Positions 1 to 44,636 of a stretch of DNA of 44,636 bases are shown here, one piece after another. Each line of letters opens with the position of its first letter. Positions within the stretch are counted from its first letter, which is position 1. Source of the DNA: Ignavibacteriales bacterium (GTDB lineage Bacteria > Bacteroidota > Ignavibacteria > T3Sed10-11). Below the pieces are notes generated by a model. The model saw nothing but the letters and a program-made list of their open reading frames with translations, was not told the DNA's origin and did no database searches. Location: positions 1 through 44,636 of the forward strand of contig PWYR01000096.1 in assembly GCA_003567775.1 (NCBI GenBank), given 5' to 3'. The translations under genes and the position numbers were made by a program.

Positions 1-21
1 AGAATTTCTCGAAGACTTTAC

Positions 22-1278
22 ATGAAAATCGATTATACACGCGATGCATCAAAAAGTAAAATACACGAAGCACTCGTAAATCAATATACAAGCATCGAGT
101 CTGACGATCCGCTCGGCAGCGATATGATTCTTAACTTCGGACCGCAGCACCCGGCGACGCACGGTGTGCTCAGGTTGTTGCTGCGTCTCGATGGTGAACG
201 TATAGTAGGATGTGTACCCGAAGTCGGTTATCTCCATCGCGGCTACGAAAAGCTTGCCGAGAACATGACGTACCACGAATATATACCCCACACCGACCGT
301 CTCGATTATCTGGCGCCGTTGTCAAACAACATGGCGTATGCGCTTGCCGTTGAACGGCTTGCGGGTATCGAAGCGCCGCCGCGCGCGCAATATATACGTA
401 CTATATGTTCCGAGCTTGCACGAATTTCTTCTCATCTCATGGCAACCGGATCGATGGCTATGGATGTAGGGGCGTTGACGGTGCTTTTGTGGACCTTCCG
501 CGAACGTGAAAAATTATATGATATTTTCGAAGTGCTGACCGGTGCACGGTTTACAACAAGCTATTCACGCATAGGCGGTGTAGCACAGGATATGACCGAA
601 GATGTCGAAAAGATGATCCGGGAATTTCTCGATTATCTCCCTGAAGCAATTCATGAGTGCGAACGATTATTAAACAGAAACCGTATCTTCGTAGAACGAT
701 GCGACGGCATCGGAATTATAAGCGGCGAGGATGCTATTGCATACGGTTTGACCGGACCCAACTTACGCGGCTCCGGCGTCGAACGCGACCTTCGTCGTGA
801 ACGTCCTTACTTTGTTTATCCAGAGCTTGACTTTGAGATTATAGCATATGAAGGCGGCGATTCGCTTGCGCGTTATTACGTCCGGCTTGATGAAATGTAT
901 GAAAGCGTGAAGATCGTCAGGCAGTGTCTTGAGAAGATTCCGAAAGGCGAGATACACGCGAATAAACCGAAGAAAGTATTGCCGCAAAAAGAACGGGTTT
1001 ATACCCGTATGGAAGAGATGATTCACGATTTTATGATTGTAAACTTCGGCATCAACCCGCCCCCCGGCGAAATTTATAGCGCCGTCGAAAATCCGAAAGG
1101 TGAGTTAGGTTTTTATATTCAAAGTAAAGGAGGGGGTGTGCCATGGCGGCTCAAGATACGCTCTCCATCATTTGTTAATATTCAGTCGCTTCCGCATCTG
1201 CTCAAAGGTGTAATGGTGTCGGATGTCGTTGCCGTTATCGGCAGTCTCGATCCGGTAATGGGCGAAGCGGATAAATGA
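22..1278 (+). CDS. nuoD: NADH-quinone oxidoreductase subunit D
   Basis: ORF with NFGPQHPATHGVLR, VGYLHRGYEKLAE and C-terminal GSLDPVMGEADK typical of the 49-kDa subunit; nuoE and nuoF follow. Confidence 0.97.
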   Translation: MKIDYTRDASKSKIHEALVNQYTSIESDDPLGSDMILNFGPQHPATHGVLRLLLRLDGERIVGCVPEVGYLHRGYEKLAENMTYHEYIPHTDRLDYLAPLSNNMAYALAVERLAGIEAPPRAQYIRTICSELARISSHLMATGSMAMDVGALTVLLWTFREREKLYDIFEVLTGARFTTSYSRIGGVAQDMTEDVEKMIREFLDYLPEAIHECERLLNRNRIFVERCDGIGIISGEDAIAYGLTGPNLRGSGVERDLRRERPYFVYPELDFEIIAYEGGDSLARYYVRLDEMYESVKIVRQCLEKIPKGEIHANKPKKVLPQKERVYTRMEEMIHDFMIVNFGINPPPGEIYSAVENPKGELGFYIQSKGGGVPWRLKIRSPSFVNIQSLPHLLKGVMVSDVVAVIGSLDPVMGEADK

Positions 1279-1317
1279 TTTATCAATCGGTAAAATTATT
1301 TAGGCGAAATTAATTTT

Positions 1318-1782
1318 ATGTTAAGCAAAGAAAGAAAAGAAAAATTAGATAAGATAATTATCAGATATCCGCAAAAACGGGCAGCGTTGCTTCCGGCGCT
1401 GCATCTTATTCAGGAGCAGGAAGGATATATATCGAAAGATGCGATGCAATATATCGTGGATTATCTTGAAATTCCGTTCGGACACGTGCTTGGAGTTGTG
1501 ACATTTTATTCGATGTTTTACGATAAACCGATCGGCAGGCATCATATTCAGGTGTGTACAAACGTAAGTTGTCAGTTGCTCGGCGCCGAAACACTCGTCG
1601 GTCACATCGGTGGTCGATGTGGCATCAAGCCGGGGGAGACCTCCGCTGACGGAAGGTTTACCATCTCCGAAGTTGAGTGTTTAGGATCTTGCGGTACGGC
1701 GCCGATGATGCAGATAAACGACGATTATCATGAAAACCTTACCGCTGAAAAAGTCAACTCAATTTTAGATTCTTTGAAGTGA
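1318..1782 (+). CDS. nuoE: NADH-quinone oxidoreductase subunit E (thioredoxin-like 2Fe-2S)
   Basis: CTNVSCQLLGAE and VECLGSCGTAPMMQIND 2Fe-2S cysteine motifs; between nuoD and nuoF. Confidence 0.96.
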   Translation: MLSKERKEKLDKIIIRYPQKRAALLPALHLIQEQEGYISKDAMQYIVDYLEIPFGHVLGVVTFYSMFYDKPIGRHHIQVCTNVSCQLLGAETLVGHIGGRCGIKPGETSADGRFTISEVECLGSCGTAPMMQINDDYHENLTAEKVNSILDSLK

Positions 1783-1786
1783 AATC

Positions 1787-3055
1787 ATGAACGAAACAGA
1801 AATTAAATACTTATTGCCGGGGATACCCGGGTTACATGAAATCGACGTATACGAAAAAGAGGGTGGCTACGGAGCGTTGAGGAAAGCACTCGGTATGAAG
1901 GCCGGTGAAGTCATTGAAGAAGTGAAAAAATCGAATCTTCGCGGACGCGGCGGCGCATGTTTTCCAACGGGATTGAAATGGAGCTTTATGCCAAAGAGTT
2001 CCGAAAAACCAAAATATTTATGTGTCAACGCCGATGAAGGTGAACCGGGTACATTTAAGGACCGCGAAATACTCGAACAGAACCCACATTTACTCATCGA
2101 GGGCGTCCTCATCGCATCGTATGCGATGGGTATAAAAACTGCTTATGTTTATATCCGGGGTGAATATGTGAAGTGGATGAATATTCTTGAACGGGCAATT
2201 GCCGAGGCATACGAAAAGGGTTATATCGGCAAAAATGTCGGCGGATCGAAATATTCCGTCGATATCTTTGTACATCGCGGAGCAGGCGCATATATCTGCG
2301 GTGAGGAATCATCATTGATGAACTCACTCGAAGGTGAGCGGGGTTATCCGCGTGTGAGACCGCCGTTCCCGGCGCAATACGGATTGTGGGGATGCCCGAC
2401 GACAATTAACAATGTCGAAACACTCGCCAACGTACCGGTAATTATTAAAAACGGCGCCGATTGGTACTTAAAAATCGGTAACGAGAAACATCCCGGCACG
2501 CTGCTCTATGGAGTGAGCGGTCATGTAAATAACCCCGGTGTATTTGAATTACCGACCGATGTGTTACTAACCGACCTGATTAACAGGTATGCCGGTGGGA
2601 TGCGCGACAATAAAAAGATTAAAGCGGTCATTCCCGGCGGATCGTCGACGCCGATCCTGCGGGGCGACAGCATTGAAGGCGTCAGGATGAATGCCGACTC
2701 CCTTAAAGAAGCAGGTTCATCAATCGGAACCGGCGGTGTTGTTGTTATGGATGAGGATACCGATATCCCTCTTGTACTTGAACGGATTGCCCGGTTTTAT
2801 CATCACGAATCTTGCGGACAATGCACCCCATGCCGTGAGGGAACCGGATGGATGGAAAAAATAATCAAACGTATCAATTGCGGCGGCGGAACAATGAAGG
2901 ATCTTGATATGTTGATGAATGTAGCGAATAACATTGAGGGTAATACGATTTGCGCGCTTGGCGATGCAGCGGCCTGGCCGGTACAGAGTGCATTAAGACA
3001 TTTTCGCGATGAATTTGAAGAAAAAATTAAAAATGCGGAAACCGTTGCTGCATAG
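1787..3055 (+). CDS. nuoF: NADH-quinone oxidoreductase subunit F (NADH/FMN binding)
   Basis: LRGRGGACFPTGLKW, GAGAYICGEESSLMNSLEG and HESCGQCTPCREGTGWM motifs. Confidence 0.97.
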   Translation: MNETEIKYLLPGIPGLHEIDVYEKEGGYGALRKALGMKAGEVIEEVKKSNLRGRGGACFPTGLKWSFMPKSSEKPKYLCVNADEGEPGTFKDREILEQNPHLLIEGVLIASYAMGIKTAYVYIRGEYVKWMNILERAIAEAYEKGYIGKNVGGSKYSVDIFVHRGAGAYICGEESSLMNSLEGERGYPRVRPPFPAQYGLWGCPTTINNVETLANVPVIIKNGADWYLKIGNEKHPGTLLYGVSGHVNNPGVFELPTDVLLTDLINRYAGGMRDNKKIKAVIPGGSSTPILRGDSIEGVRMNADSLKEAGSSIGTGGVVVMDEDTDIPLVLERIARFYHHESCGQCTPCREGTGWMEKIIKRINCGGGTMKDLDMLMNVANNIEGNTICALGDAAAWPVQSALRHFRDEFEEKIKNAETVAA

Positions 3056-3142
3056 GGTGGAATTTTTTATGAGGACTGGTTATATTATTTCTTAAGCAAA
3101 GATGGCAACGAAGAATATTCTTTGCAATGAGGAGCCGGCGCT

Positions 3143-4003
3143 GTGCATCATTTAACACACAGAACGAAATGTCAAGAGAAGTCCCATTTTCCCCGAGACT
3201 TTTTTTATCTTCCGCTCGTTGTGTCGATCTTGTTTTGCAAGTTGACTTTTACTCAGGATGATCCTACCGGTACAATAAGCGGTAAAGTTGTGGACAGCAT
3301 ATCGGGCGATCCTATTCCAAATGTTAACATCGTCATTACAGGAACTTCCATCGGGACTGCTACAAATGAAGAGGGAGAGTATTTAATCCGTCAAATACCG
3401 GCGGATATGCAAACCGTCGTTTTCACACATATAGGATATGTAACACACCGTCACACCCGTAACATCTATACCGGATCGGATGTTGTTTATAATGTAACGT
3501 TATATCCCGACCATATACGACTCGAAGAAGTTGAAATAATCGGTGATACAACCGACAGACATATCCGAAGACGCGCTGCAGGAAGTAATTTAATCACCGG
3601 GACACAAATTGAGAGGTCGGGTGTCAATACATTTGGCGATTTGGTCAGACATCTAATTCCTCTGGCTACAGTGCAGGAGGAAGGAGCCAATTTATATATT
3701 TCCCTTCTTCGTGCTACTTCTCTCGTCCGACGGTATCATGGAGATAATAATCCACTCATAATCATTGACGGACTCAGGTACGGCGCCAGCCCGTTCGGTT
3801 TGGCAAATATCGTTTCCGTTGATCGGATAGAAAAATTGGAGGTAATACGAGGCCCGGCTGCGATGAGATATGGTGTCGATGCGCGTCATGGCGTCATAAT
3901 AATCGATACAAAACCCTCGCCGATATCTGCCGAAAGTATTTTTGGTACGTATAAAATAATCATTGCAGTTACGCTCGGTCTGTTGATGTTTTTCCTTTTT
4001 TAA
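3143..4003 (+). CDS. Carboxypeptidase-regulatory-like plus TonB-receptor plug-domain protein without a beta-barrel
   Basis: GTISGKVVDSISGDPIPNVNIVITGTSIGTATNEEGEYLI (CarboxypepD_reg-like), then plug-like NPLIIIDGLRYG...VDRIEKLEVIRGPAAMRYGVDARHGVIIIDTK; ends in a hydrophobic segment YKIIIAVTLGLLMFFLF instead of a barrel. Confidence 0.75.
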   Translation: MHHLTHRTKCQEKSHFPRDFFYLPLVVSILFCKLTFTQDDPTGTISGKVVDSISGDPIPNVNIVITGTSIGTATNEEGEYLIRQIPADMQTVVFTHIGYVTHRHTRNIYTGSDVVYNVTLYPDHIRLEEVEIIGDTTDRHIRRRAAGSNLITGTQIERSGVNTFGDLVRHLIPLATVQEEGANLYISLLRATSLVRRYHGDNNPLIIIDGLRYGASPFGLANIVSVDRIEKLEVIRGPAAMRYGVDARHGVIIIDTKPSPISAESIFGTYKIIIAVTLGLLMFFLF

Positions 4004-4060
4004 TGTAACATTAAAGCGGCATAATCGTATAAGAAAATAAAAATATGGGATAGTATAATC

Positions 4061-4462
4061 ATGACAGAACATACTCTTCACTGCCCCCGCTGCGGACATC
4101 ATAACTCTACCGACAGCAGATTTTGTAATAAATGCGGCAATGCACTTGTTGCGGACGCTGCTGCAACTGCCGTATCGCCTTCACAAAGCGCCGGCTCAAA
4201 AGCGATTATTTCTCTAATCCTCGGCATTTTATCGATATTTATGCTTGGTTTTCTTGCGGGGATTCCCGCCATGATACTGGCAAAGCACGAGGAAGATGAA
4301 ATCCGGCAAGGAAGATCCCCCGTTGCCGGTGAAATGCTTGCGAAACTCGGTTTCTGGCTCGGCTTAATCGGGACAGTATTGTCCGGATTAACCGTCTTAT
4401 TTATAATATTCATTATATTCTTTGGATTGAGTTTTCCATTAATTTTTAGTTGTGCCCTTTAG
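4061..4462 (+). CDS. Zinc-ribbon plus DUF4190-like membrane protein
   Basis: CPRCGHHNSTDSRFCNKCG zinc ribbon; SLILGILSIFMLGFLAGIPAMILA and later hydrophobic helices resemble DUF4190. Confidence 0.7.
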   Translation: MTEHTLHCPRCGHHNSTDSRFCNKCGNALVADAAATAVSPSQSAGSKAIISLILGILSIFMLGFLAGIPAMILAKHEEDEIRQGRSPVAGEMLAKLGFWLGLIGTVLSGLTVLFIIFIIFFGLSFPLIFSCAL

Positions 4463-4483
4463 CCGGGAACATATCCACGGGTT

Positions 4484-5137
4484 ATGCGTCTAACAAAACA
4501 TAATAAACAAGCACTGAAATCTGAACAGCCGAAAGAGTACATGTACGCTGTATCGGCACGGGTCATAGAACCGGTATCGGAATTATCCGATGAAGATCTG
4601 GTACGCCAATTTCAAGAGGGAAACAAAGACGCATTTCGATTGTTGGTCGAACGGAATCAGGATAAAGTGCGTTCAATTATTTTGTACACAATGAATCGCG
4701 ACGACCTTGTGGACGATATAGCACAGGATGTTTTTATTAAAGTGTACAAAGCACTCGATCAATTCCGTTTTGAATCAAAATTTTATACGTGGATTTACCG
4801 GATAACCATTAATAAGTGCAGAGATGAGCTTCGAAAGCGAAAGTGGAAAAAGTTTATTTCATTAAATAATTCTCCACCGTACGATTCGCCTAAGAATCTC
4901 AGTGAGTTGACAATCGAACAAAAACATAACGACTTTAAGGATTTCATTCGCCTGGCTTTACAAAAACTTCCCGATCGGCACCGGGAGATTATCGTATTGA
5001 AAGATATCGAAGATTATACATACGAAGAAATTGCCGATATACTACAATGCGAGATGGGAACGGTAAAATCGCGTCTCTCGCGAGCCCGGACAGCATTGCG
5101 CAAGATACTTGAACCATATATAACCGAAGAGGCATGA
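4484..5137 (+). CDS. RNA polymerase sigma factor, sigma-70 family (ECF)
   Basis: Region 2 DLVRQFQEGNKDAFRLLVERNQ...DDIAQDVFIKVYKAL; region 4 LPDRHREIIVLKDIEDYTYEEIADILQCEMGTVKSRLSRAR. Confidence 0.93.
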   Translation: MRLTKHNKQALKSEQPKEYMYAVSARVIEPVSELSDEDLVRQFQEGNKDAFRLLVERNQDKVRSIILYTMNRDDLVDDIAQDVFIKVYKALDQFRFESKFYTWIYRITINKCRDELRKRKWKKFISLNNSPPYDSPKNLSELTIEQKHNDFKDFIRLALQKLPDRHREIIVLKDIEDYTYEEIADILQCEMGTVKSRLSRARTALRKILEPYITEEA

Positions 5138-6687
5138 ACCGCAAGCGTAAATACGAGGAATTAATTTCAGCATATATCGACGATACGTTGAATGAGAAGG
5201 ATAAACAATTTGTCGAAGAAACGCTTCTGCGTGACCCGGAGTGGAGGAAGCGGTATGACCAGATGTATAGAGTACGGTCGGAAATGCGTTCACTGCTTTC
5301 CTCGGAACAACGCCAGTCGCTGTGGCCTTCATTATCCCGACGTATTAAACAGGAAGAACGAAAATCCGAAAAGATTGAATTTATTCCCGCGAAGTTTGTG
5401 CCTGTTATAACCGTGCTTGCGATGATTGTGGTCGGACTTGGTTCATTTATGATTACACGTAATTGGGATGCCGTAACTGCATACTTTGACGATACACGCG
5501 CGGTTGTTGAAGATATTTACGAACAGGGGATAGTACGGGGTGCGTTGCAACCGCTGTTTCAGGGCATTACCGACGATGATCTAATCCGGTTTGCGTTCAG
5601 CGGTGTGCTCGAGATTCCGGAATCGGACGGCCAGAGTCTTACAGTCGAAAGTGAAACGGGCGACCAATACGAACTCGAGTTTGCAGATGCAAGCATGGCT
5701 AAGGAGGTACCCTCGCTATCGGAACTTTATTCCGATCTTAATGTGACAATCGAGCAAAAACAATCTATAGATTCTGTGTTAACGAACTTTAAAAATGTTG
5801 TCCAATCGTCAGCATTTATTGCCGACGATTTAGAAGTCGTTTTGAGTCCGGAGCTGGCCGGTTTGGATAGGTTTATTATTGCATCGATTGCAGAGCAATT
5901 AGCGCCGGAACAACGAATTATACTTAACAAAGTGCTTAATCGGTTCAATCCCGAAATATCCGTGCCTGCTGTAGGACCATTTCCGCATTTTGTCGCTTAT
6001 ACCGACCACTCCGGTGCACAAATCGAGGTGAAGATTCCGCAATCACCCGACGGTGTGCAGCCGCAAGTCCGGGTAGAAGTACGGGATCGTGAAAGAGAAG
6101 TGAAATATCCTCAAGTTGCAGCGAAAACGAATGTGCGAACCTTTATCGTCGTACGTCCCGATACGGTAATAACGAGAGAATTCGAGATTCCCGATTTCGG
6201 TCAATTAGCTGCACAACGCGTCGATGCGGAAAAAATACGTCGTAAAGTCCGTGAAGAATTTGCTAAATCGCTTCATAATACTCGAATAAATATTAAACCT
6301 CAAATTGATATACACCACGACGGACAAAGTGTTCAGGTTATAACACGTGTCGATCGTCCGGGTGAACCCGGTGAAGTCCATAGACATATGGTAAAGCATG
6401 ATTCCTTAATGCTTAATCAATTTCACGAAGAGCATTTCATCCGTTTGCGTGAACTATCGAAGATAATGATGCAGCGGATTCCCGAATTCGTCGGCCAGGA
6501 TACAATCAGGATACCGCAGGGGTTCAGCCCATTCGATGAATCATTCGAAGAGAGAATGCAGCAACTCGAATACGATTTGAACCAGCTTGGTGAGAGATTG
6601 GAGAAGATGGTTGAAGAGCCGGCGAATTTTATTTTTATGCAGGACTCCATCTTTTTCCATTTATTCCCGGATACACTTTATCGATAA
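5134..6687 (+). CDS. Anti-sigma factor-like membrane protein with a large extracytoplasmic region
   Basis: Overlaps the sigma gene by 4 nt (ATGA); short N-terminal domain YEELISAYIDDTLNEKDKQFVEETLLRDPEWRKRY, one TM helix (FVPVITVLAMIVVGLGSFMI), ~420-aa C-terminal region. Confidence 0.7.
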   Translation: MNRKRKYEELISAYIDDTLNEKDKQFVEETLLRDPEWRKRYDQMYRVRSEMRSLLSSEQRQSLWPSLSRRIKQEERKSEKIEFIPAKFVPVITVLAMIVVGLGSFMITRNWDAVTAYFDDTRAVVEDIYEQGIVRGALQPLFQGITDDDLIRFAFSGVLEIPESDGQSLTVESETGDQYELEFADASMAKEVPSLSELYSDLNVTIEQKQSIDSVLTNFKNVVQSSAFIADDLEVVLSPELAGLDRFIIASIAEQLAPEQRIILNKVLNRFNPEISVPAVGPFPHFVAYTDHSGAQIEVKIPQSPDGVQPQVRVEVRDREREVKYPQVAAKTNVRTFIVVRPDTVITREFEIPDFGQLAAQRVDAEKIRRKVREEFAKSLHNTRINIKPQIDIHHDGQSVQVITRVDRPGEPGEVHRHMVKHDSLMLNQFHEEHFIRLRELSKIMMQRIPEFVGQDTIRIPQGFSPFDESFEERMQQLEYDLNQLGERLEKMVEEPANFIFMQDSIFFHLFPDTLYR

Positions 6688-6814
6688 GTTTATTATCGCG
6701 CTTCCGGGCTATTCATTATAGACCCACTTCATTTGATATGTGCAGTTGATTTTCATTTCTGTTATCACTACATTTTGATATTGTATCGTATTCCCCACAA
6801 ATAAGACCATTCAA

Positions 6815-7264
6815 TTGAAAACAGTGAAGGTAAATATTCAGCGCACCGATAAATCTGATATAGATTTACCCGAATATACAACTGAGGGATCTGCCGGCAT
6901 GGATATCCGCGCAGCCGTCACTTCAGATGTTATCATTCAACCCGGCGATGTAGAGATTATTCCCGCGGGATTTATTATTGAACTGCCGCAGGGATATGAA
7001 GCCCAGATTCGCCCCCGTAGTGGTCTTGCTGCAAAATATGGTATCGGTGTCTTGAATGCCCCCGGTACGATAGATTCGGATTATCGTGGTGAAGTAAAAA
7101 TAATTCTTATGAATTTCGGAAAGAAGCCGTTTACCGTCCGGCGCGGTGACCGTATTGCACAGATGGTTGTTGCTCCATATACCCGCGTTGCATGGAACGA
7201 GGTTGACCGGGTTAACGAGACCGATCGCGGAGCCGGCGGATTCGGACACTCAGGAAGCCAATAA
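6815..7264 (+). CDS. dut: dUTP diphosphatase (TTG start)
   Basis: GSAGMDIRAA, RPRSGLAAKYGIGVLNAPGTIDSDYRGE, RGDRIAQMV, GAGGFGHSG dUTPase motifs. Confidence 0.96.
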   Translation: MKTVKVNIQRTDKSDIDLPEYTTEGSAGMDIRAAVTSDVIIQPGDVEIIPAGFIIELPQGYEAQIRPRSGLAAKYGIGVLNAPGTIDSDYRGEVKIILMNFGKKPFTVRRGDRIAQMVVAPYTRVAWNEVDRVNETDRGAGGFGHSGSQ

Positions 7265-7276
7265 AAAAATATCTGA

Positions 7277-8587
7277 ATGGCGAAGAAAAAAAATAATCCG
7301 GGAAAAACAAAAGCCCAAGGAAGTCGGCAACCCGATGCTCAAACCGCATCAAAACCTATTTCGCAATTAGCACAATATCAGGTCGGTATTAGTATTGTCG
7401 CCGCTATTGTGCTGCTTATTATCTTTCTCTATACCATACGAATCGTTATATCTCCCTTTCTTATTCTCGGTGTGATAATATTTATACTCTATCCGGTGCG
7501 ATATAACATCGTCGCACGGCGTCTTCTCTGGACAAGTGTGATATTGTTTATGTTTTGGTTTTTTTATATGATCAGCGGTGTTCTTGTCCCGTTGATTATC
7601 TCATTCGGCATTGCGTATATTGTTAACCCGCTCATCGATCATCTTGAAAAAAAGCGAATTCCACGTTGGGCGACGGCGCTCGGGTTAATTCTCACGATTA
7701 TAACAATCATTGTTCTGGTATTGATAATGTTGATGCCGTTGATCATTCAGCAGTTCAACGATCTGCTTCAAAGTGTATCGAGTGCGGTTGCCGATATCGG
7801 GGAGTGGTTGCGTGAAGGTGAATTATTCGATCGGTTGGAAGGCGCCGGAGTTCCCGCCGATAATATACGCAACTTTGTTAATGTCGAGATCGTGCCGACG
7901 CTTGAAAATTTTTCTCTGCTTCTCCTCCAGGCGATGTTTGATTTCTTCATAGGGTTATCGGGAATAATTACGCACCTGATCAATCTCGTTACCGTTCCGT
8001 TCTTGTCTTTTTTCCTTATGAAAGATTTTCCGGCGGTCAAACGGCGTGTGAAAATAATGGTCCCCGACGAGTTTCAGCCGGGGGTTGTGTATTATTATCG
8101 CAAGATCGACAAGATGCTCGGAAGATATATCCGTGGATATATTGTTCTTGCCAGCATTAACGCATCGCTGGCGGGGTTACTGTTGTGGATATTCGGCGTC
8201 AAGTATGCAGCAGTGATGGCGATTATTACTTTCTTTTTGGATTTTATACCGTATTTTGGACTTGTTCTGACGATGATTCTTGCAGGGATAGTCGGCTTTC
8301 TTTCCGAACCGCCGGTACTGTTGCGTGCTCTCCTTGCAGTATTAAGCATCGGCGCTCTGGCGATACTTGAGAACTACGTTCTTGCGCCTTTTATTCTCGG
8401 CAGACCGATAGGGTTGCATCCGGTTGTATTAATTATGACCTTGTTGATTTTCGGCTTCTTCTTCGGAATCCCCGGATTAATTATCGCGCTTCCCACCACT
8501 GCCATTATTATCCTGTTCGCAAAGGAATGGGATATCCGTCGCCGTGAAAAGCTCGGGTTGCCGCCCATCGATTATAAAAACGTATGA
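7277..8587 (+). CDS. AI-2E family transporter (PerM/TqsA-like)
   Basis: Multi-TM protein with PLIISFGIAYIVNPLIDHLEKKRIPRWAT and LDFIPYFG...ENYVLAPFILGRPIGLHPVVL typical of the family. Confidence 0.9.
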   Translation: MAKKKNNPGKTKAQGSRQPDAQTASKPISQLAQYQVGISIVAAIVLLIIFLYTIRIVISPFLILGVIIFILYPVRYNIVARRLLWTSVILFMFWFFYMISGVLVPLIISFGIAYIVNPLIDHLEKKRIPRWATALGLILTIITIIVLVLIMLMPLIIQQFNDLLQSVSSAVADIGEWLREGELFDRLEGAGVPADNIRNFVNVEIVPTLENFSLLLLQAMFDFFIGLSGIITHLINLVTVPFLSFFLMKDFPAVKRRVKIMVPDEFQPGVVYYYRKIDKMLGRYIRGYIVLASINASLAGLLLWIFGVKYAAVMAIITFFLDFIPYFGLVLTMILAGIVGFLSEPPVLLRALLAVLSIGALAILENYVLAPFILGRPIGLHPVVLIMTLLIFGFFFGIPGLIIALPTTAIIILFAKEWDIRRREKLGLPPIDYKNV

Positions 8588-9270
8588 AACATTCAAAATC
8601 CGGAATGCTTTATCTCGTCTCTACCCCGATAGGTAACAATAACGACATTACACTCCGCGCGCTCGACATTTTAAAAGCAGCAGATATGGTTGTCTGTGAG
8701 GAAGTGAAAGAAGGTAATAGATTGTTGACTACCTATAATATTGCCCGCGATGTTATTCCTCTCAATGAACATAATGAACAAGAACAGACGGACGAGATAA
8801 TTACTTTCCTGGTTAACGGCAAGACAGTCGCACTCATCTCGGATGCAGGTGCGCCGTTGCTCGCAGATCCGGGAACCCGTTTGGTACAGCGCTGCATCGA
8901 GATGAAGATACACGTTACTTCTCTGCCGGGGGCTAATTCTATCATACCTGCGTTACAACTTTCGGGATTTTCACTCGATACTTTTCTCTATGTCGGCTGG
9001 TTGTCACCCAAAAAGGAAATCCGTCGCAAACAACTCAAAGATTTGAAAAAGGAAACCCGTTTGCTCGTAATTCTCGAAGCGCCGTACCGGATTAAACCGT
9101 TGCTTCGTGATGTATCTCAGATATTCGGAACCGGGCGAAAAGCGGCGATAGCATTTGATCTAACTACAAATAAAGAAACGATTTATCGCGATACGATCGG
9201 CGCTTTGACAACTTATTTTGAACGAAACCCGCGCAAGGGGGAATTTGTTTTAGTTATTGAAGGCGCCTAA
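8584..9270 (+). CDS. rsmI: RsmI-like tetrapyrrole-methylase-fold methyltransferase (16S rRNA C1402 2'-O-methyltransferase family)
   Basis: LYLVSTPIGNNNDITLRALDILKAADMVVCEE, ALISDAGAPLLADPG; overlaps the preceding gene by 4 nt. Some signature residues differ. Confidence 0.78.
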   Translation: MKHSKSGMLYLVSTPIGNNNDITLRALDILKAADMVVCEEVKEGNRLLTTYNIARDVIPLNEHNEQEQTDEIITFLVNGKTVALISDAGAPLLADPGTRLVQRCIEMKIHVTSLPGANSIIPALQLSGFSLDTFLYVGWLSPKKEIRRKQLKDLKKETRLLVILEAPYRIKPLLRDVSQIFGTGRKAAIAFDLTTNKETIYRDTIGALTTYFERNPRKGEFVLVIEGA

Positions 9271-9314
9271 CCTCATTTGTAATTAACTACTGCTATCGTT
9301 ATATTTAAGATATA

Positions 9315-10331
9315 ATGTTTGATAAGCGAGCACATATTGCCCCGGAGTTACGCGGTGTGCATTGGCTAAACAGCGTACCGCTATCCATACATGCGTTGAG
9401 GGGGAACGTGGTGGTATTGTTTTTCTGGGATCAAACCTGCATCCGCTCTCTCTGCATGCTTGACTACATTAAAGAGTTGCATGCTCGATACGAAGATGCC
9501 GGTCTTATAGTGATTGGAGTTCACTCACCCGCTTTTAAATTTGCCGGAAGATTGGAATCACTTGAACGATTGTTAGCTGAACGTGAAATTACTTTCCCGA
9601 TCATTATGGATAATGATCGGGAAACGCTTGAAGTGTACCGTAATACCGAAACTCCGGCAATAATAATCGTCGATCAGGAGGGAAGTATTCGTGCACACTA
9701 TCACGGGCGTGGTAAGCAGCAATCTGTTGAACGGGACGTTCAGGTTATTTTGAAGGATAGCTGTGTTATAGATACCTTGCCATTGCCGATGGATGCTTTG
9801 CGCCCGGAGGAAATTCCCGGAGTGATTTGTTCGCGGGAAACACCGCAAGTCTATTTTGGATATTTAAAAGGAAATATTGGAAATCAAGAGGGATTTAACC
9901 CTGAGTCTGTGTATGCGTATGAAGACCCGGGTTTTTATCTCCCCGGTCGTTTTTATCTCGCCGGCGTTTGGAAAAGCGGACGCCAAGCAATGATTCTTGA
10001 ACAACTCATCTCTGAAGAAGGGTATATTGTGATCAAGTACGAAGGACGGGAAGTTTATGCAATAATCGGTTACGAGGGTGATACTGCTAACCGGCTTAAT
10101 GTTTTACAAGACGACGAATTCCTGACCGCAGAGAATAAAGGTGATGACGTTCGAATCGATAAAGCCGGGCGAAGCTACATCGATGTACATTCCCCCGGGT
10201 TGGTTCATCTTGTTAAAAATGATGAACATGCCGAATATACTCTAAAAATTACCTCCCAAACCGCCGGTATTGCAATGTATTCACTCACGTTTATACCCGG
10301 CGTCATTCTCGAATTAATCGGGAAAAATTAA
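9315..10331 (+). CDS. TlpA/AhpC-like thioredoxin-fold protein with DipZ-type C-terminal domain
   Basis: LRGNVVVLFFWDQTCIRSLCMLDYIKELHARY thioredoxin-like start; C-terminal YEDPGFYLPGRFYLAGVWKSGRQAMILEQ...VIKYEGREVYAIIG resembles the domain of DipZ-like proteins. Confidence 0.72.
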   Translation: MFDKRAHIAPELRGVHWLNSVPLSIHALRGNVVVLFFWDQTCIRSLCMLDYIKELHARYEDAGLIVIGVHSPAFKFAGRLESLERLLAEREITFPIIMDNDRETLEVYRNTETPAIIIVDQEGSIRAHYHGRGKQQSVERDVQVILKDSCVIDTLPLPMDALRPEEIPGVICSRETPQVYFGYLKGNIGNQEGFNPESVYAYEDPGFYLPGRFYLAGVWKSGRQAMILEQLISEEGYIVIKYEGREVYAIIGYEGDTANRLNVLQDDEFLTAENKGDDVRIDKAGRSYIDVHSPGLVHLVKNDEHAEYTLKITSQTAGIAMYSLTFIPGVILELIGKN

Positions 10332-10393
10332 TTTTTTTTATTCCCTAAGTTAATTACAATTTCATTTGTTTCATATAGTAAATATAAGGAAGC

Positions 10394-14092
<3,699 letters not shown>

Positions 14093-14224
14093 CGGGTGAG
14101 TGTGAAACAGGGGCAAGTGCGGCTGTTCCCGGCTTTTTAGAGGGGAGTGACTTGCGCATGCATCATGTGGTTTTGATAGACCGCAAAACGAAGGATATAT
14201 TTATATTTCGAAATGATCGCTTGA

Positions 14225-14587
14225 ATGAACAAACAAAAATTCCTCGAGGGCATCCGGCTTTTTAACGAACACAAATTTTTCGAATGCCACGATCTCTTCG
14301 AGGAAATATGGATGAGTGAGGAAGGATCGGATGCGGAGTTCTTCCGGGCATTGATCCATCTTGCGGTCGGCTGCTATCACATGAACAACGGCAACTACCG
14401 CGGCGCGAAGAGTCAGTTGATTAAAGGCACCCAAAAACTCGAGCCGTATAAACCGGAACATCTCGGCATACGGGTTGCACCGCTCGTAGAATCCTTCCGG
14501 GACGTTATTTTGGATGTCGAACGCGTAGTACAGGGACAGCTTCCTCCGGATGATATTCGGGGAAAACCGATTATAGAATATCAATAA
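14225..14587 (+). CDS. DUF309 domain-containing protein
   Basis: GIRLFNEHKFFECHDLFEEIW...FFRALIHLAVGCYHMNNGNYRGAKSQL typical DUF309. Confidence 0.85.
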   Translation: MNKQKFLEGIRLFNEHKFFECHDLFEEIWMSEEGSDAEFFRALIHLAVGCYHMNNGNYRGAKSQLIKGTQKLEPYKPEHLGIRVAPLVESFRDVILDVERVVQGQLPPDDIRGKPIIEYQ

Positions 14588-14664
14588 TTTTGACATTAAA
14601 TTATTTTGCAGACAAGAGAATCCTTATCACCATGACAGCATCTAATCTAATTCGGTGACACAGA

Positions 14665-15624
14665 ATGCAATCGCTCACGGCGAAAATAAAACAAAAGGCA
14701 CATGAGCTGGGATTTGAGCACATTGGTGTTTCGCCGGCGGAGAAGTTGACCGTAGAGGCGGAGCGGCTGGCGGAGTGGCTCTCTCGCGGGTATCACGCGA
14801 CTATGTACTGGATGGAGCGAAAGGGTGACCGCCGGACCGATCCGCGGAATATAGTACCCGGGGCGCGATCAGTTATATCTGTTGCAATGAATTATTATAC
14901 ACCGCATGAGATTACCGATCATCCCGAACGGGGGAAGATATCACGGTATGCATGGGGCGACGATTATCATGATATAGTCGGCGGACGGTTGAAATTATTG
15001 TGGGAATATATTAAGGATATCGAGCCCGGTGCGGCGGGAAGGTATTACGTCGATACCGGGCCCGTGATGGATAAAGTGTGGGCGGAGCGTGCGGGAATCG
15101 GCTGGATCGGAAAACATACGAACCTGATTTCGCGCGAATACGGTTCGTGGCTTTTTCTCGGCGAGATCATCACGACGCTTTCGCTTGAATACGATATCCC
15201 GACGCAGGATTATTGCGGAGCGTGCAGGCGCTGTATCGATGCCTGTCCGACCGATGCGATCGTCGATGAGTATATTTTAGATTCTAATAAATGTCTTTCG
15301 TATCTTACTATCGAGCACAGGGACGAGTATCCCGAGGAGTTCAAAATGGATACGGAGCAATGGATCTACGGATGCGATATCTGTCAGGATGTTTGTCCGT
15401 GGAATATCAAATTTTCACGACCTGCGGCGGTCGAAGGATATCAGCCGAGGCCGGAGAATTTGAATCCGCTATTGCTCGACATCGTTAATATGGCGCGGGA
15501 GGATTTCAGCAGACGATTCCGTAAAAGTCCGGTCAAGCGCACAAAACGTAAAGGTTTACAAAGAAATGCACAAGCAGTAATCGATGGAAATTCAAAAAAA
15601 GTTATTTTAAAGAAGGAGATATAA
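14665..15624 (+). CDS. queG: Epoxyqueuosine reductase
   Basis: CGACRRCIDACPTDAIV and GCDICQDVCPWN 4Fe-4S motifs; RYAWGDDYHDIV; AERAGIGWIGKHTNLI. Confidence 0.95.
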   Translation: MQSLTAKIKQKAHELGFEHIGVSPAEKLTVEAERLAEWLSRGYHATMYWMERKGDRRTDPRNIVPGARSVISVAMNYYTPHEITDHPERGKISRYAWGDDYHDIVGGRLKLLWEYIKDIEPGAAGRYYVDTGPVMDKVWAERAGIGWIGKHTNLISREYGSWLFLGEIITTLSLEYDIPTQDYCGACRRCIDACPTDAIVDEYILDSNKCLSYLTIEHRDEYPEEFKMDTEQWIYGCDICQDVCPWNIKFSRPAAVEGYQPRPENLNPLLLDIVNMAREDFSRRFRKSPVKRTKRKGLQRNAQAVIDGNSKKVILKKEI

Positions 15625-16572
15625 ATGTCAAATAATATTCATTCGAAAGTTATTATCATAGGATCGGGTCCTGCAGGATTTACTGCTGCAATATATGCAG
15701 CTCGTGCAAATCTCAATCCGATATTATTTGAAGGAACACAGCCGGGAGGGCAGCTAACCATTACAACCGACGTTGAGAACTATCCCGGATTCCCTGACGG
15801 AGTGCTCGGACCCGAAATGATGGACATGTTTAGAAAACAAGCACAGCGATTCGGCGCTACTTGCATTTTTAAAGAAGTGACAAAAGTCGATTTCTCAAAA
15901 CGACCCTTTACACTCGAAGCTGATGACACAACATATACGGCGGATTCGGTAATTATTGCAACGGGCGCCTCGGCTCGTTTACTTGATTTGCCGAACCGTG
16001 ATAAGTATATGGGATACGGGATATCTGCCTGTGCTACGTGTGACGGGTTCTTCTTTAAAGAACAGGAGGTTGCGGTTATCGGAGGCGGCGACAGCGCGAT
16101 GGAAGAGGCGACATTCCTCACAAAATTTGCAAAGAAGGTGACCGTTATCCACCGGCGCGATGAATTGCGTGCATCGAAGATCATGCAGGAGCGGGCATTA
16201 AAAAATCCGAAGATCGATTTTATGTGGAATACCACAGTCATCGATGTTGGTGGAGAACAAAAAAACGGTCACCCCGCATTGACCAGAGTGAAACTAAAAG
16301 ATCTCAAAACAGGTAAAGAATTCGAAAAACCGTTTACCGGTTTGTTTTTTGCAATCGGTCATATACCGAATACAAAGCTTTTCAAAGGGATGCTTGACAT
16401 GGATGAGAACGGATACCTCATCACCCAACCGAAAAGCACAAAGACCAACATCCCCGGTGTATTCGCAAGCGGCGACGCGCAGGATAGTTATTACCGTCAG
16501 GCAGTCACCGCAGCAGGCACCGGCTGTATGGCAGCAATCGACGCAGAGCGTTTCCTCGAATCGCAGGATTAA
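15625..16572 (+). CDS. trxB: Thioredoxin-disulfide reductase
   Basis: IIGSGPAGFTAAIYAARA, CATCDGFFF redox centre, GGGDSAMEEA, GVFASGDAQD. Confidence 0.97.
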   Translation: MSNNIHSKVIIIGSGPAGFTAAIYAARANLNPILFEGTQPGGQLTITTDVENYPGFPDGVLGPEMMDMFRKQAQRFGATCIFKEVTKVDFSKRPFTLEADDTTYTADSVIIATGASARLLDLPNRDKYMGYGISACATCDGFFFKEQEVAVIGGGDSAMEEATFLTKFAKKVTVIHRRDELRASKIMQERALKNPKIDFMWNTTVIDVGGEQKNGHPALTRVKLKDLKTGKEFEKPFTGLFFAIGHIPNTKLFKGMLDMDENGYLITQPKSTKTNIPGVFASGDAQDSYYRQAVTAAGTGCMAAIDAERFLESQD

Positions 16573-16580
16573 TCGCCGCG

Positions 16581-16609
16581 GGGCGGGTATTGAGCATACC
16601 GACCCGCCC
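16581..16609 (+). terminator. Terminator-like hairpin downstream of trxB (weak U-tract)
   Basis: GGGCGGGT(16581-16588) ... ACCCGCCC(16602-16609), inner GTAT/ATAC; followed by tcatcacat, not a T-run. Confidence 0.45.
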
Positions 16610-16744
16610 TCATCACATATCACAAATGATGACTTGGCGCCCTGTTATACGAATGAAGAGTACACAACCATAAAATTTGACATTGTACAAAACTTTTCTT
16701 ATAATTGGTTGTTTATCAATAAGTTACAGGGAGCTTTGTAAAAC

Positions 16745-17656
16745 ATGGCGTTGTCGAGGTCGGGTAAATGGGCGCTCGGTATTCTGGGCGTTTTTTTTAT
16801 ATTCTTTATTTTTTTCTGGGTTGTAATACTTCTTTTCCTGTCAACTCCGGACGATTCGGTGCGGATCGGAAGAGGGAATAATGTCGCAGTGGTAGAGATT
16901 GACGGCGTTATTGTGAGTGCAGAGGATGTTGTACGACAGATAAAAAAATATAGGGATAATCGTAATGTAAATGCGATTTTGCTCAGAGTGGATTCACCGG
17001 GAGGCGGCGTCGCTGCAAGTCAGGAGATATATGAAGAAGTGAAGAAAACGGTCGAGAATGGGAAACCTGTCGTTGTCTCGATGGGCGCCGTAGCTGCAAG
17101 CGGCGGCTATTATGTTTCACTTCCCGCATCATCCATAGTCGCAAATCCCGGCACCATTACCGGAAGTATCGGTGTTATTTCACAGTTTATCCACGTTGAT
17201 GAAATGCTTGACAAGATCGGCGTTGATGTGACTACAATCAAAAGCGGTCGGTTTAAAGACTCCGGATCTATGTATCGTGATATGGAGGAATTTGAAAAAA
17301 CATATTGGCAGGAACTGATGGACGACGTCTATGTGCAATTCGTTTCTGCCGTTGCAGTTGCGCGCAATTTCGAATTGGAGCAAACGTATGATTTAGCCGA
17401 AGGTAAAATTTATACCGGACGGCAGGCATACGAACTTGGTTTGATTGATACCCTCGGAACTTATGAAGATGCAATCCGTATCGCCGCAGACTTGAGTGGA
17501 ATAGAAGGTGATCCCGATATTATCAAGGAGCGGGAGCGCCGTACGTTCTGGGATTCGTTTTTTATGTCGGTGTTTGGTAACTATTCAAACATAAGGGAAA
17601 AGTATTTAAATTTACCTGCGGTGCAATATAGAATGCCCGATCCAATCATTAAGTAA
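16745..17656 (+). CDS. sppA: Signal peptide peptidase SppA (short form)
   Basis: N-terminal TM; LRVDSPGGGVAASQEIYEEV, SMGAVAASGGYYVSLPA, GSIGVI, IKSGRFKD motifs. Confidence 0.95.
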   Translation: MALSRSGKWALGILGVFFIFFIFFWVVILLFLSTPDDSVRIGRGNNVAVVEIDGVIVSAEDVVRQIKKYRDNRNVNAILLRVDSPGGGVAASQEIYEEVKKTVENGKPVVVSMGAVAASGGYYVSLPASSIVANPGTITGSIGVISQFIHVDEMLDKIGVDVTTIKSGRFKDSGSMYRDMEEFEKTYWQELMDDVYVQFVSAVAVARNFELEQTYDLAEGKIYTGRQAYELGLIDTLGTYEDAIRIAADLSGIEGDPDIIKERERRTFWDSFFMSVFGNYSNIREKYLNLPAVQYRMPDPIIK

Positions 17657-17680
17657 ATTACGTAATAAGGAGTAACAAAA

Positions 17681-17989
17681 TTGACTAAAGCAGATATCGT
17701 TGATCATATAGCATCCGCTACCGGTTTAACGAAAGTTGAAACCGAAGCAGTTGTGGACGGATTTATTTCGACGGTGATCGAAGCATTACGAGAGGGGAAC
17801 AACATCGAAATCCGTGGGTTCGGCAGTTTCAAAGTTAAAAAACGCAAAAGCCGGATTGCCCGCAATCCGCGAACGGGGGAACAGGTTATTGTTGATGAAC
17901 ACTACGTTCCGATCTTTAAAGTTTCGAAGGATCTCAAGAATGCCGTCAATGAGAATATGAAAAGGAAGGAGCATGCAAACGCGTTATGA
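17681..17989 (+). CDS. HU/IHF family DNA-binding protein (TTG start)
   Basis: MTKADIVDHIASATGLTK...IEIRGFGSFKVKKRKSRIARNPRTGEQV. Confidence 0.95.
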   Translation: MTKADIVDHIASATGLTKVETEAVVDGFISTVIEALREGNNIEIRGFGSFKVKKRKSRIARNPRTGEQVIVDEHYVPIFKVSKDLKNAVNENMKRKEHANAL

Positions 17990-18020
17990 TTGTATATGTT
18001 TTGTGTGACGGAGGGGTGAT

Positions 18021-18905
18021 ATGAAACCGAAATTAGTATGTGCAGCTTGTTCAGCAGAGATTGAGAAAGGCGATAAATTTTGTGCATCTTGCGGCGCCAC
18101 AATCGAGTGGGATGATGAAGTGCGGGAGACTCACGAAAAGAAAGCCCCCGAAAAAAATGTAGAGAAAAAACCTGAGGTGAAAAATATACTATGTGATGTG
18201 TGCGGAAATGAGAATGAATCAACCGCTCAATTCTGTGAAAGTTGCGGTGCACGTCTTGAAGGCGCGCAAAACCCGCCGAAAAAATCTCCCGGCGATAAAC
18301 CCGCCGTCAAACAAAAAGAACAAAAGAAAAAACGTAAACAGCAACCGACGTCTATGACATCCGGGAAAGTGATGTCAATTGCAGCAGCGGTAATTTTGCT
18401 GGGATTTGCGTTTTATATTTTTGTTATAGACCGGGACGCTTCACATACGCACGACCAACCGGCCGGTATGGGAGGCGGTGAGATGGAACGCGCAATTATG
18501 CAGGAAATCGAACGTCTTGAACACGATCTCGATCGTCACGATCCGGAAAACGAACAGACAATGCTCCGGCTTGCAAATTTGTATCATGACATCCGGCAGT
18601 TCGATAATGCGATTGGCTACTACAATCAATACATAGAAAGAAATCCGAATAATTCCGACGTACAGGTCGACCTTGGAATCTGTTACTTCGAAGCAGGTCA
18701 ACCTGAGAGAGCAGTTGAAACCGTTGAAAAAGTTACACGTGACTTCCCGGAACATCAGCTCGCCGCATTTAATCTCGGTATTATATACCTGAATCTCGGA
18801 GAGGTTGAACCGGCAAACCGTTATTTCCAGCGCGCCTATGAACTCAATCCTGACAATGAGACCGGACAGCGCGCCCGACGCATTATTGATGAGCATACAT
18901 TTTGA
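18021..18905 (+). CDS. Double zinc-ribbon, single-TM, TPR protein
   Basis: CAACSAEIEKGDKFCASCG and CDVCGNENESTAQFCESCG, one TM helix, then TPR-like repeats (ALYHDIRQFDNAIGYYNQYIERNPNNSDV...). Confidence 0.8.
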   Translation: MKPKLVCAACSAEIEKGDKFCASCGATIEWDDEVRETHEKKAPEKNVEKKPEVKNILCDVCGNENESTAQFCESCGARLEGAQNPPKKSPGDKPAVKQKEQKKKRKQQPTSMTSGKVMSIAAAVILLGFAFYIFVIDRDASHTHDQPAGMGGGEMERAIMQEIERLEHDLDRHDPENEQTMLRLANLYHDIRQFDNAIGYYNQYIERNPNNSDVQVDLGICYFEAGQPERAVETVEKVTRDFPEHQLAAFNLGIIYLNLGEVEPANRYFQRAYELNPDNETGQRARRIIDEHTF

Positions 18906-18952
18906 TAAATACTGTAAAAAATAAATAACAAAAACGAAGGAGAAATTACTCT

Positions 18953-19045
18953 ATGCCCAGTGGTAAAAAGCGATTACGGAAAAAAATGTCCACCCACAAA
19001 CGCAAGAAAAGACGAAAGAGAGATCGTCACAAGAAGAAGAAATAA
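18953..19045 (+). CDS. AURKAIP1/COX24 (mS38-like) small basic putative ribosomal protein, 30 aa
   Basis: Own translation: MPSGKKRLRKKMSTHKRKKRRKRDRHKKKK; SD-like aaggag upstream and a terminator hairpin just downstream; below the ORF-track length cutoff. Confidence 0.8.
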   Translation: MPSGKKRLRKKMSTHKRKKRRKRDRHKKKK

Positions 19046-19061
19046 TGTTTAGAGCATTCCG

Positions 19062-19102
19062 GAGTTGTCCGTACATCTTAATATTTTTCGGACAACTCTT
19101 TT
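19062..19102 (+). terminator. Intrinsic terminator
   Basis: GAGTTGTCCG(19062-19071)/CGGACAACTC(19089-19098) followed by TTTT. Confidence 0.8.
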
Positions 19103-19295
19103 AAATTCCCTCATTGTCTTGATTTTTGTGGTTTTTTTTATTTTTTTATATACATATGCCTGTTGCTTTCATAGTTCGTCCCGACTCGTTCCTGCAACAA
19201 ATTGGGACGGTACGAAGGATGGAAGGAAGGGGCAATATTATTAAACGTTATAAATTAATATTTGCCACATAATATATAAGAAAGGATGGTGTACT

Positions 19296-19694
19296 ATGGC
19301 AAACGGAGGAAACACCGTAAAAGGATTCTTATTCGGCTTATTTGCCGGCGGTGCAATTGGTGCTGCTCTTGCACTACTATATGCCCCGAAGAGTGGAACT
19401 GAATTTCGCGGGGATATTAAAAAACGCAAAGATGAATTAGTTGAAGACGCCGAAGAGTATATCTCCTCTGCACGTGAAAAAGCCGTTAGTCTCATTAACG
19501 ACGGTAAAAAACGTGCGGATGCTATGATCAGCGATGCGCGGAAACGAGCGGAAGATTTACTTCAGGATGCCGAGAAAGTACTCGCCGGCGCCAAAGAAAA
19601 AGCCGGCGGTCTGGCAGGAGAGAGCGAAAAAATTCGCGATGCCGTGAAAGCCGGCGTCGATACATTTAAAGACGAGCGAGCAAAAGGTAAATAA
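19296..19694 (+). CDS. YtxH domain-containing protein
   Basis: GGNTVKGFLFGLFAGGAIGAALALLYAPKSGTEFRGDIK, followed by K/A/E-rich helix. Confidence 0.88.
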   Translation: MANGGNTVKGFLFGLFAGGAIGAALALLYAPKSGTEFRGDIKKRKDELVEDAEEYISSAREKAVSLINDGKKRADAMISDARKRAEDLLQDAEKVLAGAKEKAGGLAGESEKIRDAVKAGVDTFKDERAKGK

Positions 19695-19727
19695 CACAAT
19701 GCTCGCTTAGTATAGTAATTCATTCAT

Positions 19728-19764
19728 CAGCCCTCTCAGGATTATCCTTTGAGGGCTGTTTTTT
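19728..19764 (+). terminator. Intrinsic terminator
   Basis: CAGCCCTC(19728-19735)...GAGGGCTG(19751-19758) followed by TTTTTT. Confidence 0.85.
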
Positions 19765-19798
19765 CTAATCCTACTAAATTACTCGCCGGAGAAAAATT

Positions 19799-20191
19799 GT
19801 GGAATTTACGGTTTATGTCAATATAGCAATTACAATAGGATTTCTTGCATTTGCAGCGCTGTGTATCTCTCTGATATTTACCATTTCTAAAATCCGTGTT
19901 TCGTTTACCAAAATTCAGGAAGATGTAAGCGAACTAAACAGGAATGCGATGCCGCTATTCGAAAATTTAAAAATCGTGTCGGATAAGATCAGAAGTATAT
20001 CGGAAAACGTAGACGATCAGATAACCGTTTTACGATCATCGGTCGAGTCGATACGTGAAATGACCGATAATATTGTTTCATTTGAAAAACAAATTCAACA
20101 CGAAGTTGAGGGACCTCTTATGGAAGCGGTGGGGTTTGTTTCAGCGCTTGTCAAAGCAGTGAAAGCATTTGTTACAAAAATGAAAGAATAG
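19799..20191 (+). CDS. DUF948-like membrane-anchored coiled-coil protein (GTG start)
   Basis: N-terminal TM then helical ISKIRVSFTKIQEDVSELNRNAMPLFENLKIVSDKIRSISENVDDQ; next to the YtxH gene. Confidence 0.55.
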   Translation: MEFTVYVNIAITIGFLAFAALCISLIFTISKIRVSFTKIQEDVSELNRNAMPLFENLKIVSDKIRSISENVDDQITVLRSSVESIREMTDNIVSFEKQIQHEVEGPLMEAVGFVSALVKAVKAFVTKMKE

Positions 20192-20251
20192 TGTGCTGTG
20201 ATTGAAAAGAAAAAATAATTAACCATTATAATTTAAATAAAGGAGGTTCGT

Positions 20252-22351
20252 TTGGCTAAGGGAAAAGTATACGAACCCGCGCATGTCCGGAATGTTGCAC
20301 TGATCGGACATGGCGGGTCTGGAAAAACCAGCTTTGCCGAAGCAGCTCTATATACTTCGGGAGCAACCAACCGATTAGGTAAAATTGAAGACGGCTCAAC
20401 TCTCTCCGATTATCACCCAGACGAAATTGAACGACAGATATCGATAAATACATCGATGTTGTATACCGATTGGAGCAATATAAAAATGAATATACTCGAT
20501 ACTCCGGGGTACCCGGATTTCATCGGCGAAGTGAAATCGGGTTTAAGTGTTGCGGATAACGCTTTGTTGTTTTTGAAAGCAGCCGAAGGTATCGAAGTCG
20601 GGACCGAGATCGATTGGCAGTTTACGGACGAGTATCATACGCCGGCGGCGATAATTATAAATAAAGTAGATAACGAACACGCAAAGGTCGATGATATATT
20701 TCAAGCGGCCCGGGATCGGTTCAGCGTAGATGTAACACGGATGCAGTTCCCGGTAAGCGAAGGGCATACATTCGACTCTGTCGTCGATTTGCTGAAAATG
20801 AAGCTGTTAAAATATACTAAAGACGGCGACGGAAAACCGGCGGAACAGGATATTCCCGGGGAATTACAGGAAAAGGCGAACAAACTTCGCACGGAACTCA
20901 TAGAAAAAATTGCCGAGAGCGATGAAGCATTGCTCGATAAGTTTTTGGATGCGGGAGATCTCAGTGAAGAGGAATTCTTTGCAGGATTGAAGAAGGCGTA
21001 TATCAACCGTAAAATATTTCCGGTGTTTTATGCATCCTCGGTGCATAACGTCGGTGTTTCAGCAGTGCTTGACTTTTTGACGAATGTTGCACCTTCACCG
21101 GTCGATCGTGGGCCGTTGAAAGTGATTCATAACGATAAAAATGAAGAAATAGATCTGCCTCCCGTTGCCTCTAAGGAACCGATCCTATTCATATTTAAGA
21201 CGATATCCGAAGCTCACGTCGGCGAGTTATCTTTCTTCCGGCTATATTCCGGCACAATTCATTCGGGTATAGACCTTGTTAACCAGTCGAACGGAACCTC
21301 GGAACGAATAAGCCAGATTTATATAATGAACGGGAAAAACCGATCAGAGGTAAGTGAATTAAAAGCGGGAGATATTGCCGCCGTAGTAAAGCTAAAAAAT
21401 ACGCATACGAACGATACCCTTGCTCCTAAAAACATGCCGGTCAGTGTCAAGAAAATTAAATTTCCCGAACCGATCATTAGCGTTGCGCTTCAACCGAGAA
21501 ATAAAGGTGAAGAAGAAAAAATTGGATCGGGATTGCAGACGCTGCATGCAGAAGATCCGACATTTGTCGTTAACTTCGATCCGGAATTATCACAAACAAC
21601 GATCAACGGACAGGGTGAACTTCACCTTGATATTATTGTAAAGCGCTTGAAAGAACGATTCGGGGTTGAAGTAGACCTTGAAAAGCCCCGTATTCCTTTC
21701 CGGGAGACTATTAAGAAACAATCTCGTGTTCAAGGAAAATACAAGAAGCAATCAGGAGGTCGCGGTCAATACGGAGACGTTTGGTTGCAGCTTGATCCGA
21801 TGCCGCGCGGCGGTGATTTTGAATTTGTCGATGCCATCGTCGGCGGTGTTGTGCCGGGTAAATACGTGCCCGCAGTGGAGAAAGGGGTGCGTGAAACAAT
21901 GAGGCAGGGGGTGCTTGCCGGTTATCCGGTGGTCGACGTCAAAGCAACGCTCGATGACGGCTCCCACCACCCGGTAGATTCATCGGAAATGGCTTTTAAG
22001 GTAGCCGCCTCTATGGCGTTTAAAAAAGCATTTCTGGGAGCAAATCCCGTACTTCTCGAACCGATCTATAATGTCGAGGTGCGTGTCTCCGAGGAATTTA
22101 TGGGCGATGTAATGGGAGATATCTCCAGCCGACGCGGTAAGATTCAGGGTATGGATTCGGAAGGTTCGTTCCAGATTGTACGGGCGAAGGTACCGCTTGC
22201 CGAACTGCATAAATATTCTACGGCATTACGGTCGATGACAGGCGGGCGCGGAATCCATAAGCAAAGCTTCTCCCATTATGAAGAAGTACCGTACGAGTTT
22301 GCGGAAAAAATAATCGAAGAAGCGAAAAAAGAAAAGGAAGAGGAAGTTTAA
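20252..22351 (+). CDS. fusA: Elongation factor G-like GTPase (EF-G2 / FusA2 type)
   Basis: P-loop GHGGSGKTS instead of AHIDAGKTT; DTPGYPDF; NKVD; EF-G domains IV/V (GQYGDVWLQLDP, MGDVMGDISSRRGKIQGM). Confidence 0.9.
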   Translation: MAKGKVYEPAHVRNVALIGHGGSGKTSFAEAALYTSGATNRLGKIEDGSTLSDYHPDEIERQISINTSMLYTDWSNIKMNILDTPGYPDFIGEVKSGLSVADNALLFLKAAEGIEVGTEIDWQFTDEYHTPAAIIINKVDNEHAKVDDIFQAARDRFSVDVTRMQFPVSEGHTFDSVVDLLKMKLLKYTKDGDGKPAEQDIPGELQEKANKLRTELIEKIAESDEALLDKFLDAGDLSEEEFFAGLKKAYINRKIFPVFYASSVHNVGVSAVLDFLTNVAPSPVDRGPLKVIHNDKNEEIDLPPVASKEPILFIFKTISEAHVGELSFFRLYSGTIHSGIDLVNQSNGTSERISQIYIMNGKNRSEVSELKAGDIAAVVKLKNTHTNDTLAPKNMPVSVKKIKFPEPIISVALQPRNKGEEEKIGSGLQTLHAEDPTFVVNFDPELSQTTINGQGELHLDIIVKRLKERFGVEVDLEKPRIPFRETIKKQSRVQGKYKKQSGGRGQYGDVWLQLDPMPRGGDFEFVDAIVGGVVPGKYVPAVEKGVRETMRQGVLAGYPVVDVKATLDDGSHHPVDSSEMAFKVAASMAFKKAFLGANPVLLEPIYNVEVRVSEEFMGDVMGDISSRRGKIQGMDSEGSFQIVRAKVPLAELHKYSTALRSMTGGRGIHKQSFSHYEEVPYEFAEKIIEEAKKEKEEEV

Positions 22352-22358
22352 ATCCAGT

Positions 22359-22386
22359 GGACAATAGACAATTGACAGTTGGCAAT
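22359..22386. repeat. Heptameric short tandem repeat (4 units)
   Basis: GGACAAT-AGACAAT-TGACAGT-TGGCAAT. Confidence 0.6.
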
Positions 22387-22427
22387 GCGTAGATAGAAGT
22401 TAACTGTTTCCGGGGGATGAGGTTACA

Positions 22428-22937
22428 ATGGAACGACTCTGGTCGCCCTGGCGGTCAAAATATATCGAGAGCTTTAACGAAAAAAAAGACGAATCCGATG
22501 ATTACTGTCTTTTTTGCGATGCGCTTAACACGCCGGAAAAAGACGATGAACGGTATGTGCTGTACCGGGGGCAATCGTGTTATGTTATTATGAATCTGTA
22601 CCCATACAATAGCGGGCATCTGATGATAGTTCCTTACCGTCATTTGAGCGCGCTCACCGAAATGAGCGATGAAGAATACCTGGAGATAATGCAACTCTTG
22701 AAACGATGCACCGAAGCGCTTGACCGGACAATGAGTCCGCACGGATTCAATGTCGGCGCAAATATCGGGCGGGTGAGCGGAGCGGGAATAGATCATCATA
22801 TACATTTTCATATTGTTCCCCGTTGGAACGGGGACACAAACTTTTTGCCGGTACTCGGCGATACCAAAGTTATTTCGGAAGAAATGCCGAAAACCTACCG
22901 AAAACTCAAGAAACACCTCATAGACTCGACTGCTTGA
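22428..22937 (+). CDS. HIT family protein (Ap4A hydrolase/phosphorylase-like)
   Basis: LWSPWRSKYIESF, NSGHLMIVPYRH, HHIHFHIVPRW HIT triad. Confidence 0.93.
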   Translation: MERLWSPWRSKYIESFNEKKDESDDYCLFCDALNTPEKDDERYVLYRGQSCYVIMNLYPYNSGHLMIVPYRHLSALTEMSDEEYLEIMQLLKRCTEALDRTMSPHGFNVGANIGRVSGAGIDHHIHFHIVPRWNGDTNFLPVLGDTKVISEEMPKTYRKLKKHLIDSTA

Positions 22938-23009
22938 AGTTTACTCGTTAAACCAAAAGTCCTGTACGGGTGTCTAATTCACAAATAAAGATGTGTTCCG
23001 GGATTAATT

Positions 23010-23570
23010 GTGGTATCTGATCACGAAGATAATGAATTAATAGACCGTTTTCTGGATGGAGATGAGCAGGCATTCAATTTGCTTGTCCGGAAACATCAGG
23101 ATTTTGTGTATAATATTACCCGGAAGATAACCGGAAATCATGAAGATGCAATAGAAACAGCACAGCGGGTTTTTGTGAAAATGTATGACCGGCTTGCGTC
23201 ATTTACAAAAGCATCGGCATTTTCAACATGGTTGTACAGGGTTGCAACGAATGAATCGTTAAATGTAATCCGATCGAGGCGTTTTAAAAAATGGTTCAGC
23301 TTCGATGATGCGGAAAAAGAACTCCGCGATACTGCAATAAACCCGTTTGAAGCATTGGTGGAAGAGGAAAAAAAAGAACAACTCGATCGTGTGGTCCGGA
23401 CGTTACCAGACCGGCAGCAAACGGTGTTCATGTTGCGTATGAGTGAAGGATTGTCATACGAGGAAATTGCCGATGTCCTCGGTGTCAGTCAAGGCAGTTT
23501 AAAGGCATCATTTTTTCATGCAGTCAATAAAGTAACAAAAGCACTTGGGAAAATATATGAAAAATCATAA
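23010..23570 (+). CDS. RNA polymerase ECF sigma factor
   Basis: LIDRFLDGDEQAFNLLVRKHQDFVYNI; LPDRQQTVFMLRMSEGLSYEEIADVLGVSQGSLKASFFHAVNK. Confidence 0.93.
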   Translation: MVSDHEDNELIDRFLDGDEQAFNLLVRKHQDFVYNITRKITGNHEDAIETAQRVFVKMYDRLASFTKASAFSTWLYRVATNESLNVIRSRRFKKWFSFDDAEKELRDTAINPFEALVEEEKKEQLDRVVRTLPDRQQTVFMLRMSEGLSYEEIADVLGVSQGSLKASFFHAVNKVTKALGKIYEKS

Positions 23571-24147
23571 GGATTGTGAAATAATCCGCCGGAGGATTGA
23601 AGAAGGTATTATAGGAACTGCTGCGATCGACCGTTCGGAACTAAACGACCACATGCAATCGTGCAGCGACTGCCGGACATATGCGGCGCAATTAGAGACG
23701 CTCTCTGCAATTTCAAATGTTCGCTATACGCTGCCTGCACATGAACGCGGAAGCTTTTCAGCAAAAGTGCGCACCCGAATTGAAGATCAAAAAACCTCAC
23801 GACGGAAACCCGCTTTTATAGCACAACCGGCATTTCAGATAGTCGTATTGATTATGATTATTGTATCGGTTGCATTATATCTTATCAATACCGAACCGGC
23901 CCCGGTGTTTGTTGTTGAATGGGACAATATTGAATATTTAAATGAATATACCTTTTATTATGATGATATGATTATTCCCGATAACGGGATAATCATTGAT
24001 TTGTATGCGGAAACTTTGTTCGGCGAGGATTTCTATCACGATGATTTCCGGGACGCCGGTTATTTCGACGATGAATATTATTATACTATAGATCTATTGT
24101 CACCCGAAGAAATTGAAGATATCATCCAACGAATGGAAGGGGCTTAA
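23557..24147 (+). CDS. Anti-sigma factor with zinc-finger (HxxxCxxC), TM and acidic periplasmic domain
   Basis: Start overlaps sigma stop; HMQSCSDCR motif; TM FQIVVLIMIIVSVALYLI; Asp/Tyr-rich tail YHDDFRDAGYFDDEYYYTIDLL. Confidence 0.8.
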   Translation: MKNHKDCEIIRRRIEEGIIGTAAIDRSELNDHMQSCSDCRTYAAQLETLSAISNVRYTLPAHERGSFSAKVRTRIEDQKTSRRKPAFIAQPAFQIVVLIMIIVSVALYLINTEPAPVFVVEWDNIEYLNEYTFYYDDMIIPDNGIIIDLYAETLFGEDFYHDDFRDAGYFDDEYYYTIDLLSPEEIEDIIQRMEGA

Positions 24148-24151
24148 AAGC

Positions 24152-24628
24152 ATGGTGCGTTTAACGTCATTATTGATATTTCTTTTGTTGTTTGTCCAGG
24201 CGGATGTTTTCACACAGCAGCGTCATCAGCGCATGCAGGAGGGCCGCGATCGTATCGAAACCTTGCGGCAGGTGAAAATGATCGAAGCGTTGAACCTCGA
24301 TGAGGAAACCGCTGCCCGGCTATCCGTATTTTACAAGCGGCATCAGGATAAAATACGGGATTTACATCAGGAAATAGAAAATCTGATCGACGAACTTGAA
24401 TCGGCGATCGATGAGGATAAACCGGACAATGTGCTGCGGCAAATTCGATCCGGCATTAACGAAAAACGAAATACTATACATGAGAACAGAGTCAATTTGT
24501 ACCTGGAGATCGAAGACATACTTACGCCGCGTCAGGTTGCGAAACTTATTGTGTTCGAGAGGAACTTTAATCGGGACTTGCGTCAAATTATGCGTGAAGT
24601 GCAGCGTGACCGGCGGCGCGGCAGGTGA
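24152..24628 (+). CDS. Spy/CpxP-like periplasmic helical protein
   Basis: Signal peptide LTSLLIFLLLFVQADVFTQ; IEALNLDEETAARLSVFYKRHQDKIRDL...EIEDILTPRQVAKLIVFERNF resembles LTxxQ-type proteins. Confidence 0.65.
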   Translation: MVRLTSLLIFLLLFVQADVFTQQRHQRMQEGRDRIETLRQVKMIEALNLDEETAARLSVFYKRHQDKIRDLHQEIENLIDELESAIDEDKPDNVLRQIRSGINEKRNTIHENRVNLYLEIEDILTPRQVAKLIVFERNFNRDLRQIMREVQRDRRRGR

Positions 24629-24660
24629 ACCGATCCGGTTATTAATCTGTTTTCCATTAC

Positions 24661-25836
24661 ATGAATCGCTCCAACATCTATCTTGATTACAGCGCAACGA
24701 CGCCTGTCGATCCGGCGGTGCTCCTGGCTATGCAGCCGTATTTTACCGATGTATTCGGAAATGCCTCGTCCGTACACGCACACGGTCGAAAGGCAAAAGC
24801 TGCACTCGAACGCAGCAGGGAGATCGTTGCCGCCGAACTCGGTATATATCCCGGTGAATTACTTTATACCTCCGGCGGTACTGAATCCAATAACACCGCG
24901 TTGATCGGCGCCGCGCTTGCATTACGGAAGCACGGCAAATCCCATATCGTTACTTCAAAAGCCGAACATCAAGCTGTCCTTGAAACATGCGAGTTTTTAG
25001 AGTCAATCGGGTTCACCGTTACGTATCCGGACGTCAACCGGTACGGCGCCGTAGAACCGGAGCATCTTACCGGTGTCTTGCGCGATGATACCGGGTTGGT
25101 TTCTTTGATGCATGCCAACAACGAGCTTGGTACGTTGAATGATATCCGGACGCTCGGTGATATCTGCCGTGATCAGGGAATACTGTTTCATTCCGATATA
25201 GTGCAATCATTTGCAAAGATGCCGATCGATTTGAGCGAACTACCGGTTGATCTTGCTTCTATATCGGCGCATAAAATTTACGGGCCGAAAGGAATCGGAG
25301 CATTATATATTCGAAAAGGAGTAGAAATTGAGCGGTTCCAGCATGGTGGTGGTCAGGAACGCGGACGAAGGGGAGGAACGGAAAACGTTCCGCTTTCGGT
25401 TGGATTTGCAAAAGCAGTCGAATGTATGCAACAAATACGTGAAGAAGAACGCGAACGTCTTCGTTCGATGCGGACACAACTTCTCAACGGTCTGACTGAA
25501 AAGATTGAAGGTTTGCACGTTAACACCGATATTAGCAACTCGGTTGATCATATCCTGAATGTATCCTTCGATGCAGCGAAAATATTGATCGATGGAGAAG
25601 CTCTTCTGATGAGTCTCGATACTGCAGGATTATCCGTATCGAACGGCTCTGCCTGTACTTCCGGCTCGCTTGAACCGTCGCATGTCCAGCTCGCAATCGG
25701 TCACGATGCACCGACCGCAAAGTCGGCAATTCGTTTTTCGCTCGGGAAATACACGACGGGGGGTGATATCCGGCATGCCGTCGATATAGTTGCCGGTGTT
25801 ATACAGAAAATCGGTCGACCTGCAGAAACTGTTTGA
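24661..25836 (+). CDS. Cysteine desulfurase (NifS/IscS family)
   Basis: IYLDYSATTPVDPAV, SAHKIYGPKGIGALYIRKG, GGGQERGRRGGTENV, SNGSACTSGSLEPSHV. Confidence 0.95.
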   Translation: MNRSNIYLDYSATTPVDPAVLLAMQPYFTDVFGNASSVHAHGRKAKAALERSREIVAAELGIYPGELLYTSGGTESNNTALIGAALALRKHGKSHIVTSKAEHQAVLETCEFLESIGFTVTYPDVNRYGAVEPEHLTGVLRDDTGLVSLMHANNELGTLNDIRTLGDICRDQGILFHSDIVQSFAKMPIDLSELPVDLASISAHKIYGPKGIGALYIRKGVEIERFQHGGGQERGRRGGTENVPLSVGFAKAVECMQQIREEERERLRSMRTQLLNGLTEKIEGLHVNTDISNSVDHILNVSFDAAKILIDGEALLMSLDTAGLSVSNGSACTSGSLEPSHVQLAIGHDAPTAKSAIRFSLGKYTTGGDIRHAVDIVAGVIQKIGRPAETV

Positions 25837-25870
25837 AGATAACCTTCCGTTTCAGTATCTTACTATCTTA

Positions 25871-26905
25871 ATGCATCACAATATCAATATAATACTGGGA
25901 ATAGAAACATCGTGCGATGAAACCTCCGTTGCGGTGCTCAATAACGGTACGGTATGCTCGAATATAATCTCCTCGCAGGTTGTTCATAAAGAATACGGCG
26001 GAGTCGTTCCCGAACTTGCATCGCGTGCACACTTAAAAATGATCGTACCGATAATGAACGCCGCTCTTGCTCAAGCGGGTTTCTCCCTTGAGGATATAGA
26101 TGCTGTCGCGGCAGTGTACGGTCCGGGGCTTGTGGGAGCATTGCTGGTCGGGCTGAACTTCGGGAAATCGCTTGCATGGTCCCGGCGAATACCGTTTATC
26201 GGAGTGAATCATATGGAAGGGCATGTGTATTCCATATTTCTTGAAGATGAAAAACCTGAGTATCCGTTTATATGTCTAACGGTATCGGGGGGACATACCG
26301 ATCTCCTCTATATAAAGGAACCGTTGACCTACGAACGATTAGGAAGAACTCGAGATGATGCGGCAGGTGAAGCGTTCGATAAAGTCGCAAAAATGCTCGG
26401 CATCGGCTATCCCGGCGGACCGGTGATCGACAAGCTGGCGAAGGACGGAAATCCGTTTGCGATTAACTTCCCCCGGTCGTATGCCCGGGCAGAGCATTAT
26501 GATTTTAGTTTCAGCGGACTGAAAACCGCGGTGTTATATTATTTACGCGATCGGAATTTACTCGCGGGGAACGGCGCGCCCGTTGCAAAGTCTCCCGAAT
26601 TAAATGATATTTGTGCATCGTTTCAACAAGCTGTCGTCGATACACTGGTCGAGAAAACCCGGCGTGCGGTTGCCGATTATGGTGTGAAACACGTGGGAGT
26701 CGTCGGCGGCGTATCCGCTAATTCCCGGTTGCGTGAAGTGTTCCAAAACATGGCTTCGGGGAATAATAGTAACGTATATTTTCCCCGGCTTGAATATTGC
26801 ACGGATAACGCCGCTATGGCTGCGTATGCAGGATGGTTACGATTAATCGACGGTGAAACATCTCCTGCATCGCTTGCAGCGGTTCCGAACCTCAACATAG
26901 CATAG
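25871..26905 (+). CDS. tsaD: tRNA N6-adenosine threonylcarbamoyltransferase
   Basis: ILGIETSCDETSVAVL, VPELASRAHLK, NHMEGHVYS, FSFSGLKTAVLY; start placed at the internal ATG at 25871 rather than the ORF-track start 25790, which lies inside the upstream gene. Confidence 0.96.
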   Translation: MHHNINIILGIETSCDETSVAVLNNGTVCSNIISSQVVHKEYGGVVPELASRAHLKMIVPIMNAALAQAGFSLEDIDAVAAVYGPGLVGALLVGLNFGKSLAWSRRIPFIGVNHMEGHVYSIFLEDEKPEYPFICLTVSGGHTDLLYIKEPLTYERLGRTRDDAAGEAFDKVAKMLGIGYPGGPVIDKLAKDGNPFAINFPRSYARAEHYDFSFSGLKTAVLYYLRDRNLLAGNGAPVAKSPELNDICASFQQAVVDTLVEKTRRAVADYGVKHVGVVGGVSANSRLREVFQNMASGNNSNVYFPRLEYCTDNAAMAAYAGWLRLIDGETSPASLAAVPNLNIA

Positions 26906-26918
26906 TGTGTTTAGATAG

Positions 26919-27224
26919 ATGGAATTCGAAAAGAAAATTGATTATCATAGAAAAGAGATCGATAAAATCGACAGGCAGCTTATAGAGCTATTCAATCGGC
27001 GCGCCGAGCATGCGATTGCAATCGGAAAAATGAAAAAGGAACGCAGGTTACCTGTCTATGATCCGGAGCGGGAGAATGAAATTTTTCGCAACTTACGCGA
27101 AGCTAACAACGGACCGCTTACACCGGATGCGATACAACGGTTGTTCGAACGAATTATTGACGAATCAAGAAGAATAGAACGTGATTCTGCCGAATCACGC
27201 GAAGAAAAAACAGGGGAAACATAG
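26919..27224 (+). CDS. Chorismate mutase, AroQ class
   Basis: HRKEIDKIDRQLIELFNRRAEHAIAIGKMKKERRLPVYDPERENEIF. Confidence 0.88.
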   Translation: MEFEKKIDYHRKEIDKIDRQLIELFNRRAEHAIAIGKMKKERRLPVYDPERENEIFRNLREANNGPLTPDAIQRLFERIIDESRRIERDSAESREEKTGET

Positions 27225-28337
27225 ATGGTAAAGAAGGAATTCATGAGGAACGGAATTCAGAACAAGATTATCCTGATACCGGTTGGGATAATTGCAGTTT
27301 TGTTAATACTTACTTCTATATATTTTTACCGGGCATTTAATTCACCGAACTATCCGGATGGTGAACGTGTCGTTGTAACCATACCGAAAGGTGTAAGTTT
27401 CGACCGCATCGCCGATCTGTTATATGAGAATAATATTATCGAAAACCGGTTCAGATTTTATGTAACCGGTCGTTTGCTCGGATGGGAGGAGAAAATACAA
27501 AGCGGCATGTTTGAAGTCCCGCCCGGTAAATCGAATTATGATCTGTTAAAGGACTTGCGTTACGGGAGATTACGCAAGGTCTTTGAGATAACTATATTCG
27601 AAGGATTTGGAACGCAGCGGATTGGAGGATTACTGCAAAATCGAATGGGGCTCGATTCGACGCGAGTGGTTGAGCTTGTATACGACAGCTCGTTTGCAGC
27701 TCGTTACGGGGTTGACCACGGATCGTTAAAAGGTTATCTGCTGCCGGATCGGTATCGGTTTTTTGGAGATGATAATGAAGAAGACGTTCTCAATAAGATT
27801 GTCGGTGAATTTTGGACATTTTACAACGATTCACTGCAAAGGCGCACCGAAGAACTCGGTTTAACGATCCACGATGTAATTGTTATGGCATCGATCGTTG
27901 AAGGAGAAACATTGCTTGATTCGGAAAAACCGATCGTCGCGGGTCTATACTATAATCGATTACGACGGCGTATGCCCCTGCAAGCCGATGCCACCGTTCA
28001 GTACGCATTAGTCGATGAACCACCGCGCCGGTTGCTCTACCGTGATTATCGTATTCAATCACCCTATAATACATATTTATTCAGAGGGCTGCCTCCCGGT
28101 CCTATTAACAACCCCGGACGGAGGGCAATACTCGCATCGCTATATCCCGCCGATCATAGTTATTTATATATGGTCACCGACGGTACGGGTGGGCATATAT
28201 TTAGCGAAACATATAGCGAGCATATGCGCGCCGTGCGGCAATTCAGACAGATACGGGCTGAACAGGAACGGCTCCGCCGTCTCGAAGAACAAAATCGGGC
28301 ATCGGGTGAAAACGGAAAGCAAATACTGGCTGACTAA
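27225..28337 (+). CDS. mltG: Endolytic transglycosylase MltG
   Basis: N-terminal TM; EGFGTQRIGGLL, LKGYLLPDRYRF, VIVMASIVEGETLLDSEKPIVAGLYYNRL, LQADATVQYAL, SPYNTYLFRGLPPGPINNPG. Confidence 0.95.
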   Translation: MVKKEFMRNGIQNKIILIPVGIIAVLLILTSIYFYRAFNSPNYPDGERVVVTIPKGVSFDRIADLLYENNIIENRFRFYVTGRLLGWEEKIQSGMFEVPPGKSNYDLLKDLRYGRLRKVFEITIFEGFGTQRIGGLLQNRMGLDSTRVVELVYDSSFAARYGVDHGSLKGYLLPDRYRFFGDDNEEDVLNKIVGEFWTFYNDSLQRRTEELGLTIHDVIVMASIVEGETLLDSEKPIVAGLYYNRLRRRMPLQADATVQYALVDEPPRRLLYRDYRIQSPYNTYLFRGLPPGPINNPGRRAILASLYPADHSYLYMVTDGTGGHIFSETYSEHMRAVRQFRQIRAEQERLRRLEEQNRASGENGKQILAD

Positions 28338-28343
28338 AATCGT

Positions 28344-28568
28344 ATGGTGTTACATTATTTATATATTGTTTTCAGTGTTTGGCTCTTTATCGGTTTATCC
28401 CATAATCTTGCCGGTCTACAAATTCAGCAACCGCAGCGGCATGTAACTTCGGGTGAAGCGCGGCTGTGGATCAATGTGGCAAGCGGATTACCGTTCAGAC
28501 GCGAGGGTACTCTTCGCATTGATGCCGGAGTGGTGAATGTAGTGGAATTTTATGGTTTCAGCAGGTAA
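28344..28568 (+). CDS. Small hypothetical protein with putative signal peptide
   Basis: 74-aa ORF 6 nt after the mltG stop; hydrophobic N-terminus; no family recognised. Confidence 0.3.
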   Translation: MVLHYLYIVFSVWLFIGLSHNLAGLQIQQPQRHVTSGEARLWINVASGLPFRREGTLRIDAGVVNVVEFYGFSR

Positions 28569-28612
28569 CACTGATCGTAAACATTTCATAATAGAAACCG
28601 GGAGATTCTTCA

Positions 28613-29212
28613 ATGGAACGTTATGCAGTAGATATAGTACTTCTTCCGCCCGACGAAATTATGTCGAAGTCAATAGCGCTTAACCAAAATTTGATCCGGG
28701 ATAACCCGCCGAAAATTGAATTAAATACAGAGAATTGCATCCCTCATATATCTCTCTCGATGGGAGTGCTGAAAGAATCGGACCTTGAAGAATTTGAAAT
28801 TGCATTGGTAACCATCGCCGGAAATTTCAAGCCGTTATCATTGAGAAGTTCCGGAATCCATACGGTCGACGTTCCTAACGGTGAGAAAGTATCGGGGATT
28901 GCGATCGAAAATTCGGACGGATTATACAATCTTCACAAAGAGGTTATGCAATTGAGCGGCAGATACCTGACCGACGATGCAACTATAGATATGTGCTATT
29001 CACCTCCACCGGTTGAGGAGGTAACATTACATTTTATTAAAAATTATCGTGAAAAGTCGGCGTTTGAAAATTTTTCACCGCACATCACGCTGGGGATCGG
29101 GGAGATGATAGATCCGGATTTTACTCATGAGTTCACCGCATCGGTTCTGGCATTATGCCGGCTCGGTAATTACTGTACCTGCAGAAAGAAAATGGCCGAA
29201 ATACGGTTATAA
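28613..29212 (+). CDS. 2H phosphoesterase superfamily protein (2'-5' RNA ligase-like)
   Basis: Two H-x-[ST] motifs: CIPHISLSMG and FSPHITLGIG. Confidence 0.75.
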   Translation: MERYAVDIVLLPPDEIMSKSIALNQNLIRDNPPKIELNTENCIPHISLSMGVLKESDLEEFEIALVTIAGNFKPLSLRSSGIHTVDVPNGEKVSGIAIENSDGLYNLHKEVMQLSGRYLTDDATIDMCYSPPPVEEVTLHFIKNYREKSAFENFSPHITLGIGEMIDPDFTHEFTASVLALCRLGNYCTCRKKMAEIRL

Positions 29213-29281
29213 GGCCGGGATATTATATGGGTAATAGAGTAATTATTTGAAATGAGCGTCAGCTAATTTTTAAAAAGAAAA

Positions 29282-30403
29282 ATGTCTGAAAAAATCATAT
29301 TAAATAAATCGGTATATATCAAAAAATTGAAAAAACTGATTAATCAATCGGATATACGATTAATCAAAGATAAGATTAATCACATAACTCATAGCATTAA
29401 TAATAATGATCATGTTTCAAATGGTATTGATAACTCCGGTGAACACCCGGATACAATTAATATATCCAAAAATTATATTTTAAATGAACTGACACAAATT
29501 GAAAAAACGAGAACGATAGAGAGAACGAAATATTATATTCAACGATTAATTAAAAGTATTTCGGAAATTAAGACGAATAAAGTCAATGATATAAACTTAA
29601 ACAGGTGGAAAGAGTATGATAATATAATTACCGATAGCTTGTGGCTTTTGCCGAAACGCGATTCGTACGGTGTGCACGCCTCCTGGTATTGGGGGAATTT
29701 TATTCCCCAGATTCCGCATCAATTAATGTTACGGTATACAAAATCCGGTGATCTTGTCGTCGATCCGTTCATCGGGAGCGGCACCACATTGTTGGAATGT
29801 CTGCGGCTTAAACGAAACGGCATCGGTGTGGAGTTAAATAAAGAGATTGCAAAGAAAACTAAACAAATTTTGAAAAAAGGCGAACAGTATATTACAGAGG
29901 ATGAATTATCGGATACAAACAGCGCAATCGATTATACTGTTAAAACTATTGTTGAAATCGGCGACAGTACAGAGTTAGATTTTAAAAAATTATTACGGAA
30001 GCACGGATTTACATCCGCACAATTTTTACTGCTACATCCTCCGTATCACGACATCATAAAATTCAGCGATCATCCGAACGATCTCTCGGCGCAGAAAGAA
30101 ATTGAGGGTTTTATCGCGATGTTCTGCAAAGTTATTGATAATATATCCCCAATACTCGATAAAGGAAGATATATGGCAATTGTAATCGGAGATAAATACT
30201 CAAATGGTGAATGGATACCGCTCGGATTTTATGTAATGAATGAATTATTAAAGCGAAGCTTTAAACTAAAAAGCATTGTTGTAAAGAATTTTGAAGACAC
30301 GCTTGCGAAACGAAATCAAAAGGAATTGTGGCGCTATCGGGCGTTGACTGGCGGTTTTTACATATTTAAACACGAATATATTTTGTTATTTAAAAAGAAA
30401 TAA
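29282..30403 (+). CDS. Orphan DNA (amino)methyltransferase
   Basis: [30 protein letters not shown] (motif I, SAM) and [14 protein letters not shown] (motif IV, xPPY); C-terminal [22 protein letters not shown]. Confidence 0.85.
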
Positions 30404-30464
30404 ATATTTTATAGTTATGATTCTATTTCACCCAACGAATGTTTTCAGGTGCAGGGAGCGGCTC

Positions 30465-30944
30465 ATGAACAAACGTATCTTTACAACCGTATTATTAAGC
30501 ATTTTCTTAAGCATGTGTTATTGCAAGGGGCAAGCGAATATGGAAAATAAACCATACAACAAACTCACACCGGAAGAAGAGCGTATCATTATTCAAAAAG
30601 GTACAGAGAGACCGTTCACCGGGAAATATAACGATTTCTACGAAAAAGGTACATACCATTGCAAACGATGCAATGCCCTTCTTTACAGATCAAGCGATAA
30701 ATTTTCCTCGGGCTGCGGATGGCCAAGCTTCGATGATGAAGTGAAAGGAGCGGTTAAACGGGAAATAGATGCAGACGGAATGCGTACGGAGATTTTATGC
30801 GCACATTGTGATGCACATCTCGGACATGTTTTTCAAGGGGAGGGGTTTACCGAAAATAATGTCCGGCATTGCGTTAATTCTATATCGATGGTATTTGTAC
30901 CGGAAGGTGAAGAACTGCCCCCCGTATTGGGAGGAGGAAAGTGA
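30465..30944 (+). CDS. msrB: Peptide-methionine (R)-S-oxide reductase with signal peptide
   Basis: [55 protein letters not shown]-terminal hydrophobic signal. Confidence 0.95.
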
Positions 30945-30976
30945 AATGATCAAGACGTTATTTTTTCCGTCCCTGT

Positions 30977-33685
30977 ATGAAAATTAAAGAAACCCATTCT
31001 TCATTTCCGGGATTAATCACTACCAAGCTGCATCCGCCGCAGGTAAGGTCAGGCATTGTACACCGGCGGCGGTTATTCGATAAAATCAATGCAGCGCCTG
31101 CAAAGCTGATTCTTGTTGCGGCGCCGGCGGGTTTCGGAAAATCTACACTTGTCCTGGACTGGTTGAGGGAGAATAAGAGTACTTTCGCATGGCTGTCACT
31201 CGATGATTCGGATAACGATCCGCGGCGTTTCTATCAATATCTTTTATCGGCGTTGCAGTCCATTTATCCTTCTTTCGGTGAAACACTCGTCACTGCGCTG
31301 AAGGGATCATCGGCGCCCTCATCCGAAATTATTCTCACGCATCTTGTTAATGAATTGCACGGATTTGACGGTGAAATATCGTTGGTTCTTGATGATTATT
31401 ATTTCATTGAAGATCGAGAAATACATCGCGCCGTCAGCTTCTTTTTAGAGCACCTCCCGTCGAATGTCCGGCTGATTATAGCAACCCGTGTGGATCCCTT
31501 GTTGCCCCTGCACCGGATGCGGGTGCGCGGTGAACTGACCGAGATCCGTGAAAGAGATCTTCGCTTTACAACGGAAGAAGCCCGTGAGTTTTTTGAAACG
31601 ATGCACATTCATTTATCGCTTGACGATGTTCAACAACTTGCCGCGAGAACCGAGGGCTGGATAGCGGGATTACAGCTTGCAGCGGTATCGCTGCACGATG
31701 TGCGGGATGTCAGACAGTATATCGATTCGTTTGCCGGTACGAATCGATACGTTCTTGACTATTTGCTTGAGGAGGTTTTACACCGGCAAACAAAAGAAGT
31801 GCAGATGTTCTTGTTACAGACATCGATTCTTACACGCTTCAATGAGGATATTTGCAATACAATAACCGGCGGCATGAACGCACAAAAGATAATTGACTAT
31901 TTGGAGCGTTCCAACCTTTTCCTCATTCCGCTGGACGACAGGAGCGAATGGTTCCGGTACCATCATTTGTTTTCGGAATTGTTACAACACCGCCTTCGTC
32001 AACTCTATCCCGGTCTCATCGAAGAACTGTACTATAATGCCAGTGTATGGTTTGAAGAGCGTGAGAACTTTAGCGAAGCACTCAATTATGCTTTACGTGT
32101 GAAAAATTATCAACGCGCCGCTTATTTGTTGGATCTTTGCGGAATTTACTTCCTTTCAAGAAGCGAATTGTCAACACTCATTAATTATGAGCGGAAAATA
32201 CCGGCTGAGTTCACGTCAAAACATCCCCGGTTATTGATCGTGAAGGCCTGGGCGCTTATGCTGATGCATAAGACAGATGAAATCGATCCTACCATCGAAA
32301 ATGTCGAGAATTTAATACGAAATTCCACCGTCGAGATTTCACCGGACATCATTGAATATACGAAAACACACAACGTCATACTTCGTGCATTTGTACTGCG
32401 ATTGAAGGGAGATCTCAGGAATTCATTGGATGCATCGAGGAAGGTGCTGGATGTCATACCTACCGACCAGTTGCTTTTTCGCGGACTTGTGAGATTTAAC
32501 ATCGGCAGAATATATATGAAGCAAGGATATGCATCGAGAGCTATTGAAGTGTTGGAAAAAGCGTATGATGATAATTTTAAAGCGGGAAATTATTATGTTG
32601 CACTTGCGATACTCGCGCACACCGGTTATCTTTATTCCATAACCGGATCCCTCATTAAAGCCCGTCATAAACTGGAGGAATCTTTGGCATTTGCCGAAAG
32701 TCAGAATTTGGCATCATTGCCCGCCGCCGGTTATATCTTTTACCAATTAGGTCGTGTTCTGTACCATCAAAACGAACTTGACGATGCAATCGGCGTTCTT
32801 GAACGGGCTGTGCAGCTTGGTGAACTGGGAAACGAACCGGATATCGTCTGTAACGCTTTGTTTGCATCTTCATGGATTTATGCTATTCAGGGAAAATCCG
32901 ATAAAGCAACACAAAATTTCTCTCGTGCGGAAGAGATTGAGAAAAAGAGTAATATTCCGGTATATGAAGCCGATATTGCAATCGAGCGTCTTGCGCTTGA
33001 CTTCGTATTACAAAAATATGACCGTATTGCAAAATGGATCTCCGGTGTGGATCGATCTATTCCGGATGAATATACAATTATCGATGAAGCTCGTGTTATG
33101 TTGATGATCCGCTATTTTGTTTACAACAAATGTTTTAAAGATGCACTCTCATTGATCGACGCATTACGGTCCAAAGCCGATGAACGCGGAAGATATCACA
33201 TACTTTTACAATTAGATGTACTGCAAGCCATATCTCTCTGGTCTACGGGCAAAAAGACTTCCGCCCTGAGTCTGCTCAATAACGGGCTACAGAGCTCCTT
33301 GCAAATGGGATACAAACGGGTGCTGTTCAATATTGGAGATCCTTTTTTCGATCTTTTAACAATTGCCCGACAGGATAAAGCTCTCACTACTCCGGTTCGA
33401 CGATACGCCAATGAGTTGCTGAAACCGGGTAAAGATGAGCATTATACCGGTTACCCAACGATTCCAAAATACAAACAGGATCTTTCAGAACCTCTTACCG
33501 GACGTGAACAGGAAGTGCTTTACTACCTATCCCAAAATTACACGAATAAACAGATCGCCTCTAAACTCTTTGTTTCGCTCGATACAATAAAAACACATCT
33601 GAGACATATCTACGGAAAACTCGGTGTAAGCGGTAGAAATGAAGCAGTAGAGAAAGCACGTGAATTGGAGTTGTTGCGGAATTAG
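30977..33685 (+). CDS. LAL-family (MalT-like) LuxR transcriptional regulator
   Basis: AAPAGFGKSTLVLDWL P-loop, TPR-like middle, C-terminal LuxR HTH LTGREQEVLYYLSQNYTNKQIASKLFVSLDTIKTHLRHIYGKLGV. Confidence 0.95.
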   Translation: MKIKETHSSFPGLITTKLHPPQVRSGIVHRRRLFDKINAAPAKLILVAAPAGFGKSTLVLDWLRENKSTFAWLSLDDSDNDPRRFYQYLLSALQSIYPSFGETLVTALKGSSAPSSEIILTHLVNELHGFDGEISLVLDDYYFIEDREIHRAVSFFLEHLPSNVRLIIATRVDPLLPLHRMRVRGELTEIRERDLRFTTEEAREFFETMHIHLSLDDVQQLAARTEGWIAGLQLAAVSLHDVRDVRQYIDSFAGTNRYVLDYLLEEVLHRQTKEVQMFLLQTSILTRFNEDICNTITGGMNAQKIIDYLERSNLFLIPLDDRSEWFRYHHLFSELLQHRLRQLYPGLIEELYYNASVWFEERENFSEALNYALRVKNYQRAAYLLDLCGIYFLSRSELSTLINYERKIPAEFTSKHPRLLIVKAWALMLMHKTDEIDPTIENVENLIRNSTVEISPDIIEYTKTHNVILRAFVLRLKGDLRNSLDASRKVLDVIPTDQLLFRGLVRFNIGRIYMKQGYASRAIEVLEKAYDDNFKAGNYYVALAILAHTGYLYSITGSLIKARHKLEESLAFAESQNLASLPAAGYIFYQLGRVLYHQNELDDAIGVLERAVQLGELGNEPDIVCNALFASSWIYAIQGKSDKATQNFSRAEEIEKKSNIPVYEADIAIERLALDFVLQKYDRIAKWISGVDRSIPDEYTIIDEARVMLMIRYFVYNKCFKDALSLIDALRSKADERGRYHILLQLDVLQAISLWSTGKKTSALSLLNNGLQSSLQMGYKRVLFNIGDPFFDLLTIARQDKALTTPVRRYANELLKPGKDEHYTGYPTIPKYKQDLSEPLTGREQEVLYYLSQNYTNKQIASKLFVSLDTIKTHLRHIYGKLGVSGRNEAVEKARELELLRN

Positions 33686-33760
33686 AAGAGGAAGAAGGGG
33701 TTATCTATTAATGCAGCTTCAATTACCCCGCAAAAAAATCACCCCTCCAATAACCCCGTC

Positions 33761-33786
33761 GGGTGATGAATATCACCCCTCTTTTT
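33761..33786 (+). terminator. Intrinsic terminator (possibly attenuator)
   Basis: GGGTGAT(33761-33767)-GAAT-ATCACCC(33772-33778) followed by CTCTTTTT. Confidence 0.75.
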
Positions 33787-33788
33787 CA

Positions 33789-33842
33789 CGAAATTTGTAG
33801 TAAAACAAGCACAATAACGCAACAAAATACTACAAGGTTTCG
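33789..33842. promoter_or_regulatory. Imperfect dyad just upstream of the small ORF start
   Basis: CGAAA-t-TTGTAGTA ... TACTACAA-gg-TTTCG; the 8-bp core (33795-33802 / 33828-33835) is perfect. Confidence 0.5.
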
Positions 33843-33843
33843 T

Positions 33844-34083
33844 ATGATATATCAAAACAATCACATCGGATCGGATGAAGGGATCCGCTACCGGGTTACC
33901 ATTAAGGGTGTTGTAGACAACTCAATGATGGATTGGTTCGATGGAATGGAAGTTACAGTGAAGGATGATGCGACTACAACCCTTGAAGGAAGAGTAATCG
34001 ATCAATCGGAGCTGCAAGGGTTGCTCCGAAAGATCCACGACCTTCATCTGACGCTCATTTCGGTTGAAACAATTTCACAATGA
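33844..34083 (+). CDS. Conserved small hypothetical protein (79 aa)
   Basis: IRYRVTIKGVVDNSMMDWFDGMEVTVKDDATTTLEGRVIDQSELQGLLRKIHDLHLTLISVE resembles small proteins often seen near LAL/LuxR regulators; start set at 33844 because 33763 falls inside the terminator. Confidence 0.7.
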   Translation: MIYQNNHIGSDEGIRYRVTIKGVVDNSMMDWFDGMEVTVKDDATTTLEGRVIDQSELQGLLRKIHDLHLTLISVETISQ

Positions 34084-34215
34084 CAGAGTAGAAGAAGGAT
34101 TAAAATGAGATGGATCATTATAACCATTTTACCGGATTAAATCCGTCATTCACCGAAATAATAGTTACTTTAGAAATGAACTGCTGTATATTATAATCAA
34201 AAAAGATATGCCAAT

Positions 34216-35619
34216 ATGAAACGTATCACTACTTTAATCATTTTTATCGGTTTAGGGATTTCGTCGCTTGCGTACGGTCAATCTATCGTCGTAACACTGG
34301 ACGAAGCGATCGACATAGCGCTTCAAAATAACCGTGAGATCGGGATTGCCTCGATGGAGGTTCGGAAATCACGCGCCGCGGTTCGTGAAGCATTCGGGCA
34401 TGCGTTACCGACAGTCGATGTAAACGGTAACTTCTCACATTTCGTGGAAAAACCGCGGATGCCGTTTCCCGACTTCGAGGCGCTGCTCGGCAATGCGACC
34501 TATGCTATTCTCTTTGATGAGGGAGTGCTTCCCCGCGATGAGGATAAATTTAAGCCCGTATCAACACAGTTACAGTCGTTTGCACAAACGAATAATTATG
34601 AATCGCAGCTTCAGGTGACGCAGCCGCTATTCAATTCCACGGTATTTCGTGGTATAGGAGCGTCCCGGCGATATCATAATCTTGCCGAGGAAGAATTGCA
34701 GCGTACCATTTCATCGACTATACTCGATGTTAAACGTTCTTTTTATGCTGTATTATTGACTAAAGAGATGTATGATATTGCGCGTGCAAGTTTCGAAAAT
34801 GCAAGCGATAACCTTCGGAATGTGGAAGCAGCGTATGAACAGGGATTGGTTGCGGAGTTCGATCTGCTGCAAGCTGACGTACAGGTAGAGAATTTACGTC
34901 CGATGGTATTACAGAGCGAGAATGCATTAAAGAACGCAATGGACGGATTAAAGATCGTTCTCGGCGTCGATCAGGATGTCGAAATAGACGTGGTGGGGGA
35001 GATGATTTACGACGACGAACCGGTTCCCGATGCTGAACAAACGATCATCGATGCATATCGTGGAAATTATGGAATTAAATCGTTGGAAATTAAAAAAGAC
35101 GTCGATCGGGCATTTATATATTATTATCAATCCGAATACTGGCCGGTGTTGTATGCTTTCGGCAACTACACGTATGCAGGATCCGACGACCGGTATAATT
35201 TCCAGAATTATTCTTCGTCGATTGTCGGGGTTACAATATCGTTCAATTTATTTAACGGCGGCCGGACGCGGCAGCGGGTACAGCAAGCGCGCGTAACTAT
35301 GCATCAAACCGAACAGCAGTTGCATCGGTACCGCGATTACGTGGCGATGCAGGTGAAGAGCAAGGTCAACGACCTGCGGCGGGTGCAAAGCATTCTCGAA
35401 GCGCAGGAAAGAAACGTCGAGCTTGCCGAACGCGCCTATTCGATTGCGGTTGTTCGATATCGCGAAGGAACCGGAAATCAACTCGAAGTTCAAAACGCGG
35501 ATATAGCGCTCCGGCAGGCGCGGACGAACCGGCTCAACTCCGTTTACGATTACATTATCGCGCGGGCAGAGCTTGACCATCTTGCCGGAAGAATTAATGA
35601 AATGTATGCGACACAATGA
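34216..35619 (+). CDS. TolC family outer membrane protein
   Basis: Signal peptide; VTLDEAIDIALQNNREIGIA; repeated helical TolC architecture; upstream of adaptor and RND pump. Confidence 0.93.
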   Translation: MKRITTLIIFIGLGISSLAYGQSIVVTLDEAIDIALQNNREIGIASMEVRKSRAAVREAFGHALPTVDVNGNFSHFVEKPRMPFPDFEALLGNATYAILFDEGVLPRDEDKFKPVSTQLQSFAQTNNYESQLQVTQPLFNSTVFRGIGASRRYHNLAEEELQRTISSTILDVKRSFYAVLLTKEMYDIARASFENASDNLRNVEAAYEQGLVAEFDLLQADVQVENLRPMVLQSENALKNAMDGLKIVLGVDQDVEIDVVGEMIYDDEPVPDAEQTIIDAYRGNYGIKSLEIKKDVDRAFIYYYQSEYWPVLYAFGNYTYAGSDDRYNFQNYSSSIVGVTISFNLFNGGRTRQRVQQARVTMHQTEQQLHRYRDYVAMQVKSKVNDLRRVQSILEAQERNVELAERAYSIAVVRYREGTGNQLEVQNADIALRQARTNRLNSVYDYIIARAELDHLAGRINEMYATQ

Positions 35620-35634
35620 TATAAAGAGGATACA

Positions 35635-36681
35635 ATGAATAACACAAAACAACATTACATCGCAATCCTTGGACTTGCTGCTATCCTGCTTCTGGCAACC
35701 TTCGCCGGTTGTTCCAGACAAAAAACGGAAGCGAGAAGTATGGAGCAGATCTATGAAGAAGAAGGCATACCGGTGCGGGTCGATACCATCCGGCATCAAA
35801 CCTTTGAGAAGAATCTTGCTTACTTTGCACGGCTTTCCGGTGTGAAAGAGGCAACCAAAAGCGCCGTTATCGGCGGCAAGATCGAGCGCATCAATGCACG
35901 GGTAGGAGATCGCGTTGTTGCCAAACAGGTCATTGTTGAAATGGATCAATCGGATCCCGGATTTCAATATGAACAGGCAAAAGCATCGTATGACAATGCC
36001 GGGAAGACGTATCGTCGTATGAAGGCGATGCTCGAAGCGGGTGAAACGTCGCAGGCGAATTTCGACAACGCCGAAGCACAATATCTCGTCGCGAAGCGGA
36101 ATTATGAAACGCAGCGAAAAATGCTTTTCATCGATGCACCTTTCGACGGCACGATCGTCGATGTCAAAGTTCGCACCGGTGATAATGTTAACGGAGACGC
36201 ACATCTCTTTACTGTTGCTCAGCTTGACAGAATGCACGCACGTCTTTGGGTGACGGAAAAAGAAGTAGTCCAAATACGTCCCGGAATGACCGCGACAACG
36301 CAGTTTGACGGCACTATCTACCGGGGAAAGATATCGGAGATTTCCCTTGCTGCCGATCCGATTAGACAGGCATTTTACGCCGACGTGGAATTCGACAACC
36401 CCGACCGTGAACTGAGAAGCGGTATTACTATGAATATCGAGATTCGGGTATATGAAAATTCGCGTGCAATCACCGTTCCCCGAAATCTCGTGATGCGAGA
36501 TACAAACGGTGAGTTTGTATACATAATAGAGAACGGCGCCGCCGTCAAACGCTACATCACCAACGGCAACAGCAGCGGCATCGATTTTGAAGTCAATAAC
36601 GGCTTGAATGTCGGAGACGTGATCATCACACACGGTGCATCGATGGTCGATGCGGGACGGCGCGTGCGCGTCGTGGAGTAA
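35635..36681 (+). CDS. RND efflux periplasmic adaptor subunit (HlyD/MFP lipoprotein)
   Basis: Lipobox FAGC; GGKIERINARVGDRVVAKQVIVEMD; FIDAPFDGTIVDVKVRTGDNVNGD. Confidence 0.95.
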   Translation: MNNTKQHYIAILGLAAILLLATFAGCSRQKTEARSMEQIYEEEGIPVRVDTIRHQTFEKNLAYFARLSGVKEATKSAVIGGKIERINARVGDRVVAKQVIVEMDQSDPGFQYEQAKASYDNAGKTYRRMKAMLEAGETSQANFDNAEAQYLVAKRNYETQRKMLFIDAPFDGTIVDVKVRTGDNVNGDAHLFTVAQLDRMHARLWVTEKEVVQIRPGMTATTQFDGTIYRGKISEISLAADPIRQAFYADVEFDNPDRELRSGITMNIEIRVYENSRAITVPRNLVMRDTNGEFVYIIENGAAVKRYITNGNSSGIDFEVNNGLNVGDVIITHGASMVDAGRRVRVVE

Positions 36682-36684
36682 CCC

Positions 36685-36756
36685 GGTTAATGGTTGTTGG
36701 TTAATGGTTAATGGTTCTCGGAAACACGATTAACCGATAACTATTAACAATTAACT
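36685..36756. repeat. Heptameric short tandem repeats arranged as an inverted repeat
   Basis: GGTTAAT-GGTTGTT-GGTTAAT-GGTTAAT-GGTTCTC ... ATTAACC-GATAACT-ATTAACA-ATTAACT. Confidence 0.7.
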
Positions 36757-36799
36757 GATTGAAAAATAGACAATAAAAAATAATAAATAATCAACCAAA

Positions 36800-39700
36800 A
36801 TGTTTCTTGCAAAAGTATCGATAAACCGACCCGTGATGACGACGATGGGAATCTTTGTGTTCATCATCTTCGGATTGCTGGCGTATTTTTCATTAAGCTT
36901 AAATCTATCACCCGATGTTGAGATTCCGTGGGTGACCGTTACAACCGTTTATCCCGGTGCGGGTCCGAAAGAGATCGAAACGTTGATCAGCAAACCGATC
37001 GAAGACGCCGTTGCGACGGTCAGTCTTATCGAGCGGGTTGAGTCGTATTCACTCGACGGAGTGTCGATTGTTATCATCGAGTTTAAACTGCGGAAGGATG
37101 TAGACGTCGCAAATCAGGAAGTAAAGGACAAAGTCGATGCGATTCTGAACGTACTTCCTACCGATGCAGAACGTCCGATCGTGCAGAAAGTTGATATAAG
37201 ATCGTTTCCTGTCGTCGATGTTGTGCTCAGCGGCGATCTCGATCCGCGTGAACTATTTGCGATAGCCGACCGTCAGTTAAAAGACCGTTTCTCTCAGATC
37301 GAAGGCGTGGCGCAGGTGAATATTGTGGGCGGGCAGGAACGGGAAATACGCGTGACGCTTGACGACCGCATTGTGTACGAACAAAACATATCCCTGCCGC
37401 AGTTAATGCAAATGCTGCAGGCGAATAATATGGATATACCCGGCGGATATTTTACGCTTCATGATCAGGAATATACGGTGCGACTGAGCGGCGAGTATTC
37501 CGATCTCGAGACGATCGAGGAAATGTCGATCGGCACGCCGTTCGGACCCAGAAAGATACGGCAATTTGCAAAGGTGGAGGATACCGGGAAAGATATTCGA
37601 ATGCGGGCAACTTATTATAACAAGGAAATGAACGTCCGCGATGAAAATGTTGTCCGCCTCGGTATTGTAAAAAGCGCCGAAGGAAATACGGTAGAAGTAG
37701 CAAAAAGCGTCCGCGCGGCGCTTCCCGATATTCTTGCTACGCTGCCCGAAGGGGTTTCGCTTGAAGTGGTGAACGACGAGTCGAATTTCGTACAGAGCAG
37801 TCTCGACGATACGATGAGCAACGTCTTGCTCGGCGTACTCTTCACGTCGCTCGTGCTCCTTATCTTTTTACACGACTTCAGATCGACGCTCATTGTCGCC
37901 ATGTCGATGCCGACGTCGATTATATCGACCTTTTTATTGCTACAGATGTTCGGTTTATCTCTCAATATGATGACCCTGATGGGATTGTCGGTTTCGGTCG
38001 GTGTGCTGGTGGCGAACTCGGTCGTGGTGATCGAGAATATTTTCCGGTATAAGAACCTGGGTAAAAAGAATAAAGAGTCGGCTTATTACGGCACGTCCGA
38101 AGTTACCGTCGCGGTTCTTGCGGCGACATTAACGAATATTGTTGTATTTCTGCCGATCGCCAATATGTCGTCGATGGTCGGCATGTGGCTTCGTGAGCTG
38201 GCGCTTGCGGCAGTGTTTGCCACGGTATTTTCATTGATCATGTCGTTTACCCTGACGCCGATGCTTGCATCGATACTGCTTCCGGAGAAGCCGAAGAAAG
38301 GAAGGATCGGCAGATGGTTTGATAAGTTTGAATCGCGAAATACCGCTATCTATACCCGGTTATTAACACGGGTTTTGAAAAATAAAAAAATCAGCGCCCT
38401 TGTTGTAACCTCTGCATTCGTGTTGTTCATAGCAACGATGGCGGGTGTGGGTCCGCATATCGGCGTCGATTTTTTGCCGGCGCTTGACGATGGTAAAATA
38501 CGAATTGAAGTTGAATTGCCCGAAGGATATAACCTGAATGAATCCGCACGCGTACTTGCTGAGATCGAAGAGCGGGTGAAGGAATATCCCGAAGTTGTAC
38601 ATATACTTACAGATCTCGGAAGATTAAGTTTTCTTGATATCGGTCCGAATATGGGAATGTTGACCGTGCAGCTTGTGGATCGCAGCGAGCGGGCTATCGG
38701 CGTGGAAGAAATGATAAATCATTTTGTTGAGGATTTTGCTGCTGTTCCTAATGCACGCATCAAAGTATTTAATGCAACCGAATCGGGCGGTCCGGGCGCA
38801 CCTGTACAATTCTACTTACTCGGGTATGAATTAGAAACGCTCGAAGAAATAAAAGACGATATCGTTGCACTTATCCAGGATGTCCCGGGTTTGATCAACT
38901 TTGATAATACATCGCGGGCAGGCAAGCCCGAACTGACCGTGTATCCCCGGCGGGAACGATTGACCGAAGCGGGATTGTCCACGATGGATCTTGCTCTGAC
39001 GCTCAGGGCGTCTATTGAAGGGATGGTCTCTTCTCAATACCGTGAACTGGGATATGAGTATGATATCACCGTAACGCTGAGCGATGAATCTGCCAACACC
39101 CCGGAAAAGATCGGCAACATTCCGATCATATCGCCGGTCGCAGGCGCAATGAGAGTATCGCAGGTAGCGGATGTGGAATTTACGACCGGCTTTACAAAGA
39201 TATTGCACCGGGATAAATATGTTACTATCTCCTTTACCGGTTCGCCGGCAGCGGGTGTGCCGTTAGGCGATGTAACCAATGAGATCGACCGGCGGCTGGC
39301 AACGCTGGATTTACCGCCGGGCTACCGTGTGGCATGGGGCGGCAACGTGCAGATGATGAATGAGATGGTGCAGGATATGCTGTTTGCGTTTTTCCTCGCG
39401 TTCCTGTTAACCTATATGCTGCTTGCCGCCATCCTCGAAAGTTTCTGGCAGCCGGTGCTGATCATGATCACCGTTCTGCTGGCAATGATCGGTGTTATAC
39501 TCTCGCTGTACATTACCGATACGACATTCAGCATCACATCGCTTATGGCGATCATCATGCTTATCGGTATTGTAGTGAACAATGCAATCTTGATGCTTGA
39601 TTTCACCAACCAGCTTCGCCGTAATGAGGGCAAACTGCCGAAGGAAGCGTTGTTAACGGCATGCCCGGTAAAATTGAAACCGATACTGATGTCGACAACG

Positions 39701-39892
39701 GCAATCATTCTCGGTATGATGCCGCTTGCATTAGGCATCGGCGACGCCGGCTCTGAGTGGCGAATACCGCTGGGTGTTGTGGCTATCGGCGGTTTAGCGG
39801 TCTCGACGCTGTTAACGCTGTTTGTTATTCCGTCGTTTTATTATCTGACCGCCCGCGAAAAGAGCGTCATAAAAGAAAAATTGACGGTGTAA
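36800..39892 (+). CDS. RND family efflux transporter permease
   Basis: INRPVMTTMGIFVFIIFGLLAYFSL, two large periplasmic loops, ~12 TM helices, NNAILMLDFTNQLRRNEG. Confidence 0.96.
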   Translation: MFLAKVSINRPVMTTMGIFVFIIFGLLAYFSLSLNLSPDVEIPWVTVTTVYPGAGPKEIETLISKPIEDAVATVSLIERVESYSLDGVSIVIIEFKLRKDVDVANQEVKDKVDAILNVLPTDAERPIVQKVDIRSFPVVDVVLSGDLDPRELFAIADRQLKDRFSQIEGVAQVNIVGGQEREIRVTLDDRIVYEQNISLPQLMQMLQANNMDIPGGYFTLHDQEYTVRLSGEYSDLETIEEMSIGTPFGPRKIRQFAKVEDTGKDIRMRATYYNKEMNVRDENVVRLGIVKSAEGNTVEVAKSVRAALPDILATLPEGVSLEVVNDESNFVQSSLDDTMSNVLLGVLFTSLVLLIFLHDFRSTLIVAMSMPTSIISTFLLLQMFGLSLNMMTLMGLSVSVGVLVANSVVVIENIFRYKNLGKKNKESAYYGTSEVTVAVLAATLTNIVVFLPIANMSSMVGMWLRELALAAVFATVFSLIMSFTLTPMLASILLPEKPKKGRIGRWFDKFESRNTAIYTRLLTRVLKNKKISALVVTSAFVLFIATMAGVGPHIGVDFLPALDDGKIRIEVELPEGYNLNESARVLAEIEERVKEYPEVVHILTDLGRLSFLDIGPNMGMLTVQLVDRSERAIGVEEMINHFVEDFAAVPNARIKVFNATESGGPGAPVQFYLLGYELETLEEIKDDIVALIQDVPGLINFDNTSRAGKPELTVYPRRERLTEAGLSTMDLALTLRASIEGMVSSQYRELGYEYDITVTLSDESANTPEKIGNIPIISPVAGAMRVSQVADVEFTTGFTKILHRDKYVTISFTGSPAAGVPLGDVTNEIDRRLATLDLPPGYRVAWGGNVQMMNEMVQDMLFAFFLAFLLTYMLLAAILESFWQPVLIMITVLLAMIGVILSLYITDTTFSITSLMAIIMLIGIVVNNAILMLDFTNQLRRNEGKLPKEALLTACPVKLKPILMSTTAIILGMMPLALGIGDAGSEWRIPLGVVAIGGLAVSTLLTLFVIPSFYYLTAREKSVIKEKLTV

Positions 39893-39898
39893 CGATCT

Positions 39899-39977
39899 TG
39901 CCCGGCGCGTACAACATGTAAATCACAATTATGGTTTTAGTCCTGCGATTAAATATCCGGATAAATTGCGCCGGGCA
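39899..39977. repeat. MITE/REP-like element with 10-bp perfect terminal inverted repeats
   Basis: TGCCCGGCGC(39899-39908)...GCGCCGGGCA(39968-39977) enclosing ~59 nt. Confidence 0.5.
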
Positions 39978-40001
39978 GGTTTATGAAGTTTATATAGATT
40001 G

Positions 40002-40030
40002 TTTGTAAATCCGAAAAAATTTTCTATATT
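40002..40030 (+). promoter_or_regulatory. Possible Bacteroidota-type promoter upstream of the phzF-family gene
   Basis: TTTG(40002-40005), 19 nt, TATATT(40025-40030); incomplete match to TTTG/TAnnTTTG. Confidence 0.35.
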
Positions 40031-40095
40031 AAACCTATACATAAATACCTTTCTTTTTTCAAATCCGGAAATAGAAAATAACCCGAAGAATAATT

Positions 40096-40875
40096 ATGAA
40101 AATTTACCAGATAGACGCGTTTACCGAAAAACCATTCACGGGAAATCCCGCAGCGGTCTGTTTCCTCGAATCCCCAAAAAGTAATGCATGGATGCAAAAT
40201 GTCGCTACGGAGATGAATCTCTCCGAAACCGCTTTTTTTTGGCCGGTTGATACGGGGTATGAACTGAGGTGGTTTACTCCCACAATGGAAGTAGACCTGT
40301 GCGGTCATGCAACGCTCGCAACCGCTCATGCAATTTGGGAAGATGGATTACAATCAACGGATAATCCGATTGAGTTTCATACGAAAAGCGGTTTGCTCAA
40401 AACTAAAAAAAACGATGGATGGATTGATATGGATTTCCCTGCTCTGCCTGCCGGTGAAACGTCGCCCCCGGAGGGTTTGCTTGAAGCGCTCCATGTAAAA
40501 GCGTCCTATGTCGGTAAAAACCAGTATGATTATCTTGTCGAGGTTACCTCGGAAATCGTATTGCGAAAACTCCGCCCGGATTTTCTGAAACTTGCGCGGC
40601 TCGATATACGCGGGGTTATTGTAACTGCGCGTTCGTCGGAGTACGATTTTGTATCGAGGTTCTTCGCGCCGGGGGTGGGCATTTCCGAAGACCCGGTTAC
40701 CGGTTCCGCCCATTGTTGTCTCGCTCCGTACTGGAAAAGCAAACTTAAAAAAGATGTAATGGTCGGCTATCAGGCGTCGCAAAGAGGCGGCGTCGTAAGG
40801 GTTCGGGTTATGGACGATCGTGTGATGCTTGGCGGAAAAGCCGTAACAATCCTGAGGGGTGAATTGCTGCAATGA
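40096..40875 (+). CDS. PhzF family phenazine biosynthesis-like isomerase
   Basis: QIDAFTEKPFTGNPAAVCFLE, NLSETAFFWP, LRWFTPTMEVDLCGHATLATAH, APGVGISEDPVTGSAHCCLAPYW. Confidence 0.95.
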   Translation: MKIYQIDAFTEKPFTGNPAAVCFLESPKSNAWMQNVATEMNLSETAFFWPVDTGYELRWFTPTMEVDLCGHATLATAHAIWEDGLQSTDNPIEFHTKSGLLKTKKNDGWIDMDFPALPAGETSPPEGLLEALHVKASYVGKNQYDYLVEVTSEIVLRKLRPDFLKLARLDIRGVIVTARSSEYDFVSRFFAPGVGISEDPVTGSAHCCLAPYWKSKLKKDVMVGYQASQRGGVVRVRVMDDRVMLGGKAVTILRGELLQ

Positions 40876-40986
40876 CGGCAATCTTCTAACCGGCAGTTTG
40901 AATATAACACGAAATTATTTAAATTTATTTTATGTTTTTACTATTGAAGATTTATAAAATAGTGGAATAATGCAGAAGTATGTCTT

Positions 40987-41970
40987 ATGCAATACAAAGA
41001 TTATTATAAAATACTCGGCGTCGGTAGAAACGCTTCACAGGATGAGATAAAAAAAGCATACAGAAAACTTGCAGTTAAGTATCACCCGGATAAAACGGAA
41101 GGCGATAAAAAGGCAGAAAACAAATTCAAAGAAATATCCGAAGCGTATGAAGTTTTAAAAGATCCCGCAAAACGAAAAAAATACGATCGCTTCGGTCAGA
41201 ACTGGAAACAGTACCAGGAAGCGGGCGCGGGCGCCGGCGGGTTTGACTTCTCAGATTTCATGAAACAGGGTGGATCCGGCCGGGGCAGAGGACGGGATCG
41301 GCAGGAACAATCCTCCTCGTATGGAGATACATTCAGCTTTGAAGAGGTTTTCACCGGCGGAAGGGGACGAAGCGGTTTCAGCGATTTCTTCGAGACATTA
41401 TTCGGCGAGGAATTTCGCAGCGCACGGGCGCGGCCGCGCGGCGGAAGCACGGCGTCGATGCGAGGGCAGGATGTGACTGCGGAGACAACGCTTACACTCG
41501 AAGAAGCATATTACGGAACGGCGCGTATTATTCAGATGGACGGAAAAAAAGTCCGGGTGAATATTAAACCGGGTATCCGGGATAACCAAACGCTTCGCCT
41601 TCCCGGGAAAGGAGTGCCCGGCGCCGGCGGCGGGCAGGCAGGCGACCTTTACCTTAAAATTAACATTACCCAACACCCTGTATATAAACGCGACGGGGAC
41701 AATCTTTATATGGATGTCAAGGTCGATCTTTATACCGCGGTAACAGGCGGGAAAACCGAAGTCGAAACGCTGAAGGGAAAAGTGAAAGTCGATATACCCA
41801 AAAAGACACAGTCGGGTAAAGTTTTACGTTTACCGAAACTCGGTATGCCGGTTCATAACAAGCCGGGTGAGTACGGCGATCTGTATGTAAAAGTTCATAT
41901 TCAAATCCCGGATGATTTGACCGAAGAAGATGTAAAGAAATTCGAGCATTTGAAGAAATCGAAAACATAG
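40987..41970 (+). CDS. DnaJ C-terminal domain co-chaperone (CbpA-like)
   Basis: [35 protein letters not shown]-domain with HPD; G/F-rich region; C-terminal DnaJ domain without zinc finger. Confidence 0.95.
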
Positions 41971-42059
41971 CCGGGGATTTCGATCCCTGAATATCTCCGC
42001 GTACATTTTTTCGCTTCTTTTATTTCCGTTTTGTTCGTAGAAACCGTTGTATCCTCATT

Positions 42060-42111
42060 TTGTAACGCCGCTTGTTAAGCGGCATACACGGCCCGGCGAG
42101 TCGTGTTACAA
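42060..42111. repeat. Palindromic intergenic element
   Basis: TTGTAAC(42060-42066)...GTTACAA(42105-42111) enclosing GCCGCTT-gtt-AAGCGGC(42067-42083). Confidence 0.5.
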
Positions 42112-42176
42112 TCATTCAATTCTGCCTCCGGGTTGACTATTTTAAAAATAATTTACATAAATTTGAGTGAAAACCC

Positions 42177-42206
42177 TTGCATTATTAATAAAATTTCTTA
42201 TATTTG
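42177..42206 (+). promoter_or_regulatory. Bacteroidota-type promoter
   Basis: TTGC(42177-42180), 18 nt, TATATTTG(42199-42206), an exact match to TAnnTTTG. Confidence 0.5.
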
Positions 42207-42945
42207 ATTATTCGTTATTTTATTTGTTTTTTTAAAAATTACGTAAGTAGAGCGTTACGTTACACACAGTCATTTCAAATTGTCTCAAGAGCGGTATATG
42301 GTTTTTTATTAAGAATATCACTTGACCTTCCCATGCCGGATGCACCTGTTGATAAATGGGTAAGAAGGAACCGGGTTTGCCCCCTGAGCGGGCAAGCTGT
42401 CTGATCAAGCGAGACAAGAGGTTGGTAGCCGGAGAACGGTCTCGCAAGTACTATTTGTATTACATGTAGCAGCTTTTCAGTCCCTCCAATTGAAATGCTG
42501 CTAATCCTAATCCGCCCGTTGGTTCCTGTGACTAACGAGGCGGAGCTGTGCCCTACGAAGTCGGTTTTGCCGTAGTAGGGCTGTGCAACGAGGGAGCAAT
42601 TGGCATTTATTGAAATTGTAAGCGCCTGTCAACACTCATCACATTTCTATCCCCGATATGATGTCATGTGGGTTGGTCCCGACGTTGAGAAAATTTCTCA
42701 TTGGACGACCCCGGGCGATCATTATTAGCTCGTATACTCTTCCTCGATGCATACCCGTTGTATTTCAAAAAAAGAATTTTTATTAAAACTTCATACATTG
42801 AATCTATTCACAATTCCTCCGTCCGCTGTACAAGCGGCTCATATAATCCCTTACGCTGACAGGCGCTGATATGTGTGTCGTCGGGACGGAGGATTTGTTT
42901 AACTAAAATTATCTTTTGTTGTTGGAATTATTGAAGGGATTAGTC
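42207..42945 (+). ncRNA. Candidate long structured leader / non-coding RNA upstream of polysaccharide export gene
   Basis: ~730 nt with no convincing CDS and a run of strong hairpins: 42467-42503 (12 bp, one mismatch), 42511-42544 (13 bp, one bulge), 42550-42581, 42377-42395, plus long-range complementarity. Confidence 0.5.
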
Positions 42946-44636
42946 ATGAAGCGAACAGTAATTTTTATTGTTATCTCCCTCATTTTCGGTATGGCTGCTC
43001 TTTCGTCCCAATCTACAAGTGAAAGTGATCGCCGCAGGGCAGAGGAGCAGGCGCGGCGCATGTCGCCCGATCAGATACAGGAGCGGCTTCGCCAGGCGGG
43101 AATATCCCGTGAAGAAGCCGTTGAACGCGCCCGCAGAGAGGGGGTAAGTCTTGAAGCAATCCTCTTCCCCGACAGAGATGAGAGAGTAGATGATACCGAC
43201 CGGTTGAGATTAGAACAACGCTTGCCGGTCACATCGCGAACCCGCCTCGATAGCATTCAAGCCGAACGCCTGCGGCAGATCGGCATCACCCGTGAACTCG
43301 CACTACGAAGAGCACAAAGCGAAGGTGAGACGCTTACTGAATTTCTTTTCCCCGAGGAGCCGGATGAGGATGTTGAGGAGGAGATGAATTACCGGATTCA
43401 ACTGTATGGACTTACCCGCGAAGAAGCCCAGATGAATGCCCACATGCTTGGTATGACCCTCGAGGAATTTGTATTCCCGGATCTCCCCGATGTCAGCTTA
43501 CTGCGCGAGGATGAGTTGGTGGATATAACAATCCCCGAACGGGATTTCAGACCTGAGGAATTTGCCGACCGTGAAAATGCAATGGATCTCGATGCATTCG
43601 GCTATAACATATTCGATTTTCCCGCCACGACGTTTGAACCGGTTCTCAGCATATCACCTCCGGCGAATTACCGGGTCGGTCCCGGCGATGAACTGGTTAT
43701 CTCCGTCTGGGGGCAGGTGCAGCTCTATCACTCATTGACCGTAAACAGGGAGGGATTCATTATCATTCCCGACCTCGGGCAGGTGATGGTAAACGGATTG
43801 ACGCTCGAGCAGATACGCGAGCGATTGTTACAGCGAATGTCGCAGGTATATTCCAGTCTCGGCGGCGGCGCAAGCGCCAATTCATTTCTCGACGTCTCGG
43901 TCGGGAAACTCCGCACTATACAGGTGTTTGTGCTCGGCGATGTCAGGCGTCCCGGAGGGTATACGCTCTCGTCCATGAGCACCGCATTTAAAGCCCTCTA
44001 TTACTCAGGCGGACCGACGTTAAAAGGATCGTTGCGGGACATTCGTGTTATGCGCGGAAACAGGGAAGCTGCCCGGTTGGATTTTTACAGCTATGCGCTC
44101 AAAGGCGATCAATCGGGCGACGTCCGGCTCGAGGACGGCGACATAGTATTCGTGCCGCCTGCCGGGAAACGCGCTGCCCTGGCGGGACGCGTTGTCCGGC
44201 CTGCGGTTTATGAATTGAAAGAAGACGAGCGGCTCGGTGAGTTAATTAGCATGGCGGGAGGACTGCGCTTCGATGCACGATTCGACCGCATTCACATCGA
44301 GCGTATCGTCCCGTTCTCCATGCATCGGGAATTCAAACACAATATTCTCGATATCGATGTGATGTTCGAAAACGACTACGACCTGCTCGATAGCGATCAT
44401 CCCGTCGAAGCAGGCGATGTCGTTATGGTATCGCCGCGTCCGCAGCGCCTTGAAAACAGAGTTCGTGTTGTGGGAAACGTTAATAACCCGGGAATTTATG
44501 AACTGTCGCCCGGTATGACCGTACGGGATCTTGTCCTTCGAGCAGACGGACTGCTTGACGATACTTACATTAACAGAGCTACTATTGTCCGCACGCAGGA
44601 AGAATCCATGAAAAAAGAAGTGGTCCCGGTAGACCT
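42946..44636 (+). CDS. Polysaccharide export protein, Wza/SLBB-type (3' end outside window)
   Basis: Own translation MKRTVIFIVISLIFGMAALSSQS...NYRVGPGDELVISVWGQVQLYHSLTVNREGFIIIPDLGQVMVNGLTLEQIRERL...VFVLGDVRRPGGYTLSSMST...VRVVGNVNNPGIYELSPGMTVRDLV; open to window end. Confidence 0.9.
   Translation, partial: MKRTVIFIVISLIFGMAALSSQSTSESDRRRAEEQARRMSPDQIQERLRQAGISREEAVERARREGVSLEAILFPDRDERVDDTDRLRLEQRLPVTSRTRLDSIQAERLRQIGITRELALRRAQSEGETLTEFLFPEEPDEDVEEEMNYRIQLYGLTREEAQMNAHMLGMTLEEFVFPDLPDVSLLREDELVDITIPERDFRPEEFADRENAMDLDAFGYNIFDFPATTFEPVLSISPPANYRVGPGDELVISVWGQVQLYHSLTVNREGFIIIPDLGQVMVNGLTLEQIRERLLQRMSQVYSSLGGGASANSFLDVSVGKLRTIQVFVLGDVRRPGGYTLSSMSTAFKALYYSGGPTLKGSLRDIRVMRGNREAARLDFYSYALKGDQSGDVRLEDGDIVFVPPAGKRAALAGRVVRPAVYELKEDERLGELISMAGGLRFDARFDRIHIERIVPFSMHREFKHNILDIDVMFENDYDLLDSDHPVEAGDVVMVSPRPQRLENRVRVVGNVNNPGIYELSPGMTVRDLVLRADGLLDDTYINRATIVRTQEESMKKEVVPVD

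Follow-up and report, generated by a model that had tools for sequence, protein, structure and literature searches.

A candidate ops-like recruitment site for UpxY-type NusG paralogues in the long leader of an Ignavibacteriales exopolysaccharide operon

Introduction

What is the role of a long, apparently untranslated stretch that directly precedes a polysaccharide export gene in a member of the Ignavibacteriales? The DNA analysed here (44,636 nt, referred to as the window) makes up contig C149 in an assembly of 2.28 Mb that is 68% complete (genome G000). It ends in a Wza-like gene for polysaccharide export, which has Poly_export and SLBB domains (42946–44636, forward strand; Pfam PF02563, PF10531 and PF22461) that runs off the contig end, and its upstream neighbour on the same strand is a DnaJ-like gene (40987–41970). 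An initial annotation of the intervening DNA had described an unusually hairpin-dense gap, had suggested a riboswitch, a processive antitermination leader or an independent large RNA, and had recognised no known class.

Specialised NusG paralogues that act on the leaders of long operons are already known, amongst them RfaH, LoaP and UpxY (PMC7593976, PMC7819879, PMC12691694). Roughly half of Bacteroidota are reported to have NusG paralogues, and in B. fragilis each UpxY protein is described as an activator of its own operon (PMC7593976). The 5′ leader is where UpxY acts (PMC7819879), and a passage of PMC12691694 that cites Saba et al., 2024, has it contacting upstream duplex DNA.

Results

A conserved leader with unevenly distributed structure

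The region between the TAnnTTTG element and the ATG, given as about 730 nt in the initial annotation, indeed contains no credible coding sequence, the longest open reading frames in 42207–42945 measuring 66–71 aa. It is directly preceded by a promoter-like block of the Bacteroidota type TTG/TAnnTTTG (42177–42206, forward strand; TTG-N19-TATATTTG), in which TATATTTG occupies 42199–42206 and the TTG lies 19 nt upstream at 42177–42179. Judging from this block, 42207–42945 would be transcribed as an untranslated leader of about 740 nt on the forward strand. A search for homologues in related genomes recovered the orthologous leader in a congener, G002 (contig C75), where its position matches as far as the ATG, again downstream of DnaJ, with 80% identity in the promoter block and 74% in the remainder. 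Elsewhere in the window's own genome, a stretch on contig C50 resembling the promoter block was set aside, as it is AT-rich and precedes a nucleotidyltransferase gene.

All the hairpins listed in the initial annotation are present, with coordinates that are exact or off by about one base, and the leader as a whole is more stable than shuffled sequence (−220.7 kcal/mol, z −4.25, 20 shuffles). The reported hairpin density is thus real, but it is uneven, because piecewise folding against 200 shuffles gave no excess over the first 194 nt (42207–42400, z +0.73) and placed it within 42401–42905, with z −1.92 for 42401–42465, −5.08 for 42466–42765 and −4.71 for 42805–42905. The TTGCCC/GGGCAA hairpin, although present in the sequence, sits in a part that is not conserved in G002. 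Two features had been overlooked, namely a long hairpin (42816–42824 with 42884–42892) and a 10-nt complementarity between 42622–42631 and 42857–42866. Amongst the individual forward-strand elements, the hairpin GCGAGA/TCTCGC (42409–42445) is conserved in one congener, the hairpin TAGCAGC…GCTGCTA (42467–42503) keeps much of its stem in one congener with a different spacing of the 5′ arm, and the hairpin GCCCTAC/GTAGGGC (42550–42581), an insertion separating the 24-nt motif from helix P2 (both described below), is optional, being absent in the congeners G003, G004 and G005.

Comparison of the leader with the Rfam covariance models returned no known riboswitch or other family at the gathering score, and at E ≤ 5 chance-level matches only. 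A search for simple intrinsic terminators in the leader found none, with 1.2 expected by chance; the termination that an antitermination complex would counter here could be Rho-dependent.

A 24-nt motif recurs across the genus and the phylum

The part of the leader with the strongest structural excess contains a 24-nt sequence, TGTGACTAACGAGGCGGAGCTGTG (42527–42550, forward strand), which on the basis of its conservation, the phylum scans described below and its register with the ops element is a candidate recruitment motif for a NusG paralogue of the UpxY type. It occurs once per genome in the genus (six genomes, G000 to G005), and in 6/6 it opens a genus-specific structured element, module A, which is likewise found once in each genome by covariance model R1 and inspection (53–80 bits in five genomes; 24.8 bits in G001, supported by inspection). 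Matches of R1 in other families (L039 and L041) were judged to be due to chance, one being 80% GC and the other lying inside a coding region, and a hit on G005:C46 was not counted, since it matches over 34 nt only, carries a two-base insertion and lies near a glycosidase-like gene. The gene following module A could be read in five of the genus genomes and was a polysaccharide export or chain-length gene in all five: it is of the export type in G000 and, by alignment of the first codons, in G002, of the Wzz type in G004 and G005, and has a Wzz/kinase-like start in G003. In G001 the following gene starts like Wzz genes and is cut by the contig end. An AT-rich conserved block, roughly AAAATTTTCnGCAAGACCCC…GTAACGATATATATAT, lies upstream of module A at four loci of other species (L019, L049, L050 and L017) and is absent from the window; it may be the promoter region of those species.

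A genus pattern, GTGACYRACGNGGCGGAGCYRTG, was built from the six genus motifs and scanned over one genome per species for 85,462 species. The scan returned 16 stretches, all from Bacteroidota, against about 0.5 chance matches estimated by base counting. Five stretches belong to the genus and stem from sediment MAGs whose titles read Ignavibacteriales or Bacteroidetes; the others stem from MAGs of Bacteroidales and further Bacteroidetes, and several motif copies were seen on some of the contigs. Many of the sites precede genes that by eye resemble nucleotide-sugar dehydrogenases, epimerases and transporters, and at two loci the site lies just behind a NusG-like gene, of which the one scanned passes the NCBIfam UpxY model. 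On rumen Bacteroidales contigs (ONJF01000029.1, loci L055, L067 and L069; CACXXW010000030.1, loci L059 and L062) there are three or more motif copies with near-identical upstream arms, for example CAGCCCCTTGTCACCACGGAAT, ahead of gene sets some of which are not obviously concerned with polysaccharides, as if the leaders had been copied in front of several gene sets.

We drew 398 genomes evenly over the phylum and searched them with a strict pattern, allowing up to two mismatches, using the reversed pattern as control. With the strict pattern, 23/398 genomes yielded 26 sites; its reversal yielded 0. A relaxed pattern, drawn from the strict and the paralogue-proximal sites, found 54 sites in 41/398 genomes, again against 0. 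In the consensus over 62 sites, TGTGACTGACGTGGCGRAGCTGTG, a hairpin arm runs into a GGN6TGTG pause sequence, so that the motif falls into a 5′ half, TGTGACTGACG, and a 3′ half, GGCGRAGCTGTG; in the window the corresponding parts are TGTGACTAACG and the pause-type core GGCGGAGCTGTG (42539–42550). Several positions are conserved beyond what the searches imposed: the leading T, present in 61/62 sites, is forced by neither pattern, and the C at position 9 (52/62) and the G at position 12 (59/62) are both free in the relaxed one. The T at position 22 is found in 60/62 sites. The sites are almost always intergenic (60/62), and the next open reading frame lies on the same strand in 53/54 cases.

The motif combines a pause-type core with an upstream hairpin

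The pause frame G-11 G-10 … G-2 Y-1 G+1 is present in the window as G42539, G42540, G42548, T42549 and G42550, which predicts a paused 3′ end at T42549. Folding places a hairpin, P1, just before it (42511–42544, forward strand; 42512–42523 paired with 42531–42543, A42538 bulged, loop UCCUGUG). This is the hairpin given in the initial annotation as TCCGCC-CGTT-GGT/ACT-AACG-a-GGCGGA. The 3′ arm of P1 is the 5′ half of the motif, and the last base of the upper P1 stem, G42537, lies 12 nt upstream of the predicted 3′ end; a hairpin 11–12 nt upstream of the 3′ end is known to prolong pausing (PMC12288461). Across the genus, 89% of P1 cells are paired. Pairing upstream of the motif is also seen at other Bacteroidota sites: outside the genus, the 40 nt upstream pair with the motif's 5′ half beyond shuffled expectation (mean z −1.43, compared with +0.11 to −0.25 for controls displaced 60–200 nt upstream). 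As z ≤ −2 is reached at 16/56 of these sites, we regard the hairpin as a frequent rather than a universal part of the element.

The non-template strand of the core might in addition form a mini-hairpin closed by C42541:G42545. We keep this as a possibility only, because a DNA energy model predicts no such hairpin, giving 0 kcal/mol for GGCGRAGCTGTG and GGCGGAGCTGTG and −0.9 kcal/mol for ops. The sequence d(GCGAAGC) forms an unusually stable mini-hairpin, and the energy model may not hold structures of this type.

The motif is associated with NusG paralogues

In the strict set, 22/22 other motif genomes encode a NusG paralogue besides the housekeeping NusG, and in 8/22 a site lies about 1.1 kb or less from the paralogue on the same strand. 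The 24 genomes added by the relaxed pattern all carry a paralogue (24/24), and 11 have an adjacent same-strand site; since the relaxed pattern was made after seeing paralogue-proximal sites, its adjacency figures are partly circular, while the strict ones are not. Taken together, paralogues occur in 46/46 motif genomes compared with 23/46 motif-negative ones (Fisher p 6e-9), and in 19/46 genomes no more than about 1.1 kb separates a site from the NGN domain of a paralogue, the two always sharing a strand. Conversely, 6/10 paralogue loci chosen without regard to the motif have a related same-strand site near the gene, three UpxY genes of the window's genus being among these six, and among 36 top-scoring, mostly housekeeping NusG loci we found 0 sites. 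One genus paralogue and a JAHJTN paralogue pass the NCBIfam UpxY cut-off.

Within the genus, UpxY was found in G002 and G003. The chief difficulty is that the element is present in G000 (68% complete), G001, G004 and G005 (94% complete), yet no UpxY gene was found in any of the four; accessory islands missing from MAGs may be a reason. Three UpxY-type genes of the genus (L096, L097 and L098) each have a motif copy upstream of the NGN domain, which suggests self-control. Some genomes of the phylum sample (G258, G156, G216 and G252) carry three sites, and this suggests a multi-operon regulon of one UpxY-type protein.

Two genus-specific RNA modules follow the motif

Module A (42582–42753, forward strand), seen in the six genus genomes, consists of a long-range helix P2 (42582–42593 with 42742–42753) that encloses a hairpin P3 (42597–42601 with 42614–42618), the conserved word GYGCCTGTCA (42622–42631) and variable hairpins. 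Further downstream lies module B (42812–42900, forward strand), a second genus-specific element described by covariance model R2, in which a long stem (42816–42824 with 42884–42892) and inner helices present a conserved loop with TGACAGGCGC (42857–42866). R2 matches module B in G000, G005 and, twice, in G002 (80–96 bits). Module B also occurs without module A nearby (L015:1636–1720 and L016:5245–5333); one of these two extra copies precedes a bacterial sugar-transferase gene and the other separates a Wzc-type ATPase gene from an SLBB gene. A pattern search allowing 3 mismatches did not find module B in G001, G003 or G004.

Base-pair support was counted on hand-trimmed sequences, six for A and four for B, with variable hairpin interiors removed. 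In module A, 87% of cells are paired with 3 double-change pairs, a number reached by 62/500 shuffles; in module B, 96% are paired, also with 3 double-change pairs, reached by 21/500 shuffles. The long stem of B is paired in 100% of cells and shows the compensatory changes CG/UA and UA/CG. The pair counts thus lend both modules modest support, which for A is weak against shuffles.

The word in module A, GCGCCTGTCA, and TGACAGGCGC in module B are perfectly complementary over 10 nt (11 nt in the window's genome), with a predicted duplex energy of −22.7 kcal/mol. From the sequences, a long-range loop–loop contact between A and B is possibly formed, and we find the idea attractive. The word is nearly invariant and therefore offers no covariation test of the pairing. 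G005 has its two modules on separate contigs. G003 carries AGTGCCTGTCA in module A; if the pairing is true, a species with this variant would have TGACAGGCACT in module B.

Discussion

We consider it likely that 42207–42945 is the leader of an exopolysaccharide operon governed by processive antitermination and contains an ops-like UpxY recruitment site. The motif is conserved and oriented, shares an arm with a hairpin, and is linked statistically and physically to UpxY-type paralogues and polysaccharide operons; pausing, binding and read-through at the motif would follow by analogy with RfaH/ops and Bacteroides UpxY, and by the same analogy the motif is probably where a specialised NusG-type factor (UpxY) joins RNA polymerase. 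RNA polymerase would start near 42210, reach the motif about 320 nt later and pause with the RNA 3′ end near T42549, at a GG-N6-TGTG pause backed by nascent P1 12 nt upstream. A UpxY-family NusG paralogue would recognise the paused complex via the exposed non-template GGCGGAGCTGTG and the upstream TGTGACTAACG, displace NusG and accompany the polymerase along the operon, where it would suppress both pauses and termination. The UpxY partner would act in trans; the UpxY-type genes of G002 and G003 lie elsewhere, three of them behind site copies of their own. Modules A (P2/P3) and B would, we infer, be termination, pausing or anchoring features that the complex must pass or use.

Among the readings offered initially, that of an antitermination leader for a polysaccharide operon is well supported by the membership of the core hairpin in a phylum-wide element and by the tie of this element to UpxY-type paralogues and polysaccharide operons, but a riboswitch and an independent large RNA gain no positive support, because there is no Rfam match and the genus leader precedes polysaccharide genes wherever the following gene is readable. 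A riboswitch that senses a metabolite or signal and controls the export operon, with P2 enclosing a junction in which GAGGGA and AGYGCCUGUCA stay unpaired and conserved, seems to us very unlikely. Variable-length stems do surround conserved junction bases in module A of six species, and the 3′ arm of P2 is often followed by U-rich sequence (for example TGCATACCTTTTTT in G004). Against this stand the Rfam result, with nothing but chance-level matches even at E ≤ 5, the weak covariation support for P2, in which 4/11 pairs never vary and 1 shows a double change, the occurrence of one copy per genome at EPS loci in only one genus of the 99 relatives searched, and the motif opening module A, which is phylum-wide and tied to NusG paralogues.

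The manner of recognition may be questioned as well. The NusG paralogue could bind the motif directly as an RNA hairpin rather than read it as an ops-like non-template DNA signal, much as LoaP binds an RNA hairpin in its own leader (PMC12691694), and both the upstream arm that at many sites pairs with the 5′ half of the motif and the paired P1 cells of the genus fit this. We think it unlikely, given that the 3′ half GGCGRAGCTGTG, which lies outside the upper stem, is conserved at least as well and keeps the register of ops and of the pause consensus, and that the hairpin is found at some sites and not at others. We would give similarly little credence as to the riboswitch to the proposal that A and B are sites for a double-stranded-DNA regulator, with GCGCCTGTCA in A and its inverted copy in B and with incidental RNA folding. 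The near-invariance of the 10-nt word, its opposite orientation in the two modules and the presence of module B alone at two other EPS-gene boundaries would suit such a regulator, but a DNA site needs neither the fully paired and compensated long stem of B nor the folding excess of A (z −5.1) and B (z −4.7).

The class to which the preferred reading, a UpxY-dependent antitermination leader, assigns the locus, that of ops/RfaH and UpxY, went unrecognised at first and is one that a specialist would know. With the Bacteroides capsule operons the locus shares the phylum, the polysaccharide operons, the location in a 5′ leader and paralogues passing the NCBIfam UpxY model. UpxY is said, in the 2024 work of Saba et al., to read exposed non-template DNA and upstream duplex, helped by nascent RNA hairpins, a mode that would fit the two-part motif and P1. 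The window differs in that wza/wzc-like genes, not upxY, come after its leader, which is about 740 nt long and contains two extra conserved RNA modules, and one consensus recurs over many families here, in contrast to the own-operon activation described for B. fragilis (PMC7593976).

In the RfaH system of Proteobacteria, with its JUMPstart leaders, the C3:G8 non-template hairpin and the U11 pause of ops, GGCGGTAGCGTG, are established (PMC5995543). Both systems concern leaders of polysaccharide operons, and GGCGGTAGCGTG and GGCGRAGCTGTG share a GG…TG frame in the same 12-nt register (PMC5995543) as well as a possible C3–G hairpin with a small purine-rich loop. The flipped-out T6 of GGCGGTAGCGTG is, however, absent from the window core GGCGGAGCTGTG, the candidate loop has 3 nt (GRA) where that of ops has 4 nt (GGTA), with T in 0/62 sites at positions 15–17, which are partly set by the search patterns, and the Bacteroidota element has in TGTGACTGACG a further conserved half, to which an arm upstream often pairs. 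LoaP and the Bacillus dfn operon offer a further parallel in a NusG paralogue, a long leader, an RNA hairpin and a biosynthetic operon (PMC12691694), but LoaP binds a UNCG-type hairpin without a discernible pause (PMC12691694), whereas here the core is pause-type, the P1 loop is UCCUGUG and the genus paralogue scores 63 bits against a LoaP cut-off of 125.

We found no phylum-level target consensus for UpxY-type paralogues in the literature covered, to which the likeliest source, Saba et al., 2024, does not belong. On our reading the locus is of a known kind, to which it adds a phylum-wide consensus that we did not find described in that literature and two genus-specific RNA modules, with functions that we infer. 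More tentatively, and with rather less confidence than would make it our expectation, we propose that the shared two-part code (TGTGACTGACG and GGCGRAGCTGTG) might be an undescribed, Bacteroidota-wide counterpart of ops for UpxY, to which the genus might add an A–B loop–loop pairing that controls or anchors the complex. A searchable consensus would allow the candidate regulon of a UpxY protein to be listed from sequence alone and would make RfaH-like recruitment testable outside Proteobacteria, and the genus-specific modules would lend themselves to the question of how nascent RNA structure contributes to a complex of this kind.
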